A stretch of 64,000 nucleotides of DNA, taken from NCBI GenBank assembly GCA_000169395.1, contig AAXZ01000002.1, forward strand, positions 434,001 through 498,000, read 5' to 3'. Positions 1 to 64,000 of this stretch are shown piece after piece. The DNA comes from Rhodobacteraceae bacterium HTCC2150. Its GTDB lineage: Bacteria; Pseudomonadota; Alphaproteobacteria; Rhodobacterales; Rhodobacteraceae. Within the stretch, counting starts at the first letter, position 1. Every line of letters begins with the position of its first letter. A program made the position numbers and the translations under genes. Under the pieces are notes generated by a model. The model worked only from the letters and a program-made list of their open reading frames with translations. It was not told where the DNA came from and did not search any database.

Positions 1-572
1 ATTGATACTGCTACATTTGGCAATTTTTCCGCAATAACCTCGCGGACAAGTTTTTCGTGTGTTGGGTTAAGATATGAGTGGATCAAACCAACCGCGATAC
101 TTTCCACGCCCATTGCTGCGATCTGGTCAACGACAGCTTCGATTTCGGTGCGATCCATATCAATTAGCACGTGACCGTTCGCATCAACGCGACCTTTAAC
201 TGTGAAACGCATCTGACGCGGTAAAAGAGGTTCAGGCAAATTTAGATTTAGATCGTATTGTTCAAATCGGCTTTCGGTGCGCATCTCAATCACATCACGA
301 AACCCTTCGGTTGTGATCAACGCAGTTTTTGCCCCGCGCCGTTCGATCAATGCGTTCGTGGCCAATGTAGTGCCGTGAATGATTTGATCTATCTGAGATG
401 GTTTTATGTCCGCTTTTGCAAGCACTTGATGCATGCCATCAATAATCGCGTCCTCTGGTGCAGTATAAGTGGTCAATACTTTTGTAGAAAAAGTTTGGCC
501 GCTATGTTCCAGTACGACGTCGGTAAATGTGCCGCCAATATCGACGCCAAGGCGAACAGATGATGTGGCCAT
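1..572 (-). CDS. Hydantoinase/oxoprolinase family protein, N-terminal part
   Basis: Reading the minus strand from an ATG at 570-572 gives an open frame that runs off the left window edge, about 190 residues. It opens MATSSVRLGVDIGGTFTDVV, the glycine-rich phosphate-binding motif of the hydantoinase A / 5-oxoprolinase superfamily, and later carries HGTTLATNALIERRGA, also typical. Family members hydrolyse cyclic amides (hydantoins, oxoproline) or act as acetone/acetophenone carboxylase-type subunits with ATP. Only the N-terminal HyuA_N domain is visible, so the substrate cannot be told. It lies 77 bp downstream of the LysR gene in the same direction and may be its target or co-transcribed with it. 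Confidence 0.9.
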   Translation of the reverse strand, partial: MATSSVRLGVDIGGTFTDVVLEHSGQTFSTKVLTTYTAPEDAIIDGMHQVLAKADIKPSQIDQIIHGTTLATNALIERRGAKTALITTEGFRDVIEMRTESRFEQYDLNLNLPEPLLPRQMRFTVKGRVDANGHVLIDMDRTEIEAVVDQIAAMGVESIAVGLIHSYLNPTHEKLVREVIAEKLPNVAVS

Positions 573-649
573 GACAGCCTCCTACAATTGAGTTTAATTG
601 CAGAAAGCCCGATTTTAGATGAAAGATCAAATTGATTAAACTAATCACC

Positions 650-1567
650 CTAATCATTTTTTTTGATCAATGGTGTTTGCATCGCCACCTTGGCCAATTG
701 CGCAGCTTTTTCAACATATAGGGCCGCACGCGTCGGCGCATACCGCGCGTGAAAAGAAAGTGGATCAGGCAACCAATCCATTTCAATTTTGTGCAAATCA
801 CCTGACGCAAGCTCTGGTTTCAAAAGCCGTTCGGGTAATAAAGCGACACCCAATCCCTCTAGTACCATAGGCACACATGCAGAAAGCGCGCTTGAATGAA
901 CAATTCGCTCTCGCCGTAGGCCGTTCTTTTCAGCCATTAAATGAAGTGCCGCACAAGCTTGCGTATGTTTGGCATGGGTCAATATTGTTAATTCAAATAG
1001 GTCTGCCAAAGTTGGTTTGCCATCGATCTGTCCGGCCAACATTCTATTGGCAAACCAACAATAATTTTCGTGCCCTAACGCTTCATTGGCAAATGTAGTC
1101 GATTTGAAAGGGCCACTTTGTAATGCCAAATCAAGCTGACCTTGCATCAAACGTGCGTCAATTTCGGTTGCGAGATCAACCTCAAGCTGGATACGGATAT
1201 TTGGATAGGTTTCGCGCATAAGTCGCAAAAAATCTTGCAACCAAGTACATGCTACCAATTCGGTAACACCCAATCGCAGGGTTTCGTCTATCAATTCTTG
1301 ACGGCCAGCTTCTTGGATTAGGGCCTCGCCGGCCCATAATACTTCTCTGGCCTTTTTTAATAGTTTCTCACCATGTTCAGTCAATCGAACCGGACCAGAG
1401 TCGCGGATCAAAAGCGGTGCACCAAGTGCTGTTTCAAGCGCGGCGATACGGGCGGAAATATTGGGTTGTGTGGTGCCAAGGGCCGTGGCTGCCGCCCGAA
1501 ACGTGCCGGCATCAATAACGAATGTGAATGCCTCTAGCTGCTTAAAGGTGATCTGACTCTTTATCAT
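650..1567 (-). CDS. LysR-family transcriptional regulator
   Basis: This 305-residue protein has the standard LysR layout. An N-terminal winged helix-turn-helix covers about residues 1-65 (FKQLEAFTFVIDAGTFRAAA, then TTQPNISARIAALE), followed by a periplasmic-binding-like effector domain. The frame is open 27 codons further upstream, but the ATG at 1565-1567 (MIKSQITFKQLEAF) places the helix-turn-helix at the usual distance from the start, so I chose it. The gene lies upstream of the hydantoinase gene on the same strand. LysR proteins usually bind a small inducer and control a neighbouring catabolic gene; the inducer here is unknown. Confidence 0.9.
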   Translation of the reverse strand: MIKSQITFKQLEAFTFVIDAGTFRAAATALGTTQPNISARIAALETALGAPLLIRDSGPVRLTEHGEKLLKKAREVLWAGEALIQEAGRQELIDETLRLGVTELVACTWLQDFLRLMRETYPNIRIQLEVDLATEIDARLMQGQLDLALQSGPFKSTTFANEALGHENYCWFANRMLAGQIDGKPTLADLFELTILTHAKHTQACAALHLMAEKNGLRRERIVHSSALSACVPMVLEGLGVALLPERLLKPELASGDLHKIEMDWLPDPLSFHARYAPTRAALYVEKAAQLAKVAMQTPLIKKND

Positions 1568-1678
1568 TCTTGATCCATCGATAGAAATAACTGATTGCCA
1601 GAGTATAACGTATTCATACGTTAGCAACCCGCTAGTGTGCCAACGCAAAAATTGACGAGTTACCCCAGAATGACAAAA

Positions 1679-2710
1679 CTATTTTTGCAAAATCGAGCTT
1701 TCCCAGTTCCGAACAAAAGCTTTGCGTTTCAATCGATCCAGAAACACCAGCAAGCCCGGGCCAAGACGGATTGGACGCAATGCCTTTTGACTATCGGCTA
1801 TCTGTCCGAAAATTGGGGGAAACCCTGTTGTTTGGGCCAGTTTTGTCTGTGTATTTTCATCCAAGAGAAAATCTATCATACGCCCTGCAACATGTGGGCT
1901 TTCTGCTGTTTTCGGAATTAAAGCTGTGCGCATCATCACAGTCAAATAATCCTGCATAGGGACAATCGTAATGCCGCCTTCACGTGCCAAACGGTTTTCG
2001 GCATAAGAACCTAAGACATTGTATGCCAAAGCCAACTTCCCTTGATAAACACCATCAATCATGGCACCCGAACAACAGTAGAGTTCTGTTTTCAGTCGTC
2101 CCATAACTTCGGTCAACCGCCAAAAACTATCGGTATTTCGACTATCTTGAGTGGCAAACAAATAGCCCAACCCCGATGTGCGGACATCATAAGTGCCAAT
2201 GCGTCCTTCAAAAACTTCTGGATTAGCACGCATTAGTTCAATCAACTGCTCGCGATTTGTTGGGATGGTTAAACCTTCAAATGCTTTGTCAGAAATCACC
2301 AATGCCGCTGGTTCTTGTGTAAAGGCAAACAACTGATCCTGCCATTTAGCCCAATTAGGTAACCGCGCCGTATTTTTAGAAATGAAAGTTTGAGAATAGC
2401 CATCGTTTGCTAACTTGGTTTGCAGATCCATCGCGGATGAAATCACCAGATCAAAAGCTGCGTTTTCATCATAAATCGCAGTCATGACCTGTGCACTACT
2501 GGCCACGGTATAATTTACAGAAACCTCTGTATTTTGCGTTTGAAATTCTTTTATCAAGGGATCAAATGAAGCAATGTCAGCGGTTGAAAGCACCTTAAGA
2601 ACTTGTGTTGCGTTCATTGCTGGGTAGATACGTTGGTCTTCTATTTCAAATCCAACGCAAACACCAAAATTTGAAAAAATTAGGCCAAAGGCAAGAATAA
2701 AGAAACGCAT
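1679..2710 (-). CDS. Periplasmic ABC-type solute-binding protein, co-encoded with a two-component system
   Basis: This 343-residue protein has an N-terminal signal peptide (MRFFILAFGLIFSNFGVCVG) followed by a type-II periplasmic binding fold of the iron(III)/spermidine-like SBP class (VLKVLSTADIASFDPLIKEF, later AYNVLGSYAENR). No ABC permease or ATPase is nearby. Its start lies inside the 3' end of the sensor kinase gene (31-bp overlap), so it belongs to the regulator-kinase operon. I infer that it presents a ligand to the kinase sensor domain rather than feeding a transporter, as known for three-component sensory systems. The ligand is unknown. Confidence 0.85.
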   Translation of the reverse strand: MRFFILAFGLIFSNFGVCVGFEIEDQRIYPAMNATQVLKVLSTADIASFDPLIKEFQTQNTEVSVNYTVASSAQVMTAIYDENAAFDLVISSAMDLQTKLANDGYSQTFISKNTARLPNWAKWQDQLFAFTQEPAALVISDKAFEGLTIPTNREQLIELMRANPEVFEGRIGTYDVRTSGLGYLFATQDSRNTDSFWRLTEVMGRLKTELYCCSGAMIDGVYQGKLALAYNVLGSYAENRLAREGGITIVPMQDYLTVMMRTALIPKTAESPHVAGRMIDFLLDENTQTKLAQTTGFPPIFGQIADSQKALRPIRLGPGLLVFLDRLKRKAFVRNWESSILQK

Positions 2711-4077
2711 GCGCCTTCTCCTTTGTTTGATGTAATTTTAACATGTCCACCATGGGCTCGGGCAACTTCGTTTACGATTGTTAACCCTAAACCAGAGCCA
2801 ACAATATCACCGACGTTAGAGCCACGTTTGAAACGCTCGAAATGGTTTTCCAAATTCAACCCCTCAAAACCGCGCCCTTGATCATGAAAACTAATGACGT
2901 GAAAATTTGAATCGTGGAATAGTTTCACCAAAATATCGCTGTCCGGTGGCGAGTATTTGATCGCATTGTCCAACACATTACGCAAAGCATTTTGCAGCAA
3001 AATCGGGTCTGCGGAAAATGCAAAGTCTTCACCCGTATCCGAAACCGAAATCGCGATGTCTTTTAGTTCCGCGGTTGGCGACAGCCTTTCGACAGTTTCG
3101 GCGACCAATTCACGCAAATCGATATCGACGGCTTGAAATTGATCGGCACGAAAGTTCACCATGGCATGATCCAACAACTGGCCCGCAGAGCGTGAGCTTT
3201 CGTCAATCGCGCGGATCATCTCTCGTAATGCTGATTTGTTTTTAGAATGTTGCAAGCTACGATGAATGACTTCGGCTTGGGTACGCACCGTTGCCAAGGG
3301 TGTGCGGACCCGATGCGCCGCTTCGGCAATGAAATCTTCGGAGCGTGCTAAACTGGCACTAAGGCGAACAATGAACGAATTTAGGGCACTGACCAAAGGC
3401 GCAAGCTCGGCCGGTGCCTCAGCCCGAACCGGGCGCAAATCATTTGGTCCACGACGCGTAACCGCACTGGCCACCCTATTTAGGGGTGCCAAAGCATTGT
3501 GAGCAGCCCAAAGAGACAAACCAGTCGCCACCAAAAAGAAAGCCACACCAATGGCTACCGCCCAAAGTGTAATCCGATAAGAGATCTGGGCCAAGCTAAG
3601 GCGTGTTTGGGCAACCACAACCTGTACCAAGGTACGTTGACTTTGACTGCCAACACTACGGGTTACAGACACGGCACGAACAGGTTCCCCCCGATAGGAA
3701 AATGTCGAAAATTCTGCTTGCGTTGAAACATCCGAGCGAGCACTTACGACCAAGTCGTCGTACCCAGTTAGGGTCGTTCCATCGACATTCACCCGATAAA
3801 AAACCCTATCTTCACTGATTGTACCCAACATAGACAACGCAGAGTACGGCAGTTCCAATTGAACTTGCCCACCTTCTGAATACAGAGCATCCGCAATAGA
3901 TATCGCCGAAGCCGCCAGAATATTGTCCTGCGTGTCAGACGCCGCACGATCGGCAACCCCCTGAACGATTAAAAACAATAGGAGTGACAACAAAAAGGCG
4001 ATCAATGACAGCTGGATAACCAGTCGCCTTTGCATCGACCCACGTGTTATTAGTGTTGTTCCGAAAATGGCTTTCAT
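2680..4077 (-). CDS. tctE: TctE-like sensor histidine kinase
   Basis: This 465-residue membrane kinase has a first transmembrane helix near residues 18-40, a periplasmic sensor of about 130 residues, and a second helix near 170-190. HAMP, HisKA and HATPase domains follow. The H box reads AEAAHRVRTPLATVRTQAEV near residue 250 and the N box is LRNVLDNAIKYSP. G boxes are DQGRGFEG and GSGLGLTIVNEVARAHGG. It overlaps the upstream response regulator by 4 bp and the downstream binding-protein gene by 31 bp. Because tctCBA is transcribed divergently next door, it most likely controls that transporter, as TctDE does for tricarboxylate uptake in enterics. The symbol is by analogy; the signal may differ. 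Confidence 0.88.
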   Translation of the reverse strand: MKAIFGTTLITRGSMQRRLVIQLSLIAFLLSLLLFLIVQGVADRAASDTQDNILAASAISIADALYSEGGQVQLELPYSALSMLGTISEDRVFYRVNVDGTTLTGYDDLVVSARSDVSTQAEFSTFSYRGEPVRAVSVTRSVGSQSQRTLVQVVVAQTRLSLAQISYRITLWAVAIGVAFFLVATGLSLWAAHNALAPLNRVASAVTRRGPNDLRPVRAEAPAELAPLVSALNSFIVRLSASLARSEDFIAEAAHRVRTPLATVRTQAEVIHRSLQHSKNKSALREMIRAIDESSRSAGQLLDHAMVNFRADQFQAVDIDLRELVAETVERLSPTAELKDIAISVSDTGEDFAFSADPILLQNALRNVLDNAIKYSPPDSDILVKLFHDSNFHVISFHDQGRGFEGLNLENHFERFKRGSNVGDIVGSGLGLTIVNEVARAHGGHVKITSNKGEGACVSLFLPLA

Positions 4078-4742
4078 TCTTTGGCCACAAGACGATAGCC
4101 AAGACTTCGGACAGTTTCAATTTGCGCACCCGTCCCATCAAGTTTCTTACGCAAGCGCCCAACGTAGACCTCAATTGCATTCTCTGACACGTCATCAGAC
4201 AGGGAAAACAGTCGGTCCATCAGATGATTTTTTGAAAAAATTTGGCCTGGAGCCGCAAAAAATATTTCAACCAGTCTGAACTCTCGGTTCCTAAGGTTTT
4301 GAGTGCCATTTTTTGCGCTCAATGTTGCTTCTAACGAATCAAGAACCACACCTGCAAATTCAATTCGGTTCTGTGCAACACCCCCTTGGCGACGCAAAAC
4401 TGCACGACAGCGCGCCTCAAGTTCTGCAAAATCGAAGGGTTTTGTAACGTAATCATCAGCCCCCAAATCAAGTAAAGAGATACGATCCGACACTTGCGAT
4501 CGCGCGGTTAAAACGATGACAGGTGTTTTGTTTTTAGCCCTTCGGTGGCGCGATAGAAAGTCTCGACCATCACCATCTGGCAGCATAATATCCAATAAAA
4601 TCAAATCGTAATGGGTTGTGTCAACAAAGGCAATTGCATCAGCCAATGAACTTGCATGATCAATGGCATGGCCATCAATTGCAAAACGATCACAAACAGC
4701 CCGGGCCAGCTGTGCATTGTCTTCAACCAAAAGAAATCGCAT
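4074..4742 (-). CDS. tctD: TctD-like OmpR-family response regulator
   Basis: This 222-residue protein has a receiver domain (residues 1-115; phospho-acceptor Asp in LILLDIMLPDGDG near 51, Thr in VLTARS, Lys in DYVTKPFDF). A C-terminal winged helix of the OmpR/PhoB type follows (FSLSDDVSENAIEVYVGRLRKK). It is first in the minus-strand operon and its stop overlaps the kinase start by 4 bp, so the pair is translationally coupled. The 103-bp gap to the divergent tctC gene is the likely binding site. The family assignment is certain. The tricarboxylate-type role is inferred from the neighbouring transporter. Confidence 0.9.
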   Translation of the reverse strand: MRFLLVEDNAQLARAVCDRFAIDGHAIDHASSLADAIAFVDTTHYDLILLDIMLPDGDGRDFLSRHRRAKNKTPVIVLTARSQVSDRISLLDLGADDYVTKPFDFAELEARCRAVLRRQGGVAQNRIEFAGVVLDSLEATLSAKNGTQNLRNREFRLVEIFFAAPGQIFSKNHLMDRLFSLSDDVSENAIEVYVGRLRKKLDGTGAQIETVRSLGYRLVAKE

Positions 4743-4845
4743 GTGTCCCCAACCTTTTGCGCTTCGTGACAGGTTGCTGTCAGCTTTGCCCCATTTGATG
4801 CCAACATGAGCGGGGTTTCCCGCCTATGTCAAATGGGAGGACATA
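4743..4845. promoter_or_regulatory. Divergent promoter region between tctD-like and tctC genes
   Basis: This 103-bp gap separates two divergent operons and must hold both promoters and any response-regulator sites. A clear Shine-Dalgarno (GGGAGGA) precedes the tctC start. I did not find convincing -35/-10 boxes by eye. Confidence 0.5.
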
Positions 4846-5814
4846 ATGACTAATCGTCTAATTAAGGCGCTGATGACCGGCGCTGTTTTAACTATTGGTG
4901 CCACTGGCGCTGTTTCTGCTGCGGAATGTATCGCACCTGCGAACCCCGGTGGCGGATGGGATTTCACATGCCGTCAAATCGGTAAGATCATGTACGACAT
5001 TGGTGCAGTTGATAAACCAATTCAAGTAACCAACATGCCCGGTGCTGGCGGTGGTTTGGCGTTTAACACAGTTGTAAACGAGCGCAGCGATGACGCTGAC
5101 CTGATTATTGCGGCATCTTCTGCCACAACAACGCGTTTGGCGCAAAATGCATATGCTGGACGTACAGCTGGCGAAGTTCGCTTCGTTGGTGCAATCGGTG
5201 CTGATCCCGGCGTTATTGCGGTTGCCGCAGACAGCCCAATCAAATCGCTAAATGACCTGGTGGACTCAATCCTTGCCGATCCCGGTTCTGTTGCATTTGC
5301 AGGTGGTTCCGCAGTGGGTGGTTTTGATCACCTGAAACCATTGATGGTTTTGAAAGAAGCTGGTTTCACAGACATCACCAAAGTAAAATACATTGGTGTT
5401 GACGGTGGTGCCGATGCGATTACGCAAACAGTTGGTGGATTTACACAAGCGATGACTGGCGACATGTCAGAAGTTGTTTCATTCCTAGCCAATGGTGACA
5501 TTCGCGTGATTGCTGTTTTGACAGACGAGCGTGTGCCAGGCTTTGAAAGCATCCCAACCGCGACCGAGCAAGGTTTCCCTGTTGTGGCTGTGAACTGGCG
5601 TGGTTTGTATGTGCCAAAAGGTGTGTCAGATGACACATTCAATTCTTGGGCAGACAAGTTGCAAATGGTAGCAGACAGCCCAGAGTGGGCCGAAGCAATG
5701 GCTGCAAATGGTCTTGCACCTTTCACCAAAGTTGGTGGCGATTTCCAAGGCTATGTTGATGGCTTGGTCGCAGACATCAACGCGATGTCAAAAGAACTGG
5801 GAGTTATCCAGTAA
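4846..5814 (+). CDS. tctC: Tripartite tricarboxylate transporter periplasmic binding protein (TctC/Bug family)
   Basis: This 322-residue secreted protein has a signal peptide (MTNRLIKALMTGAVLTIGATG, cleavage near AVSAAE). A Bug-family fold follows, with the typical N-terminal ECIAPANPGGGWDFTCR and NMPGAGGGLAFN motifs that contact carboxylate groups of the ligand. It delivers an organic acid to the TctAB membrane complex. It is the first gene of a plus-strand operon; its stop TAA shares a base with the tctB start. Bug proteins bind many carboxylates, so citrate/tricarballylate is not assured. Confidence 0.92.
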   Translation: MTNRLIKALMTGAVLTIGATGAVSAAECIAPANPGGGWDFTCRQIGKIMYDIGAVDKPIQVTNMPGAGGGLAFNTVVNERSDDADLIIAASSATTTRLAQNAYAGRTAGEVRFVGAIGADPGVIAVAADSPIKSLNDLVDSILADPGSVAFAGGSAVGGFDHLKPLMVLKEAGFTDITKVKYIGVDGGADAITQTVGGFTQAMTGDMSEVVSFLANGDIRVIAVLTDERVPGFESIPTATEQGFPVVAVNWRGLYVPKGVSDDTFNSWADKLQMVADSPEWAEAMAANGLAPFTKVGGDFQGYVDGLVADINAMSKELGVIQ

Positions 5815-6302
5815 TGGCGTCTGACCGGATCTTCGGTCTGGTCACTCTGATCACGGCGGTCGCGTATATCGCGGCCGCCACTCAGATCCAGACAAACTTT
5901 TTCTCTGGCGAATACTTGCCAAAACTCTTTCCAATGATGATTGGCGCGGTGGCGGCTATCAGTTCACTCGTCATGATATTCAAGCCTGATCCCGAACCCG
6001 AATGGCCGGCATCAAAATCTTGGATGAACATGGGTTTGGCTGTTATAGTTTTGGCATTTTATGCTGTATTACTGAAACCAATGGGTTTCATTTTGCCTAC
6101 TGCATTTGCGGCTGGCATTCTAAGTTACCAAATTTCACCACGTACCAAGCCCGCCTTTTTGGCAGGAATAGGCCTTTCGATTGGATTGTTCGTTCTGTTC
6201 AAATTCGCATTGGGCCTTGGCAACATCGTGGCATACCGCATTCCAACACCTGCAAAGTTGTGGGAAGCAATCTCAATTCTTATTCCGTTTGTCGGACATT
6301 AG
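5814..6302 (+). CDS. tctB: Tripartite tricarboxylate transporter small membrane subunit (TctB family)
   Basis: This 162-residue protein has four predicted membrane helices (about residues 7-25, 38-56, 73-92, 95-135), matching the TctB family in length and layout. It overlaps tctC by one base and is followed after 13 bp by tctA. It forms the small integral subunit of the secondary TTT transporter, which is driven by an ion gradient rather than ATP. TctB sequences are poorly conserved, so the call rests mainly on its place between tctC and tctA. Confidence 0.88.
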   Translation: MASDRIFGLVTLITAVAYIAAATQIQTNFFSGEYLPKLFPMMIGAVAAISSLVMIFKPDPEPEWPASKSWMNMGLAVIVLAFYAVLLKPMGFILPTAFAAGILSYQISPRTKPAFLAGIGLSIGLFVLFKFALGLGNIVAYRIPTPAKLWEAISILIPFVGH

Positions 6303-6315
6303 ATAAGGCACTAAA

Positions 6316-7821
6316 ATGGACATTCTTTCAAACCTTGCGCTGGGCTTTAGTGTTGCGTTGTCGCCCTATACCCTGATGCTGGCCGTTTGTGGTTGTTTCT
6401 TAGGAACAATCATTGGCGCATTGCCGGGACTTGGTCCTTCAAATGGCGTGGCGATCCTGATCCCAATTACCTTTACTTTAGGGCTAGATGCGACCAGTGC
6501 GTTGGTTTTGATGACATCGGTATATTATGGGGCGATGTATGGTGGCCGAATTAGTTCGATCCTGTTGAATATCCCCGGTGATGAACCCGCTTTAATGACC
6601 ACACTTGATGGGTACCCAATGGCAAAACAAGGCCGTGCTGGGGATGCTTTAGTACTATCTGGTGTGGCATCATTCGTTGGCGCATTACTGGCCACCGTCG
6701 GATTGATGCTTTTGGCACCTACTCTGGCACGCGTGGCCTTCTTATTCGGCCCAGCAGAGTACTTTGCCCTTTATCTATTGGCCTTTTGCACCTTAGGTGG
6801 CATGGCCTCAAACAATCAGGCAAAATCCGCAATTGCAGCCTGCATAGGACTTGGGATTGCAATGATCGGTGTAGATTCATCATCCGGATTGCCCCGCCTA
6901 ACAGGAGGCAATCTACACTTATATGACGGCATTGATTTTCTCGTTGCAATCGTAGGCCTGTTCGCGATCGCAGAGGTGTTCTTTTTCATCGAAAGTCACG
7001 GCAAAGGATCATCCATTGGTGTAAAGTTGGAAAAAGTGCGCGTTCCTTGGGCCGATGTTTGGTTGACCAAGTGGACCATGCTACGTTCCTCTGCGGTTGG
7101 ATTTATCGCGGGAATTTTACCTGGTGCCGGTGCTTCACTTGGATCGTTTTTGGCTTATATGACAGAGAAATCCATTGCAGGCGAAAAAGGTAAATTTGGT
7201 ACTGGCGTGCCCAAAGGTATTGCCGCACCGGAAGCGGGCAACAACGCCGCCGCTGGTGGTGCATTGGTACCAATGTTGACTCTTGGGGTTCCTGGCTCTG
7301 GAACAACTGCGGTTTTGCTTGCCTTACTTATGACCCTGAATATCACACCAGGCCCTACACTGTTTTCTGATCGACCCGAGGTCGTCTGGGGGCTGATCGC
7401 AAGCTTGCTCATTGCCAACGTCGTTTTGTTGTTAATGAATGTACCTATGGTCAAAGTATTCGTGAAGGTCCTGATGGTGCCTGCATGGATATTACTGCCA
7501 GGTGTCACAATGATTTCGTTCGTTGGCATCTTTTCCCTATCAGGCAGCTATTTTGATCTGTTGCTAATGATCGCTTTCGGCGTGTTGGGTTACATCTTGC
7601 GTAAACTCGATATTCCAACGGTGCCCGTCATTCTTGGCATCCTTTTGGGTGGCAATATGGAGGATGCATTGCGTCGCGCCATGACCCTGTCTGATGGTGA
7701 TGTCATGTATTTGTTCAGCTCACCGATTTCGACAGGTCTTTGGATTGCGGCCATTGCCGGCTTCGTGGCACCAATGTTCTTGCGTAATGTATTGCGCAAA
7801 CCACAGGCGGTGACAGACTAA
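6316..7821 (+). CDS. tctA: Tripartite tricarboxylate transporter large membrane subunit (TctA family)
   Basis: This 501-residue, very hydrophobic protein has around ten to twelve membrane helices. It carries the conserved TctA motifs GTIIGALPGLGPSNGVAILIP near residue 33 and GILPGAGASLGSFLAY near 265, plus a third glycine-rich stretch GVPGSGTTAVLLALL. This is the main translocation subunit. It lies within the operon 13 bp after tctB and 1 bp before the AtuA-family gene, so transport and the following enzyme genes are co-expressed. Confidence 0.95.
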   Translation: MDILSNLALGFSVALSPYTLMLAVCGCFLGTIIGALPGLGPSNGVAILIPITFTLGLDATSALVLMTSVYYGAMYGGRISSILLNIPGDEPALMTTLDGYPMAKQGRAGDALVLSGVASFVGALLATVGLMLLAPTLARVAFLFGPAEYFALYLLAFCTLGGMASNNQAKSAIAACIGLGIAMIGVDSSSGLPRLTGGNLHLYDGIDFLVAIVGLFAIAEVFFFIESHGKGSSIGVKLEKVRVPWADVWLTKWTMLRSSAVGFIAGILPGAGASLGSFLAYMTEKSIAGEKGKFGTGVPKGIAAPEAGNNAAAGGALVPMLTLGVPGSGTTAVLLALLMTLNITPGPTLFSDRPEVVWGLIASLLIANVVLLLMNVPMVKVFVKVLMVPAWILLPGVTMISFVGIFSLSGSYFDLLLMIAFGVLGYILRKLDIPTVPVILGILLGGNMEDALRRAMTLSDGDVMYLFSSPISTGLWIAAIAGFVAPMFLRNVLRKPQAVTD

Positions 7822-7822
7822 T

Positions 7823-9181
7823 ATGACAACGCGTGTCTTGATACCAAGTGGTGCACTGGGGCTAAACTATGACCCAGTGGCGCTTGAACGTGGTTTAGCG
7901 ATGAAACCGGATATTATCGCCATTGACGGTGGCTCAACCGACAGTGGTCCCGCCTATCTTGGGCGCGGTGTTTCAAAATACTCACGCGCCAGCACAAAGA
8001 TTGAATGGCAAGGCTTGATGGAAGCCCGCGCCAAAGCTGGCGTGCCATTGGTAATTGGTACATCTGGCACTTGCGGTACTGACAGCGCTGTTGAATGGAT
8101 GTTGGATATCACCCGCGAAATTGCTGCCGATTTGGGACAGTCTATCAAAATCGCTGTTCTTCGTTGTTCTCAAAATCCTCAAGATATTGGCGAATTTTAC
8201 GCGAATGGTCTGATTACCCCCTTACCCGCCGCGCCTGACATAAGCCGGCAAAGCATTGAAGCCTGCAACAATATCGTCGCCCTCGCTGGAGCAGAACAAA
8301 TTCAAGCCGCTATTGAAACAGGCGCCGATATCATCATTGCAGGGCGTACGACCGATACCGCGATAATCGCGGCCCTTCCAATAATGCAGGGCGAAAGCGC
8401 TGGTGCCGCGTGGCACGGCGCAAAAATCGGTGAATGCGGTGCGTTGTGCGCAACGAACCCCCAATCCGGCGTCGTGATTATTGAATTTGACGGTGACAGT
8501 TTTACGGTTATTCCTTTGGCTGACGGCGCGCACGCAAGTCCTCATACCGTGTCCGCACATATGTTGTACGAAAACTCTGATCCATTTATCTTGTATGAAC
8601 CAGGTGGGTATTTGGATGTTACGAATGCCAAATATACCGCAATAGACGATACACGTGTTCGCGTAACGCGTTCTAATTGGGTGCCTTCTGATCAATATAC
8701 TGTAAAACTTGAAGGTGCGCGTGGTGCCGGTTTTCAATGCGTCCTAGTTACGCTGCTGCGTGACGCGCATTACGTTAAAAATGCTTCAATCTGGGCAAAT
8801 GATATCATTGAAAAATGCCGTGACAAGGTGGGCGCGCGTTTGGGGCTTGATCCAAACGATTATGAAATCGAGCTGCGTTTAATGGGAAAGAATGCCAGTT
8901 TTGGCGCGCTTGAAACGCATACGTCACAGCCCCATGAAATTGGCGTTTTAGCAATTGTAACGGCTCAATCTAATGAGGTGGCAATGGAAATCGGCCAATT
9001 TTTGAACCCTTACCTATTGCACCACCCATTAACACGCGCTGAAGAACAGCCAACCTTCGCCTTTCCCTTTTCTCCTGCAGAAATTTCGCGTGGCCAAACC
9101 TATGAGTTTTGTTTGAACCATGTCCTTGAACTTTCCGATCCAATGTCCGCCTTTTCAATCCAAGAGGTGAACATTGCCTAA
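7823..9181 (+). CDS. AtuA family (acyclic terpene utilisation, DUF1446) protein
   Basis: This 452-residue protein opens TTRVLIPSGALGLNYDPVALERGL and contains IAIDGGSTDSGPAYLGRG, IGTSGTCGTDSAVEW and AGRTTDTAIIAALP, characteristic of the AtuA/DUF1446 family. In Pseudomonas the family takes part in citronellol/geraniol breakdown, but most relatives have no proven reaction. It starts 1 bp after tctA and overlaps the following DUF4387 gene by 8 bp. I infer that the AtuA-like and DUF4387 proteins form a two-part enzyme acting on the substrate brought in by TctABC. The symbol is left blank because orthology to atuA is not shown. Confidence 0.88.
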   Translation: MTTRVLIPSGALGLNYDPVALERGLAMKPDIIAIDGGSTDSGPAYLGRGVSKYSRASTKIEWQGLMEARAKAGVPLVIGTSGTCGTDSAVEWMLDITREIAADLGQSIKIAVLRCSQNPQDIGEFYANGLITPLPAAPDISRQSIEACNNIVALAGAEQIQAAIETGADIIIAGRTTDTAIIAALPIMQGESAGAAWHGAKIGECGALCATNPQSGVVIIEFDGDSFTVIPLADGAHASPHTVSAHMLYENSDPFILYEPGGYLDVTNAKYTAIDDTRVRVTRSNWVPSDQYTVKLEGARGAGFQCVLVTLLRDAHYVKNASIWANDIIEKCRDKVGARLGLDPNDYEIELRLMGKNASFGALETHTSQPHEIGVLAIVTAQSNEVAMEIGQFLNPYLLHHPLTRAEEQPTFAFPFSPAEISRGQTYEFCLNHVLELSDPMSAFSIQEVNIA

Positions 9182-9479
9182 ACTCGGTCAAATTGCAGAA
9201 AAAATTCGTTCAAAGAACGCTGGGCCATTTTGGCTAACGGTCGATATTTTCTGTGGAACAGAAGCAGCATATGAAAAAGTGGTGAAGGGATTGACCACCC
9301 GCGAGGTTGCAGAGGCATTTGGGGTAAATCCCCAAGAAATCAAACGCTTTGATATCGCCGATTTGAATGTCGTGAAACTATCCCTACCACGCCCACATAT
9401 CCAAGGGTCAATCTTTGACCCCGACATGCATGGCGCATCTTGGGCGGCTTTGTTGGCGGAATTGCCTCTAAATAATTAG
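9174..9479 (+). CDS. DUF4387 family protein, partner of the AtuA-like protein
   Basis: This 101-residue cytoplasmic protein (KIRSKNAGPFWLTVDIFC, later RPHIQGSIFDPDMHGASW) matches the DUF4387 family, which is encoded beside AtuA-family genes or fused to them. The start is a TTG at 9174-9176, overlapping the upstream stop by 8 bp; an AGAGGTG Shine-Dalgarno 5 bases before it supports that choice. No ATG is available that keeps the N-terminal domain. The biochemical role is unknown. Last gene of the tct operon; no clear terminator is seen before the tRNA gene. Confidence 0.85.
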   Translation: MPKLGQIAEKIRSKNAGPFWLTVDIFCGTEAAYEKVVKGLTTREVAEAFGVNPQEIKRFDIADLNVVKLSLPRPHIQGSIFDPDMHGASWAALLAELPLNN

Positions 9480-9584
9480 ATTTTCTTTGCGCCATTGGGC
9501 GAACGCGAAAAAAACACCAAACAATGAAGTTTTCCGCAATATCTGTCTTGTTCTTTCTTACCAGTTGCTGATACACCCGCCAGC

Positions 9585-9674
9585 GGAGACGTGGCCGAGT
9601 GGTCGAAGGCGCTCCCCTGCTAAGGGAGTAGGCCCGGAAGGGTCTCGAGGGTTCGAATCCCTTCGTCTCCGCCA
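9585..9674 (+). tRNA. tRNA-Ser (GCU anticodon)
   Basis: This 90-nt class-II tRNA has acceptor stem GGAGACG pairing with CGTCTCC, discriminator G and an encoded CCA. The D-arm region is TGGCCGAGTGGTCGAAGGC and the anticodon loop CTGCTAA gives anticodon GCT. A long variable arm (GGCCCGGAAGGGTCTC) is typical of serine tRNAs, and the T-arm is GGGTTCGAATCCC. It reads serine AGC/AGU codons. Its last 15 bases are the left attachment core of the island that follows, and they leave the tRNA intact. Confidence 0.97.
9660..9674 (+). repeat. attL core: 3' end of tRNA-Ser
   Basis: CCTTCGTCTCCGCCA, the end of the T-arm plus acceptor stem and CCA, occurs here and again at 55795-55809 in the same orientation. 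Sequences beyond the repeat differ (CTACCC here, TTATATC there). A perfect 15-bp direct repeat of a tRNA 3' end, with an integrase gene beside the far copy, is the classic signature of tRNA-targeted island integration. Confidence 0.9.
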
Positions 9675-9712
9675 CTACCCTTTAAGTGTGTACTTTCAAG
9701 AGGTTATGGCAA

Positions 9713-9745
9713 TTCATTGACCTTCATTGACCACCGCTATTGACC
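9713..9745 (+). repeat. Tandem 10-bp repeats next to attL
   Basis: TTCATTGACC occurs twice head-to-tail at 9713-9722 and 9723-9732, with a degenerate third copy (GCTATTGACC) at 9736-9745. Two GTTAAGG motifs follow at 9747-9765. Short repeated arm-type sites beside a core are typical of tyrosine-recombinase attachment regions, so these may be integrase arm-binding sites. Function is inferred. Confidence 0.4.
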
Positions 9746-9757
9746 TGTTAAGGGGCT

Positions 9758-10774
9758 TGTTAAGGTGATGTGAGCGAGGTTGAAAAAGACTGATCTACAC
9801 CCCAGCACAAACGAATGCTTAAATATATGTCAGCATTGTTGACCTAATTAAAAAAAATAGTCAGTCAGCAAGGATGCGATAGACACTTGCCCTGCCTATG
9901 TTCAGTTTCTTGGCAATTGCAGTGGCCCCAATACCCTCAGCATGCATCGCTAACACCTCTTTCGCCTTTGCCTTAGCAGTTGGTGCTCTGCCCTTGTACT
10001 TGCCTTGAGCCTTGGCCTTAGCGATACCCTCACGCTGTCTCTCAAGCATGATCGATCTTTCAAACTCAGCCACACCACCCAAAAGGGTTAACATTAGCTT
10101 GCCTGTAGCTGTGCCTGTATCGATGCCCATAGCGAGTATGCGGAGGGATGCACCCTTGGCCTCAACGGCCTCAAGTATCTCAAGCAGGTGAGCCACAGAG
10201 CGGGCTATACGGTCCAGCTTGGTCACCACTATGGTGTCACCCTCGCGGATGTAATCAAGGGCCTCAGCGAGCTTCTCGCGGGCCTTAACATCAACCGAGC
10301 TTACCTGTTCCACAAACAGCTTATCACAACCCGCTTGGGTCAGGTCACGTTGCTGAGCTTCAAGCCCTGCAGTTTGGTCAAGTGTCGAGGTGCGAGCGTA
10401 TCCAACAATCATCATTCAATCCTATCATCTGTCTCATTGAAGTCATAGACGATCTAGGGCAAGTGTCTCAATATTTCAATACGATTTATGTGAGACAGTT
10501 GAAGAAAGATGATGAGACGTATCAATGGAGCAAGCCCTGAGAGACACGCTAAGGTCTTGTTCAGTGCATCGATAGGCAGTTGCTCAGGCTCAGCTGGACG
10601 AGAGAGCAATGTATTTCCCCTGTGGTGAGGAAAGATGACCCTTGAAGTGTGTGTGAGAGAGTTTGGAGGGGTGCCGAGGGGGATTTTCGCGCGATCTATA
10701 TCTATTACTGCAGCTCACATTTTTCTAACAAAATATTCTGGCCCCTAAGGGGTAACCCTCCCATCACCTTAACA
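9758..10774. repeat. Inverted repeat pair enclosing the serine recombinase gene
   Basis: TGTTAAGGTGATG at 9758-9770 is repeated as its perfect reverse complement at 10762-10774, with partial extension on the distal sides (GGGGCT against GGGCC). The pair encloses about 1 kb containing only the serine recombinase gene. It could be the ends of a small mobile unit, or inverted arm sites of the integrase system. An 11-bp palindrome-like CCCCTAAGGGG lies at 10742-10752, just inside the right repeat. Confidence 0.4.
9861..10415 (-). CDS. Serine recombinase (resolvase/invertase family)
   Basis: This 184-residue protein has the complete small serine recombinase layout. The N-terminal catalytic domain has VGYARTSTLDQ (catalytic Ser near 9), TKLDRIARSVAHLLE and GGVAEFERSIMLERQREGI. 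A C-terminal helix-turn-helix follows (GATAIAKKLNIGRASVYRIL). The family resolves cointegrates or inverts segments by a phosphoserine intermediate. It stands alone between inverted repeats at 9758 and 10774, close to attL. No transposase partner is visible, so it may be an invertase or a stray resolvase. Confidence 0.92.
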   Translation of the reverse strand: MMIVGYARTSTLDQTAGLEAQQRDLTQAGCDKLFVEQVSSVDVKAREKLAEALDYIREGDTIVVTKLDRIARSVAHLLEILEAVEAKGASLRILAMGIDTGTATGKLMLTLLGGVAEFERSIMLERQREGIAKAKAQGKYKGRAPTAKAKAKEVLAMHAEGIGATAIAKKLNIGRASVYRILAD

Positions 10775-10987
10775 GGCCCGTGAAGGTGGCCCTAGAGTGT
10801 CGTGAGGTGATGAAGTGGGAGTAGTTTTTCTAGTTTAAGTCATTGACTTAATTGCATTAATTACTTACACATTACTTTCACAGTCAGAAATCAATCGTTG
10901 ATTTCTTTAGTCTTTTTTCTTACAGTTACACAAAATGTTGCACAAACGTGTGACTACTGAAACTCGTAGTAACTCAGAGACTAAGAT
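10416..10987. other. Gene-free stretch between recombinase genes
   Basis: This 572-bp stretch has no convincing coding frame. It holds the right-hand inverted repeat (10762-10774), the CCCCTAAGGGG palindrome at 10742-10752, and an A+T-rich leader with scattered TTAC/GTAA motifs before the tyrosine recombinase start. The composition becomes A+T-richer after about 10820, which probably marks the edge of the next nested element. Confidence 0.5.
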
Positions 10988-12223
10988 TTGGCACTGAAGA
11001 AACGGCACTTTGCTGAAGGCGAAATAGCAATATTTGACGAAGCTTGTATCTACAAGCGAGGTGAGTATTGGCAGTTTCGCTTGTGGTTGCCAAAAGAAAA
11101 CAAGTACGCACGTAAAAGCCTACGCACACGCAGCGAAAGCACAGCAATTGAACGTGGTAAAGCAGCTTACTTAGAGATTTACGCTAATCTCCAACAAGGT
11201 AAAAGTTACTTTTCGATTACTACAAAAGAAGGTGTTGAGAAGTATCTTAGCTTTCGACAGCGTGACGTTGAACTAGGACATATCGTTAAAGGACGACACG
11301 CAACAATAGCAACACACCTACAGCACTTTCTTAACTTCATTGGAAAAGACACCAAGCTCAAAGAACTAGAACGCACTGATTGCGAAAACTACTTCTACCA
11401 TCGCCACAAAGCCACCAACACCAAAGTCAAACAAGTCACAGTTAAAAACGAGCAAAGCACTATAAATGCATTGATGAAGTGGCTGCACAAGAATGGCGAA
11501 ACGCACATCGATGGCTTCGACTTTAAGAAATTGCCACGCTTAGACAAAGGCAACGAATCTATTCGTCGTGCAACACTTACAAACGATGAATACGAAACAC
11601 TCTATCGTGCAATGCGTACCTACTGTGCCAAACACAACAAGCTAGATGACGCTGAGCTTAGATTGCGAAAAATTGTGCAGCACTATGTGCTAGTTGCAGC
11701 TAACAGTGGTTTACGTGTTGGCGAGCAGCGACAGCTGCGTTGGAGTGATGTGCAGATTGAACAGCACAAAGTGAATGGCGAAGAACAAAAGCTAGCACGT
11801 ATCCACGTTCGCGCTGAGACAAGTAAAGTGCGTACAAGTCGTACCTTCTTGTGTCGTAACGGACAGTACTTTGAACGCTTACGCGAAATTGCTAAACCAA
11901 CGAACGCAGATGAACTTGTGTTTACGATTGATGGTGAAAATAAAATCACACAACGTACGATGCTGTATCACTGGCACAAGATGATTGACTTAGCTAACAT
12001 TGCTGACAGAGAAACACGTGACTTAGTACCCTACAGCTTGCGTCACTTTATGATTACGCAACGTATTATGAGTGGGTTAACGTTTAGGCAGATTGCAGAT
12101 ATGTGTGGCACTAGTGTGGCACAGATTGAAAAGACGTATTACCACTTGAATGACGAGATACGCTTAACCAACGCTGTAGCTGACTACAGACGAAGAGAAG
12201 ATGGCACTATTGAAGTGCTTTAA
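10988..12223 (+). CDS. Tyrosine recombinase / phage-type integrase
   Basis: This 411-residue protein has an N-terminal Arm/SAM-like region (HIVKGRHATIATHLQHFLNFIG) and a C-terminal catalytic domain. The catalytic arginine box is ANSGLRVGEQRQLRW, the second box is PYSLRHFMITQ, and the nucleophile is in QIEKTYYHLND near residue 389. The start appears to be TTG at 10988. It converges on a second recombinase gene with a 4-bp overlap of the 3' ends. It probably moved the A+T-richer segment that follows it; it could also act at the tRNA-Ser site. Confidence 0.9.
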   Translation: MALKKRHFAEGEIAIFDEACIYKRGEYWQFRLWLPKENKYARKSLRTRSESTAIERGKAAYLEIYANLQQGKSYFSITTKEGVEKYLSFRQRDVELGHIVKGRHATIATHLQHFLNFIGKDTKLKELERTDCENYFYHRHKATNTKVKQVTVKNEQSTINALMKWLHKNGETHIDGFDFKKLPRLDKGNESIRRATLTNDEYETLYRAMRTYCAKHNKLDDAELRLRKIVQHYVLVAANSGLRVGEQRQLRWSDVQIEQHKVNGEEQKLARIHVRAETSKVRTSRTFLCRNGQYFERLREIAKPTNADELVFTIDGENKITQRTMLYHWHKMIDLANIADRETRDLVPYSLRHFMITQRIMSGLTFRQIADMCGTSVAQIEKTYYHLNDEIRLTNAVADYRRREDGTIEVL

Positions 12224-12789
12224 ATTAGTTCAGCTGCATTACGCTTCATTTCATCATTTACTGTCACATATCTCTGAGTTGTTTGAATGTTCCTGTGTCC
12301 AGCCATATCCGCTAGCACAAACACGCTAACGCCCTTTTGGCTGAGGGCAGTAAGCCAAATGCGCCTTCCCGAATGTGATGTTGCTCCAGCAATCCCAGCA
12401 CGTGCGTACAAACGTTGTAAGTGCTGTGTAGCTGTGTTTGCTGAAAAGTGTGCTTGCTTCTGTGTAGAGAACAAATAACCGTGCAGTGGCTGTTTGTTTA
12501 AGCTGTTAACGTACTCACACAATTGACGCTGCATCTGCTTGGGTAAGAATATCTTACGTGCTCGTTTTGACTTGATACGTGCAGCATCAAGTGTCATCTC
12601 GTCTCGTACTGTGCCGTTTGCATCAAGTATGTCATCAAAACGCAGCGCAGCTACTTCTCCTATGCGTAAGCCACACAAGTGTGTAAACAGCAGCATCGTT
12701 GCATCACGTGCTGCGTAACGACTGCACGAATTTGTTACGTCTAGTAGTTGCTTGAGTTCTGCTTTGTTAAGTGTCTTTGCTTGTGCCAT
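12220..12789 (-). CDS. Short tyrosine recombinase (catalytic domain only)
   Basis: At 189 residues this is only the catalytic domain. It has CGLRIGEVAALRFDDI (Arg I), TSHSGRRIWLTALSQKGVSV (His-x-x-Arg region), DMAGHRNIQTTQRY (second His and Tyr nucleophile) and a short tail. The N-terminal core-binding domain of ordinary integrases is missing and no remnant is visible upstream, so the short form looks native rather than truncated. Comparable short recombinases include FimB/FimE-type invertases. It is convergent with the 411-residue recombinase, and the two may cooperate. Confidence 0.88.
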   Translation of the reverse strand: MAQAKTLNKAELKQLLDVTNSCSRYAARDATMLLFTHLCGLRIGEVAALRFDDILDANGTVRDEMTLDAARIKSKRARKIFLPKQMQRQLCEYVNSLNKQPLHGYLFSTQKQAHFSANTATQHLQRLYARAGIAGATSHSGRRIWLTALSQKGVSVFVLADMAGHRNIQTTQRYVTVNDEMKRNAAELI

Positions 12790-13477
12790 CTAAACAACCT
12801 AAATGTAATGTTTTCATACATATAGTGTATTTTCTGATGTTTGTTATGAGCAACCAGAACGTGCCTTAAAAATACCTTCCATAACTCAAAGACTTACGTC
12901 TAAATGTAAGATAATCACAATTTTCTTACATATTCTAAGTGCTGTTTAAGTGTCAGCTTCGCTAACACTACTTGTGCCGTTTGTTCTTTCGCATTCGCTC
13001 AATCTCAAACAACACAGCGTATTAATCTTCTTATCGTTATTGATGTGGCTCATTTAGATTGTGTTTAGCCATAAGAAGGCTTAAGCAGCCTTCCTACAGC
13101 CTGACAGCGTCTCATTTGAGTTGCTTATCAGCCACTGTGTATCAAGCCTTCTTAGTTTTACCTAAGTTTCGGTGCAGTTGGGCTGTCACCGTTCACTTGC
13201 CTAAGTACCAACGCAACTACGCAGCAATACACAGTGTGCTACGCAGCCCCTACAGTTTCATCATCTGTAGGCTTAGTGCGCTTCTTATTTTATATAGCGA
13301 TTACGAAGCTACCGCCGTTGTGCGTCTCTGCTAAAACGCTGCGTGTGCTGACAAAATCCGATGGCTACAGCTTTCACTGGCAAACTCTTTATCGTTAACA
13401 AAGCACTGTGTGCAGATAAATACACAGCAACATTAACAAGCTGTGCATATAGTTATTTATCAACAAAGGAAAAAACG
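12790..13477. other. Gene-free A+T-rich stretch
   Basis: There are 688 bp between the short recombinase and the next credible gene. A 91-codon frame at 13059-13334 exists but its translation has no recognisable features and no Shine-Dalgarno, so I do not call it. The stretch holds several GTAAG/CTTAC motifs around 12810-12960 that could be recombinase arm sites. Confidence 0.4.
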
Positions 13478-13792
13478 ATGCAGAAAACGGTATTAAACGA
13501 CGTATTTGAGTTATTGCAGCAGATTGGTGCTGTGAGCAGTGAGAGTAAATTTAGTAGAGATTGGCTGTGCAGAAGCGAGTGCTACGTGCGTACGCTGCGT
13601 TTTAAGCGTGTTAAACCCAGTGTGGGTACGTTGGCTATATGTGCAAGCAAGCTTCAGCACTACGGACGCTGTATGACGGCTACAGAAGTCCATACTCAGC
13701 TTGGCAACCGCTTTATAGAGCTGAGTGAGCGGTGTCACAAGCAGATAAACGCTGATGCTGTAGGGTGGTGGAAAGACGAGGTGAGGGTTTGA
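13478..13792 (+). CDS. DUF6626-like small protein
   Basis: It has 104 residues from the ATG at 13478, which follows an AAAGGA Shine-Dalgarno; the frame is open further upstream without a good start. The pattern ELLQQIGAVSSESKFSRDWLCRSECYVRTLRFKRVKPSVGTLAI resembles the DUF6626 family, small proteins found on integrative elements with a Ser-x-x-(W/Y)LGRS-Y signature. The function is unknown, probably DNA-binding or regulatory. Its stop overlaps a possible TTG-started small gene. Confidence 0.55.
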   Translation: MQKTVLNDVFELLQQIGAVSSESKFSRDWLCRSECYVRTLRFKRVKPSVGTLAICASKLQHYGRCMTATEVHTQLGNRFIELSERCHKQINADAVGWWKDEVRV

Positions 13793-13938
13793 CAATTAAC
13801 ACTGTAGCCTCACTTCAACAACCTCGTCATCCGAAATTGGGTTTTAAGCGTGAAAATTTCATGCAGCGGTTTTTAGCGGTGAAGTACTTACAGAAGTTAA
13901 GTGAAGAAATACACTCGGTACCCAGCACTAGTTGCTAA
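13789..13938 (+). CDS. Possible 49-residue coupled small gene
   Basis: A TTG at 13789-13791 overlaps the preceding TGA (TTGA) and opens a 49-codon frame ending at 13938 (ending SEEIHSVPSTSC). GAGG lies just upstream. Tight coupling and basic, helical composition (FKRENFMQRFLAVKYLQKLS) favour a real gene, but I recognise no family. Low certainty. Confidence 0.35.
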   Translation: MTINTVASLQQPRHPKLGFKRENFMQRFLAVKYLQKLSEEIHSVPSTSC

Positions 13939-13946
13939 ATAACAGT

Positions 13947-14267
13947 ATGAACAAGAGTGCATTGCAAGACATACAGCAAGCATTAAATGCTATACGCAGC
14001 GAGATTGAACGTGTTGATGATGAGACAAAGTGGGCTGCACTTGAGTTGATGCTAGGCACAAGCAGAAGTGTAGTAGCACTAGCTAAGAAGATGGCAAAAC
14101 CAGAAACAAAGACAGTGACACGCACTGTAGCTGTTCCAAAGACAAAGATAGTCACGCAGCAACCACAGCAACAGACAGTACCAAAAGACACAGAACGAAC
14201 AGATTTCACACCTATCCGTCCACAACCACCGTTACCAAATCAACAAAACGACAGAAATAAACGCTAA
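13947..14267 (+). CDS. Small hypothetical protein with coiled coil and Gln/Pro-rich tail
   Basis: It has 106 residues from the ATG at 13947. The first half is helical (NKSALQDIQQALNAIRSEIERVDDETKWAALELML) and probably a coiled coil. The second half is low complexity, rich in Lys, Thr, Gln and Pro (VTQQPQQQTVPKD). No signal peptide or membrane helix. I do not recognise a family. It sits in the small-gene block between the recombinases and the methyltransferase modules. Confidence 0.5.
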   Translation: MNKSALQDIQQALNAIRSEIERVDDETKWAALELMLGTSRSVVALAKKMAKPETKTVTRTVAVPKTKIVTQQPQQQTVPKDTERTDFTPIRPQPPLPNQQNDRNKR

Positions 14268-14314
14268 AACACGCTAAAAGTGCACGGATTGTAGCTGTTT
14301 ACATATATGGTTGA

Positions 14315-14337
14315 CACTATGGCTGACTGGCATAGTG
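14315..14337. promoter_or_regulatory. Operator-like inverted repeat upstream of the first H-NS-like/methyltransferase module
   Basis: CACTATG (14315-14321) and its exact complement CATAGTG (14331-14337) are separated by 9 bases. TTGACA at 14311-14316 overlaps the left arm and could be a -35 box. A repressor or the H-NS-like protein itself might bind here. By-eye inference only. Confidence 0.3.
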
Positions 14338-14460
14338 AGGCGCAGTACAAATACTTTTGTCACAATAAAACACATTACAGCAAGCGTAGAAAAAACGTGC
14401 TGTTCATCCCTTTAACAAATCTATTATATAAGACTGTCACATAACCAACGGAGGTGTGAG

Positions 14461-14637
14461 ATGAAATCTTATGACGAGTTGAAAGCTGAAATGGAAGCAA
14501 TTCAGCAGCAGATGGTTGAAGCTAAGAAGAACGAACGTGCAAACGCACTGAAGGAAGTAAAGCGTCTTTGTAAAGACTTTGGCTTTACTGCTGGCATGCT
14601 GAAAGGTTCGCTAGCTAAAGGGAGAGGTGAGAAGTGA
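14461..14637 (+). CDS. H-NS-like small protein, copy 1
   Basis: This is a 58-residue basic helical protein (opening MKSYDELKAEMEAIQQQM; later KEVKRLCKDFGFTAGMLKG). The layout resembles the N-terminal oligomerisation helix and the GFT-x-x-x-L hinge of H-NS-type nucleoid proteins, with only a short basic tail in place of the full DNA-binding motif. A strong GGAGGTG Shine-Dalgarno precedes the ATG. Its stop overlaps the GTG start of the next methyltransferase gene (GTGA), so the two are translationally coupled. A near-identical copy at 15489 precedes a second, different methyltransferase. Confidence 0.6.
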   Translation: MKSYDELKAEMEAIQQQMVEAKKNERANALKEVKRLCKDFGFTAGMLKGSLAKGRGEK

Positions 14638-15449
14638 ATAACACTGAATCTTACAAATCGTTTATGAGAAGCCCATACAGAAGCATAAAACACAGCACTT
14701 ATTTCGAATCATATGACCATTTCTTCTCAAAATATCGCAGTAAAAACATTACATTCGTAGAGATTGGTGTCTTAGGTGGTGGTTCATTGTTTATGTGGCG
14801 TGATTATTTTGGCCCTAACGCCAGAATAATCGGAGTTGATCTAAACCCAAATGCGAAAAAATGGGAAGCTGAAGGCTTTGAAATTTATATCGGAAGCCAG
14901 TCTGATACCGAATTTTGGGAAGGATTTATTGAGAACGTAGGATTGATAGATGTTGTATTGGATGACGGAGGGCATACATATGCACAGCAAATCATCACTA
15001 CTGAAGCCCTCCTTAAATCAATGAAAGATGGTGGGATTATTGTCATCGAAGATACTCACACAAGTTATATGGATAGATTTGGTCCAAAGTCAAAATCCTT
15101 TATTGAGTATACAAAGAAATTGATCGATAGAGTGAACATGCGATTTTCTAAATTCTCCAGTCATAAATCCGAGAGACGAATTTGGAGTATTGAAATAGTT
15201 GAAAGTATGGTTGCGTTCAAGATAAACAATGACGCTTCCAGTCTGATTTCTAAAATAACGGAAAATGATGGTGATGATGATCAAGCACAAAATTTTAGAT
15301 ACGAAGACAATAAATCCCTTAAGAAATTCGATAAGATTTCCACTACATTAGCAATTCTCAAGTACGTGCCGCTAGCTCGTAAAGTCAAAAGATTATTCCG
15401 TACTTATTTGGAGAATAAAAAATTTTCTGCCGATGAGTATTTCAAGTAA
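14634..15449 (+). CDS. Class I SAM-dependent methyltransferase (sugar O-methyltransferase-like)
   Basis: This 271-residue protein has the Rossmann motif I FVEIGVLGGGSLFMWRDYF near residue 42 and the acidic ribose-binding residue in IIGVDLNPNAKKW. It also has DVVLDDGGHTYAQQ and GGIIVIEDTHTSYM, a pattern shared with the CmcI/TylF-like methyltransferases that act on sugars and antibiotics. The start is GTG at 14634, coupled to the upstream H-NS-like gene. I infer a role in glycan methylation. The acceptor is unknown. Confidence 0.75.
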   Translation: MNNTESYKSFMRSPYRSIKHSTYFESYDHFFSKYRSKNITFVEIGVLGGGSLFMWRDYFGPNARIIGVDLNPNAKKWEAEGFEIYIGSQSDTEFWEGFIENVGLIDVVLDDGGHTYAQQIITTEALLKSMKDGGIIVIEDTHTSYMDRFGPKSKSFIEYTKKLIDRVNMRFSKFSSHKSERRIWSIEIVESMVAFKINNDASSLISKITENDGDDDQAQNFRYEDNKSLKKFDKISTTLAILKYVPLARKVKRLFRTYLENKKFSADEYFK

Positions 15450-15488
15450 CCACTCTTAAGTTTATGAGTGAGTGGTATGACAATAAAG

Positions 15489-15665
15489 ATGAAATCATAT
15501 GACGAACTTAAAGCTGAGATGGAAACTATCCAGCAGCAGATGGCGGAAGCTAAGAAGAGCGAACGTGCTAACGCATTGAAAGAAGTAAAGCGCCTATGTA
15601 AAGAGTTTGGCTTTACGGCTGGGATGCTGAAGGGTGCCTTAACTAAAGGACGCAGTAAGAAATGA
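15489..15665 (+). CDS. H-NS-like small protein, copy 2
   Basis: It has 58 residues, differing from the copy at 14461 at only a few positions (M-E-T-I for M-E-A-I, K-E-F-G for K-D-F-G, altered tail ALTKGRSKK). DNA identity stays high across the whole gene but not outside it. The ATG at 15489 is chosen to match copy 1, although the frame extends 7 codons upstream and the local Shine-Dalgarno is weaker. Its stop overlaps the next ATG (ATGA). Same module logic as copy 1. Confidence 0.6.
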   Translation: MKSYDELKAEMETIQQQMAEAKKSERANALKEVKRLCKEFGFTAGMLKGALTKGRSKK

Positions 15666-16387
15666 GTATTTTTCGTAAACTATTGTATGTATCCACGGCA
15701 AAACGTTTAAAAAAGGCAAAAAGATCGATCCAGGAGCGAAAGTTCTCATCTCACTCACACCCTAAAACTTATGATTGGAAGTGGGGAAGCAAAGGTTTTA
15801 ATAGAATTGCAACGGTAAACCACCTAATAGCAATTACTGGTGGATTAAATTCTAAGTATTTGGAAATTGGATGTGAATCAAATACGTTATTCGACTCGGT
15901 TGCTTCAAATTATAAAACCGGTGTCGATCCAGCCAGCGGTGGAACTCATCGAATGACTTCTGATGAATTCTTCGCAAATAATAAAGAGATCTTTAATGTA
16001 ATATTTATAGACGGTTTGCATGAATATGAGCAAGTACACCGCGACGCTTGCAATGCTTTGAATTCAGTAGAAGTTGGAGGTTACATTGCATTTCATGACT
16101 TCCTTCCATCAACTTGGAAAGAACATCATGTTCCCCGTATCAGTAACGCTTGGACTGGTGACTGCTGGAAGTTAGCTGTGCAACTAATCGAAGCTAAAGG
16201 AGTAGAATTTGTCATCTTGGATATCGATCACGGAGTTGGCTTAATGAAGAAGCTAGCTAACGATTGGAGTATCCCTAATGTTGATAAAGATCTTGAATCT
16301 GCTGAGTTTGATTATTTTGTGGAAGTATTGGATCGACTCCCCATTAATTCATTTAATGACGGTTTAACAAAAGTTATAGGTGCTTGA
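15662..16387 (+). CDS. Class I SAM-dependent methyltransferase, second module
   Basis: This 241-residue protein has motif I YLEIGCESNTLFDSV and GVDPASGGTHRMTSDEFF, then FNVIFIDGLHEYEQVHRD and GGYIAFHDFLPSTW. This is the pattern of methyltransferases found among polysaccharide and surface-glycan genes. It is not closely similar to the methyltransferase at 14634 although both follow the same small gene. It overlaps that small gene by 4 bp. Acceptor unknown; glycan modification is inferred. Confidence 0.75.
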   Translation: MSIFRKLLYVSTAKRLKKAKRSIQERKFSSHSHPKTYDWKWGSKGFNRIATVNHLIAITGGLNSKYLEIGCESNTLFDSVASNYKTGVDPASGGTHRMTSDEFFANNKEIFNVIFIDGLHEYEQVHRDACNALNSVEVGGYIAFHDFLPSTWKEHHVPRISNAWTGDCWKLAVQLIEAKGVEFVILDIDHGVGLMKKLANDWSIPNVDKDLESAEFDYFVEVLDRLPINSFNDGLTKVIGA

Positions 16388-16405
16388 ATTACTTTTACTC
16401 GCCAC

Positions 16406-16494
16406 TGTCTGACGTCAGCACTCATGGGTCCAAATAGCGGTATTTGATCAGAGAGTGTCCTTGGATCATCGTGACCCCTGAGGAGTGGAAGATG
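16406..16494 (+). repeat. Solo left end of an IS (TGTCTGACGTCAGCAC family), copy A
   Basis: TGTCTGACGTCAGCAC starts an 89-bp block that also occurs at 41741-41830, with the same TCATGGGTCCAAAT and GTGGAAGATGA stretches. A related end (TGTCTAACGTCAGCAC) at 25826 is followed by a true transposase orfA start, so these are solo IS left ends. The IS body is missing here. Confidence 0.6.
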
Positions 16495-16607
16495 ACGAAG
16501 GTAAACAAACCAAAGTTGAAGTTGCCAAGCGTGTTAAGCGTTGGTGGACTGCTAGTGTTGATGGAAAGATAAATCTTGTAATGCGCTATGGAAGCAAGCC
16601 TTTAGAG
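16488..16607 (+). pseudogene. DUF6641-like protein, C-terminal fragment
   Basis: In the frame starting at 16488 the translation reads EDDEGKQTKVEVAKRVKRWW, then DGKINLVMRYGSKPLEW. This resembles the C-terminal half of DUF6641 proteins, small mobile-element proteins with a KRVRxWW...DGK...VRYG pattern. The 5' part is replaced by an IS end and the 3' end is cut by the IS3-family element at 16608. Not functional. Confidence 0.5.
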
Positions 16608-16645
16608 TGGACCTGTCACGCTTTCGTGCCGCCCCCGGTGCTCGT

Positions 16646-17503
16646 TTAAGCCACCTTTCGTTCGAAGGCGACAGGGCTTTTCCAGCCCAGAGCTGAGTGG
16701 CGGCGTCGCGGATTGTAGAAGCCGTTGATGTATTCGAAGATGGCCATCTCAGCCTGCCTGCGGGTGTCCCATGTGTCTCGCCAGATTAGCTCTGCTTTGA
16801 TCGTTTTGAAGAACGTCTCAACCGCCGCATTATCATAGCAATTTCCTTTGCCGCTCATTGACGCCTTGAACCCGTGATTGCGCAAGATCTTTTGATAATC
16901 ATGCGAACAATATTGGCTGCCACGGTCAGTGTGATGGATACAGCCTTTTGGTGGCGCTCGGAATGCAATGGCCATGTTCAAAGCTCGGATCGCCAAGTCA
17001 CGCTTCATCCGGTTGCTGACCGCCCAGCCAATCACGCGCCGAGAATGCAGGTCGAGGATCACGGCAAGATACAACCACCCCTCTCGCGTCCAGATGTAGG
17101 TAATGTCGCCAGCCCACTTCTGGTTTGGCTGATCTGCAATGAAGTTTCGGTCCAGCAGGTTGGGCGCAATGTTGAACTTATGGTTGCTGTCCGTCGTCAC
17201 CTTGTGTTTGCGGGTTCTGATCACTGATATGCCGTTCTGGCGCATTAAACGCCCGACACGGCGATGGCCGATATTCAGGCCAATCTCTTTCAGCTCTTCA
17301 GTCATTCGTGGGCGACCGTAACTGCCCAGGCTGAGACGCGACTGCTCTTTGATATGAGCCAACGTGACCAAATCAGATCGCTGCCTACAGCTGGCAGGGC
17401 GGTTGCGGAACGCACGCAAGCCGCGTGGACTGACAGCCATGACCCGACACATCCGGCCAATGGAAAACGTAGATTGGTGCTCTTCGATGAACTTAAACCT
17501 CAC
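16646..17503 (-). CDS. IS3-family transposase OrfB (integrase domain)
   Basis: This 285-residue protein has an HTH_21 segment and then an rve integrase core with the DDE residues in AGDITYIWTREGWLYLAVILD, HHTDRGSQYCS and YDNAAVETFFKTIKAEL. It ends WKSPVAFERKVA. It overlaps orfA by 4 bp; IS3 elements normally join the two by a -1 frameshift to make the active transposase. An AAAAAAG slippery heptamer lies at 17533-17539 (minus strand) within orfA. The frame is intact. Confidence 0.93.
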   Translation of the reverse strand: MRFKFIEEHQSTFSIGRMCRVMAVSPRGLRAFRNRPASCRQRSDLVTLAHIKEQSRLSLGSYGRPRMTEELKEIGLNIGHRRVGRLMRQNGISVIRTRKHKVTTDSNHKFNIAPNLLDRNFIADQPNQKWAGDITYIWTREGWLYLAVILDLHSRRVIGWAVSNRMKRDLAIRALNMAIAFRAPPKGCIHHTDRGSQYCSHDYQKILRNHGFKASMSGKGNCYDNAAVETFFKTIKAELIWRDTWDTRRQAEMAIFEYINGFYNPRRRHSALGWKSPVAFERKVA

Positions 17504-17775
17504 GGATTTTGGCTCGCAAAGAACACCGTGGCCTTTTTTAGGATCTCCCGCTCCTCCTTGAGAATACGGTTCTCGCGCCGAAGCCGGTCATTCTCTTGGG
17601 CCAGTCCCAAATCCTCTTTCGACACCACGTCTGTGTCTCGGTGTGCGGTGATCCATTTATTCAGCGTCGACATGCCGACGCCAAGATCATCAGCCACCTG
17701 CTTACGCGTCAGCCCACTGGTCAGTGCGATCCGCACCGCATCTTGCCGAAATTCGTTCGTTCGTTTCAGTCCCAT
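17500..17775 (-). CDS. IS3-family transposase OrfA (helix-turn-helix)
   Basis: This 91-residue protein has an HTH_8 domain (RQDAVRIALTSGLTRKQVAD) followed by a leucine-zipper-like helix (LAQENDRLRRENRILKEER), as usual for IS3 OrfA. It binds the IS ends. A candidate programmed -1 frameshift site (A AAA AAG) near its 3' end would fuse it to OrfB. Nearly identical to the OrfA at 40344-40619. Confidence 0.92.
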   Translation of the reverse strand: MGLKRTNEFRQDAVRIALTSGLTRKQVADDLGVGMSTLNKWITAHRDTDVVSKEDLGLAQENDRLRRENRILKEEREILKKATVFFASQNP

Positions 17776-17863
17776 AGTCAGTCTCCTTTGTTGCAGTAAA
17801 TGCTATCAAAGGAGCGGCATCAAACCGTGACAGGTCCATTATTTAGGGATGGAGGAAGTTTCC

Positions 17864-18760
17864 ATGACGAACGAAGAACGCGACATTCAACGCAAATTGA
17901 GGGTGCTTCAACACGCCGAAAAGATCGGCAATGCCCGCAAAGCCTGTCGGTATTTTGGGATTGGGAGATCCAGCTTCTATAGATGGCGGGATGCGTATCA
18001 AAAGCATGGCGAATCTGGTCTGAAGAATGCCAAATCTATTCCAAAGAACCCTGCCAATCAAACGCCGCCAGAGATCGTGGAGAAGGTTCTGTATCTACGC
18101 CGCAAGTATCACCTCGGGCCCATCAGGATCGTCTGGTATTTGGCGCGCTATCACGGCATCAAAATCTCGGATGCAGGGGTTTACCGTATCCTCAAGCGCA
18201 ATGGTCTCAACCGACTACCCAGAGGCACACGAATGCGTAAATTACACACAAAACGCTATCAGAAACAGGTGCCAGGACACCATATCCAAGTTGACGTCAA
18301 GTTTCTGACATTCAAAGGAAAACGCGGCGAGAAAGTACGCCGCTTCCAGTTCACCGCGATCGATGATGCGACAAGAGTTCGGGCCCTTAAGATCTACGAG
18401 AAACACACGCAGGCAAGCGCAATCGACTTCATTGATCACATCATTGAAAAGTTCCCGTTCCGTATTCGTGAAGTGCGGACAGATAACGGCCACGAGTTCC
18501 AAGCCAAATTCCATTGGCATGTTGAAGATCTTGGGATCAGGCACGCCTACATAAAACGCGGCACGCCCCAGTTAAATGGAAAAGTGGAGCGATCTCACCG
18601 ATCCGATCAACAGGAGTTCTATCAGCTCCTGAGCTACAAGGGTGATGTCGATCTCGAGGCCAAGCTGGACGAGTGGGAACGGTTTTACAACTTCGCCAGA
18701 CCACACGGCGCGCACAATGGGCAGACCCCTTACGAAGCTCTCAGAGACAAGCTACAGTAA
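17864..18760 (+). CDS. IS481-family transposase
   Basis: It has 298 residues from the ATG at 17864. An N-terminal helix-turn-helix (NARKACRYFGIGRSSFYRWRDAY) is followed by an rve/DDE core with Asp in HIQVDVKFLTF, Asp in REVRTDNGHEF and Glu in LNGKVERSHRSD. Full length for IS481 and apparently intact. Its 5' flank begins at most 26 bp after the IS3 copy 1 right end, so the IS481 left end may have been lost. A shortened relative lies at 25182. Its right end truncates a Sel1-repeat gene. Confidence 0.9.
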   Translation: MTNEERDIQRKLRVLQHAEKIGNARKACRYFGIGRSSFYRWRDAYQKHGESGLKNAKSIPKNPANQTPPEIVEKVLYLRRKYHLGPIRIVWYLARYHGIKISDAGVYRILKRNGLNRLPRGTRMRKLHTKRYQKQVPGHHIQVDVKFLTFKGKRGEKVRRFQFTAIDDATRVRALKIYEKHTQASAIDFIDHIIEKFPFRIREVRTDNGHEFQAKFHWHVEDLGIRHAYIKRGTPQLNGKVERSHRSDQQEFYQLLSYKGDVDLEAKLDEWERFYNFARPHGAHNGQTPYEALRDKLQ

Positions 18761-18785
18761 CCCCACAAGTGTCCCGCAGGTTCGT

Positions 18786-18902
18786 CTAGGCTACATCGCC
18801 AGTATCATAAGCAGCTAAGCCCTTTTGAAAGTCCTGTGCAGCCAATGGTGTGAAGGCCAACGACAATACTGTGGCTAGGGCTAATCTGGTGGGTGTAAAC
18901 AA
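18786..18902 (-). pseudogene. Sel1-repeat-type secreted protein, N-terminal fragment
   Basis: On the minus strand a TTG at 18900-18902, with GGAAG upstream, opens LFTPTRLALATVLSLAFTPL then AAQDFQKGLAAYDTGDVA and a stop. A signal peptide followed by QDFQKGLAAYDTGD is typical of the start of Sel1/TPR-repeat proteins in this group. The frame ends about 25 bp from the IS481 transposase stop, so the gene was cut by that element. Confidence 0.55.
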
Positions 18903-18919
18903 GGCTTCTTCCTTTTGGG

Positions 18920-18933
18920 CTAGCGATCGCTAG
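18920..18933. repeat. 14-bp perfect palindrome
   Basis: CTAGCGATCGCTAG, containing GCGATCGC, lies in the upstream region of the Sel1-like fragment. It may be an operator or chance; no second copy was noticed. Confidence 0.4.
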
Positions 18934-18963
18934 GTTTGCCTGGTTGCACCTGTTAGTCAATTA

Positions 18964-19503
18964 TTACGTCTGCTTTTTTCGAATAATACTGTCTTGAACG
19001 TCCCACCTTTTCAAAGTGCAGCCAACAACCAGGGGCAAAATGAAAGTGATACACGCTCCTACGGCGCAATACACGCCTAACGCCATAATGATTGAGGCAC
19101 CCAAAAAGAGCGATCCAGCCGCAGCCAGCATCCCGACTAATACCCCAAGCAGCAAGTATCCCAGCACATTTGAGTCGTTTTCCACCCCATAGGCCGAAGG
19201 GGTACTGTACTCTTGCGCGGCCGCGAGATCTGCCTGCAATTCAATCTGCGTGGAGTTAGTGTCGTCACACTCGCCAGATCCCTTTGCCAGAATTTCCCAA
19301 GGGAGCACGCTAGCATCCAGATTTGAATCAGCAAAGTGGTGTGTAGCAGTATTCAGGTTTTCAAGATGACCCTTCCGTGCACACGCCTTTCCTAAAAAGC
19401 CTCCAAGCATGCGGGCAGAACGAGAACGGAATGCCGGGCATTTTCTTGTATCATGCTCAGGTTCAGGGCCAGCAGACGCCCAGCCATTTTGATTGAAATT
19501 CAT
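18964..19503 (-). CDS. Hypothetical membrane protein
   Basis: It has 179 residues from the ATG at 19501-19503. The first 110 residues are polar. Two adjacent membrane helices follow (VLGYLLLGVLVGMLAAAGSLFLG and MALGVYCAVGACITFILPLVVG) with a basic C-terminus. There is no signal peptide and no recognised family. It lies with the 107-residue gene and the protease gene on the same strand, but the gaps are too large for a tight operon. Confidence 0.45.
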   Translation of the reverse strand: MNFNQNGWASAGPEPEHDTRKCPAFRSRSARMLGGFLGKACARKGHLENLNTATHHFADSNLDASVLPWEILAKGSGECDDTNSTQIELQADLAAAQEYSTPSAYGVENDSNVLGYLLLGVLVGMLAAAGSLFLGASIIMALGVYCAVGACITFILPLVVGCTLKRWDVQDSIIRKKQT

Positions 19504-19815
19504 CACCTCAATATCCTCTGTTCCATATTTTTCCTCCAGTCCAGCAAGCGCGAGCCTTGAAAAGAAATATAAACTCGCAATCTAACTTGTCAGCGATATT
19601 CGTAAAAAGTTTAATTCTGTGCAATTACGTGCAAAATTTCTGATGTAATTTTCCTGAAACGCCGCATAGGATAGTCTTTACTGCCGAGAGCACAGTCCAA
19701 GCCTTTGTAAAGTGGAATTAAAACAGTCGTTAGAGTCACAAAAACACTGACTTCAAATATCCAAGCTTGGTGCGAGTGTTATTAAAGCGATAATGTGCAG
19801 TTTCCAGTATCACCA

Positions 19816-20139
19816 CTAATTACCGCGAACCTCTGAGAGGGTTGTTTTACCGCGGTGCTGGATCACGCTCTGTTCAATTTCGTCCATCACAGACAAGACG
19901 CAGCGCTGCAGTGCGTAATCAACTGAGCACGTAGATGCTTGCTGATCTCCATCGGTTGCGATGAGACTTTCATCCAAGGCAAGGTACACATCAGCAAGAA
20001 TAATGCTCTCAGGATGACGTGCCAGTGCAATTCTCAAGCGCCCCAAGACCCGACGGACGGCGGCAGGGTTGGCTCCTGCATGATTGGTTATGTCCAAGGA
20101 GATCCGTAAACGGTCAGGATTACCCACCCAGCGTGCCAT
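19816..20139 (-). CDS. Hypothetical protein
   Basis: This is a 107-residue soluble protein (MARWVGNPDRLRISLDITNHAG, later RRVLGRLRIALARHPESIILADVYLALDES). The alternating pattern looks like a compact alpha/beta protein. I recognise no family and see no motif that suggests a function. It is flanked by gene-poor sequence. Confidence 0.45.
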   Translation of the reverse strand: MARWVGNPDRLRISLDITNHAGANPAAVRRVLGRLRIALARHPESIILADVYLALDESLIATDGDQQASTCSVDYALQRCVLSVMDEIEQSVIQHRGKTTLSEVRGN

Positions 20140-20557
20140 TGAAAATCAGTTTAAAAAATAACAGATCAAAACTGAAAATTGGCTGGCCCTATTTATATGA
20201 ATCGGGTTGGTTATTTAATTTGTATCTTCAAAGCTTGTACTGAAAGATATGTTTGAATTTTGGGGGAGGCTGAGCCAGTGGAGCCTTCAATGCTCAAATA
20301 GCTTTAGTGCCAACTTCATATGACGACGGAAACATCAGTGTCGCTGGAACGAGTTTGACGGTGCAAAAATTTGCAAATGATACCCCGCCTGAAACCCATA
20401 AAGATCTCTTGGCGGCGTAATTGACACTCTGAGAACTACTTCTACAAACTATTCGTTATGAGGCTGGCCTTCCTCATATCCATAATACAGGGGCAGTAAA
20501 GCACAGAAATCATATCTCCAATTTATGTGATTCGTGCAGTTACACCCCGCAATTAGC
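20140..20557. other. Gene-free stretch
   Basis: This 418-bp stretch has no credible coding frame, repeat or RNA gene that I can see. Confidence 0.4.
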
Positions 20558-21766
20558 TTAGGGCAGATACACAGCGACCAAATTGGCGATCACGTCACCA
20601 CCTGAGTTAAGGAATACCATGCTGTCACCAACAATCCAGAAACTCTCAACCTTTTCGAGCAAAAGAATAAACTCTTGCTCCAATTGATCTAGAGGCGGCA
20701 GGCAGGCCATCCGTGTTGAAGTTTCCTGACCAAAAGTTAGGCCCAGACCATTTTGGGCAAACGACGCAGAGATTCGGTTACAACCAACCGTAGCATTCAC
20801 TGTGTTTTGGCCATCACCTCGAAGGACCAAATGTGGCTCTCGACGGTTGTTCGTCACGATTACGCCGTGGTCAAAGAGTTTATCAATGCGCCAGTAAGTA
20901 TCGGTTAGCGATGCGTCAGATGAGGTATTCCCACACGTCGTAATGTTTCCAGCCGACACGTTGCTGCCAACAGACCTATTATAACATTTCGTAATGCCAG
21001 CAATCCAGTGACGTACTTTGCGGACGTCAGTATACCTTATATTTTCGGTTTCTTCCGGGCCAGAGGGGCCCGCTTTGACGCCACCTTTAACAATACCAGC
21101 AAAAAGGTGCTTTGCTTCTGGACTATTTTCCAAGATGTAAAGGGGGCCTCCAGAGTCTCCATAGCCTGTTCTCTGGGTTGAACCTGAGACGCCGACACAA
21201 AAATCATGAGCCATATCAAAGTCTACTCTAGTTGTGTCGCACAACTCTGGTTCTGCAATCCGAGAGTCATAGTACTCTAGCGGTGTACCTTCGAGGCCTT
21301 GACCAAGACCGAGCGTTGTCGTGCTGGTTCCAATAATGAGGCCACCCTCGAAAAAATTAGCTACTTCTGCACCATATTCAGTCGCATCAGAATCTAATTT
21401 TAAAAGTGCAGCATCCAAACGCTCGGACTCTAGCCGAACCGGGGGGAACAGCACATCGATCACACGCAATTTTGCGCCAAAAGTTCCATCGCTTTGCAGG
21501 TTTACGCCCACAAATACGGGTGTGCCTCCTGAAACAGCCGCGTCAAATGATCCCCTACAATGCAAAGCTGTGAGTACCAAATTGTATGCAACCAGCGTAC
21601 CACCGCATGCGTTGAGCTCTTGCCCGTTATGGCTTGGGTAAGGACTAATTTGGCGAATAGAAACGTAAGATCGAAAGGACTCCACGTTGGCTTGAAGGCC
21701 TTCGATAATTGCCAGAGACGGCGTTGACCAGCACAGCATAACAACAACAATCAAAACCTGTCTCAT
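20558..21766 (-). CDS. Secreted trypsin-like serine protease with C-terminal META domain
   Basis: This 402-residue exported protein has signal peptide MRQVLIVVVMLCWSTPSLA. An S1 protease domain follows with His69 in VLTALHC, Asp in ERLDAALLKLDSD and the serine in GYGDSGGPLY near residue 200. From about residue 285 there is a META/HslJ-like domain (DTYWRIDKLFDHG, ATVGCNRISASF, TRMACLPPLDQLEQEF). The catalytic triad looks complete. META domains occur in outer-membrane or periplasmic proteins; fusion to a protease is uncommon. The substrate is unknown; possibly extracellular or cell-surface processing. No inhibitor or partner gene is adjacent. Confidence 0.85.
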   Translation of the reverse strand: MRQVLIVVVMLCWSTPSLAIIEGLQANVESFRSYVSIRQISPYPSHNGQELNACGGTLVAYNLVLTALHCRGSFDAAVSGGTPVFVGVNLQSDGTFGAKLRVIDVLFPPVRLESERLDAALLKLDSDATEYGAEVANFFEGGLIIGTSTTTLGLGQGLEGTPLEYYDSRIAEPELCDTTRVDFDMAHDFCVGVSGSTQRTGYGDSGGPLYILENSPEAKHLFAGIVKGGVKAGPSGPEETENIRYTDVRKVRHWIAGITKCYNRSVGSNVSAGNITTCGNTSSDASLTDTYWRIDKLFDHGVIVTNNRREPHLVLRGDGQNTVNATVGCNRISASFAQNGLGLTFGQETSTRMACLPPLDQLEQEFILLLEKVESFWIVGDSMVFLNSGGDVIANLVAVYLP

Positions 21767-21991
21767 AACTTTCTCCAGAACTTTGTTAGTACAGTAGTTG
21801 TAGTAGAATTAGGTATCAAAAGCGAAAAAGCAACAAAGGGCAGCTTTGAGTGTCTGCAATATGGCTTGGTTTTGTAGCAACAATGGAAGTTTTTATCATA
21901 AACTCAACTAGGGTTTAGCGCAGTAAAAAATAGCAAGGAAAAGACGTTTAGACACTACGCGGCGCTTCACAGACTGAAACAGCGCTGCAGT

Positions 21992-22177
21992 TTGCTGTGC
22001 CACACATCAAGGTCCAGTTGGGGCTCAAAGCAGTCACCTGGTATCAACGCCATCAGATCGGGTATTCAACTCAATATGCTGCAAAAGTGGATGGGGCATG
22101 CATCCATCAAAACCATGGCGATATATACCAATGCCGTGGGGAGAGAGGAAGTGGCGTTGGCGAGGAGGATGTGGTGA
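21992..22177 (+). pseudogene. Tyrosine recombinase, C-terminal fragment
   Basis: The frame contains INAIRSGIQLNMLQKWMGHASIKTMAIYTNAVGREEVALARRMW, in which GHASIKT and IYTNAVG hold the second catalytic His and the Tyr nucleophile of an integrase. Upstream codons no longer match the family (the LRH..F box is scrambled), so this is a decayed 3' end about 50 residues long. Confidence 0.65.
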
Positions 22178-22663
22178 GTGGGTTGAACCGATATTGAGCA
22201 TAACTGAACATAGCGATTTATCACAAAATATTACTCTGAAAGAGACTAAGTGTGGAACTTCATTTTGATATTACCAACTAACCCATTGATTTATTTGGCT
22301 AAAATGGCAGGTGTCATCTATGGAATTAAATATAACGAATACAGATACTTGTGATTTTCTTGTGAATATTTTGTATTCCTGAAAGTTGGCCCCAGAATGG
22401 CCCATAGGTGAGCATCTTGGGGTGTTTTGGGTGGTATTCATAGTTGGGACGCACTGAGCATCTAACAAGCACCCCGGCTACACAAGGCATTCAGTACCAC
22501 TCTAACATTCTCGGCTACTTTCTTGCTGTAATCCTAATCAATCAAACGTTTTTTCGAATTGAAAAATTTGCCCTTATCTATCAAGGTTAATTTAATTTTT
22601 TTATTCCACCAAAACTCAAAACTAATATGCTTTCATTATAAGTGTAAGTAGTTTTGAATACGG
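22178..22663. other. Gene-free stretch
   Basis: This 486-bp, A+T-rich stretch lies between the recombinase fragment and the HdeD-like gene. No gene or repeat recognised. Confidence 0.4.
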
Positions 22664-23191
22664 TTAGATGGTCCGTGCATGAACGCGCATGGTGAAACTC
22701 AACGCCACCAACCCAACACCATTCAGTACCATCTCAATCCCAATTAGAAGGCCGAGAAAACTAGCCAAAGCCAATGGGATCAAGAAAATATATATAGCTA
22801 AGCAAACTGATAAAGCACCCGATATCAAAGTAATCCAAAAGAAATGAGTGCGTCGCAGTTGGAAAGCTAAAGCAAAACGAAGCAATCCTCCCGCCCCAAC
22901 AAGCAGGGTGACCAGCAACGCTAGAGAAATAACACCATCCATGGGCGTAACCAAAAACGAAATCCCAAGAGCGACCAGGAGAGTACCTAAACCTATCGAC
23001 AGAAGCTTTCTCCAAATCCCGTCTTCGTTCACCCCCAACACAACTTGAGCAACACCTGATAATACAAGCATCGCCCCAACCAAGACAGTTACAGCTATCG
23101 ATGTCAGCAAAGCGTGGTTAATTGCAAAAATTCCGAAGAGAATTGATAAAAACCCAAGAAGGAACCATTTTATAGATGGGGTCATGAACAA
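22664..23191 (-). CDS. HdeD-like (DUF308) membrane protein
   Basis: This 175-residue protein has six closely spaced membrane helices in three pairs (KWFLLGFLSILFGIFAI; LTSIAVTVLVGAMLVLSGVA; later ISLALLVTLLVGAGGLLRF; ASFLGLLIGIEMVLNGVGLV). This is the DUF308/HdeD pattern with repeated G-x-x-x-x-x-x-G helices. HdeD takes part in acid resistance in E. coli, but most relatives are uncharacterised. The gene is oriented away from the polymerase-like gene. No acid-resistance partner is visible. Confidence 0.75.
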   Translation of the reverse strand: MFMTPSIKWFLLGFLSILFGIFAINHALLTSIAVTVLVGAMLVLSGVAQVVLGVNEDGIWRKLLSIGLGTLLVALGISFLVTPMDGVISLALLVTLLVGAGGLLRFALAFQLRRTHFFWITLISGALSVCLAIYIFLIPLALASFLGLLIGIEMVLNGVGLVALSFTMRVHARTI

Positions 23192-23331
23192 TTCCTTTTA
23201 AGTTATTACCGTTGTCATGTTAGGTTAATTAGCACTAAAGCTTACACTCTATATGCTTTGACTTGATTACTAGATCCAGTATGCTCACTTTTTTTGATTT
23301 GGCAATCATTACTGTCAGATTGTTTTTTCTT

Positions 23332-23612
23332 AGTCTTCCCACTTCACTGGGCCCGAAGTAGACCTCATCGAGTGTATCGTTGTTTAAGTCCTCATGGCAG
23401 CACTGTTTGTTGCAATAAATACTCAAAATTTTATACAATTTGCATAAAATTTGCAAACCACCATGTCATCAAATTAACCAAAGGACGCAATAAGATCCTG
23501 TTGAGCAGCTCCAAAACTTATATTCCACGAGTATTCAGTTTCAAATAAACCTAATGGTTTTTCCCGGCTTTATCTGAGGAACGGTGAGTAGCAGGAGTAC
23601 GATAAAGATGAA
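23332..23612 (+). repeat. 281-bp leader repeat, copy 1
   Basis: Nearly identical, without gaps, to 30356-30636 (constant offset of 7024). It spans a putative promoter (TTGCAA then TATACA, 16-bp spacing, near 23405-23430), the untranslated leader, an AGGAG site and the first codons (ATGAA) of the following gene. The genes after the two copies are unrelated. A short GATCCAGT match at 23273-23280 upstream suggests the shared block once reached an IS end, with 54 bp inserted here. Confidence 0.9.
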
Positions 23613-25113
23613 GGATAAAACGCTAGCAATGGATCAGGGGCATTCCCGCATATTTAATATTCATGCATGGTCCGATCACAAGGCCTTCAAAAAATTAGAG
23701 GCTGAGATATTCACATCGCTCTCATACAAAGAACAAAACATTTTATTATCGAAATCAAACAACAACGGGAAATCTGACCCAAACAAACACCTCAGAACCA
23801 TTTTGGCTGATTTATATGTTGCCTGGGAAACAGATCATAGCCTCTGTACCATAGTTAGTCACAACAATGGCTACCAAGCCAACTCACGACACAATGCTTT
23901 GAGTATTCCCAAACGGATAATCAAAATCTTCGATGTCCTTTATGAAAAGGCATACCTTGATAGAGTTAAAGGAGGGTATCATCTTGAGAATCCAAAGCAC
24001 TCACGCAGTACCCGGTACCGCCCCACAGCACTCCTGCAATCTCTATTTGGGAAGATTGATATCAAGGCGTATGATATTAATCTGCACCAAGATCAGGAAT
24101 GCATAATCCTAAGGGATAAAGAGCCGGAAGCATTAAGAACCACAAATTTAGAATATGACGACACAAAACTAACATGGTCGATGCGTTATGAAGTCCAAGC
24201 GTACAATAAGCTAATGAATGATCATTACGTTGACGTAACCACACTTCAGGAACCCTTCGTTGTGCGAGAAGTTAATCCTATACGAGGCAAGAGTTACACA
24301 ATTTGGCATCCGGTAGATCAAAATCATAAGTTCACAAGACGTATATTCAGCAGAGGTAGTTGGGAACTAAATGGAAGATGGAATGGTGGTTTTTGGCAAA
24401 ACCTTCCAAAGCACATGCGAAATGATATTTCCATTGATGGTGGGCCTACAGTTGAAATCAACTACAGTGACTTGCACCCTACCCTTTTAGCTCTTGAGAA
24501 AGGCGTGAGATTAATTGGTGATTGGTATGACCTAGGGTATCAGGTCTGCGAAAGTATCCCCCTTCAAGACCAGTGCAAAGTGGTCAAACAGCTTTTCCTT
24601 ATCGGCATCAACGCAAAGAACCGAGAAGCTGCTTTCAAAGCCTTCCACAACGCTCATAAATTCTACAAAACTGCCAGTCTCAAACGAATATTAGATGCCT
24701 TTGTTAATAAAAACCCTTACTTTTCAGACACCATATGCACTGATCAAGGCATTAGATTGATGAATATAGATAGCAACATCACAACACATATAATCAATCA
24801 ATTCGTAACTCTAAGAAAGCCCATCCTTTCCATCAATGACAGTTTTATTGTGAAGTCAGAAGATAGACGTTTATTGAGAACAGCAATGTCAAACGCCTGT
24901 ATTGATATTGTTGGAGCTGACATTGAAGCTGTAGCCAGGGGCAACCAAAAGGCCCAATACATAAAGTATGCTAAAACTTGGAAAGCCCAGGATAAAGATT
25001 TGCACATGGCTTCCGTTATGCAGATGCAACGACCATTAGAGTGCGAAGAGTATCGTAAAAGGTTTGAAGATTGGAAAGACTGGAAAGGCTTAGACGCTCA
25101 ATATTACACTTGA
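23608..25113 (+). CDS. Orphan family-A DNA polymerase-like protein
   Basis: It has 501 residues from the ATG at 23608, the start conserved with the other leader copy; an upstream GTG at 23584 is possible. RRIFSRGSWELNGRWNGGFW is followed by VEINYSDLHPTLLALEKG near residue 280, resembling motif A of family-A polymerases, with Asn where Asp is expected. KQLFLIGINAKNREAAFKAF resembles the fingers helix and PILSINDSFIVKSED near 408 resembles motif C. No exonuclease domain. Such proteins occur on mobile elements; activity is uncertain given the motif A change. It has no operon partner. Confidence 0.5.
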   Translation: MKDKTLAMDQGHSRIFNIHAWSDHKAFKKLEAEIFTSLSYKEQNILLSKSNNNGKSDPNKHLRTILADLYVAWETDHSLCTIVSHNNGYQANSRHNALSIPKRIIKIFDVLYEKAYLDRVKGGYHLENPKHSRSTRYRPTALLQSLFGKIDIKAYDINLHQDQECIILRDKEPEALRTTNLEYDDTKLTWSMRYEVQAYNKLMNDHYVDVTTLQEPFVVREVNPIRGKSYTIWHPVDQNHKFTRRIFSRGSWELNGRWNGGFWQNLPKHMRNDISIDGGPTVEINYSDLHPTLLALEKGVRLIGDWYDLGYQVCESIPLQDQCKVVKQLFLIGINAKNREAAFKAFHNAHKFYKTASLKRILDAFVNKNPYFSDTICTDQGIRLMNIDSNITTHIINQFVTLRKPILSINDSFIVKSEDRRLLRTAMSNACIDIVGADIEAVARGNQKAQYIKYAKTWKAQDKDLHMASVMQMQRPLECEEYRKRFEDWKDWKGLDAQYYT

Positions 25114-25181
25114 CTTGCAATACGCCCCAAGTTCCCTCCAGCTGTAAGGTGCGGTTACTGGTGCGACATCCTATTTGTTAA

Positions 25182-25813
25182 TCATAACTTTTCTCTGAGC
25201 GCTTCGTAAGGGGTTGTTCCGGCGTGGGCGCCATGGGGTCTGTGGAAATTGTAGAAGCGCTCCCATTCCTCCAATTTGGCTTCAAGATCAACATCTCCCT
25301 TGTAGCTAAGAAGCTGGTAAAACTCCTGTCCATCGGATCTGTGTGAACGTTCGACTTTACCGTTGAGTTGAGGTGTCCCGCGTTTGATGTAAGCGTACCG
25401 GATACCAAGGTCTTCGACATGCCAGTGGAACTTGGCCTGGAACTCATGGCGATTGTCCGTCCTGATCTCACGGATGCGGAAAGGAAACTTTTCAATGATG
25501 TGATCCGTGAAATCGATGGCGTTGGCCTGGGTGTGCTTTTCATAGATCTTCAGGGCGCGAACGCGCGTTGCATCATCGATGGCTGTGTATTGGAAACGAC
25601 GTACCTTCTCACCTTCTTTACCGATGAAAGTCAGAAACTTAACATCCATCTGAATGTGATGACCCGGGACTTGTTTCTGATAGCGCTTGGTATGAACCTT
25701 GCGCATGCGGGTACCGCGAGGAAGACGGTTCATCCCGTGCCGACGCAGAATACGTGAAACCGTTGCATCAGATATCTTGATGTTGTGATAACGCGCCAGA
25801 TACCAAACGATCC
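25182..25813 (-). pseudogene. IS481-family transposase, N-terminally truncated
   Basis: The translation from IVWYLARYHNIKISDATVSRIL to the C-terminus matches residues from about 95 onward of the transposase at 17864, including VDVKFLTF, RTDNRHEF and LNGKVERSHRSD. The helix-turn-helix part is missing because another IS end (TGTCTAACGTCAGCAC at 25826) adjoins. The DNGHEF-to-DNRHEF change and the truncation make it inactive. Confidence 0.88.
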
Positions 25814-25815
25814 AC

Positions 25816-26045
25816 TGTCTAACGTTGTCTAACGTCAGCACCTTTGGGACAAAATTGAGTATTTGAATAATGGAGGATTTCTGGTTCATCTTAACGTTAA
25901 GGAGTTAAGCATGACAAAGAAACCAGGGCAGTCGAAAGCAGCTGCAGATAAATTGGTGAAGAGTATTCGCCGCAAAACCAGACAGACATATTCTTCGGAA
26001 GAGAAGATCCGTATTGTACTGGCAGGCCTGCGCGGCGAAGAAAGT
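25816..26045 (+). pseudogene. IS left end with orfA fragment (IS3-like)
   Basis: A tandem TGTCTAACGT (25816-25825 and 25826-25835) begins the IS end. An ATG at 25911 after AAGGAG starts an orfA reading MTKKPGQSKAAADKLVKSIR then RKTRQTYSSEEKIRIVLAGL and stops matching after about 44 residues. It is a typical N-terminus of an IS3-type OrfA cut at the junction with the HNH nuclease gene. A matching OrfB remnant may be the one at 42386. Confidence 0.7.
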
Positions 26046-26721
26046 ATATCCCTATAATCGACTAGCCAATGACAAGAGTAAGGTCTGGTGGGTGGAGGAT
26101 CATAAACGGGATGCTTCGGGTAATCTCTACATTACTGAAGCTCGTGATAAACATCTTCAGGCGGGTTTTTTGGATGACATTTTAAAAGCATTTGAACAGA
26201 GCCCCAAACTCATCGACCTTGTCGCTATCAACATCCTAGAGCGCAACTTTCCGCCGAGTCTTCATGCCGACATACTTGAGGCTGTTGAGCTGTTTCTCGG
26301 TCAAGGCGAGTTAGAACCGATCGAACGCCAGAAACGTGATCCCAAGTTCAGAAATATTATTCTGGCGGCCTATTACGAGCAGTGCGCGATCTGCCACTAC
26401 GACTTAAAGATGAATGGCATGTCTGTTGCGCTTGAAGCCGCACATATCAAAATGCACGCAGCGGGAGGACCAGACATGGTCACCAACGGCCTGGCTCTAT
26501 GCTCAACCCATCATAAGCTGTTCGACTTAGGGGCTGTGACTTTGGATGGCCAACTTAACATTCGTGTCTCTGAACGTGTGGTCGGTGATTGGGGGCGTAG
26601 GCTTACAGATGAGTTTCACGGGAAGCCGATTGCGATGCCACGACAAGATAGCATGTCGCCCGAGCGCGAGTTTACCGAATGGCACAATGACCAGATATTC
26701 AAAGGGGTCGTGGCCGAATAG
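26045..26721 (+). pseudogene. HNH endonuclease, N-terminally truncated
   Basis: The frame runs from the IS junction and encodes about 225 residues. They match the C-terminal part of HNH restriction-type endonucleases: RNIILAAYYEQCAICHYDL (zinc Cys pair), LEAAHIKMHAAGGPD (AHI catalytic His) and NGLALCSTHHKLFDLGAVTL (CxxH). The 5' region is replaced by the orfA fragment. Related enzymes cut modified DNA, for example phosphorothioated or methylated. The nuclease core is complete, but without a native start the gene is probably inactive. Confidence 0.7.
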
Positions 26722-26930
26722 GGCGTAGCGAGGTCGCACCGGATTGATTTTGGTCACAGTTAAACTTGCTGCGACATGTCTTGACTACAGAAAGCCAGAT
26801 ACCCCAAGGGGACCAAGCTGAGGTCTCTTGTAAAAAATAACTTACACTTGTATCTCTAATGAGTGCCCTTTAAAATACAATTCTAATACAAGGACCTCCT
26901 CATAACAATTAATTTTAATGAAATCTGGTC

Positions 26931-29444
26931 ATGCAAAAAAATAAAAATGAAGTACATACATACCTGGACTATGTTGAGGAAGCTGTCGTTAAGTATGATA
27001 GTGATGGCTGTTTAGAATACTATAATAATAAATTTAAGAGTCTTTATTCTTATACAGACAGTGATTTACGTTTAGGCGTGCATTTTACAGAATTAGGGAA
27101 AATAGATTTACAAAATGGTAATGTTGTAACAACAGAATATTTAGGAGCGAAAGAAGAGTATTTGGCATTAAAGGCTAAATATAGAAAAGAATTGACCGGA
27201 TCTTTTACCGTGCAATTACAAGATGGCCGTTTTATCAAAACAACAGATAGATTACTTCCTGATGGAGGCTTTATAAGCGTTCAAACAGATGTGACAGAGC
27301 TCAAGAGTAGCCTTAGAGCGCTAGAAGCGAAGAACATTGAGGCCAAAGGTGCCCATGAAGAAGCCGAAGCCTGGCTCCAGGCTCTGGAAGGCAGCCCAGC
27401 CGCAACTTTGCTGCGAAACAGTAGCTTTATTATCCAGAACACATCTGAGGGCTGGACGCGGCTGACTGGCTTTAGCCGTGATGAGACGATCGGCAAGGAT
27501 TTCGTGTCCTTTTTGGTTGAAGAGGAACGAGACCGGGCCCGGGAAGCCCGGCAGGTAGCGTTAAAGGAAACACAAACAGGAGTCGATGAAGCAGTCAATA
27601 CGTGGACACTACGAACCAAGTCCGGCGCCAAGTTGCAAGTGACCATTATGGGTGCTGGAGTTACAGTGCCGACTGCACAAGAGACAATGTCCGTTTCGTC
27701 CGTTTCGGATGTCACGGACCTTGCGAAGCAGAAGACTTTGGCTGAGACGCTCTTAAACCGCAATGCAGCGATGATCATTTCTCAATCGGACGACTGGAAG
27801 ATCCAAACGTGCTCGGATGCCTGGGTAACCCAATTAGGCTATACCCGTGAGGAAACCGTTGGACATGATCTGACGGAGTTCATGGAGCCGGAAGACGCGA
27901 TCATCAGCAAGGAGTTTCGCGAAACTTTAAAGTCAGAGAAAGCTTCCAAAAATGTGGTCCACAATACCCTGCGCTTCAGGAGCAAAGTTGGGGAACTGCG
28001 TCAAATTAAGCTGCAATCCGTCGTCGCAGCGCTCGAAGGAAACTTTGTTAATATCGTTACGCTTGTGGACGTCACAGACATAATGCATACCCAAAATCAG
28101 CTTCAGATGCTTGTAAATCAAGACGAACTGACAGGCCTTTATTCACGGCGTGGCTTTAAAGACAGGTATAGCGATGGAATGCGTAAAAAGACTGCTGGCG
28201 TTTACATCTTCGACCTCGACCATTTTAAGTCTGTGAACGACAGCTACGGCCACGAGGCTGGTGATGCGCTGTTGAGCGCTATGGGGCAAACCATGAAGCG
28301 CTTGACGGAAACAAACGGTTGCGCGGCCCGTCTTGGTGGGGAGGAATTTGCAATCATTCGCCCTTGGCAGGGGTGGGAGGAAGCGAAGGAATTTGGTGAT
28401 GCTCTGCGCTTGGCATTAGAGCAGACGGTCGTCGTGCGTGGCGCGCGTCCTATCAGCCGTACGGCGAGCATCGGCATTGCTATGCTTCCGGTATCGGAGG
28501 CTTTATCAGATGCGATGCGCCTTGCTGACGATTTCGCCCGTGAAGCAAAGAAGCGTGGACGCAATATGGTGTGTGCCAGCGAGGAAGAAGAGTTGCGTGC
28601 CTTGGGGTTGCGCGGGACGTTCATTACCCTGAAAGATCTACAGTCGGCACTGGAAGGCGGTGAGATGCAATATTACGTCCAGCCTATCTGGAACGTAAAG
28701 AAAAAACGCATTGAGGGCTTTGAGGCTCTTATCCGTTGGATTCAGCCGGAAGGCATTATTGTCATGCCAGGTTTATTTATTGGTCTGCTACATGAAGTTA
28801 TCCGCAAGCCCAAATATTTGTCTTTCAAAACCCAATTGCGCAAAGACTTGATGAGCAAGCTGTCGGCCTTTCCTTCCCAATATGTGAGCTTTAATTTTAA
28901 TCTCGAGCAACTCTCTTATGCCGGCGCAGCACAAGACGTGCATAAGACACTCAGCGGCATAATTGATCATCCTGGGCGTGAAATCATTATAGAAATCTCA
29001 GAAAAGGCCATGAACTCTCGTACAAACCTTCAGGTTTTGAAGGCTGAGATCGTCGCTTTGCAGGACTACGGATACAAAATTGCTCTTGACGATTTTGGTG
29101 TTGAGGCGAGTAACTTGAACCGAATGCAGCAGTTCCCAATCTCGATCCTAAAGATTGATCAGGCGCTTATCAAAGATATTAATACCTCAGAAGTGCAACG
29201 CGCTACTCTGCGCGGACTTGAGTTAATCACGCAAAGCCTTGGGATTAAGGTCATCGTTGAGGGTATAGAGAGTATCGATCAAGCACATTATTTATATCAA
29301 ATTGGGTTTTATTCTCATCAGGGTTACCTGCATGCCCATCCGATGCCTCCGGAAGATGTCGTAGCAAACCTATCTGCGATTGGGTTCGCAATTGATACCC
29401 AAAGTAACACCAAGCATTTGCTTGACGAGAAGGCCCTGCCTTAA
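26931..29444 (+). CDS. PAS-PAS-PAS-GGDEF-EAL cyclic-di-GMP protein
   Basis: This 837-residue cytoplasmic protein has about three PAS-like segments up to residue 390. A diguanylate cyclase domain follows with LVNQDELTGLYSRRGF and the active motif GGEEF near 468; the RxxD inhibitory site is missing (TETN). An EAL domain carries FEALIRW near 598, EISEKAM, LDDFGVEASNL and KVIVEGIES. The EAL loop (GVEAS for GTGYS) is unusual, so phosphodiesterase activity is uncertain. No membrane helix. The first 120 codons are clearly A+T-richer than the rest, suggesting a fused 5' part. It may set c-di-GMP levels for the PilZ/Alg44-like protein downstream. Confidence 0.85.
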   Translation: MQKNKNEVHTYLDYVEEAVVKYDSDGCLEYYNNKFKSLYSYTDSDLRLGVHFTELGKIDLQNGNVVTTEYLGAKEEYLALKAKYRKELTGSFTVQLQDGRFIKTTDRLLPDGGFISVQTDVTELKSSLRALEAKNIEAKGAHEEAEAWLQALEGSPAATLLRNSSFIIQNTSEGWTRLTGFSRDETIGKDFVSFLVEEERDRAREARQVALKETQTGVDEAVNTWTLRTKSGAKLQVTIMGAGVTVPTAQETMSVSSVSDVTDLAKQKTLAETLLNRNAAMIISQSDDWKIQTCSDAWVTQLGYTREETVGHDLTEFMEPEDAIISKEFRETLKSEKASKNVVHNTLRFRSKVGELRQIKLQSVVAALEGNFVNIVTLVDVTDIMHTQNQLQMLVNQDELTGLYSRRGFKDRYSDGMRKKTAGVYIFDLDHFKSVNDSYGHEAGDALLSAMGQTMKRLTETNGCAARLGGEEFAIIRPWQGWEEAKEFGDALRLALEQTVVVRGARPISRTASIGIAMLPVSEALSDAMRLADDFAREAKKRGRNMVCASEEEELRALGLRGTFITLKDLQSALEGGEMQYYVQPIWNVKKKRIEGFEALIRWIQPEGIIVMPGLFIGLLHEVIRKPKYLSFKTQLRKDLMSKLSAFPSQYVSFNFNLEQLSYAGAAQDVHKTLSGIIDHPGREIIIEISEKAMNSRTNLQVLKAEIVALQDYGYKIALDDFGVEASNLNRMQQFPISILKIDQALIKDINTSEVQRATLRGLELITQSLGIKVIVEGIESIDQAHYLYQIGFYSHQGYLHAHPMPPEDVVANLSAIGFAIDTQSNTKHLLDEKALP

Positions 29445-29562
29445 GGTTTAAGGAGAATCAATCTGAGGTTGTGCAATAGCATTTGTGGGGAGGGCGCCGT
29501 CTTGAGTGTAACGGTTTGGCAGCCTGCATGTTGTCCTGGTAAAAAATAGCTGAGGGTTGTTC

Positions 29563-29610
29563 CCCGCCCAACCTCCCGCAGTGGAAAGCCGGACGGGGTG
29601 GGTGTTTTTT
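29563..29610 (+). terminator. Possible rho-independent terminator
   Basis: CCCGCCC (29563-29569) can pair with GGGTGGG (29596-29602) with one G-T pair, followed by TGTTTTTT. The loop is long (26 nt), so this is weak. It would end the GGDEF-EAL transcript. Confidence 0.3.
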
Positions 29611-29658
29611 GAGGGCTTAGTCCAGACACCTCGCTAACCGCCATTTACGCACCCCCAG

Positions 29659-30032
29659 TCATAGCACCACGTCCTGAGGCAGCCTCACTCCTTCCACAAT
29701 CTCCCGCTTCTGCTCATCACTGATGCCCGCGGAGTACAGCCCATATGTCAGCTTGTTCTCGGACCTTGCTGATTGGTGCCCAACAAGACTGGCAGTGAAG
29801 TGCTCAGGAACCCCTGTGCGCTCACACTGAGTGATGAACACTTGCGAGTGCTTTGGAACACGGTGCCATGCAGCTCTGGGTGACGTCTGCGCAGGTAAGC
29901 ATGCCGCTTCACGATACGATTCACGCTAAGGTTTGGGAACAGCCTGCCGGACTTTGGCACCACCGTATACAGCAGTCCCTCCGGAACCCCATGCAATGGT
30001 ACCTCCCGCTCAGCCTCCTTGAACTTCAGCAT
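29659..30032 (-). pseudogene. Phage-type integrase, frameshifted C-terminal fragment
   Basis: Two overlapping minus-strand frames together spell an integrase tail. Frame one has LKFKEAEREVPLHGVPEGLL then RLFPNLSVNRIVKRHAYLRR. After a shift near 29835 frame two has FITQCERTGVPEHFTASLVG then GHQSARSENKLTYGLYSAG, holding the second His and the Tyr. The upstream catalytic part is missing. A decayed recombinase, distinct from the other recombinases here. Confidence 0.7.
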
Positions 30033-30289
30033 CCGGACATGGTTAGGCCTGATGCTAACAAACCTTCTCTTGTCGGTGGTGACATCCTAGTGCCACTCTC
30101 CCTCGGGTCCTCTTACGGTTCCCCCATATGAGGAGGGTTAGAGGATCCCCTAAGGGTGTTATTGTTCTTTTGTTATTCTACTACCAACATACCCACCCTC
30201 TAAGGACTTACTTGGGATAACCTGAGGGTTCCCAGGGCATCAACAAGGATACCAGCTCCTTGCGGGTCCCCTATCTGAAGAGGGATATC

Positions 30290-30356
30290 CCATAGTTCAT
30301 CTCCTTTGCTGCAGTAAATGCTATCAAAGGAGCGGCATCAAACCGCGAGAGATCCA
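30290..30356. repeat. Right-end remnant of the IS3-family element
   Basis: CCATAGT, TCTCCTTTGCTGCAGTAAAT and GCTATCAAAGGAGCGGCATC match the last 65 bp of the IS copies ending at 17838 and 40682; the terminal repeat has decayed to GAGAGATCCA. It abuts the 281-bp leader repeat directly. Confidence 0.8.
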
Positions 30357-30636
30357 GTCTTCCCACTTCACTGGGCCCGAAGTAGACCTCATCGAGTGTA
30401 TCGTTGTTTAAATCCTCATGGCAGCACTGTTTGTTGCAATAAATACTCAAAATTTTATAAAATTTGCATAAAATTTGCAAACCACCATGTCACCAAATTA
30501 ACCAAAGGACGCAATAAGATCCTATTGAGCAGCACCAAAACTTATATTCCACGAGTATTCAGTTTCAAATAAACATAATGGTTTTTTCCTGCTTTATCTG
30601 AGGAACGGTGAGTAGCAGGAGTATGATAAAGATGAA
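30356..30636 (+). repeat. 281-bp leader repeat, copy 2
   Basis: Near-identical partner of 23332-23612. Here it leads into the PilZ/Alg44-like gene. The putative promoter box reads TATAAA in place of TATACA. An extra ATG at 30623 (ACG in copy 1) is not conserved, so the shared ATG at 30632 is the better start. Confidence 0.9.
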
Positions 30637-31663
30637 TAAAGAAAAAATTGCGGATAAGCGTCTATTTGATCGAATTAAAGTAACCGGCGCCATCTCGGTC
30701 GCCGGTAAACATTATCCAATCAATGACCTATCGGTAGGCGGCATGGCGGTTCAGGGCCCCATTCTTAAAAATGAACCTGGTGATATTATGCGAGTCCAAT
30801 TTGCGATTCGTCATGGCAAGCTCTACGTCAGCGGCACAATGAACTGTCTGTATATCGGTAGCAGCTCTAACTTCATTGTTAGACTAAAATTTGTAGATCC
30901 CGACGAGGACCTCACGGAATTCTTCCGAGCCGTGACCCTGCGCAGCGTTTCTGGCTCAGAATACAGCGTGGGCTGGCTTGCCGAAACCTCAGCACAGCTA
31001 CCCGTGTCCCAAGTCAAACCGCGCCGTAGCTTTTTGAGCCGCTTTGTGTCCTTGCCCATGCTACTTGCGGTGATGATTGTATTTTTGTTCGGCGTATTCC
31101 TGCTACGCACCACCACGGCGGAAGCCGTCTGGGAAATGTATTATTACAAAGTTGTATCCCCGGTGGGAGGACAGGTTAAATCGCTTAAATCGCATAAATC
31201 ACCGCCGTTTGCTGCGGGGGAGCTCGTGTCGGAAGTCAGCGTGATTGCTGCCAACGGCGAGCCGCTGACAATACCTATCAAAACGAATGTGGCTTCCATG
31301 GCCGTTGACTGGCACGTCAGCTTGGGGGATTATGTCGAGGTGGGCGACACGCTAGGGCACCTGTACAACATTCCGCAAAACTTCGGTAGTGTTCGGGCTA
31401 TTTTGACCACGACTGGCCTTCTCATCAGCCTACGCACCGGTGACAGTATTGTGTTAGAAACCGAACTCGGAGAGCTCCTTGTAGGCAAGGTAACCCAGTC
31501 GCTTAACTCGCAGCAGATTATCGAACACAATCTTGTCAATAGTGATGTTAATCTGAACAAAAAGTACTTTTTCGTGGAGTTTGACGCGGATTTGGCTAAG
31601 ATAATAGGCCGACTGGAACTCAAGATTTTCGACACTCTTCTTGAAAATCTTGTTCGCAAATAA
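30632..31663 (+). CDS. Alg44-like c-di-GMP receptor (PilZ) and membrane-fusion protein
   Basis: It has 343 residues from the ATG at 30632. The N-terminal cytoplasmic PilZ domain has a complete c-di-GMP site: R10 and R14 in KRLFDRIKV and D32-x-S34-x-x-G37 in NDLSVGG. One membrane helix (MLLAVMIVFLFGVFLLR) follows near residue 150, then a periplasmic biotinyl-lipoyl/HlyD-like region (VSPVGGQVKSL, SLGDYVEVGDTLGHLYN). This is the layout of Alg44, which activates the Alg8 polymerase when c-di-GMP is bound. It overlaps the Alg8-like gene by one base. Upstream starts at 30608 (GTG) and 30623 are possible. Confidence 0.82.
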   Translation: MNKEKIADKRLFDRIKVTGAISVAGKHYPINDLSVGGMAVQGPILKNEPGDIMRVQFAIRHGKLYVSGTMNCLYIGSSSNFIVRLKFVDPDEDLTEFFRAVTLRSVSGSEYSVGWLAETSAQLPVSQVKPRRSFLSRFVSLPMLLAVMIVFLFGVFLLRTTTAEAVWEMYYYKVVSPVGGQVKSLKSHKSPPFAAGELVSEVSVIAANGEPLTIPIKTNVASMAVDWHVSLGDYVEVGDTLGHLYNIPQNFGSVRAILTTTGLLISLRTGDSIVLETELGELLVGKVTQSLNSQQIIEHNLVNSDVNLNKKYFFVEFDADLAKIIGRLELKIFDTLLENLVRK

Positions 31664-33153
31664 TGATAATCCCTTCAATCACCTACAAATACAATGATCC
31701 GCGTGACCAGTCATGGTCATCTGGTTGGATTATTACTGCACTACTTAATATCTGCCTATTGGTGCTACTCATTACGTGGTCTTCGTATATAGTCAGGGAT
31801 AGAGGGATGAATACAATCGTCCTCGGTTTGGGTGTTGTGGGCATCTGGCGCCATTCTTGGGGGCTTATTAATTTTTTGCGTGCGGCCTACTTCATCCGTA
31901 GCGCAAGAGATGCCACAAAGCCTATCGCCAGTGGCAGCTATAGCTTGTCGATCATTCTTCCGGTTTACAGCCAGAGCGAGGGGCAATTACGCGCGGTGGC
32001 CGATGGAATAGTGAATAGCGTCCGTATGGTGCCAGGTCGCATTCTGATCGTCTGCGCATATCGTGACAAAGCCCAGAAAGAACTGCTATCGGAGATCATC
32101 GAAAACGAAAGCCCTTTTGTGACGCACTTTGTCCGGCAGCGTGGGATGGGCAAACGAGAGGCGCTTGCCGATGCACTTAACATTGTTAAAGCATCAATAC
32201 CAATTGGGTCAAAAGAGTTTGTCCTCTTGATGGATGGCGACACAATTCTGACACCAGAGGCTATTGTCCGCAGCATTGGTGAAATGCAAGCAGATCCCCA
32301 GACTGGTGCCATTTGCGTGAATGAAGTGCCGCTGGTGAAGGGGACCAAGCTCTTCGTCGCCTGGCGCTGGCTGCGTAGTCTCCAGCGCAACCAGACAATG
32401 TCTTCCTTCGCGTTGTCACGCCGGATCTTGGTGCTGACAGGTCGCTTCGCCATGTATCGGTCTGACATCCTACTACGGTCCGAGTTTATCAATCGGATCC
32501 GCAAAGATTATCTTCTACACAAGGGTGCATATATCTCGCTTTTGACCGGAGACGATAAAACAAATTGGCTTGAAGTACTGCGCCGTGGTTTTGACGTTTG
32601 CTATCTGCCGGATGTCTTCATCTATCCCATCGAAGAGCAGAACGAGGAAAACAACTTCGTAAAGGAAACTATAGCACTGACCAGACGTTACAGCGGTAAC
32701 ATGGCGCGTGCAAACCTGCATATCGACGCTTGGCGTGGCGCAGCAGGCAAACTGCATTTTAAATATGGGCTGCTGGATCAGCGTGTTTCAATGTGGACCA
32801 GCCTTCTGACGCCGGTCACGCTGGTAATGTTAATACTATTTGATGACTTCGACATATTCATCCTGTTTTTAACCTACACATTTATTATCAAGAATCTTCA
32901 AGCGATAGCGTTCTCTGGATCGGACTATAACCCCGTGTTTCCTTACCTGATATTTTACAATCAGGTAATGACTTCGCTGGTAAAAATATTCACCTTTGCA
33001 TTTCTGCATCGCCAGAAGTGGAACAACCAGAACATCAGCGTCGCGGACAATCCAGGCATGCTTGCATTAGATAAGAATGCCCGGTTGTCCATTCTGACCC
33101 GCTCGGGGCTGTTTGTGACTTTCATTACGCTCGTTTATTTCGTATTTAGGTAA
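31663..33153 (+). CDS. Alg8-like family-2 glycosyltransferase (polysaccharide polymerase)
   Basis: This 496-residue protein has two N-terminal helices (residues 20-70) and a cytoplasmic GT2 domain. The domain has SIILPVYSQSEGQL, LLMDGDTILTPEA (DxD), LTGRFAMYRSDILL, SLLTGDDKTNW (TGDD) and TRRYSGNMARAN in place of Q/RxxRW. Three or more C-terminal helices complete it. The order and the TGRF/LTGDDK motifs match Alg8, which polymerises GDP-mannuronate through the inner membrane. GDP-mannose pathway genes (algA, algD) are not in the window, so the sugar is not proven. Confidence 0.82.
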   Translation: MIIPSITYKYNDPRDQSWSSGWIITALLNICLLVLLITWSSYIVRDRGMNTIVLGLGVVGIWRHSWGLINFLRAAYFIRSARDATKPIASGSYSLSIILPVYSQSEGQLRAVADGIVNSVRMVPGRILIVCAYRDKAQKELLSEIIENESPFVTHFVRQRGMGKREALADALNIVKASIPIGSKEFVLLMDGDTILTPEAIVRSIGEMQADPQTGAICVNEVPLVKGTKLFVAWRWLRSLQRNQTMSSFALSRRILVLTGRFAMYRSDILLRSEFINRIRKDYLLHKGAYISLLTGDDKTNWLEVLRRGFDVCYLPDVFIYPIEEQNEENNFVKETIALTRRYSGNMARANLHIDAWRGAAGKLHFKYGLLDQRVSMWTSLLTPVTLVMLILFDDFDIFILFLTYTFIIKNLQAIAFSGSDYNPVFPYLIFYNQVMTSLVKIFTFAFLHRQKWNNQNISVADNPGMLALDKNARLSILTRSGLFVTFITLVYFVFR

Positions 33154-33157
33154 CGGT

Positions 33158-33478
33158 ATGTGTCAGTTTTTAATAATATTTGCAGTGGTCTTTTTCCATG
33201 GAACCGCAATTCAGGGACAAACATCTGCTCTGATGCAAGAAGAGATGTTTTGCGATTATGTCGGGATGTTTGCCAAGCAGATCGCCCGAAACAAAGTGCG
33301 CGGACTGCCTTTTTCACGCATTGATGAATTTGATTATTTCGACAACGAGCAGGGTGCTTTTCTATCTGATACCGCGCAGGAAATTTACCAGTTGGACCCA
33401 GAAATTCTGCGCACGACGCTGGACATAATTTCAAGAGAAAAATTAGAGGATTGCAGCCGTGTTTTTGTGTCTGATTAA
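33158..33478 (+). CDS. Small secreted protein of the alginate-like operon
   Basis: This 106-residue protein has signal peptide MCQFLIIFAVVFFHGTAIQG and a mature domain with two cysteines (EEMFCDYVGMFAKQIARN and KLEDCSRVFVSD). It lies 4 bp after the Alg8-like gene, and its 3' end overlaps the AlgG-like gene by 20 bp, so it is part of the operon. It matches no alginate protein I know (AlgK, AlgX, AlgL and AlgF are all different or larger). A periplasmic accessory factor is likely. Confidence 0.6.
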   Translation: MCQFLIIFAVVFFHGTAIQGQTSALMQEEMFCDYVGMFAKQIARNKVRGLPFSRIDEFDYFDNEQGAFLSDTAQEIYQLDPEILRTTLDIISREKLEDCSRVFVSD

Positions 33479-35291
33479 ACGGTTCCTACTGATCGCGGGC
33501 CTCTCATTTACCCCGACGTTGGGCGTTGCTTGCATCTGGTCAGACGCCGCTAGCGAGGGCGATGCGGGAATTAATATCACGTCCGGTGACTGTAGCTTTG
33601 ATCAGCTTGCTAAAAGCCGTTATATCACGTTGTCCGACCGTATCGCGACGCTTGCCGCCACAATACGTGTGAGCCGTGGCGCCAGCTTGCTTATCGACGA
33701 CACGATTATCAAAGAACTGCGACTGCTAAGCACGCCAGAAACCCAAGCTCATATCATTGCCGAGGCGGGAACGTTGCGTATCTTAGATGTTACCATCTTG
33801 TCCTACGACCCTGCCACTGGAGGTCCAGATTTAGACATGTCCGATGGGCGTGCCTTCTTACGCGTCGATTCTTTCGTGGACAAAACCGGACAGGCGGCCA
33901 ATGGTCGGCTGGAGATGGAGCGCAGTACTATTTCGTACCTCGGTTATGATTCCCAAGTTGTGGAATCGGTATTTTTTTCAACCTATGGCATCTCTTTAAA
34001 GGTCACTTCCGAATCCGATCTCACGAATGCCTTTGTCACCGGCTATATCCGCGACTCGACGCTTAGCTACAATTTCCGTGGCTTCTATTCTTATGGAGCA
34101 AAAAATTTCGAAATTCGCGGCAGCAAAATACATGATAACACCGATTATGGAGTGGATGGTCATGACGATACTGACCAATTCATTGTAACTGAAAACATCA
34201 TCTATTCGAATGGCGGTACCGGTTTGATGTGCTCACGCCGTTGCAGCGACAATGTGTTTTCCAGCAACATTATTTATGGCAACGGCGCAAACGGTATCAT
34301 GCTGCATGACCTCTCGTTGGGCGGTCAGATCATCAACAACACATCCTACGACAATAAGCTGGACGGAATTGTCGTCCATGACACTTACGGAACACTCGTC
34401 GCCAACAACGAAATTTATGGCAATCGGTACGGGTTAAGAATTTTTGCAGGAAGCTCTTTGACAAGAGTAGAAGCCAACCGTTTCGGCGCAAATGAGACGG
34501 ATATCTTCCTCAAACACGGCAATCTGGAGGCGTTTGATGACTTGTCCGACTACAATGAGGGTACTGAATGGAATGGCCAGAATATCTCGCGTCACACAGA
34601 TTCACGCATATGGGGTGTCGAGGTTGTCGGTAACACCTTTGATAAACCGGCAACAATTTCGGTGCGCGGAGCCAAATTTCTGAATTTTACAGAAAATTTA
34701 TATCCAGAAGGCGTCGTCTTCGACATTAGATCCAGTGACCGCGTAATCCTTGATGGCGCGAAGGCCAAAGGGCCTGTCATCTACACTTTGCGCTCGACCA
34801 AGGATGCACCAGCTACTTACAAAATAGCGCCGAGTTTAGGCGCATCTTTATCAATGACTGAAAATGATCGTGTGGCGCTCCTTGGAGACCAAAATATGGC
34901 GTCGATCGAAGTAAACGACTTTCAGCTTTATATCGATAATATTGAGCCGCCGGTATTGACACTGGCGCTAGGTGCCAGGCCAAAAATTCGTTCGGGAACT
35001 CTGATTGATTTACCTCTCGAGGTGGTTTCTGGCACAGGGGCCATCTTAAACTTCGAGAATATATCAACGTTAAAGCGTGTTTTTGCGTTCACTCTGATAG
35101 GCGCCACTTGGAAGGGCGTCAGCCTAAGGGACTCACTTAGAGAATGTATGGTTGTCGGGTGGGCATTTGACACTAATTCCTCCAATAAAATAGTGCGGTA
35201 TACCTTTAGCGGAGACGCGGTGTGGGTTCCCGAGGAATTGGGCGATGAAATTCCTGTCACCCTGACCTGTTTAGCGGAGAATTCAAACTGA
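33459..35291 (+). CDS. AlgG-like mannuronan C5-epimerase (right-handed beta-helix)
   Basis: This 610-residue exported protein starts at a GTG preceded by AGAGGA, with signal peptide MFLCLIKRFLLIAGLSFTP. The central part (about residues 190-360) is a right-handed parallel beta-helix with NxxYxN-type coils (NIIYSNGGTGLM, NIIYGNGANGIML, NEIYGNRYGLRI). DYGVDGHDDTDQ at 229-240 lines up with the catalytic DPHD of AlgG, keeping the His and both Asp but with Gly for Pro. AlgG converts mannuronate to guluronate in the polymer. The extra C-terminal 200 residues resemble no domain I know. Confidence 0.75.
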   Translation: MFLCLIKRFLLIAGLSFTPTLGVACIWSDAASEGDAGINITSGDCSFDQLAKSRYITLSDRIATLAATIRVSRGASLLIDDTIIKELRLLSTPETQAHIIAEAGTLRILDVTILSYDPATGGPDLDMSDGRAFLRVDSFVDKTGQAANGRLEMERSTISYLGYDSQVVESVFFSTYGISLKVTSESDLTNAFVTGYIRDSTLSYNFRGFYSYGAKNFEIRGSKIHDNTDYGVDGHDDTDQFIVTENIIYSNGGTGLMCSRRCSDNVFSSNIIYGNGANGIMLHDLSLGGQIINNTSYDNKLDGIVVHDTYGTLVANNEIYGNRYGLRIFAGSSLTRVEANRFGANETDIFLKHGNLEAFDDLSDYNEGTEWNGQNISRHTDSRIWGVEVVGNTFDKPATISVRGAKFLNFTENLYPEGVVFDIRSSDRVILDGAKAKGPVIYTLRSTKDAPATYKIAPSLGASLSMTENDRVALLGDQNMASIEVNDFQLYIDNIEPPVLTLALGARPKIRSGTLIDLPLEVVSGTGAILNFENISTLKRVFAFTLIGATWKGVSLRDSLRECMVVGWAFDTNSSNKIVRYTFSGDAVWVPEELGDEIPVTLTCLAENSN

Positions 35292-35408
35292 GCCCCCAAG
35301 GTAAGATCTAAAGGGGTGGTCGCAGATGAGAGTTCTCAGCATGATTGTTGAGCCAGCTAATGGAACCAATCAATCTCCAGCTAAATCATAACTTGAAGAG
35401 GTAAAGAG

Positions 35409-35558
35409 ATGGCACGTAAATATTGTGAAGAAAACGAGCGGATTAAGCGCCAATATATGAGCTACTTGAAACAGGCCAAAGGGCAGGATCAAAAGTCATT
35501 GGATAAGGAAAAAGATCAAACGCAACACCATCAATCAACGTCGCTTGCAACATTTTAA
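35409..35558 (+). pseudogene. Tyrosine integrase, N-terminal fragment
   Basis: MARKYCEENERIKRQYMSYL, then KQAKGQDQKSLDK, matches the start of a family of site-specific integrases (MARK-CEENERIKR...AKG-DE-TLDK). After about 33 residues the similarity is lost and the frame stops at 35558. A 5' remnant left by recombination in the gap between the alginate-like operon and the GGDEF-EAL gene. Confidence 0.5.
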
Positions 35559-35652
35559 GAAAGCGGCATAATCAAATCAACAATACGAACCAGAGCCTCC
35601 AGTAATTTATAAGCTCACCTGTTCCAATTTATCTGACGACGGACACCTAATT

Positions 35653-38475
35653 TTGTCTTCAAAACCACATACCCTCTCGATTGTTTCGCTCGCTGGAATA
35701 ATCATAACCGTCATCACCCTGCTGACTGCTAGCATTGTCTTTGCAATCATGGAGCGCAGCGCTGATGCGCAGCTGAACAAGAGCCTCCAACTGGCTTTGA
35801 ATACTTACGTAAATTATACCGAGGCTGAAATTGAGGGTGCTTCTGAAAGAGCCACGTTCATTGCAACCCGCCCTCTTCTGATCGATCTATTGCAGCTTGC
35901 AGGCACAGGCGACACCGCGGCCCAGAGCAAACTCAATATGTCTGCTAGATCATTAGTTGAAAATCAAATCATAGCTGTCGCATTCTATGGCGAAGACGGA
36001 CAAGAGCTGGCCCGTTCCGGTGTCTTCACAAAGAATCCCCAATTTACACTTACGAGTAATAAGCCTTCGGTGTCTGAACAACTGATCTGGGCTGGACAAC
36101 TGGTATTGCGCAAAACTGTAGAGATGAAAAAAGAAGAGCGGGTTGTCGGGACAATAGTGACGGAGATGAGGCTGCATGACATATGGCAGAATACTAAGGA
36201 GGCCGCGGATCTAGGCGAAACGACAGACGTGGCTCTGTGCGCGAACTATTACTCAACCATGAGCATGCAGTGTCTTCCAACCACACTCAATCCTAAAGGT
36301 ATGATAATCTCTCAAAGAAATCCTGACGGTATACTGTTGCCGATGGCTCGCGCGCTGGAGGGTAGCACCGGAGTTGTGATCGCCAAGGATTACCGCGACC
36401 AGACGGTGGTAGCAGCTTACGCACCTGTTAGTAATTTTGGGCTAGGGATAGAGCTAAAAATCGACCGAGCTAAATTGCGGGAACCCGTCATGGGCAAACT
36501 GCGCTATCTGATCCCGTTGGTGCTTGGGATGATTATCATCGCGCTGCTGTTGCTGCGCTGGCGGCTCACCCCGCTGGAGGTCCAGCTGACCGAAGAGGTC
36601 ACCGAGCGAAAGCGCGCCGAGGCGTCACTGGGTCTCCGAGCCGACGAGCTAGAGCGTGCCAACGCTGAGAAGGACAAGCGAGCCGACGAGATGTTGCGGC
36701 TCACCACTAAACTGACCGAAGAGGTCGTTGAGCGCAAGCACGCCGAGGCGTTACTGAGGAACAGCATGGCGAGCTTATCTGCCACAACTGAAACAGCGCT
36801 GGATGCCATAGTGCAGATGGATAAAAAAGGAAAGATTACCAAGTGGAGCAATAAGGCAGAGGAAATATTCGGCTGGCTGCAAGCTGAAGCCATCGGGAAG
36901 AATTTGGGCGAAACGATCGTTCCTCTGCAGTATCGCGAGGCGCATCTTAGTGGCATGAAACATTTCCTAGCCACCGGCGAGGGGCCAGTTCTGAATAGGC
37001 GAATTGAGATTACGGGCCTGCATCGCAACGGTCATGAGTTCCCCATTGAGTTATCTATCGCTCCGTTTAAAATGAATGGTGAGTATGCGTTCAGCGCCTT
37101 TATGCGCGATATTTCTGAAGCAAAAGCTGCAGAAGATGAAATCAATAAACTTGCTTTTTATGACGCCCTGACCGGTCTGCCCAACCGCCGCATGTTATAC
37201 GGCAAGCTGGAAGATGAAATGAAGAGGTCGGATCGCTCCGGTTTACCGGTAGTGCTTATGCTGCTGGATCTTGATTTCTTTAAAGAGGTGAACGACAAAC
37301 TGGGGCACGCTCAGGGTGATCGGTTGCTGGTTGAGGCCGCCCGGCGAATTACGGCGTGTGTGCGCGAAACGGATACCGTTGCCCGTCTTGGGGGAGATGA
37401 ATTTATGATTATCTTGTCCAATATGAAAGATGTTACAAAAGCCTCTCACATTGCCGAGAATATTATTAAGAGCCTTGCTGCTCCCTTTTATTTATCGGAG
37501 AAAATAAATTTTATATCTGGCAGTCTTGGCGTTGCCCTCTATCCCAACGATGCACAGAATGCTGATAACCTGATTGTGAACGCCGATCAGGCGATGTACA
37601 TGGCCAAAGACGCAGGACGTAACGGCTTCAGCTACTTCACTCTGGCTTTGCAGGAGGCTGCCCAAACTCGCCTGAGTCTGATCAGTGATTTGCGCACTGC
37701 TCTGCCTGGCAAGCAGTTTGCGGTTCATTACCAGCCCATCGTGGAACTGGCGACCGGCAAGATTTACAAAGCCGAGGCTCTGTTACGCTGGCAGCACCCT
37801 GAACGTGGCCCGGTCAGCCCCGCGGACTTCATACCCGTGGCGGAAGAGGCCGGGCTCATTCATGAAATCGGTGACTGGGTCTTTCACGAGGCAATACGTG
37901 AGCTTGCGCACTGGAGAGAGTTGTTCGAGCCTGAGCTTCAAATCAGTGTGAATGTATCACCCGTCCAGTTCCGCGAGAGTCAGGGAAGTGATCGCAGAAG
38001 TTTGGAGGGTTTTAAGAAGAACTGGCTAAACGCGTTGAACGGACTGGGCCTTCCCGGAGAAAGTGTCGTCTTTGAAATTACCGAAGGTGTGTTGGTGAAT
38101 GCGGAGGCATCCGTCACAGAGAAACTGATCGCAATGCGTGATGCAGGTGTTCAGGTGGCACTTGATGATTTTGGCACGGGCTATTCATCGTTGTCCTACC
38201 TGAAGAAATTTGACATCGATTACCTCAAGATCGATCAGTCTTTTGTGCAAAACTTGCAAGATGACACTGACAATCAGGCCTTGTGCGAGGCGATAATCGT
38301 CATGGCGCATAAGCTGGGTCTGAAAGTGATTGCAGAAGGCGTGGAAACGGAACCGCAGCGCGATCTCCTCGTCGGTTTTGGTTGCGACTATGCGCAGGGT
38401 TGGTTGTATTCGAAGGCGGTACCAGCAGACGAATTTGAGGTGCTACTGAAGGAACAGGGTAAGGTTGCACAATAG
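35653..38475 (+). CDS. Membrane-bound sensor-PAS-GGDEF-EAL protein
   Basis: This 940-residue protein has membrane helices at about residues 9-30 and 281-300 enclosing a periplasmic sensor. A coiled-coil stretch with two TEEVxERKxAEA repeats follows, then a PAS domain near 375-490. The GGDEF domain has intact GGDEF near 579 and a RETD inhibitory site. The EAL domain is canonical (EALLRW near 707, DDFGTGYSSLSYLKKF, KVIAEGVETE). It should therefore be able to make and break c-di-GMP. The start is a TTG at 35653. It lies after the Alg44/Alg8/AlgG-like genes and probably tunes the PilZ-controlled polymerase. Confidence 0.9.
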   Translation: MSSKPHTLSIVSLAGIIITVITLLTASIVFAIMERSADAQLNKSLQLALNTYVNYTEAEIEGASERATFIATRPLLIDLLQLAGTGDTAAQSKLNMSARSLVENQIIAVAFYGEDGQELARSGVFTKNPQFTLTSNKPSVSEQLIWAGQLVLRKTVEMKKEERVVGTIVTEMRLHDIWQNTKEAADLGETTDVALCANYYSTMSMQCLPTTLNPKGMIISQRNPDGILLPMARALEGSTGVVIAKDYRDQTVVAAYAPVSNFGLGIELKIDRAKLREPVMGKLRYLIPLVLGMIIIALLLLRWRLTPLEVQLTEEVTERKRAEASLGLRADELERANAEKDKRADEMLRLTTKLTEEVVERKHAEALLRNSMASLSATTETALDAIVQMDKKGKITKWSNKAEEIFGWLQAEAIGKNLGETIVPLQYREAHLSGMKHFLATGEGPVLNRRIEITGLHRNGHEFPIELSIAPFKMNGEYAFSAFMRDISEAKAAEDEINKLAFYDALTGLPNRRMLYGKLEDEMKRSDRSGLPVVLMLLDLDFFKEVNDKLGHAQGDRLLVEAARRITACVRETDTVARLGGDEFMIILSNMKDVTKASHIAENIIKSLAAPFYLSEKINFISGSLGVALYPNDAQNADNLIVNADQAMYMAKDAGRNGFSYFTLALQEAAQTRLSLISDLRTALPGKQFAVHYQPIVELATGKIYKAEALLRWQHPERGPVSPADFIPVAEEAGLIHEIGDWVFHEAIRELAHWRELFEPELQISVNVSPVQFRESQGSDRRSLEGFKKNWLNALNGLGLPGESVVFEITEGVLVNAEASVTEKLIAMRDAGVQVALDDFGTGYSSLSYLKKFDIDYLKIDQSFVQNLQDDTDNQALCEAIIVMAHKLGLKVIAEGVETEPQRDLLVGFGCDYAQGWLYSKAVPADEFEVLLKEQGKVAQ

Positions 38476-39451
38476 TGGCCTGATGAGAATTGCGCAGCTA
38501 CTGTTGGGGATCAGTGGCGCTCTCGCTATGACAGTCTCGTTTTGCATGATCCGATTTGGTATGACCACTTGCCGTTCAAGCCCTTTCCTGAAGACTGGCC
38601 CGTCTTTACACCAAAGGACCGGATGGGCGATTGGCTGGAGATCTACGCGCGCGATCTGGAACTGAACATCTGGACAAGCACCACGTTTGAGGGCGCGACT
38701 TTTAATGAAGCAAACCAAACATGGACGGCAGAAGTAACGCGCGAGGGCAAGCATACCACCTTGCGACCTGCCCATGTGGTCATGGCACTGGGCCTTTCAG
38801 GCTTTCCCAAAGTACCCGAATTTTCAGGGCGCGACGTGTTCAAAGGCCCGCAATTTCACTCAAGTGCGTACAAAGACCGTAGCGCATTTGCGGGAAAATC
38901 GGTGCTGGTGGTTGGCGCAAATAACTCCGCGCATGATATTGCGTCTGATCTGGTCCGGCAGGGTGCAAAGCCTACTATGCTGCAACGTTCCTCCTCCTTG
39001 GTTGTGCGCCAAGATGACTATTGCGACAAAGTCCTTGGACCGCTTTATTCGGCCGAGGCTGTCGCATGTGGCATCACAACGGACAAGGCGGATATCCTTC
39101 AGGCATCAATGCCTTTGCGGCTGCTAGAGAAAAATCATCGCGTCATCTGGGACGGCATTCGCGCTGAACGCTGTGACTACTATCAACGCCTTACCGATGC
39201 TGGATTTAATCTCGATTTTGCCGAAGACGGCACAGGTCTGGGCACAAAATATCGACGCACGGCATCTGGCTATTACATTGACGTCGGTGCCGCTGAGATG
39301 GTGATGGATGGCCGTATTGGTGTTCGCTCAGGCAACGGGATCAGCCACCTGTCTGAGACTGCTGTGCATCTAGACGACGGCGAGATGATCGAGGTCGATG
39401 CAATTATCTATGCGACAGGCTACGGCGGCATGACCGATTGGGTCGCCGCAT
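38476..39451 (+). pseudogene. Flavin-containing monooxygenase, fragment lacking both ends
   Basis: In the same frame as the GGDEF-EAL stop, the reading DQWRSRYDSLVLHDPIWYDH through SVLVVGANNSAHDIASDLVR (NADPH-binding) to IIYATGYGGMTDWVAAL matches the middle of a roughly 600-residue FMO-type oxidoreductase. The N-terminal FAD Rossmann motif is missing, and the C-terminus is replaced by the IS3 element from 39452. A TTG at 38542 could start translation but the product would lack the FAD site. Confidence 0.85.
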
Positions 39452-39489
39452 TGGACCTGTCGCGCTTTTGTGCCGCCCCCGGTGCTCGT

Positions 39490-40347
39490 TTAAGCCACCT
39501 TTCGTTCGAATGCGACAGGGCTTTTCCAGCCTAATGCTGAATGGCGTCGTCGTGGATTGTAGAAGCCGTTGATGTATTCGAAGATCGCCATCTCAGCCTT
39601 CCTGCGGGTTTCCCAGTTATCGCGCCAGATCAATTCCGCCTTGATGGTTTTGAAGAAGGTTTCGACGGCGGCATTATCATAGCAATTGCCTTTGCCAGAC
39701 ATGGATACTTTGAAGCCATGCTGGCGCAGGATCTTTTGGTAATCGTGTGAGCAATATTGGCTGCCACGGTCAGTGTGATGGATGCAGCCTTTTGCAGGTG
39801 CGCGGAACGCGATAGCCATTTTCAACGCCCTGATTGCCAGGTCTCGTTTCATCCGATTGCTCACCGCCCAGCCGATCACACGCCGTGAATGAAGATCGAG
39901 GATCACGGCCAGATACAACCAGCCCTCACGCGTCCAGATATAGGTAATGTCACCAACCCACTTCTGATTTGGCGCATCTGCGTTGAAGTCACGCTCCAGT
40001 AGGTTCGGCGAGATGTTGAACTTATGATTGCTGTCTGTCGTCACCTTATGTTTGCGTGTTCTGATCACTGATATGCCATTCTGGCGCATCAAACGCCCAA
40101 CACGGCGGTGACCAATATCAAGGCCAATCTCTTTCAGCTCTTCTGTCATGCGTGGGCGGCCATAGCTGCCCAAGCTCAGGCGCGATTGTTCTTTAATGTG
40201 CGCCAACGTCACCATATCAGACCGCTGTCTGCGGCTGGCAGGTCGGCTGCGATACGCCCGCAAACCGCGCGGACTGACAGCCATGACCCGACACATCAGT
40301 TCAATGGAAAATGCAGATCGGTGTTCTTCGATAAACTTAAACCTCAT
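39490..40347 (-). CDS. IS3-family transposase OrfB, copy 2
   Basis: It has 285 residues and the same DDE core as the copy at 16646 (VGDITYIWTREGWLYLAVIL, HHTDRGSQYCS, YDNAAVETFFKTIKAEL), with scattered substitutions such as HRSAFSIELM for HQSTFSIGRM. The frame is intact and overlaps orfA by 4 bp. Confidence 0.93.
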   Translation of the reverse strand: MRFKFIEEHRSAFSIELMCRVMAVSPRGLRAYRSRPASRRQRSDMVTLAHIKEQSRLSLGSYGRPRMTEELKEIGLDIGHRRVGRLMRQNGISVIRTRKHKVTTDSNHKFNISPNLLERDFNADAPNQKWVGDITYIWTREGWLYLAVILDLHSRRVIGWAVSNRMKRDLAIRALKMAIAFRAPAKGCIHHTDRGSQYCSHDYQKILRQHGFKVSMSGKGNCYDNAAVETFFKTIKAELIWRDNWETRRKAEMAIFEYINGFYNPRRRHSALGWKSPVAFERKVA

Positions 40348-40619
40348 GGCTTTTGGCTCGCAAAGAACACCGTGGCCTTTTTTAACACTTCCCTTTCCTC
40401 CTTGAGAATGCGGTTCTCACGTCGAAGCCGGTCATTCTCTTGGGCGAGGCTTAAATCCTCTTTTGACACCAAATCCGTGTCTCGATGCGCCGTGATCCAT
40501 TTGTTCAGTGTCGACATGCCGACGCCAAGATCGTCCGCCACCTGCTTGCGCGTCAGCCCACTGGTCAGCGCGATCCGCACTGCATCTTGGCGGAATTCGT
40601 CCGTCCGTTTCAGTACCAT
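40344..40619 (-). CDS. IS3-family transposase OrfA, copy 2
   Basis: This 91-residue helix-turn-helix plus leucine-zipper protein (TRKQVADDLGVGMSTLNKWI) is nearly identical to the OrfA at 17500. An A AAA AAG slippery heptamer at 40377-40383 (minus strand) is preserved, supporting frameshifted OrfAB production. Confidence 0.92.
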   Translation of the reverse strand: MVLKRTDEFRQDAVRIALTSGLTRKQVADDLGVGMSTLNKWITAHRDTDLVSKEDLSLAQENDRLRRENRILKEEREVLKKATVFFASQKP

Positions 40620-40731
40620 AGTCAGTCTCCTTTGCTGCAGTAAATGCTATCAAAGGAGCGGCATCAAACCGTGACAGGTCCACTATCAGGGCTAGGCTGT
40701 CTGAGTGTGAGGAAGAGGCAGCTATTCATTA

Positions 40732-41016
40732 CTACACTGAGCTATGTAGCAGATCGCCACTCAACGGTATCGTATGTTTATTTACAGGATCAAATTCCTG
40801 CAAAAGATGCCGTTGGCCGTCCAACCAATTTACTCCGTCAGCAGCATCCTGCGTAAGTATTTCCGCACCCCTTATTACGATCGCATGAAGTTCATCTCCT
40901 GACTGCATCAAATGAAATACACGGTGCTTCGAATCATTAAATGCTATTAAGTTTGCGGCAAACTCATCCAAACATCCCTGCTTTGGTTTAAATTTAATAA
41001 TCGACAGTTTCTGCAT
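40732..41016 (-). CDS. Hypothetical small protein, possibly ABM-like
   Basis: It has 94 residues from the ATG at 41014-41016, which has GGAGA six bases upstream; a TTG five codons earlier is less likely. MQKLSIIKFKPKQGCLDEFA and HRVFHLMQSGDELHAIVIRG look like a dimeric alpha/beta-barrel (antibiotic-biosynthesis-monooxygenase-like) fold, but the match is weak. Adjacent to IS3 copy 2; no partner gene. Confidence 0.45.
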   Translation of the reverse strand: MQKLSIIKFKPKQGCLDEFAANLIAFNDSKHRVFHLMQSGDELHAIVIRGAEILTQDAADGVNWLDGQRHLLQEFDPVNKHTIPLSGDLLHSSV

Positions 41017-41373
41017 TAGTCTCTCCAAGTTACGTTTGTTCGTTCAGTAACTCATAGAATAACAATTCTGTCTAGTTTAGCTCGCAGAGCAGTACACCAA
41101 AACCAAATCTTTACCTTGGGTTTACACGGGCAAACCAGCCCAAGTGGATTCATCTCCGTATTTTCTGGAGGGTCCTATGACCTCTGACGCCCCTCACAGG
41201 CGCAAGTCGGACGCAAACGATAGATGATGGCCCAGAAGTTTATGGCCCTTATTGGTCAGGGGATCAAGTCGTGCTCACAGGGTAGCCGTGGAGGCGCTGG
41301 GGAGGCCTTTAATCTTGTCAAGATGCAGCGCCGGGGCCATAAATAAAGACAACTAGTGCTACGGGAGAAAATA
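41017..41373. other. Gene-free stretch
   Basis: This 357-bp stretch has no recognisable gene. It ends with GGGAG, the Shine-Dalgarno of the next gene. Nothing else stands out. Confidence 0.4.
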
Positions 41374-41700
41374 ATGCGACATATGATTGCTGTGACGTGC
41401 CTTGCAATAATGTTTGGACTGCCTGCTCAAGCTCAAGATCTCAATGGATACGATATGTTTTTTCAAGAACAGTTTGAAGGTCAGTACGGCAACAACTGGT
41501 ACCTGCTACATGTCAGCGAAGAGGGAGCTTACCATCATTTTTCAGTGATTGCAGATGGAAAGTTTCCATATGAAGGAACCTTCATTACTGCCTGCCGCAC
41601 GGATATGCAGGACAGCTTTGTTCCGAACCAAAACTATGAATACACGGAAGTAAGTGGGGAAGTCGTCAATGCCTTTTACTATTGGGTTTGCACTTCTTAG
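41374..41700 (+). CDS. Hypothetical periplasmic protein
   Basis: It has 108 residues from the ATG at 41374, which follows GGGAG; the frame extends 6 codons upstream. A signal peptide (MRHMIAVTCLAIMFGLPAQAQ) precedes a small acidic domain rich in aromatic residues (GQYGNNWYLLHVSEEGAYHH) with two cysteines (TACRTD, WVCTS) that may pair. Unknown family and function. An IS left end begins 40 bp downstream. Confidence 0.55.
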   Translation: MRHMIAVTCLAIMFGLPAQAQDLNGYDMFFQEQFEGQYGNNWYLLHVSEEGAYHHFSVIADGKFPYEGTFITACRTDMQDSFVPNQNYEYTEVSGEVVNAFYYWVCTS

Positions 41701-41740
41701 AGCAATGTTATTTCGTTTTCTGAGTCTCTCCCATTACTAG

Positions 41741-41830
41741 TGTCTGACGTCAGCACTCATGGGTCCAAATATCGTTATTTTCTAAAGGAATATTTGTCAC
41801 TCATCGTAACCACTGAGAAGTGGAAGATGA
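41741..41830 (+). repeat. Solo left end of an IS, copy B
   Basis: This 90-bp block is homologous to 16406-16494 (TGTCTGACGTCAGCACTCAT, later GTGGAAGATGA). It is followed by a short frame beginning MRQTTRTGRTTYKTQ that may be an orfA start, but no transposase body follows. Confidence 0.55.
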
Positions 41831-41854
41831 GACAGACAACTAGAACAGGCAGAA

Positions 41855-42301
41855 CTACTTACAAAACTCAGGAATTACAGCCCTATAATCGCTACAGTAA
41901 TCAGGGGCGGCGAACCAGACGTCTGTTGCCCCAACTGAAAAATGCACCGCAACCCAAGTATTTCTTAGCTTGCGATATAAAACAGATACAGACGTACCGT
42001 CCATTTGATCGGGGTAAAACTCTCCTCGCAGGTATCCAGGCGTGGAATAAAGATCAATTATGCCCCCACCTGGCCGCTGCGGGGCTAACGATGCATATGC
42101 CACATTTTCAGACACTCTGAGTTGATCAATGACGAACTCAATCGGAGCGCCAAGATCCCATTCGATATGTGGACGAATAGCATCCATCAATTCTGATCTA
42201 TCAGCGGTGCCTCGTGCTGGCTCGTCCCAAGCGTAAGACACAGAAGCAAACACACTTAACAATCCAACACCAACAATCGCCCCAACAACAGCCTTACGCA
42301 T
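41855..42301 (-). CDS. Hypothetical secreted protein
   Basis: It has 148 residues from the ATG at 42299-42301, six bases after GGAGAG. A signal peptide (MRKAVVGAIVGVGLLSVFASVSYA) is followed by a compact domain (ELMDAIRPHIEWDLGAPIEF, later RKLRNTWVAVHFS) ending with two cysteines (PDYCSDYRAVIPEFC). No family recognised. Confidence 0.55.
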   Translation of the reverse strand: MRKAVVGAIVGVGLLSVFASVSYAWDEPARGTADRSELMDAIRPHIEWDLGAPIEFVIDQLRVSENVAYASLAPQRPGGGIIDLYSTPGYLRGEFYPDQMDGTSVSVLYRKLRNTWVAVHFSVGATDVWFAAPDYCSDYRAVIPEFCK

Positions 42302-42385
42302 ATTCATCTCTCCATTGTCCGTCATCAAATAATTTAAGACAGAGGGCGTTTTGACTTCGAGGAGTCATCGCTCATCTGTGTTTAG

Positions 42386-43080
42386 TTAAGCAGCAGATTT
42401 AGCGTACTGCAAGCGTCTTAGCTTCATGGTCCTCCTTTTGGTCTTTTCTCGTTCGAGCAAGATTGTATGGCCCCGGCCTGCGTAGACGTCTGCAGGTGTG
42501 ACGTTGTTCAAGCTCTCGTGGTATCTCTGATGGTTGTAATTCCCAACGAAGGCAGCGATGTGCGCCTCAAGATCACCGGGCAGGTAGTAATTCTCCAACA
42601 GGATGCGGTTCTTCAACGTTTGATGCCATCGCTCAATCTTGCCCTGAGTTTGCGGATGATAAGGAGCGCCACGTGTGTGCGACATGCCTTTGTCTTCCAG
42701 ATAGTCAGCCAGATCGCCGGAGATGTAACAAGGACCATTGTCCGACAGCAGGCGTGGGCGATGAACCACATTTGCATGATCAAACCCAGTTTCTTTCAGC
42801 GCCTGGTTCAACGTGTCCTGCACGTCAGATGCGGCCATTCCCGTGCAGAGTTTCCAAGTGATAATGTACCGGCTGTAATCATCCAGAATGGTCGACAGAT
42901 AAAACCAGCCCCAGCCGATGACTTTGAGATAGGTAAAGTCCGTTTGCCAAAGTTGATTGGGTGCAGTCGTCTTGTCGCGGAACTCATCAGCAGCCTTCAT
43001 GACGATAAAAGCTGGACTCGTGATCAGGTCATGGGAACGAAGAAGCCTGTAAACACTGGCCTCTGAGACAAAGTAGACCA
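42386..43080 (-). pseudogene. IS3-type transposase OrfB remnant
   Basis: From about 43080 the minus-strand translation reads FVSEASVYRLLRSHDLITSP, then PNQLWQTDFTYLKVIGWGWF, LLSDNGPCYISGDLADYLED and TQGKIERWHQTLKNRILLEN, a DDE integrase core. The OrfA and the start of OrfB are missing, replaced by the MGGYGSG gene fragment. OrfA of this element type may be the fragment at 25911. Confidence 0.82.
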
Positions 43081-43391
43081 TCAACAACGGCAGGGCATTT
43101 AAAGTAGGTTTGAACACCCCCAAAGTGGCGCGGGGTATCAGACAGGCGAACATGCTCGGTCACTGGCTCCCATTCGCTACCGTTTTCTCGGTAACGGTAG
43201 GATAGCACTAGATAGTCTTTGCTGGTTGCATAGTCGATTTGCGCGACAGGTTCACCGTCTTGCGTCCATTGCCATTGCCCAGAAGCACACTCAGTCAAAC
43301 TGCCGCTTCGTTTCATCTTGTTGGCATCAATCGACCGATAGTGTTCTGCCGTGCGTTTGTGCCCGTGTCTGCCTGAGCCATATCCGCCCAT
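43076..43391 (-). pseudogene. MGGYGSG-type conserved protein, N-terminal fragment
   Basis: The frame starts MGGYGSGRHGHKRTAEHYRS and continues through SGQWQWTQDGEPVAQIDYA and PRHFGGVQTYFKCPAVVDGL. This is the first 100 residues of a common mobile-element protein that normally continues into a second zinc-binding cysteine pair. The 3' half is lost at the junction with the transposase remnant near 43076. Function of the family unknown. Confidence 0.7.
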
Positions 43392-43990
43392 ATAAGTATC
43401 TCCAGTTTTTCCGAAATAAGTAGCGAAGTTAAGGGTACCTTAGGGGGGCGGATCTGAAGTCTGTGGTCTTTTCATCTTCAGACCCGTACTAAAGGTGCGT
43501 GTGCAATATCATCTTCCCCAAGAGGAGGGTTGATGGCCATAGAGTAGTATTACTAGTGTATCACATAAGAACCGGTGCCGTCGTTGGAAATCCGTTCGAT
43601 GGGTGCTTTCACGAGCAACTACGACAGCGAAGTTCCGCTTCCCGCCCTTTGTGTGAATTGACACTAACGGCCCATAGCTGCCGTTCGAGTATAGTGAAAT
43701 TGTAGGGGTGCGATTTCCCGAAAGCAGACATTGCTCATCAATCGCGTCTTTATAGTGCCTCAACTTCTGCAATGCGGACGGAGCAGCCACTCAGTAGAGT
43801 AATCCATATGGTCGCTCTTATTTCTACATTCGAAGAATTCAGCGGGAAGTTATATCTGACTAAATTTGTCAGGTTGACTTATCCGACTATTTAACTCAGG
43901 ATTAAACCAAGTCAAGCCACCCCGAATCCAAACTGGGAAGCCCGACACGTGATCATGTGAGGACTTACCAATGCAGCCGAACCAAAACAC
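43392..43990. other. Gene-poor, degenerate stretch
   Basis: This stretch is about 600 bp. A 93-codon minus-strand frame at 43509-43790 has no recognisable features and is not called. No repeat or RNA gene identified. From about 43960 the sequence turns G+C-richer, marking the hemP fragment. Confidence 0.4.
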
Positions 43991-44147
43991 TCCGAGGCCA
44001 TCTACTGATGCACGAGACCTACGCCGAACTTCGCGCATCAGGCAGGCTGACCGATTTGAGATACTGGCTGCTGCATCAGAAGCGGCAGACCTCTGCCCGA
44101 TCTGGATCACAGACCGTTTGTCAGAGCGTGAACGGGTGTCACCATGA
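43991..44147 (+). pseudogene. Unidentified gene, 3' fragment coupled to hemP
   Basis: In the frame ending at 44145-44147 the translation reads TDARDLRRTSRIRQADRFEI then LAAASEAADLCPIWITDRLS. It looks protein-like and its stop overlaps the hemP start (ATGA). There is no start codon, so it is the tail of an upstream gene lost at the junction. Family not recognised. Confidence 0.4.
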
Positions 44148-44308
44148 GCTTTCATTCGACCCCGCCAAAACAATCGCCTGCACCGACGCTTCCGACTTAT
44201 GCGGCCCGCGATTTGACCGAAGGGGGCGATCTGGCTCAAATCGTTCTGGACCAGCAAACCTACACCCTGCGGATTACGCGGGCTGGCAAGTTGATCCTGA
44301 CCAAATGA
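44144..44308 (+). CDS. hemP: Hemin uptake protein HemP
   Basis: This 54-residue protein ends LAQIVLDQQTYTLRITRAGK LILTK, the conserved C-terminal motif of HemP/HmuP, which is encoded with heme uptake systems and in some bacteria activates the heme receptor gene. Its start overlaps the upstream frame and its stop overlaps the next gene (ATGA both sides). The heme receptor and transporter are not present, so this is a piece of a heme locus carried into the island. Confidence 0.75.
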   Translation: MSFHSTPPKQSPAPTLPTYAARDLTEGGDLAQIVLDQQTYTLRITRAGKLILTK

Positions 44309-44787
44309 GCGGCGCACAGCATAATCGTGGTGGCGCACCCGTCGGTTTCATTACCGAACTGGACGGTATCGAGGCCGCATCCGTTATCTATCTGCGCCTT
44401 TGGTGCGAAGGTCCCGATGCGCAAGCACAGGTTTGGAATGACTTTGCGTCTGGCCTCGGCCCCGACCAGGGGCGGAAGGCACTGAAGTCTTTTGAAGACC
44501 TCTGTTCACTTTGCACCCGTCATGGCCGTCGTCCGCTGATGCGGCACTCGGTTCAGTGCAAATGCCTTGGTGCAGACGAATCCTGCTTTGCCAACTTCAT
44601 CGCCACGGCGGCAACGGGGGAACGCGAAGATGCTATGCTGATCGCGACGCTTCTTGTTCGCCCCGATGTGGCACCGCTGATCGCATCCCTCGCCGCCGAT
44701 GTCGGCCACGCCTTTATGCGGATGCGGCTGAGCGCCCCACGGGACATCGAAACACATTCTCATGATCTACCAAAAACACTTCACTAA
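44305..44787 (+). CDS. Hypothetical protein of a hemP-imelysin cluster
   Basis: It has 160 residues from the ATG at 44305, which overlaps the hemP stop. It is a soluble, mostly helical protein with several cysteines (SFEDLCSLCTRHGRRPLMRH, CKCLGADESCFANF) that could bind metal or heme. No family is recognised. It is placed between hemP and an imelysin-type gene, which suggests a role in iron or heme acquisition. Confidence 0.55.
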   Translation: MSGAQHNRGGAPVGFITELDGIEAASVIYLRLWCEGPDAQAQVWNDFASGLGPDQGRKALKSFEDLCSLCTRHGRRPLMRHSVQCKCLGADESCFANFIATAATGEREDAMLIATLLVRPDVAPLIASLAADVGHAFMRMRLSAPRDIETHSHDLPKTLH

Positions 44788-44799
44788 AGGGACACCCTC

Positions 44800-45287
44800 A
44801 TGAAACACTACCTTCTTACGACCGCCATCGCAGTTGGCCTCGCCACACCTGCACTTGCGGTTGAAACTACGGACGTGCTGGACACCTATGCCGACATTGC
44901 AGCAGCTAACTATGGCGACAGCCTGATCACGGCCCAGCGGTTGCAGACAGCCGTGAACGCACTGGTCGCTGATCCATCCGCCGAGAACTTGACCGCTGCC
45001 CGTGCCGCATGGCTGGCCGCCCGTGTTCCCTATCAGCAGACCGAGGTGTTCCGTTTCGGCAATGCCATCGTCGATGACTGGGAAGGCAAGGTGAACGCAT
45101 GGCCACTGGATGAGGGGCTGATCGACTATGTAGATGCCTCCTATGGTGGCCCGTCTGATGAAAACGCCTTTGCGGCCCTCAACGTCATCGCCAACCCAAC
45201 CTTCACCCTGTCGGGTCAGGACATCGACGCCACATCCATCACGCCTGCTCTGCTCGAAGACACACTGCAAGAAGCCGATGAGACCCC
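44800..45287 (+). pseudogene. Imelysin-family (M75-like) protein, truncated
   Basis: A signal peptide (MKHYLLTTAIAVGLATPALA) is followed by DVLDTYADIAAANYGDSLIT, then ARAAWLAARVPYQQTEVFRF and VNAWPLDEGLIDYVDASYGG. This is the first third of a periplasmic imelysin-type iron-regulated protein (family length around 430). The sequence switches near 45287 to a helicase tail; the frame stops at 45315. Not functional. Confidence 0.8.
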
Positions 45288-45623
45288 GAAACCTTTTACC
45301 GCGTCGAAAAGATGAAGTTCGGCGGCAAGGGCAAAGCCAAGGACAAAACTACCGTCCACTACAACCCGCGCATCACCATGACAGGCATCCCAATCGAGGC
45401 CTACGACTACGTCGTAAACGGCAAACCCGCCCTAGATTGGGTGATGGAACGCCAATGCGTGAAAACCGACAAAGCCAGCGGCATCACCAACGACGCCAAC
45501 CGCTACGCCATCGAAACCGTTGGAAACCCCGCCTATCCTTTGGACCTGTTCCAACGGGTGATCACAGTGAGCCTAGAGACGATGAAGATCGTGAACGGGT
45601 TGCCGAAGTTGGATATTGATTGA
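45288..45623 (+). pseudogene. COG4889-type DEAD/DEAH helicase (type ISP restriction-like), C-terminal fragment
   Basis: The frame reads ETFYRVEKMKFGGKGKAKDK, then VHYNPRITMTGIPIEAYDYV and CVKTDKASGITNDANRYAIE, ending LPKLDID. This is the conserved extreme C-terminus of large COG4889 helicases that occur in type ISP restriction and phage-defence loci. The remaining several hundred residues are missing. It suggests a restriction gene once stood here. Confidence 0.75.
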
Positions 45624-45949
45624 TGGAAGAATGGTCAAAAAAGGACGAGGCTGAGAGGCGATGCCAGCTCGACATCTGTAAGAGTAAATCAGGTGAATAT
45701 CTTCCCGCTGGGCACGGGAAAGGTAGTTGGGCGACAACCTACTCCAACGAATTTGTAGCAGCTTCTGCAAAGCTCTGGCTGCTCCACAATAAAAACGGCT
45801 CATCCTATCCTCAATACGCTATGGCGAGGGATTTCCAATCTCTGGGTATCCGATCCTGTCGCGGGGCAACTATGACTGCGGCTCGCGTCGAGTACTTGTA
45901 CAAGTCACATCTTCGAGCGCTAGTCTCTGAAAACGGCAAAACTACATGA
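45623..45949 (+). CDS. Hypothetical protein coupled to a nuclease-like gene
   Basis: It has 108 residues from the ATG at 45623. WSKKDEAERRCQLDICKSKS and ASAKLWLLHNKNGSSYPQYA are visible, but no family is recognised. Its stop overlaps the start of the next gene (ATGA), so the pair is translationally coupled and probably works together. It follows the helicase tail with no gap. Confidence 0.5.
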   Translation: MEEWSKKDEAERRCQLDICKSKSGEYLPAGHGKGSWATTYSNEFVAASAKLWLLHNKNGSSYPQYAMARDFQSLGIRSCRGATMTAARVEYLYKSHLRALVSENGKTT

Positions 45950-46593
45950 CCGTTGAACAATGCAATGCGACTGTAGAGCGTGCTGTAAATCGCTTGATAG
46001 GAGAGATGAACGCCGAAGCATTTGGTGAAATGAACGAAGCGACGCTACAGCACCATTTGGCGTTGTATATACATCTTGATGCTCTTCGCGAAGGTGAGCC
46101 CAGCATCAACATGACCATAGAGAAAAAGGTGCGGCGAGATGGTCAACAACCATTCCCAAAAAAGAACAGCCTGACAGCCGGCATTGATGTCTTTTTCAAA
46201 CAGGAAGATGAAACAGGCTGCGCGATAGAGTTGAAGTGCTTCCACGCGGCAAACCAAAGAGAGCCAAACAATCGCTATGATGCGTACGCCGACCTAGCAA
46301 ATCTGGAAACATACCTGCAAGAGCATGCGAATGTTGGTTATTTGGTCTTGATAACTGATCACAAACACTATTTTGATCCTGCCTTTAGGGAACATCGTGC
46401 TGACACTCGAGACTTTTGCCTTAGGCCTGAACACCGCTATCTCGCTGGCACTGAATTGATTTATCGGAAAGACCCACCATACGGAGCGCCAATTATTTTG
46501 GAAAATGATTATCTATTTGGTTGGCGCAATGATGGCCACAGATGGCGCGTGCTTGTAGTTCAAGTTGGCCCCGAAAGAAATTTGCAAGGCTGA
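45946..46593 (+). CDS. Putative PD-(D/E)XK nuclease-fold protein
   Basis: This 215-residue soluble protein contains TAGIDVFFKQEDETGCAIEL KCF, giving an Asp followed at the right distance by Glu-x-Lys, the core of the PD-(D/E)XK nuclease fold, with flanking helices. It is coupled to the 108-residue gene before it and lies 25 bp before a DUF262 remnant. A restriction or anti-phage role is likely from context, but neither DNA target nor activity is shown. Confidence 0.5.
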   Translation: MTVEQCNATVERAVNRLIGEMNAEAFGEMNEATLQHHLALYIHLDALREGEPSINMTIEKKVRRDGQQPFPKKNSLTAGIDVFFKQEDETGCAIELKCFHAANQREPNNRYDAYADLANLETYLQEHANVGYLVLITDHKHYFDPAFREHRADTRDFCLRPEHRYLAGTELIYRKDPPYGAPIILENDYLFGWRNDGHRWRVLVVQVGPERNLQG

Positions 46594-46618
46594 GTTGAGC
46601 CGATAGTAATCTAGGAAA

Positions 46619-47347
46619 ATGACAATGGAAGACGCTTCATTTACGACAAAACCTCGACCGCTAGAAGAACTGTTGAAGCATGCCGGAAGTGGTAAAATTC
46701 AACTTCCTGACTTTCAGCGCTCTTGGGTTTGGGATGAAGATCGCATTATAGATCTACTGGTGTCAATTTCGCGAGCGTTCCCTATTGGCGCGGTTATGTC
46801 GCTCAAAACGGGAGGTGAGGTGAATTTTCACCCTCGACCAGTTCAAGGTGCGCCAGAGCCAACGAAAGAGAATCCGGAAGAGCTTTTGCTTGATGGTCAG
46901 CAACGCATAACGTCGATCGTAGACGTCAATCGGCAGCTTGAAAATATGCTGGATCGGATTGTTGAGGCGAAAAGCACTTCTGTGGTGAGCGCCTATGAAA
47001 CACGGATCGATAAGCTTGAACGCGATAAATTGGTTCTTAACGACAGAATAGAGAAATCAGTCCCACCAAAGGGACGGCTAGAGGATTGTATTGAACTCTC
47101 TCTGAAATTCCTATCAAGCCCTTGGAATATTTGGAAAAACGGTGACTTCGTCATGCGCCAGGCAGTGCTTAGATTGGCCTTTGCGGAACCTCTAAGATAC
47201 AGTCAAAATGGGGTGTATGAAACTCCGAAATTTTCTTTCCCATTCAAGTTCTTAGGGGAATTTTCGGGCTCAAAAAGCGAAATGGTGCTGCTAGGGAGAA
47301 TTGAACTCCCGACCTCGTCATTACCAATGTGTTTTTCGAATTCTTAG
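46619..47347 (+). pseudogene. Chimeric frame: DUF262 N-terminus fused to a large serine recombinase C-terminus
   Basis: Residues 1-100 (IQLPDFQRSWVWDEDRIIDL, LLLDGQQRITSI) are the start of a GmrSD-type DUF262 nuclease. From about 46920 the frame continues as the coiled coil and tail of a large serine recombinase (QLENMLDRIVEAKSTSVVSA, LPRRYSQNG-like end) and finishes MVLLGRIELPTSSLPM, which is encoded by an antisense tRNA-Thr end. Deletion fused two genes in frame. Neither activity can survive: DUF262 lacks its catalytic remainder and the recombinase lacks its catalytic domain. Confidence 0.75.
47283..47329 (-). repeat. 3' half of a tRNA-Thr(GGU) gene, antisense (old attachment site)
   Basis: The reverse strand reads CATTGGTAATGACGAGGTCG, then GGGAGTTCAATTCTCCC and TAGCAGCACCA: anticodon arm with GGT, T-arm, acceptor strand and CCA of tRNA-Thr. 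The 5' half is absent. It overlaps the 3' end of the recombinase remnant, as expected for an element that integrated at a tRNA-Thr gene. Confidence 0.75.
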
Positions 47348-47592
47348 ACTGGCTTTGACACACGTTGATGGCGTTGTAGAAGATCGCATAACCGATTGTT
47401 ATTTTGAGGCATTTTACGCAGTTGGTTTTGCATGGTATCGCATTCGGTTGGTTCCGCTTGTACTCCGCTCCCCTACTAGTCCCCTACTAATGACCCCGCC
47501 CCATCGACGGGGATCGAGTAAGTCCGCCCCCTAGCGTGTCCCGCTTCGAAGGAGTTGGCGGTCCACGTACAAAAATTGTGGACCGAAACAGG

Positions 47593-48309
47593 CTAGTCTT
47601 CACCACCACCAATGAACTTGTCGAATACGTCTTTGGCCTCGCTGAATCCGCCAGTAATAATCGCAAAACCGAGATCCACCGATTTCTTCCCGGCAGTTTC
47701 GCCAGCTTTTGTAGCAAATGCATCGACAAAAAGCCTTATTGGGCTTTTCGTTTCTTGTTTATCTTGCTCCTTCGTTTGATCCGGTTTAGGAATTTGGGCC
47801 ATTAGCTTTTTCTGGTCGCCAGCGTCCATCAGTTCAATTGCAAGGGCTGCAAACTTGTCGCCAGTCAATTTTATGATGGCACTATTGAATGAGTGATCGA
47901 CTATTCCATATCCCGCCCGAACCTGAGCCACAGCAAAGTCTCTAACCAAACCGTCGTCAATCTGGAATTGGATCGCTCCACCGCTTTGAATCTTCTCGGC
48001 TTTCTGAAGAGCGCTCTTTAATTGCGCAATGCACCAATCGTCTGTCTTTGCCTCATCCCTATAGGCGATCTCATCTAAGAGACCTTGTAGTCGCTTTGGT
48101 GACAGCCGTAAGTTTCTTGCCAGACTATAGATGGCAGGACTGCTCCCAACGGTGTTCGGAGCATGTTTCATGAGCAATTCAAGCAACGTTAGTTCAATTT
48201 CTCTCTTGGGAAGTGCACCAAACCCATTTCTTATGAAAATACTCAAAAGATCCTGATTGAAATTGGTTGCATTTAGTTCTTTAGAAGTTTCTTCGAGGAA
48301 GTCCGGCAT
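47593..48309 (-). CDS. Hypothetical protein downstream of the HelD-like helicase
   Basis: This 238-residue soluble, mainly helical protein (ELTLLELLMKHAPNTVGSSP, LARNLRLSPKRLQGLLDEIA, VRAGYGIVDHSFNSAIIKLT) has a Gly-rich tail. It begins 65 bp after the helicase stop on the same strand, so co-transcription is likely. I recognise no family. Pairing of a helicase with a dedicated unknown partner in an island resembles two-gene defence systems, but that is inference. Confidence 0.6.
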   Translation of the reverse strand: MPDFLEETSKELNATNFNQDLLSIFIRNGFGALPKREIELTLLELLMKHAPNTVGSSPAIYSLARNLRLSPKRLQGLLDEIAYRDEAKTDDWCIAQLKSALQKAEKIQSGGAIQFQIDDGLVRDFAVAQVRAGYGIVDHSFNSAIIKLTGDKFAALAIELMDAGDQKKLMAQIPKPDQTKEQDKQETKSPIRLFVDAFATKAGETAGKKSVDLGFAIITGGFSEAKDVFDKFIGGGED

Positions 48310-48374
48310 CTTTTTAATTCCTATTGTTTAATGATCTTCGAGACTTGCGGCTTGTTTCCTAACAGAGTCTATTA

Positions 48375-51329
48375 TTAGGGCGCTTTTGGGGCGCTTCTTC
48401 TGTTTCGTGCGCTTTCTTTGGGGATTGTCTTCTTTCCCGTACAGTCCGGATACTTAACACATCCAAGAAATTTCCCCCATTTCCCCCTTCGTTCAACCAG
48501 CCATCCGTCAGAACACACTGGGCAGGCCGGAAAGGCAGCACCACAACTGCAGACTAGATTGCCGGGATGGTTTATGTCGTTGATTGGGAGATCCTTGCCG
48601 CACACATTACACGGTCTAAGCATCTCGCCGCAGAGCTTTCTGTGTTCACACTGAAAGTAAGGGTTTCCTTTTTTTGAGGTTTGCGACAACATTCTGCCGC
48701 CACATGCGTCACATCGGTGTTCAGAAATACCTGCTTCGCCGAGCTCAACCACTCCATATTCTGGGCTTTCGAGCAGCTCTCGCGCGAAGACAGATGGCCT
48801 CTGTCGATCAGCTAGAACCGTCACGGTTTTCCGTGCTCGTGTAAGCGCGACATAGAACAATCGCCTTTCCTCCGCATGGTCGTACTCCTCCGGCTTAGGA
48901 AGCACGAGGTCCAGCAGAGGGTCATCCACAATCTCGGAAGGGAATCCCATGCGATCCGAGGCGGCTTTCAATATCACAACGTGGTCGGCTTCCAGACCCT
49001 TCGAGCGATGCACCGTCATGAACTTAAGTGAGAGGTTTTGATAGCGCCTGTGCAACTGTGGCAGCTCTTCCGGACGTAAAAAATTGTAACGACCAAGCAA
49101 GAGAATGGATGTTTCGCTTCCACTCGTGGCTTCCTCTATGTGATCTAAGGCAGATTTCAGCGCCTCGCCCTCCTGACCCCATCCATAGTGCGCTACACTA
49201 ATCGCTGGCTCTTCTGTGGTTCCTGCCGGAATAACCTGTTTTGTGATTTGCGATGGATTCTGGAGAACGAATGTTCTAGCGGCCAACGCGATCTTATCGA
49301 CACTTCGAAATGTCCGCCCCAAATCAACCGAGCTGTGCACGCCAGACTTGCCTGCGAAGACACCACCAAACTCTTCACCGAAGTCTCTCATCAGGTGAAT
49401 GTCTGATCCTGTAAACCGATAGATCGATTGCCAATCGTCCCCAACGGCAAAGACACGCGCGTCCTCATGCTGCGCCATAAGCGCTTTCAGAAGCCTCGCT
49501 CTTCCCTCGGAAATATCCTGAAACTCATCTACCAGCAGGTGGCGGTATGGGCTTTTGTAACGACCCGCTTTTACATGCTCTGTGGCCCGAACAATCATAT
49601 CTTCAAAGTCGATGCGGTCACACAGCCGGTTCTGATAGGCTTCGAGTACTGGCTCGAAGATTTTCAAGAACGCAGCGCCGCGCGCCTTGTCACGGGATCT
49701 TTCCGCCCGATCTAGACAGCTCGAGATAGTAGCCCCTGAACTTTTGAAGTGCCGTAGGAACGTGCTTAGGACCTGCGTGAAGGCGTCCACCTGACCCATC
49801 TCCGTCAGTTGTTCGAAAACCTGTTCAGGTGGAATTGGGTTGGAGGTTACGTAGGGAGCAAGCTTCTCTTCCAGTGCTTCTGTTAGACGACCTTCAACAC
49901 GTTCGTAACTGAAGGTTTCTATAAGTATTGTTTCGTGTTCGGCGTGGACCTTTCGCTTCCACTCCATGCCTGCAAGGTATTCCTTGCGATCAACGTGAGG
50001 TGCTGTTGTTAGCTTCGCTTCTCCGTTTGGCCCCTGGGATTTGCGAACTCCAAAATGCTCAATATAGACACCACTTTCGGTGAGCCGGAAGTCTGGTGTG
50101 TAGGCAGTTCTGTCATTTTCTGGGAGATCGTGTTCGTAGTCCGGCTCATACTCGTAGGCGATTCCATTCAAGTAGAACCAGTTGGCGATTTCCCACTCTT
50201 CGAAGCTCTTCACTAAGTCGCCTTGGAGCGTCCGAAGCTCGTGCGACTCAACGTACTGGTAGTATTCGTCCTTTGTCTTAAAATCCCATTCGCTTTTGTA
50301 GGGCCAATAGAACTCCGAAAACCACTTCAAGAGCAGCGCGCCAAGCGCTGGTTGCGCCGCAATGTCATTGAAAAGAATGTCACGTAGCAGCGCCGTGAAT
50401 TGCTTGTCATCGCTTGCGTGAGGCGCAAGAGCTGGAGCCCCGTTTTCAGCCTGACGAATAATGCTGTTACCAAGAGCATGGAATGTCAGCGCGTCTACTT
50501 TCGCGCCAGCCCTCTCTTCGATACGCGTGGCCATTTCGGCGGCCGCATCTTTTCCAAACGCCATGAGCAATATTTTGTCCGGTTGCCGTATACCACTTTT
50601 GATCAGGTATGCGGCTTTGGCGACGATCACACTTGTCTTGCCGGAACCAGCTCCAGCTAGAACAATAGTCGCGTCTTCATCGGCGATAACAGCCAATCGC
50701 TGCTCTGGCGTCAGTGGGTTTGACTCGATTGTGTCGAAGAAGTCTTTGAATTCGCCAAGCGCAGTGTCAGTAAAGGACTTGATTGCAGCGTCGCGCAATC
50801 GAACTGGTCCTTTCTGAAACGCAAAAACCCGATCCAAAACTTTCTGCTGTTCAACTGGTAGGACACCGCTGGGTATCTCGGCAGGTAGTTTCTCTGTCAC
50901 AGCATTGGCGCGCTCAAGAAATGGTTGAAGAAGGCACGCTGATGGATAACGTTTCGGCTGATCCAGACGTCCAACCGCTTCGGATATGGCGCGAAGTTCT
51001 TCGTCGGCTTTGTCAACTTGCTCGACAAAGTGCTCTCTCCAAGCTTCGTTGGCGGATGACACGAAGTCGGCAGCTTCTGCCTGTTTGAGGCCAGCAACCT
51101 TGACTTCGACCCCACCCCTGACGGTTACCGTCACTGACGACGTCCATAGGGTCTTGGTTGCCAGCACGGGGTGCGTGATGTCCGAGAATGAAAGTTGTCT
51201 CGAAGCCCGAGCGAGTAACTTCACCCCAGAATTCGAAACTGCGATGCCTCTGTACCGGTGACCCAACAGACCCAAGAACAGGCTGGCAAACCAGCTTCGT
51301 ACTATCTCTTTCCGTTCCGTCGTTTTCAT
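48375..51329 (-). CDS. HelD/UvrD-like superfamily 1 helicase with C-terminal zinc ribbons
   Basis: This 984-residue protein has an N-terminal HelD-type domain (HRYRGIAVSNSGVKLLARAS), then Walker A LAGAGSGKTSVIVAKA near residue 227. Walker B is LLVDEFQD near 600, followed by VGDDWQSIYRFTGSD, FMTVHRSKGLEADHVVI and YVALTRARKTV. After residue 870 there are several CxxC pairs (CDACGGRM, CNVCGKDL, CPVCSDGW, CVKYPDC) forming topoisomerase-type zinc ribbons absent from E. coli HelD. A mid-protein insertion (YEPDYEHDLPENDRTAYTPD, YIEHFGV) looks nuclease-like. It unwinds or scans DNA. Defence role inferred from context. Confidence 0.85.
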   Translation of the reverse strand: MKTTERKEIVRSWFASLFLGLLGHRYRGIAVSNSGVKLLARASRQLSFSDITHPVLATKTLWTSSVTVTVRGGVEVKVAGLKQAEAADFVSSANEAWREHFVEQVDKADEELRAISEAVGRLDQPKRYPSACLLQPFLERANAVTEKLPAEIPSGVLPVEQQKVLDRVFAFQKGPVRLRDAAIKSFTDTALGEFKDFFDTIESNPLTPEQRLAVIADEDATIVLAGAGSGKTSVIVAKAAYLIKSGIRQPDKILLMAFGKDAAAEMATRIEERAGAKVDALTFHALGNSIIRQAENGAPALAPHASDDKQFTALLRDILFNDIAAQPALGALLLKWFSEFYWPYKSEWDFKTKDEYYQYVESHELRTLQGDLVKSFEEWEIANWFYLNGIAYEYEPDYEHDLPENDRTAYTPDFRLTESGVYIEHFGVRKSQGPNGEAKLTTAPHVDRKEYLAGMEWKRKVHAEHETILIETFSYERVEGRLTEALEEKLAPYVTSNPIPPEQVFEQLTEMGQVDAFTQVLSTFLRHFKSSGATISSCLDRAERSRDKARGAAFLKIFEPVLEAYQNRLCDRIDFEDMIVRATEHVKAGRYKSPYRHLLVDEFQDISEGRARLLKALMAQHEDARVFAVGDDWQSIYRFTGSDIHLMRDFGEEFGGVFAGKSGVHSSVDLGRTFRSVDKIALAARTFVLQNPSQITKQVIPAGTTEEPAISVAHYGWGQEGEALKSALDHIEEATSGSETSILLLGRYNFLRPEELPQLHRRYQNLSLKFMTVHRSKGLEADHVVILKAASDRMGFPSEIVDDPLLDLVLPKPEEYDHAEERRLFYVALTRARKTVTVLADRQRPSVFARELLESPEYGVVELGEAGISEHRCDACGGRMLSQTSKKGNPYFQCEHRKLCGEMLRPCNVCGKDLPINDINHPGNLVCSCGAAFPACPVCSDGWLVERRGKWGKFLGCVKYPDCTGKKTIPKESARNRRSAPKAP

Positions 51330-51500
51330 GTCGCTAAATTGCTCTGCTTGCTGCCTCAGAAAAGTTCTACTAAAATATCAGCCAAGAGTAAGGCATTGAT
51401 CTACAGATGCAAATCAAAAAGCCGAATTCGTGAGGTCCATTATGTAAATTGCACTCTTTGGCTCGGTTGGCTCAAACGTCCTTGTAGGTGGACCAGTTAG

Positions 51501-52676
51501 TCAGTGGGGCCAAATGGCTGGCCCAGAGTGTTCGCGGCGATGGCAGTTGGGGCAGAGTGCTACAGCGTTATCTACCGAGTCATGTCCGTCCTTTGCAAGC
51601 GGAATCTTGTGGTGAACTTCCAGATACGGCGTCCCATCAGATCGACGGTCGAAGGGCGCAGACTGCCGGCATCCTTCGCAAGTGCCATTAGCTCGGAATA
51701 GAACCTCCGCGATGACATCAGGATTTCGCTTGAAAATTGTAGTTGTCGCTTTTTGCTTCTCCGGCAGTTTCGGTGCGTCAGCAAGACGCTTCTGCCGCGC
51801 TTTTGGATCAAGCTTCAGCGATTTTTGAACTTGCTCGACCAGTGATGTTTCTGCCGCTGCAACTGACTGAAGGTCGCTCAAGCCATCTGACCACTCGACA
51901 AGCGTAAACCACTTCGCTCCTTCAGTTTCCGTGTGAATTGACGAAGGAAAATAACGCCCCCAGTAAGTGAATTTATCTTTGGGAGTGTTTCGTACGAAAG
52001 CTAGAACTGGATTCTGGGGGTTCTTTATGATCGCTGCATTGTCCTGGTAGGTTTCTTTAAAGGTGCCGCTAATAGATTTTATAAAGTATTTGAGCTTTCT
52101 TCCTTTTTCTAACCATTCATTGGGGTAGTCACCACCACTCAATGTAGCCTTAATGGCCACGAATTTCGTTTCTCCACGCTCACCGAATACGGGAAGAATA
52201 CCTCCGCTTCTAAGGTCGTAGCTTCCACATATGGCATGTATCATATGTGTTGGATATGTCGCGCCAACTTGTAGTCCTTCGGCCGATAGACGAAGCTCAT
52301 TTCCAAACTGGTACTTAAATTCGGAAATAAGTTCAGTAATTGTTTTTAATCCAAGCCGCGATTGGTTTGAGAAGACGACAGTGTCAGAAGCTCCCTCTAG
52401 GAACATTAGGAAGTCATACAAGTTTCCTGTGTGCGTGAAGGAACGCGCCCAGGTTCGATAGTTTTTGGCAATGTTTCGGGCCTTCTCATCGCAATCTGGG
52501 TGTTTAATCGTGGGATCGAAGAAGTCTTCGCAGACAAATTCGATGGCTTGAGAAACAGACATATATGAACCTTGTTTGACCCAACCGGCAAACTTGATCA
52601 TGCCTTCGGCTGGCATCAATGAATCCAAGATTCCGGTAACGAGTTTATGTATACTGATCACGATACGAGTTGTCAC
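51501..52676 (-). CDS. HNH endonuclease, possibly modification-dependent
   Basis: This protein is up to 391 residues; the start is uncertain (GTG at 52676, or ATG at 52616). The C-terminal HNH domain is complete: ANGTCEGCRQSAPF, TPYLEVHHKIPLAKDGHDSV and NAVALCPNCHRREHSGPA. The first 270 residues resemble no catalytic domain and include NPVLAFVRNTPKDKFTYWGR, which may recognise modified bases as in McrA-like type IV restriction enzymes. It lies 171 bp upstream of the helicase gene on the same strand. Confidence 0.75.
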   Translation of the reverse strand: MTTRIVISIHKLVTGILDSLMPAEGMIKFAGWVKQGSYMSVSQAIEFVCEDFFDPTIKHPDCDEKARNIAKNYRTWARSFTHTGNLYDFLMFLEGASDTVVFSNQSRLGLKTITELISEFKYQFGNELRLSAEGLQVGATYPTHMIHAICGSYDLRSGGILPVFGERGETKFVAIKATLSGGDYPNEWLEKGRKLKYFIKSISGTFKETYQDNAAIIKNPQNPVLAFVRNTPKDKFTYWGRYFPSSIHTETEGAKWFTLVEWSDGLSDLQSVAAAETSLVEQVQKSLKLDPKARQKRLADAPKLPEKQKATTTIFKRNPDVIAEVLFRANGTCEGCRQSAPFDRRSDGTPYLEVHHKIPLAKDGHDSVDNAVALCPNCHRREHSGPAIWPH

Positions 52677-53114
52677 TGTATGTCTTGGTTTTTCGCGTAT
52701 GACCCAGCACCAAGAGCCATATATGCGCAGTTATGTTAACCACCAGTGCAGCTGCTAGCAGCCGCACCAAACCCGGTAAACACTGCAAACCCTGGCAACC
52801 CCACCCCATCGACGGATCTCTGCGCTTACGCAGAATAGGCTGCTCCCGGTCCGAATGACTCTGAGCGCCATTTTGATCCCACTAAGGATCACTGCTGCGG
52901 CTTCGAAATTCACCACAACGAATGACCAAACCGCATTGTTATTTCAAACCCTACCGGCGTGCAGAACACCTTCTTTGCCGGGATGTTGCGCCTTCGAATT
53001 ATGACGCCACTGGAAATGAACCTTGACCGGCACCTGCCACTTGTCGGCGATGCGGCTGACTTCTTTCCAGGCATCTTGTGCCGACTGTCCCTGGACTGAG
53101 ATGCCAAGATTCTT
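52677..53114. other. Gene-poor stretch with a possible fragment
   Basis: This 438-bp stretch has no complete gene. A minus-strand frame at about 52944-53107 (GYTYHKNLGISVQGQSAQDA WKEV) looks protein-like but lacks a credible start and family. ACCCCATCGACGG also occurs at 47497-47510 (with a G in CCGCCCC) and 52801-52815, probably by chance. Confidence 0.35.
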
Positions 53115-53480
53115 GTGATAGGTATATCCTTGATTGTTCAGCTGGGACTTGCTTGCAGGTACTTCAAGCACCTTAGCTACGCTCATCGTAAGGCATTGGC
53201 CCAAAGTGCTGCCAGACTGAGAGCGAAAGCAAGATTAAGGAGATTTATTGTCGCTGTCCCGATAGTTGGAATTGCATCAGTAGCTTACTTTGAAGAAAAC
53301 GACTATCAAGAATGGCTTCAAGAAAATCCTGACGGCGACCGAACCCAATATGCCTGTGAAGTTGCAATAATCACAGCAGAAGTATTAGATGAAGTGCTTC
53401 AGGAGCTACCTGAAAACATACAGCCAAGACCAAGTTCGATCCAGTATTTGATTGATAGTTATATTGCTTGTGAAGATTAG
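53115..53480 (+). CDS. Hypothetical small membrane-associated protein
   Basis: It has up to 121 residues. A basic stretch (RLRAKARLRRF) precedes a short hydrophobic segment (IVAVPIVGIASVAYF) and an acidic C-terminal domain (YACEVAIITAEVLDEVLQEL). The start is uncertain. The pattern resembles the end of a polymorphic-toxin or a small anchored protein, but no family is recognised. It is the only plus-strand gene near the right end of the island. Confidence 0.4.
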   Translation: MIGISLIVQLGLACRYFKHLSYAHRKALAQSAARLRAKARLRRFIVAVPIVGIASVAYFEENDYQEWLQENPDGDRTQYACEVAIITAEVLDEVLQELPENIQPRPSSIQYLIDSYIACED

Positions 53481-53557
53481 GTCAGTCACAATATTGGCGA
53501 TCTGGTACGCTTTTCTGAAGCTAGGCAAGCCGAATTGAATGGAAGCAGCGCCGTTTC

Positions 53558-53785
53558 TTACAGCAGACTCAACAGTTTTTTGGAAATATTACACTTTCGG
53601 TAGTGTTGGCGGATATGAGAGGAACAAAAATCTATCTTCCATATAACCACATCAGAAGAGCACCATCGGGTTCCGCCTCCGAGCATTACAGGTCTAGGAA
53701 ACTCCCCCTCGCGGCACCACCGTTTTATTTTTGTACGGCAATCGCTGAAACGTTTCGCCAAACTTTCGTCTGTCAGGCATTGCAT
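53558..53785 (-). CDS. AlpA-like transcriptional regulator
   Basis: This 75-residue protein has an AlpA/MerR-like helix-turn-helix (LTDESLAKRFSDCRTKIKRW CREGEFPRP) followed by GGGTRWCSSDVVIW, the conserved AlpA ending. The last 20 residues do not match the family, so the 3' end may be shifted. AlpA proteins regulate excision of P4-type elements; its place near the integrase fits that role. Confidence 0.65.
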   Translation of the reverse strand: MQCLTDESLAKRFSDCRTKIKRWCREGEFPRPVMLGGGTRWCSSDVVIWKIDFCSSHIRQHYRKCNISKKLLSLL

Positions 53786-53854
53786 CGCTAAACACCTCTT
53801 TCGTTTTGGCGCTTTCCAATGCCTTGCGGCAGCTATTTGGTTATCGGGACAGAG

Positions 53855-54409
53855 TTAATTGCCTAGCTTTTCTTCTAATCGCAAAGCTACAACTGCAACA
53901 ATCTCTTTAGGAATGGGTTGTGACCGCAAGGCGTGCATCACCGTGTTAACGGTGCACTTGGCGGCTTCACTGACCGCGTCCACCGCAGTTCCGTTACTTG
54001 TGTTGCCCTTCGCGTAACGCGCAATACCAAACTTCATAACGACAGCTTCAACAGCAAAACTCAGCTCAGTGTTGCGCATGTAGTCTCGGTAGGGGTCAGG
54101 ACCACGCTTCGTTGGGCGTGAGCGTTTTCCTTCAAGAACATCAGCCGCGAACTTGGAAAGTTCGGGAGCAAGAAGCTGGCCTGCGCGAAGAAGATTAGCC
54201 ACAGTTAAAACCAAAGCATCAAAGTCGTTTGTATCCATTTCGCCGTCGAGGGCATTTTTAAGCGCTTGGACAGTTTTTGCGGCATGTTCTTCTTCACTTT
54301 CTTGTTCGGCGAATGCTTTGATAATTTCAAGCATGATCGTCTTCTCTTCAGAATTGAGAAATTTGCGAGCATAGGCAACTACATCGCTAAAAACTGGGCG
54401 GATACTCAT
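53855..54409 (-). CDS. Hypothetical protein coupled to the integrase gene
   Basis: This 184-residue helical, soluble protein (EIIKAFAEQESEEEHAAKTV QAL, KRSRPTKRGPDPYRDYMRNT) has a C-terminal segment that could be a helix-turn-helix (DAVSEAAKCTVNTVMHALRS). Its start overlaps the integrase stop by 4 bp, so the genes are coupled. It may be a recombination-directionality or regulatory factor. Family unknown. Confidence 0.55.
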   Translation of the reverse strand: MSIRPVFSDVVAYARKFLNSEEKTIMLEIIKAFAEQESEEEHAAKTVQALKNALDGEMDTNDFDALVLTVANLLRAGQLLAPELSKFAADVLEGKRSRPTKRGPDPYRDYMRNTELSFAVEAVVMKFGIARYAKGNTSNGTAVDAVSEAAKCTVNTVMHALRSQPIPKEIVAVVALRLEEKLGN

Positions 54410-55653
54410 CCACGTATCCCCACTACCTTTTGCCCTTGTTCACCGCGAAGGAACTTGCCCCATGCTGTCATCATCGACCTACGTTTTTCGACCATGTCAC
54501 CACGGCGATATGCGCGCTCCACTTCGCTGCCAACATTATGGGCTAGGGCAATTTCAGCCATGTCTCGCGGATAATCTGTTCGCTCAGCGGCCCAATCGCG
54601 AAAGGTAGAGCGTAGGCCGTGAGGCACTGCCGTTCGGCCTGAATGGGCGTCTATGAAGCCTTGGCGACGCATCACAGCCGATATCGTCATATCGCTAATC
54701 ATTCCACCCTTGGCGGCAGGAAAAACATAGGGAGAGCCTACAAGCCTTGGTAGGCTTTTCAGCATGGCTGTTGCGTCGCCTGTAAGTGGCACCCGGTGTT
54801 CGCGGCTCATTTTCATACGGTCAGCTGGTATCACCCATAATCCAGCATCAAAATCTATTTCGTCCCAAGTTGCGCCGCGTATTTCACCGGAACGGCTGGC
54901 CGTCAGCGCAAGAAATTCCAAAGACCTTGCGCCCGTACCTTCACGCTGACGCAGATCAGTAAACCACGCCGCCGCATCATCAAGCGCAAGAGCAGGTTGG
55001 TGTTTTACCTTCGCCAACTTCGAAGGCTTGGGCAGCATCTCAGAAAGATTGCCTTTCCAGCGGGCCGGATTGTCGCCCTCACGGTGGCCTGCAACCGTGG
55101 CCCAAGACAAAACGGCTTCAATCCGGCCACGCAATCGACTGGCCGTTTCTGTCTTGTTTGTCCAGATTGGTTCTAGCGCTCGTCGCACGTCCTGCACCTG
55201 AATATCTGCCACCAGCATTTCTCCAAGCGCAGGTATTGCGTATTTGTCTAGCGTGGCCCCCCATTGCTTGCGGTGCTTTTCATTGTCAAATTCGGCCAAT
55301 TTGATTGCCAGATATTTCTCCATTGCGTTAGCAAAGGTCAGGCCGCGCTTTTCAGCAGCCACAAGTGCCGACGTGGCGGCCTTGCGTTCTTCGATAGGGT
55401 TTTGACCATTGCGGATGCTCAGATAAGCCTCACGAGCCAGTTGGCGCGCCATAGCCAGCGTTACGGTTGGAAAGCTGCCAAGGCCGATGTGACGACGCTT
55501 GCCGCCAATTGTCGTGCGATAGATCCAATGACGCGATTGGCTGTTCGGTGAGATTTGCAGTACTAGTCCAATGACACCACCAACTGCGTGCATTCCCGGC
55601 TTGGTCAGCCTCTTCACCTCAATCGGCTTCAATTCTCTTGCGACACGTGGCAT
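54406..55653 (-). CDS. P4-type site-specific integrase (tyrosine recombinase)
   Basis: It has 415 residues from the ATG at 55651-55653 after GGGGG; a TTG four codons upstream is possible. The N-terminal DUF4102 arm-binding domain (GGVIGLVLQISPNSQSRHWI, IGLGSFPTVTLAMARQLARE) is followed by a core-binding domain. The catalytic domain has LTASRSGEIRGATWDEI (Arg I), PHGLRSTFRDWAAE (H-x-x-R) and LAHNVGSEVERAYRR (Tyr). The gene ends the island and is 140 bp from attR. This is the best candidate for integration at tRNA-Ser. Confidence 0.93.
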   Translation of the reverse strand: MPRVARELKPIEVKRLTKPGMHAVGGVIGLVLQISPNSQSRHWIYRTTIGGKRRHIGLGSFPTVTLAMARQLAREAYLSIRNGQNPIEERKAATSALVAAEKRGLTFANAMEKYLAIKLAEFDNEKHRKQWGATLDKYAIPALGEMLVADIQVQDVRRALEPIWTNKTETASRLRGRIEAVLSWATVAGHREGDNPARWKGNLSEMLPKPSKLAKVKHQPALALDDAAAWFTDLRQREGTGARSLEFLALTASRSGEIRGATWDEIDFDAGLWVIPADRMKMSREHRVPLTGDATAMLKSLPRLVGSPYVFPAAKGGMISDMTISAVMRRQGFIDAHSGRTAVPHGLRSTFRDWAAERTDYPRDMAEIALAHNVGSEVERAYRRGDMVEKRRSMMTAWGKFLRGEQGQKVVGIRG

Positions 55654-55794
55654 CTGAACCCCCAATGAAACTATCTAAAATAATATTATTGAATGCAATT
55701 GATTGCAACCGTGCGCAACATGATTTTTCATTAAACCATTGTATATATTATATAAAAATGCTGAATGACACAGTATGAAACAAATGAATGGCTG

Positions 55795-55809
55795 CCTTCG
55801 TCTCCGCCA
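55795..55809 (+). repeat. attR core: copy of the tRNA-Ser 3' end
   Basis: CCTTCGTCTCCGCCA, identical to 9660-9674 in the same orientation, marks the right boundary of the island. Backbone resumes with a T-rich stretch (TTATATCTTTTTAACC) that may be the original terminator of the tRNA-Ser gene. Confidence 0.9.
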
Positions 55810-56069
55810 TTATATCTTTTTAACCCATCAATCGTCGAGTTGCGCCACAACTTGCGATTTTTTATTGATCGGTCCATGATTTTCGACTTTTCCCGTTCGA
55901 GATATATTCGTTGTGCTGCAAAATGAAACAGTGACAACCTTGAATGATAATGTAAGACATCCGATTACAAATCATGCTTGCCGGAAGTGCGCAGATAAAA
56001 GTCGCTTTCAATTGAGTTAATGGTGCAAAAATAGTGAATTCGTCGTGAATTGCCTTAGGAGGGACCACA

Positions 56070-57116
56070 ATGACCTTAACCAACAAAATTTGTAGCTTGT
56101 TTGGTGGCGCCGCAATGGCCGCACTAGCCGCCACAAGCTTAACCGCTCAAGAAGTAACGCTGAAACTACACCAGTTTTTGCCTGCGCAAGCCAACGTACC
56201 GAAGCTGATCCTTGATGTATGGGCCGACAAAATTGAGGCGGCCTCTGAGGGACGTATCAAGATCGACCGTTTCCCCTCGATGCAATTGGGTGGCAAACCA
56301 CCAGAGTTGTTGGATCAAGCGATTGACGGTGTTGCAGATATTGTTTGGACTGTGGTTGGTTACACACCAGGTCGCTTTCCAACGACAGAAGTTTTTGAGC
56401 TGCCCTTCATGATGGAGGATGCGCGCGCCGCATCTTGTGCTTACTGGACGATGTTTGATGAGCACATGAAGGATGGCGAATTCAAGGATGTTAAGATCCT
56501 AGGTACATGGGTTCATGGTCCTGGTATGTTCCACACGGCTGATCCAGTTGAAACGCCAGCTGATCTTGTAGGTATGAAAATCCGTGGCGGTTCACGTCTG
56601 GTAAACAAATTACTGACCCTGACGGGTGCAACACCTGTTGGCATGCCCGTACCATCTGTACCCGAAGGCTTGTCCAAAGGCGTAATCGACGGCACAACAA
56701 TCCCATGGGAAGTAACCGGCGCCCTAAAAGTTCCAGAACTAGTTGAAAATCACACAGAATTTGAGGGCAACGCGCTTTATACGCTGACTTTTGTTTTGGC
56801 GATGAACAAAGAAAAATTCGCAAGCTTACCTGATGATTTGCAGGAAATTGTTGATGCAAATTCGGGGTTGGAATTTTCAGTCTTTGCTGGCGGTACACAA
56901 TCTGATGCAGATGCCCCTGCCCGCGAATTTGCCAATGATCTTGGCAACAACATCGTCACCGTAACCGATACGGCTGAATGGGAGACGGCGGTTCAGCCGA
57001 TTTATGCTGAATGGGTTGCGGATTTGAATGGCAAAGGTATCGACGCCCAAGCCCGCATTGATCAAGCCAAATCTCTGATGAATGGCACATGCAAAGGCGC
57101 GACTGCAGATTACTAA
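56070..57116 (+). CDS. dctP: TRAP transporter periplasmic substrate-binding protein (DctP family)
   Basis: This 348-residue exported protein has a signal peptide (residues 1-26, ending ALAATSLTAQ). The DctP fold follows, with VTLKLHQFLPAQANVPKLIL, ADIVWTVVGYTPGRFPTTEV FELPF, VGMKIRGGSRLVNKLL (conserved Arg that binds the substrate carboxylate) and DGTTIPWEV. A strong TTAGGAGGGACCAC Shine-Dalgarno precedes the ATG. First gene of the TRAP operon; a hairpin after it probably raises its level over dctQM. The substrate is a carboxylate, possibly aromatic or keto acid given the neighbours. Confidence 0.92.
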   Translation: MTLTNKICSLFGGAAMAALAATSLTAQEVTLKLHQFLPAQANVPKLILDVWADKIEAASEGRIKIDRFPSMQLGGKPPELLDQAIDGVADIVWTVVGYTPGRFPTTEVFELPFMMEDARAASCAYWTMFDEHMKDGEFKDVKILGTWVHGPGMFHTADPVETPADLVGMKIRGGSRLVNKLLTLTGATPVGMPVPSVPEGLSKGVIDGTTIPWEVTGALKVPELVENHTEFEGNALYTLTFVLAMNKEKFASLPDDLQEIVDANSGLEFSVFAGGTQSDADAPAREFANDLGNNIVTVTDTAEWETAVQPIYAEWVADLNGKGIDAQARIDQAKSLMNGTCKGATADY

Positions 57117-57121
57117 AAACG

Positions 57122-57152
57122 ATAGCCGCTGCGTGAAAACTGCAGCGGCTAT
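57122..57152 (+). terminator. Hairpin between dctP and dctQ (attenuator)
   Basis: ATAGCCGCTGC at 57122-57132 is perfectly complementary to GCAGCGGCTAT at 57142-57152 with a 9-nt loop, then TTTAC. With few Us it is probably a partial terminator or mRNA stabiliser that gives more binding protein than membrane subunits. Confidence 0.75.
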
Positions 57153-57164
57153 TTACTTGGGGGC

Positions 57165-57752
57165 ATGATGTATTCTTTCTGTAGTCGGCTGGCTAGGCTG
57201 TTTGCCTTTATAGGTGGTTTGGTTTTGTCCATCTTGATTGTCTTAACCTGTCTGTCGATTGCCGGACGTTTGTTAAACGGAATGTTGCACGCTGATTGGC
57301 TACAATCTGCGATGCCCAGTATGGCGGCGATGTTTCTGGGTTGGGGCATAGGTCCAATCAACGGTGATTTTGAAATTGTAGAGGCTGGCATGGCCTTTGC
57401 GATATTCGCCTTTTTGCCTCTTTGTCATTTGAACGGCGCCCATGCGTCTGTCGATATTTTCACATCCAAACTTCCGGCGCGTGTTCGCCAAATTTTGGGA
57501 GCGCTGGTTGATGTGGTGTTTGCCGCTGTTCTAATTCTGATTGCTTTGCAATTATTTGAAGGCATGCAAAGTAAAAGAAATTCAGGACAGACAACGCTTC
57601 TTTTGGAATTTCCTGTTTGGTGGGGCTATGCTGCCAGCCTTTCTGGTGCCTTCATTGCGGCCTTCATTTCTAGCTATATCGCTTTGGTGAGGATCGCAGA
57701 AACTGTCAGTGGTCATCAAATTCTTCCGGCTGAAACGGAGGCAGAAAATTGA
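57165..57752 (+). CDS. dctQ: TRAP transporter small membrane subunit (DctQ family)
   Basis: This 195-residue protein has four membrane helices (about 12-34, 60-85, 95-120, 140-165), as expected for DctQ. There are two adjacent ATGs at 57165 and 57168. Its stop overlaps the TTG start of dctM (TTGA). It pairs with DctM in the inner membrane and helps dock the binding protein. Confidence 0.88.
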   Translation: MMYSFCSRLARLFAFIGGLVLSILIVLTCLSIAGRLLNGMLHADWLQSAMPSMAAMFLGWGIGPINGDFEIVEAGMAFAIFAFLPLCHLNGAHASVDIFTSKLPARVRQILGALVDVVFAAVLILIALQLFEGMQSKRNSGQTTLLLEFPVWWGYAASLSGAFIAAFISSYIALVRIAETVSGHQILPAETEAEN

Positions 57753-59245
57753 GTGACATCGTCATCGGGATACTGTCCTTTCCAGCGCTTCTAATTCTTA
57801 TTTTTCTGAGGGTGCCCATCGGGCTTGCGATGTTTTTGGCAGGCCTAGTTGGTTTGTTTGTTATCACCGGTGAAACCACAATTCCCTTTGCGCGCTTGAA
57901 ATCTGAATCATACGGTACCTTCTCAAACTATTCGCTGTCGATTGTGCCAATGTTCCTTTTAATGGGGCATTTCGCGACCCTTGGTGGCATGAGCCAGGCA
58001 TTGTTTAAGGCAGCCGAAGGATGGCTTGGTCACCGCAGAGGCGGCGTCGCGATGGCATCCGTTGGGGCCTGTGCGGGATTTGGTGCAATTTGCGGCTCGT
58101 CATTGGCAACGGCCGCCACAATGAGCCGGGTTGCCCTGCCAGAATTGCGAAAATATGGACACTCAGGTGGGTTTTCAACAGCAACTTTAGCAGCGGGCGG
58201 AACGTTGGGAATACTAATTCCACCTTCAGTCGTTTTGGTAATTTACGCCATTCTAACAGAACAAAACATTGCCAAATTGTTCTTGGCTGCGTTTATTCCG
58301 GGGATTTTGGCCGCCTTGGGGTACATGATCGCAATCGCAGTCTATGTCCGTATCAACCCAGGATCAGCGGGTACTCGGCCACGGGTTCCCTTCGTTGAAC
58401 GTATGAAAGCACTATTCGATGTGTGGCCCGTGTTGGTGGTATTCTTGCTGGTCGTAGGCGGGATTTATTTGGGCTGGTTTACGCCCACCGAGGGGGCCGC
58501 TGTTGGGGCATTCGGCACGGCAATGATTGCATGGTTTGCCGGTGGGTTGAACCGTGGAACCCTTGCTGAAAGTTTTTATGTAACAGCACGCACTTCGGCG
58601 ATGATCTTTTTCATCGTGCTTGGTGCGGCATTTTACAATGGGTTTCTTGCCCTAACCCAATTGCCACAGGAAACCGCCGCATGGGTTGGCCAAAGCGGCT
58701 TAAATCCATGGATGATCCTCATTATCATACTGGTATTCTACCTTTTGCTTGGCTGTTTAATGGACAGTCTCAGCATGATTCTTTTAACAATTCCGATTTT
58801 TTGGCCGATCGTGCAAGAATTGGATTTCAGTTTGGTTTCGATGGTCGAACTGCAATCTGCCAAACTAAATACTTTGATTGCAAGTGGTACAGAGTTACCG
58901 CAGGCCGTTTTACAAGAAGCAAAGACGCTTCTGGCAAACGGCGAAACACTAAGTCGCGAAACAACGCGTGAATTGGGGTTGCGCGGTGTTAGCAATGGAT
59001 CCCTTAACCGCATCAATATTGAACAAACTGCGATATGGTTCGGCATTTTGGTTCTTATCGTGGTTGAGGTAGGGCTTATCACGCCACCCGTCGGCATGAA
59101 CCTGTTTGTCATCAACGCTATGGATCGCGAAACCCCTATGGTCGAAACGTATAAAGCCGTTCTTTATTTCGTAGCTTCGGATTTGGTGCGCGTTGCAATT
59201 CTAGTCGCCTTCCCTGCCATCACGCTGGTTTTGTTGCCTTGGTGA
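57749..59245 (+). CDS. dctM: TRAP transporter large membrane subunit (DctM family)
   Basis: This 498-residue protein has about twelve membrane helices with conserved DctM stretches GAICGSSLATAATMSRVALPEL, GTLGILIPPSVVLVIYAIL and FTPTEGAAVGAFG. The start is TTG at 57749 after GGAGGC. An unusually long polar loop of about 70 residues (about 365-430) interrupts the usual helix pattern, as seen in some larger DctM members. It carries the sodium-driven translocation path. Confidence 0.93.
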   Translation: MSDIVIGILSFPALLILIFLRVPIGLAMFLAGLVGLFVITGETTIPFARLKSESYGTFSNYSLSIVPMFLLMGHFATLGGMSQALFKAAEGWLGHRRGGVAMASVGACAGFGAICGSSLATAATMSRVALPELRKYGHSGGFSTATLAAGGTLGILIPPSVVLVIYAILTEQNIAKLFLAAFIPGILAALGYMIAIAVYVRINPGSAGTRPRVPFVERMKALFDVWPVLVVFLLVVGGIYLGWFTPTEGAAVGAFGTAMIAWFAGGLNRGTLAESFYVTARTSAMIFFIVLGAAFYNGFLALTQLPQETAAWVGQSGLNPWMILIIILVFYLLLGCLMDSLSMILLTIPIFWPIVQELDFSLVSMVELQSAKLNTLIASGTELPQAVLQEAKTLLANGETLSRETTRELGLRGVSNGSLNRINIEQTAIWFGILVLIVVEVGLITPPVGMNLFVINAMDRETPMVETYKAVLYFVASDLVRVAILVAFPAITLVLLPW

Positions 59246-59388
59246 TGAGGTTTGGATTTAGTTGCAAAAGGTGCATCAATACTCATTGCAAAAGACTCTA
59301 AATATTTGCTGATTAGATTCAGCCTTCTCGTTTATGGTCACGTCAGTAATACCGAGTGTCAGTTATTGAACTTAATGGGAAACAAGCG

Positions 59389-60027
59389 ATGTATAAACTG
59401 TTCTTTGCTCTGAAAAGCGCTTCAATGGGTGTTCAAGTTTTATTAGAAGAAATTGGTGTTCCTTACGAACTTATTCAATCGGTCGTGGACAAGGAAACAC
59501 CCCGCCCACCTGAACAACTAGCGATTAACCCTAACGGTTGGGTGCCTGTTTTAGTTTGGGACGAAGGTTCGATGTACGAATGTGCCGCGATAACGATGTT
59601 CCTGTGCGACAAACACCCCCAAGCACGTCTTGCCCCAAGTGTGGATGATCCAACGCGTGCCCTATTTTTGCAAACTTTGGTCTATTTTTCCAACTCAATC
59701 CAAAATGCATTTCAGCTTACCTATTATCCAGATCGTTTTGTTGATGCCCTTGATGATGAACCAAGTGCACAAATGCGGGGCTGTCGCAGATTACGGGAAA
59801 CTTGGTCTGTTATTGACAATCAAATTGGAGACAACGAGTGGATACTTGGCGATCAGTTCAGCGCCGCAGATATCTATCTATTCATGCTCAGTACTTGGTT
59901 GCGTTCAGCTAAAGGGCACCCAAGCATGACAGAGTTTCCAAACGCCAAACGGATCGCCGACAAAGTTTTACAAATGCCAAGTGTTCAACGCGTTTACCAA
60001 CAGTGGATACAAGACCCCGAATATTGA
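59389..60027 (+). CDS. Glutathione S-transferase-like protein
   Basis: It has 212 residues from the ATG at 59389, which starts the thioredoxin-like domain (MYKLFFALKSASMGVQVLLE); a GTG at 59356 is less likely. NPNGWVPVLVWDEGSMYECA AI holds the cis-Pro and glutathione-binding Glu-Cys region, and ILGDQFSAADIYLFM is the GST C-terminal N-capping motif. It may conjugate or isomerise an intermediate of the neighbouring catabolic pathway, like maleylacetoacetate isomerase. Separated from dctM by 143 bp. Confidence 0.85.
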   Translation: MYKLFFALKSASMGVQVLLEEIGVPYELIQSVVDKETPRPPEQLAINPNGWVPVLVWDEGSMYECAAITMFLCDKHPQARLAPSVDDPTRALFLQTLVYFSNSIQNAFQLTYYPDRFVDALDDEPSAQMRGCRRLRETWSVIDNQIGDNEWILGDQFSAADIYLFMLSTWLRSAKGHPSMTEFPNAKRIADKVLQMPSVQRVYQQWIQDPEY

Positions 60028-60209
60028 CCCCAATTTCGTTTAATTGAAGTGTCCAAAGCAACATTTGGTTGCTTGGAACCCATTCGTTCAAAGACGTGTT
60101 TGATTGTCCCGATATTTTCGGTAGAGTTTTTGAGCATCTAGGGTTTCCAATCATCTGATTAGGTTATCCAAAATCACCGTTACGATCGACGCACAAGAAA
60201 GACTGAATT

Positions 60210-61712
60210 TTGAAAACAGAACATTCGCCACACGATTGGAAAATGAGCAGCCAAACCATTGCCAATGCGTTCAAGGATGCTGCAATGCGCGCGCCTGACG
60301 CGATGTATTGCAAGACTTCAACTGGTTCGCTCACATACGGTCAGGCAGCCGGTGCCATCCAATCACTAGCCGATGAACTACGCGCAGATGTTCAAGGCCA
60401 AGTGGTGGCTTTGATTCTTCCAAATTCCAAAGCCTTTTTGGTTGCCTATTTCGCGATATTGTTTGCCGGCGGAAAGCCTGCGTTGATCAATTATGGGCAT
60501 CCTGAGGCTACAGTTGCCAAACTTTTGCGGAATTTGGATGCTGCAATCATTATTTCGGACAAAAAGCAGGCAGCAAGCAAAACGCGTGTTTTATCTGATG
60601 GTCTTTTAGACGATCTATCGCGCACCGTTGATTTCGACAAATTGATTGATCCGACCACCCCCAAAGATATTGCAGCGATCATGTTTTCGGGGGGCACAAC
60701 AGGTCTGCCAAAACAAGTGCCACATACAAATGCCGCGATTATCTTGACCATGGAACGTGGTGAATGGGGCTGGAACACTGGCGAAGGCGAAATTTGGCTA
60801 CCAGTAGCCCCCTTCACCCATATCTACGGATTTCTTATGGGTTTGACGAATCCCATCATCAATTTCGGCGGAACAGTCATTCCAGAACGCTTTCAACCTG
60901 ACCTTATCGTTGACATGCTTGCAGCTGAAAATGTGACCATTTTTGGTGGCGGACCACCTGCAATTTATCAAGCTGTCATGGCATCAGACAAATTTGCCGA
61001 TGCCAAATTTCCTGAATTGCGAATTTGTCCTGGTGGCGGTGCGCCCTTTCCTTTGGATGTTCACAAGCGATGGGAAACAGCGACGGGTCTAAAGATATAC
61101 GAAGGATATGGAATGACTGAAATCGCCCCGATTTCCATCAACACAGAGGCGCACGGTGTCAAACCTGGCTCAGCAGGCAAAGCCGTTCCCGATACGTTAA
61201 TTGAAATTGTGGATCTTGAAACTGGCGAAAATGTTCTAAGCTGCGGTGAGGCGGGTGAAATACGCGTCAGCGGCCCGCATATGATGACCGGATACACGGA
61301 AAACCCTGAAGAAACCGCAATCACATTGCGCAACGGTTTTGTTTACACAGGCGACATTGGAACATTAAGTAAGGAAGGGTTTCTGACGATCACAGACCGC
61401 AAAAAGAACGTAATCTTTGTGAGCGGATTTAACGTATTCCCTCGTGAAGTTGAGGAATTGCTACTCAGCCATCCTGCCATTTCTGGTGCCTGTGTTGTTG
61501 CCCAAGCCCACAAACGTTCCGGCGAGGTGCCAATCGCATTCGTCACTTTGCGAACGGATGCGAATAAAGAAAATATTTTGGCTTTTTGCGCCGAACACTT
61601 GATTGCATATAAATTACCAGCCGATGTCATAATTTTAAGTGAAATGCCGTTAACGGCCGCGGGCAAAATAGATAGAAATGCTTTGCAAAGCGGGCTTTCG
61701 CGCAATGACTGA
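60210..61712 (+). CDS. Acyl-CoA synthetase (AMP-binding enzyme)
   Basis: This 500-residue protein starts at TTG 60210 or ATG 60243 (MSSQTIANAF). It carries AMP-binding signature IMFSGGTTGLPKQVPHTNAA near 165, EGYGMTEIAPIS near 300, YTGDIGTLSKEGFLTITDRK KN near 385 and the catalytic Lys in LTAAGKIDRNAL near 490. It activates a carboxylic acid to its CoA thioester with ATP. The gene overlaps the next by 8 bp. With TRAP uptake, it probably activates an imported aromatic or branched acid. Confidence 0.92.
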   Translation: MKTEHSPHDWKMSSQTIANAFKDAAMRAPDAMYCKTSTGSLTYGQAAGAIQSLADELRADVQGQVVALILPNSKAFLVAYFAILFAGGKPALINYGHPEATVAKLLRNLDAAIIISDKKQAASKTRVLSDGLLDDLSRTVDFDKLIDPTTPKDIAAIMFSGGTTGLPKQVPHTNAAIILTMERGEWGWNTGEGEIWLPVAPFTHIYGFLMGLTNPIINFGGTVIPERFQPDLIVDMLAAENVTIFGGGPPAIYQAVMASDKFADAKFPELRICPGGGAPFPLDVHKRWETATGLKIYEGYGMTEIAPISINTEAHGVKPGSAGKAVPDTLIEIVDLETGENVLSCGEAGEIRVSGPHMMTGYTENPEETAITLRNGFVYTGDIGTLSKEGFLTITDRKKNVIFVSGFNVFPREVEELLLSHPAISGACVVAQAHKRSGEVPIAFVTLRTDANKENILAFCAEHLIAYKLPADVIILSEMPLTAAGKIDRNALQSGLSRND

Positions 61713-62703
61713 ATTTGTTTCAAAAAGCCCAAATATGAACGCCAAGATTGAAGCTATGAAATCACGAATGGTGTTGCCTGCAATAGCGGCGCCGATGTTT
61801 TTGGTATCAAGCCCTGAAACAGTAATCGCCTCGTGCAAGGCTGGTGTTATGGGGTCTTTTCCTGCCCCCAATGCCCGGACTACAAATGATTTGCGAAACT
61901 GGCTTACACAAATCAGTTCAGACGTTGTGCCACGCGATGCCCCTTGGGCAATGAACATGATCACGCATTCCAGTTACGGTCGTTTTGATGAAGAATTGGC
62001 ACTGGTTGAAGAGTTCCAACCTGATCTTGTGATTACTGCATTAGGGGGGCCGCATCGCGTAACCCAACACGTGCATAATTATGGTGGATTAGTTTTCGCT
62101 GATGTCATTTCGCCAAAACTGGCACGAAAAGCCTTAGATAAGGGGGCGGATGGTCTCGTATTGGTTTGTGCTGGTGCCGGCGGGCACACAGGTGAATTTG
62201 CAATGTTGCCGTTCATAGAAGAAGTTTGCAGCTTTTTTGATGGTCCTTTGATTGTGGGCGGCGGCATCGGTACGGGGCGCGCCATTCGAGCCGTTGAAAA
62301 CCTTGGTGTTGATTTTGCCTATCTTGGAACCCGTTTTTTGGCAACAAAGGAAACGATGATATCGCAAGAATACCGCGAAATGATTTGGCAAAGTCGGATG
62401 GAGGACTTGATTGCATCACGGGCCATTACAGGTGCTTTAGGCAATTGGATGCGCGCAAGTGTCGAGGCTGCGGGGCTGTCACTTGAAGACATGAAGGAAA
62501 CGGTCAAAATTGATTTTTCCGGCGACATGCACCAAGCACCACGGGGGTGGAAACACGTCTGGAGTGCAGGGCAAGGTGTTGGTGGCATCACAAAACCAGA
62601 AAGCATTGCTGATGTTGTTGCCCAACTACAGGATGAATATAGTCATGCTGTCACACATCAAAGCAAAGGCAGCCGTTTTTGCCGCAAGGTCGATAAAAAT
62701 TAA
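61705..62703 (+). CDS. Nitronate monooxygenase-like / 2-nitropropane dioxygenase family flavoprotein
   Basis: It has 332 residues from ATG 61705 (alternative ATG at 61735, MNAKIEAMKSR, matching the usual family start). LPAIAAPMFLVSSPETVIAS, LVLVCAGAGGHTGEFAMLPF (FMN phosphate loop with His) and VGGGIGTGRAIRAVENLGVD FAYLGTRF are typical. The family oxidises nitronates or acts as an enoyl reductase. The 5' end overlaps the synthetase gene. The role in the pathway is unknown. Confidence 0.88.
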   Translation: MTEFVSKSPNMNAKIEAMKSRMVLPAIAAPMFLVSSPETVIASCKAGVMGSFPAPNARTTNDLRNWLTQISSDVVPRDAPWAMNMITHSSYGRFDEELALVEEFQPDLVITALGGPHRVTQHVHNYGGLVFADVISPKLARKALDKGADGLVLVCAGAGGHTGEFAMLPFIEEVCSFFDGPLIVGGGIGTGRAIRAVENLGVDFAYLGTRFLATKETMISQEYREMIWQSRMEDLIASRAITGALGNWMRASVEAAGLSLEDMKETVKIDFSGDMHQAPRGWKHVWSAGQGVGGITKPESIADVVAQLQDEYSHAVTHQSKGSRFCRKVDKN

Positions 62704-62714
62704 GGATTAGCATC

Positions 62715-63869
62715 ATGAGCATCAGCATCGAAGAAACAAACATCGTCAAAGCTATCCTTAAACATACCGTCGACGGCACAACCGACATGCAGCCGGAATT
62801 GATGCGAAATCCTGTAACCACCTATACCGACCCAAATGTGCTGGCCAAAGAAGTCGATGTTCTATTTCGCAAATTTCCAATCATTATGGGCCATTCTGAA
62901 CAATTGCCGGATCCGGGGAGCTACATCACCAATGATGATCTTGGGGTGCCCATACTGATCACGCGGAATAGTGAGGGTGATGTCAAAGCCTTCATGAACA
63001 TATGTCGACACCGCGGTGCGCGACTTACTGACAGCCCTTGCGGAAAATCAAAAACGTTTTCATGTCCCTATCATAAATGGACTTACGACCTGAACGGCAA
63101 TCTGCGCGGCCTCCCCCAAGCAGCAGGTTTTGGGGACATCGACAAAAAGACCTTGGGGTTGGTTGAATTGCCCGCTTTTGAACATTTTGGATTGATCTGG
63201 GTACGCCCTTCTGCCAGCGATGAAGCACTTGATTTTGGGGCTTGGATTGAACCCATGGCAGAACAACTTGCAGGTTTGGGGTTGGAAAATCATACGGTTT
63301 TCAAATCTTGGTCGCTAGATCGCAAAATGAATTGGCATCTAGCATTAGAAGGTTTCCAAGAATCTTATCACTTTTGCGGGGCGCATGAGCACACGGCCTG
63401 TGCCGCATACCTTGATAATCAAAGCGTATGGACGGACAAATATCCGCATGTACGCCATTCTGTACCTCTTCCAACGGTGGTTGAATTGGCGGATCAAATT
63501 CCAACTGAATGGGACCCGCGCCCCTATTTCATGACGCAAAATTACATTTTCCCCTGTAATTACGTGCAAGTGATGACAGATCACGTTTACATTCACTCCA
63601 TAATTCCAACCGGCATAGACACCTGCATTTTCAAATGCATGATGCTGATCCCAGAAACGCCAAAATCAGAAAAGGCCGAGCGGTATTGGCAAAAAAACTA
63701 TGACGTTATCCGCACCGTATTTAATGAAGACTTTGAAATCGGAGAGAATGTTCAAAAGGGATTAAACACGGGCGCAAATACCGAATTTTTGTTTGGCCGT
63801 TATGAAATCGGGCTCCACCTTGGAACAAAGGCAATTCACGACGCGCTAGAAGAGCGCTTAAAATTTTAA
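62715..63869 (+). CDS. Rieske-type aromatic ring-hydroxylating oxygenase, alpha subunit
   Basis: This 384-residue protein has a Rieske [2Fe-2S] site with C97-x-H99 (NICRHRGARL) and C117-x-x-H120 (FSCPYHKWTYDLNG). A catalytic domain follows with the mononuclear iron ligands in ALEGFQESYHFCGAHEHT (two His) and a C-terminal acidic ligand. It starts 11 bp after the NMO-like gene and ends the operon. It hydroxylates or demethylates an aromatic or alicyclic substrate; the reductase partner is not in the window. Confidence 0.92.
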   Translation: MSISIEETNIVKAILKHTVDGTTDMQPELMRNPVTTYTDPNVLAKEVDVLFRKFPIIMGHSEQLPDPGSYITNDDLGVPILITRNSEGDVKAFMNICRHRGARLTDSPCGKSKTFSCPYHKWTYDLNGNLRGLPQAAGFGDIDKKTLGLVELPAFEHFGLIWVRPSASDEALDFGAWIEPMAEQLAGLGLENHTVFKSWSLDRKMNWHLALEGFQESYHFCGAHEHTACAAYLDNQSVWTDKYPHVRHSVPLPTVVELADQIPTEWDPRPYFMTQNYIFPCNYVQVMTDHVYIHSIIPTGIDTCIFKCMMLIPETPKSEKAERYWQKNYDVIRTVFNEDFEIGENVQKGLNTGANTEFLFGRYEIGLHLGTKAIHDALEERLKF

Positions 63870-63901
63870 GGCCATAATTGATTGGGCTAATGTGTATTGG
63901 C

Positions 63902-64000
63902 CTAAATGCAAGCCTCAAACAAAGCCTTCGTATTATCATAGGTCATTTCAATTGGGTTCCCGCCTGTGCTGGGATCTTTCAATGCCTCTTGTGTCAAGGC
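63902..64000 (-). CDS. Iron-containing alcohol dehydrogenase, C-terminal end
   Basis: The minus strand reads ALTQEALKDPSTGGNPIEMT YDNTKALFEACI then stop. The DPSTGGNP motif followed by an ALFEA ending is characteristic of the C-terminus of group III Fe-dependent alcohol dehydrogenases and maleylacetate reductases. Only 32 codons lie in the window, so the substrate is unclear. It converges on the Rieske oxygenase gene. Confidence 0.65.
   Translation of the reverse strand, partial: ALTQEALKDPSTGGNPIEMTYDNTKALFEACI

Follow-up and report, generated by a model that had tools for sequence, protein, structure and literature searches.

A 58-residue gene that occurs twice in the window (the whole 64,000-nt stretch of Rhodobacteraceae bacterium HTCC2150 DNA analysed here) is probably the conserved leader of a cargo operon, carried by presumably mobile islands that integrate mostly at the 3′ end of guaA. 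The island, its ends, the constant junction between small gene and cargo, the diversity of the cargo, the wide spread and the differing closest relatives of the two copies are all read from sequence.

Two small-gene/cargo units in the window element

The initial annotation described the same small gene at two positions, each copy overlapping by 4 bp the start of a methyltransferase, with DNA similarity confined to the small gene. This description holds, as the two 58-aa ORFs (Table 1) encode proteins of 86% identity, both methyltransferases start within a 4-bp overlap (GTG behind copy 1, ATG behind copy 2), and the DNA is 83% identical over 182 nt (14459–14640 versus 15487–15668), with similarity ending at those borders. 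The two methyltransferases, which had been called unrelated, are instead distant relatives; both match Pfam Methyltransf_24 and they align weakly to each other (33% over 45 aa, E 0.002). In-place duplication of a small-gene/cargo cassette is disfavoured, since the DNA of copy 2 is closer to the copies of loci L033 (90.5%) and L028 (89%) than to copy 1 (just 83%), and the tree sets the two window copies apart. Copy 2 thus probably came with another element. Ahead of it are the remains of the first ORF233 codons (MSEWYDNK), and here, at the head of ORF233, a further small-gene/cargo unit derived from a different element of this kind seems to have been attached to the first.

The genome has a third copy on contig C21, within another island, located at guaA, with ATA replacing the ATG start and a Methyltransf_11 gene behind it in an 8-bp overlap. 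The gammaproteobacterial locus L055 holds DNA 75% identical to methyltransferase 1, the end of the small gene included, indicating that small gene and cargo can travel jointly. L055 also holds DNA 72% identical to methyltransferase 2, there without a small gene and near genes that we take to be for dTDP-rhamnose synthesis, which suggests a source of cargo. The window element itself adjoins a tRNA-Ser (9585–9674) and a serine resolvase gene rather than guaA, and a search for the right end of this element did not find one.

Table 1. Parts of the window element, with positions in the window
Feature	Position	Strand	Evidence and remarks
Element left end	10814..10824	.	AGTGGGAGTAG, rest of guaA-type attachment core; blastn matches start exactly here in 15 loci; window flank not guaA
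Tyrosine integrase, 411 aa	10988..12223	+	Phage_integrase 3.3e-12; full-length homologues 91-92% identical in L019, L023, L027, L033
Short tyrosine recombinase, 189 aa, catalytic domain only	12220..12789	-	Phage_integrase 8.1e-28; also in L019, L023, L027, L033, and L013 (45%)
DUF6626 gene, true start uncertain	13361..13792	+	PF20331 1e-32; kept across element
111-aa gene	13932..14267	+	Kept across element; no Pfam family above cut-off
19-nt motif AAGCGTAGAAAAAACGTGC	14382..14400	+	79 nt ahead of small gene; recurs ~104 nt before right end in several elements
Strong Shine-Dalgarno GGAGGTG of copy 1	14450..14456	+	Sequence; duplex energy -13.4 kcal/mol
Small gene copy 1, 58 aa, like H-NS N-terminal half	14461..14637	+	ORF, profile comparison
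Cargo methyltransferase 1 (Methyltransf_24)	14634..15449	+	Pfam
Remnant, first 8 codons (MSEWYDNK) of ORF233, a downstream gene kept across element	15464..15487	+	Agrees with 13 ORF233 starts elsewhere at 17 to 21 of 26 nt
Small gene copy 2, 58 aa, without strong Shine-Dalgarno of its own	15489..15665	+	ORF; duplex energy
Cargo methyltransferase 2 (Methyltransf_24)	15662..16387	+	Pfam
Fragment of ORF143 (DUF6641), a downstream gene kept across element	16493..16608	+	Cut at 16608; insertion sequences come next

Islands at the 3′ end of guaA and their relatives

Scanning named genome contigs yielded 43 loci that encode a relative of the small protein, the best being 97% identical (L045 and L046 share an assembly, as do L048 and L051, and L033 and L054 overlap on one contig). 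Every locus was retrieved by way of the small gene, so part of its constancy reflects how the loci were chosen. By record title, the hosts are SAR116, Pelagibacteraceae, Methylophilales HTCC2181, Burkholderiales and several Gammaproteobacteria; isolates with a relative include Motilimonas eburnea, Hwanghaeella grinnelliae and Halovibrio variabilis, and a relative also occurs on one small contig from a Flavobacteriaceae bin. In evenly drawn genomes matches are rare, with 7 of 295 at the level of family, 5 of 390 at order, 4 of 385 at class and 16 of 398 at phylum, all counts including the window's own genome. In five of the family and order genomes (G217, G233, G278, G470, G509) the match is to full-length H-NS and not to the small gene, two in the class count (G735 and G917) are apparently the same organisms as L023 and L040, and 13 of the 16 phylum matches cover positions ~1–50 within frames of 102–145 aa and are taken as H-NS proteins. 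G1193, with two adjacent partial matches containing stops, looks like a broken copy; G1101 (L092) is a new clear member with guaA, the 111-aa gene, the small gene, an FkbM methyltransferase, ORF233 and DUF6641. Neither viral contigs nor phage records yielded a small-protein relative; no integrase relative was found in viral contigs and no DUF6641 match in phage records, and one viral contig has a DUF6641 relative.

Left ends were mapped by blastn of window positions 9000–20000 against the loci. Among the 19 aligned left ends, 13, including that of the C21 copy, come after the 3′ end of guaA, the last codons of which are GAG TGG GAG TAG; three (L030, L033, L056) come after the right end of another island, and the remaining three comprise L055, which starts its contig, and the window and one L056 copy, which sit elsewhere. 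The same core recurs at the right end, exactly in L023, with one mismatch in 20 in L026 and L030, and with two to four mismatches in L004, L019, L027, L028, L033, L037, L039, L047, L056 and L058. Direct-repeat sites were found on both left and right in L023, L026, L030 and L033, and with more mismatches in L028 and L047. Islands with both ends seen (L023, L026, L033) are ~1.8 to 7.6 kb long. The full order is represented by L023, a complete island carried by isolate IMCC14465: integrase, short recombinase (opposite strand), DUF6626, 111-aa gene, small gene, cargo, ORF233, DUF6641 and right end. The 1.8-kb island of HTCC2181 (L026) runs from left end to right end with the small gene and one polysaccharide pyruvyl transferase gene. 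The start of ORF233 overlaps the end of the cargo in L023, L027, L033 and L035.

Within the stretch fetched, guaA lies upstream of the small gene in 24 of the 43 named loci, at distances between 8 nt and 7 kb; L004, L011, L012 and L092 likewise have guaA upstream. The 19 named loci without it include several short contigs, and L025, L032, L042, L044, L059 and L061 have 10 kb upstream without it. In the relative G006 (L097), which is without the small gene, a match to EamA begins 59 nt past guaA, whereas on C21 of the window's genome ~4 kb lie between guaA and the EamA gene, 2.8 kb of them island; judged by this comparison, occupied (C21) and unoccupied (G006) guaA sites are both visible. In 17 other genomes with the EamA match, guaA falls inside the fetched flank in seven, 59 to 1230 nt away. 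A tRNA-targeted island was considered and rejected, as the left ends of the relatives come mostly after guaA and few of the 32 loci scanned have a nearby tRNA. We infer a family of islands, presumably mobile, that integrate mostly at the guaA 3′ end.

The genomic island GIsul2 inserts at the guaA 3′ end with core GAGTGGGA and has a tyrosine integrase and core sites in series (PMC9376610). The present family is like GIsul2 in its place at the guaA 3′ end with core GAGTGGGA (13 of 19 left ends, the window copy not among them), in having a tyrosine integrase and in its serial core sites. It differs in gene content, to the extent that its genes are annotated, in its length of ~1.8 to 7.6 kb where both ends are seen, in cargo behind a conserved leader, and in Alpha-, Beta- and Gammaproteobacterial hosts that are mostly marine by record title. 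A tblastn search of the integrase against plasmid records gave three matches of 22–29% identity, none in Enterobacterales. Other guaA elements have been reported, for example ICERspD18B (PMC7775301). The islands also resemble tycheposons, VEIMEs and PICMIs as marine integrative elements with recombinases and cargo; they differ in the guaA site (tRNA in tycheposons, fis in PICMI), and the viral contigs scanned gave no relative of the integrase or the small protein. Strand-biased circularizing elements (SE) and GInts have tfp and srap (or ginC and ginD) as core genes (PMC10214605). A description of the present element was not found in the literature searched, subscription journals and preprints being outside its scope.

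Junction and cargo

The initial annotation suggested asking whether the gene downstream varies while the junction stays constant, and the relatives bear this out. At the junctions of 39 copies with a readable 3′ end and next gene (one, L021, leaves its contig after 25 codons), cargo and small gene overlap by exactly 4 bp in 27 cases, by 8 bp in three and by 1 bp in two; a gap of 1 nt is found in two and one of 17–42 nt in five, four of these with the same acyltransferase. The 39 cargo proteins fall into 27 families (blastp, 1e-5), and 21 families are represented among the 27 exact overlaps. Left out of the 39 were L011 (G045, host gene behind), L013 (G288, no cargo) and L022 (apparent rRNA operon, perhaps a joining error), as well as two copies of L033 (the second and third), and L038, L040, L042, L045, L046, L048, L051, L053, three L054 copies and L093, this second group because the 3′ end is absent, the frame or tail is broken, the contig ends or the copy was unexamined. 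A small gene without a coupled cargo gene, which would speak against the arrangement if it were the usual case, does occur twice, in G045 and G288.

With Pfam run on the first cargo gene of at least one member per family, 12 of the 27 families have matches to non-methyltransferase enzymes (Acyl_transf_3, DUF4910, SxtJ, formyltransferase (twice), MBOAT, PS_pyruv_trans, Antibiotic_NAT, GINT1_N, SASA, sulfotransferase and PglD), eight are general methyltransferase families, and one (L049, first copy) has weak likeness to a DNA methyltransferase; no Pfam match was obtained for six (L012, L019, L028, L031, L034, L060). Second cargo genes include NeuB, carbamoyltransferase, DUF4910, formyltransferase, SDR and AMP-binding, and one unscored L054 unit stands before an ABC transporter. 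Judging from these families, much of the cargo would fit surface-glycan modification.

Integron gene cassettes have a leader ORF at attI. The islands are like integron cassettes in their swappable cargo behind a fixed leader and their units in series, and unlike them in that attachment sites stand on whole islands, not on single cassettes. An integron was rejected, as there is no integron integrase (TIGR02249 36 bits versus a cut-off of 265) and there are no long border repeats; seven inverted-repeat pairs of at least 20 nt were found, none bordering the two cargo units, a search that shorter or gapped attC arms would escape.

Roles considered for the small gene

In the leader reading, ribosomes would load at the often strong ribosome-binding site of the small gene, the stop of which usually overlaps the cargo start (ATGA), so that ribosomes finishing the small gene could restart on any cargo behind; interchangeable cargo of various families would in this way be placed behind a fixed leader. 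The Shine-Dalgarno energy is −13.4 kcal/mol in four of the seven copies checked, with weaker sites in L033 (−8.8), window copy 2 (−4.3) and the C21 copy (−3.8, ATA start). A special ribosome site within the end of the small gene was rejected, as 26 cargo starts, though purine-rich, are no better than same-composition shuffles (mean −7.0 versus −6.4). No sigma-70 promoter was found ahead of the small gene; 14268–16500 contains five sites versus 6.3 expected.

The small gene is constrained as a coding sequence. At codon positions 1, 2 and 3, the 16 intact copies depart from consensus by 4.8, 2.1 and 15.4%, and the 13 broken copies by 8.2, 3.9 and 17.6%. That second positions vary far less than third positions indicates that, in the mobile form, the protein itself is under selection, and so is more than a leader alone. 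An early stop is present in 10 of 29 aligned copies (nine at codons 15–17, one at codon 10), in every case 0–2 codons ahead of codon 11 or 18, at which an ATG is kept in nine of the ten (altered in L057). These copies are scattered on the tree, and eight are without an indel; behind the stop, those eight depart from consensus by 5.1, 2.6 and 16.2%, as intact copies do, although much of this variation may be older than the stops. Such stop placement has a probability between 4e-7 (equal rates) and 0.06 (C-to-T 20-fold), and since a C-to-T bias could account for much of the pattern, we treat it as a hint only. L047, a truncated copy, has one more stop directly behind codon 18. In L060 (alpha) and L061 (gamma), the same 33 middle codons are lost in frame, with ribosome site, start and ATGA retained. 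The front of the gene is gone, with the end and the 4-bp overlap kept, in L043, L047, L049, L055, L056, L058 and L059; in L050 the overlap is gone too, and in L038, L040, L042, L048, L051 and one L054 copy it is the end that is lost or altered. On balance, the strong sites, the kept overlaps and the decay pattern fit a ribosome-loading leader that hands over to cargo. Points that weigh against it are the selection on the protein, the five junctions with a gap of 17–42 nt, the three weaker ribosome sites, cargo sites no better than shuffles, the copies decayed at their end, the window element's place away from guaA and the two cases of a small gene without coupled cargo. Translational coupling would then be the cause of the junction. 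Because the cargo is interchangeable and in good part glycan-modifying, gain of an island, itself presumably a mobile unit, probably changes the cell surface, for example versus phages, and this may be the benefit.

It seems somewhat unlikely that the product is instead a small coiled-coil protein serving the island itself (e.g. in excision or replication), which lies beside the cargo slot by chance. The selection on the protein and its helical structure model agree with such a role, as does the divergent relative L013 (G288), in which an AAA+ ATPase gene and DUF6641 flank the small gene in the island core and no cargo follows it; the small gene may thus first have been an island gene and only later a cargo leader. 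However, an island protein leaves unexplained the repeated exact overlap with unrelated cargo and the second copy before a second cargo. The structure model consists of two helices (pLDDT 79.8, pTM 0.39), too plain for a fold search. In a search of solved structures with the small-protein profile, the best match was a human coiled coil (Transmembrane protein 266, E 0.0073), taken as chance coiled-coil likeness, and no H-NS was among the 25 matches listed.

The initial annotation had favoured the small gene as a shared arm by which cargo is added through recombination, and a role mainly as a DNA homology arm for cargo exchange via homologous recombination would fit several features: the small gene is the last conserved DNA ahead of variable cargo, chimeric junctions lie at or inside it in L031, L049, L050 and L056, and window copies 1 and 2 have different closest relatives. 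Much of the cargo does fit the glycan modification named in that proposal, and recombinases are adjacent, but a recombination core at the junctions is not supported; when aligned, they remain conserved to near codon 51–54, after which the final codons differ with the cargo, and defined ends are found instead at the guaA attachment site. Moreover, the constraint tracks the reading frame rather than the DNA, the chimeric junctions read resemble short-homology joins rather than arm exchange, and small gene and cargo can move as one, as in window copy 1 and L055. We therefore regard a homology arm as unlikely.

The H-NS likeness claimed earlier stands for the N-terminal half, whereas the remainder of H-NS is absent from the small protein. 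Comparison by hhalign to full-length H-NS gives a probability of 97.7% (E 1.7e-12) over the N-terminal half only, with an H-NS set retrieved with the same query, and five plasmid proteins annotated as H-NS match residues 1–44 at 44–50%. PF00816, which we take to be the DNA-binding half of H-NS, is found in four of 18 host genomes and is absent from 14, including the window's own, IMCC14465 and HTCC2181; several of the 18 are single-cell genomes that are incomplete, and G735 and G1307 appear to be one organism. As PF00816 is missing in most hosts tested, H-NS antagonism is unlikely as a general role; a chaperone or a regulator of another kind, as suggested earlier, is conceivable.

H-NST is a short H-NS homologue of the EARL and serU islands (PMC7074111). 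The small protein is like H-NST in comprising the N-terminal (oligomerisation) part of H-NS only and in being encoded on a horizontally acquired island, and unlike it in that the gene is tied by overlap to interchangeable cargo and that 14 of 18 hosts tested are without PF00816. A truncated H-NS that pairs with the host silencer to relieve silencing of the cargo, as the N-terminal profile likeness, the plasmid matches, the codon constraint of a working protein and the island setting of H-NST (PMC7074111) might suggest, is improbable, given that most host genomes searched, several of them incomplete, lack PF00816 and that host copies put up with early stops and internal deletions.

Returning to the leader reading, we tentatively consider an extension of it possible, in which the islands would provide a portable expression slot: a former H-NS fragment would have turned into a translated leader, varied glycan-modifying genes behind its ATGA would be expressed across proteobacterial classes, ORF233 would form the other fixed edge of a cargo-swapping site that works without integron machinery, and surface-sugar coats would be traded among marine bacteria. 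If the leader reading is true, surface-glycan genes would move by way of these islands among SAR116, Pelagibacteraceae, Methylophilales and gammaproteobacteria, and phage-receptor chemistry could thereby spread over unrelated marine bacteria. It would also suggest how a newly arrived gene gets expressed at once in very different hosts, via a conserved leader frame.

Relatives of the island and of its DUF6641 gene

The stretch L013 (from genome G288) carries a divergent relative of the island, in which an AAA+ ATPase gene is accompanied by a pair of uncharacterized genes (273 and 247 aa) and, we assume, by porin-like and sulfotransferase-like genes. The DUF6641 gene immediately follows the small gene in this relative, and cargo is absent. 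Outside the island family, DUF6641 relatives were found on a viral contig, beside what we take to be a DNA methylase gene, and in L090 (genome G689), among genes that are presumably flagellar. One gammaproteobacterial contig, represented by L033 and L054, contains several serial island copies, which are at differing stages of decay. Separately, the small gene on a Pelagibacteraceae single-cell contig (L022) continues into an apparent rRNA operon with tRNA-Ala and tRNA-Ile, a junction that is perhaps an assembly join.

Coordinates of the features discussed
Stretch	Positions	Feature
Window	9585-10415	tRNA-Ser gene and serine resolvase
Window	14382-14400	19-nt motif
Window	16646-18760	Insertion sequences
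L013	228-10617	Divergent island relative
L022	10001-14541	Small gene and apparent rRNA operon
L033	6196-19476	Serial island copies
L062 (IMG/VR contig)	8001-8348	DUF6641 relative
L090	6178-6594	DUF6641 relative

Surroundings of the window island and a repeated motif

The island copy in the window is located away from guaA and for this reason may be nested within another island. Immediately to its left lie the tRNA-Ser gene and serine resolvase; on the other side, a broken DUF6641 gene is followed by insertion sequences, in which a minus-strand ORF pair, presumably IS3-like, adjoins an IS481 transposase (NF033577). The 19-nt motif AAGCGTAGAAAAAACGTGC is repeated at fixed element positions, including ∼104 nt upstream of the right ends, and a variant is contained in the conserved downstream gene ORF233. 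It is perhaps a site for a recombinase or regulator.

Early stops in the small gene

Early stops fall shortly before codon 11 or 18 in ten small-gene copies (L020, L028, L030, the second copy of L033, L035, L036, L037, L039, L048 and L057), and codon 11 or 18 itself is an ATG that is retained in nine of the ten. This pattern may be just a C-to-T bias, or the placement of the stops possibly reflects translation of the small gene by stop-and-restart.
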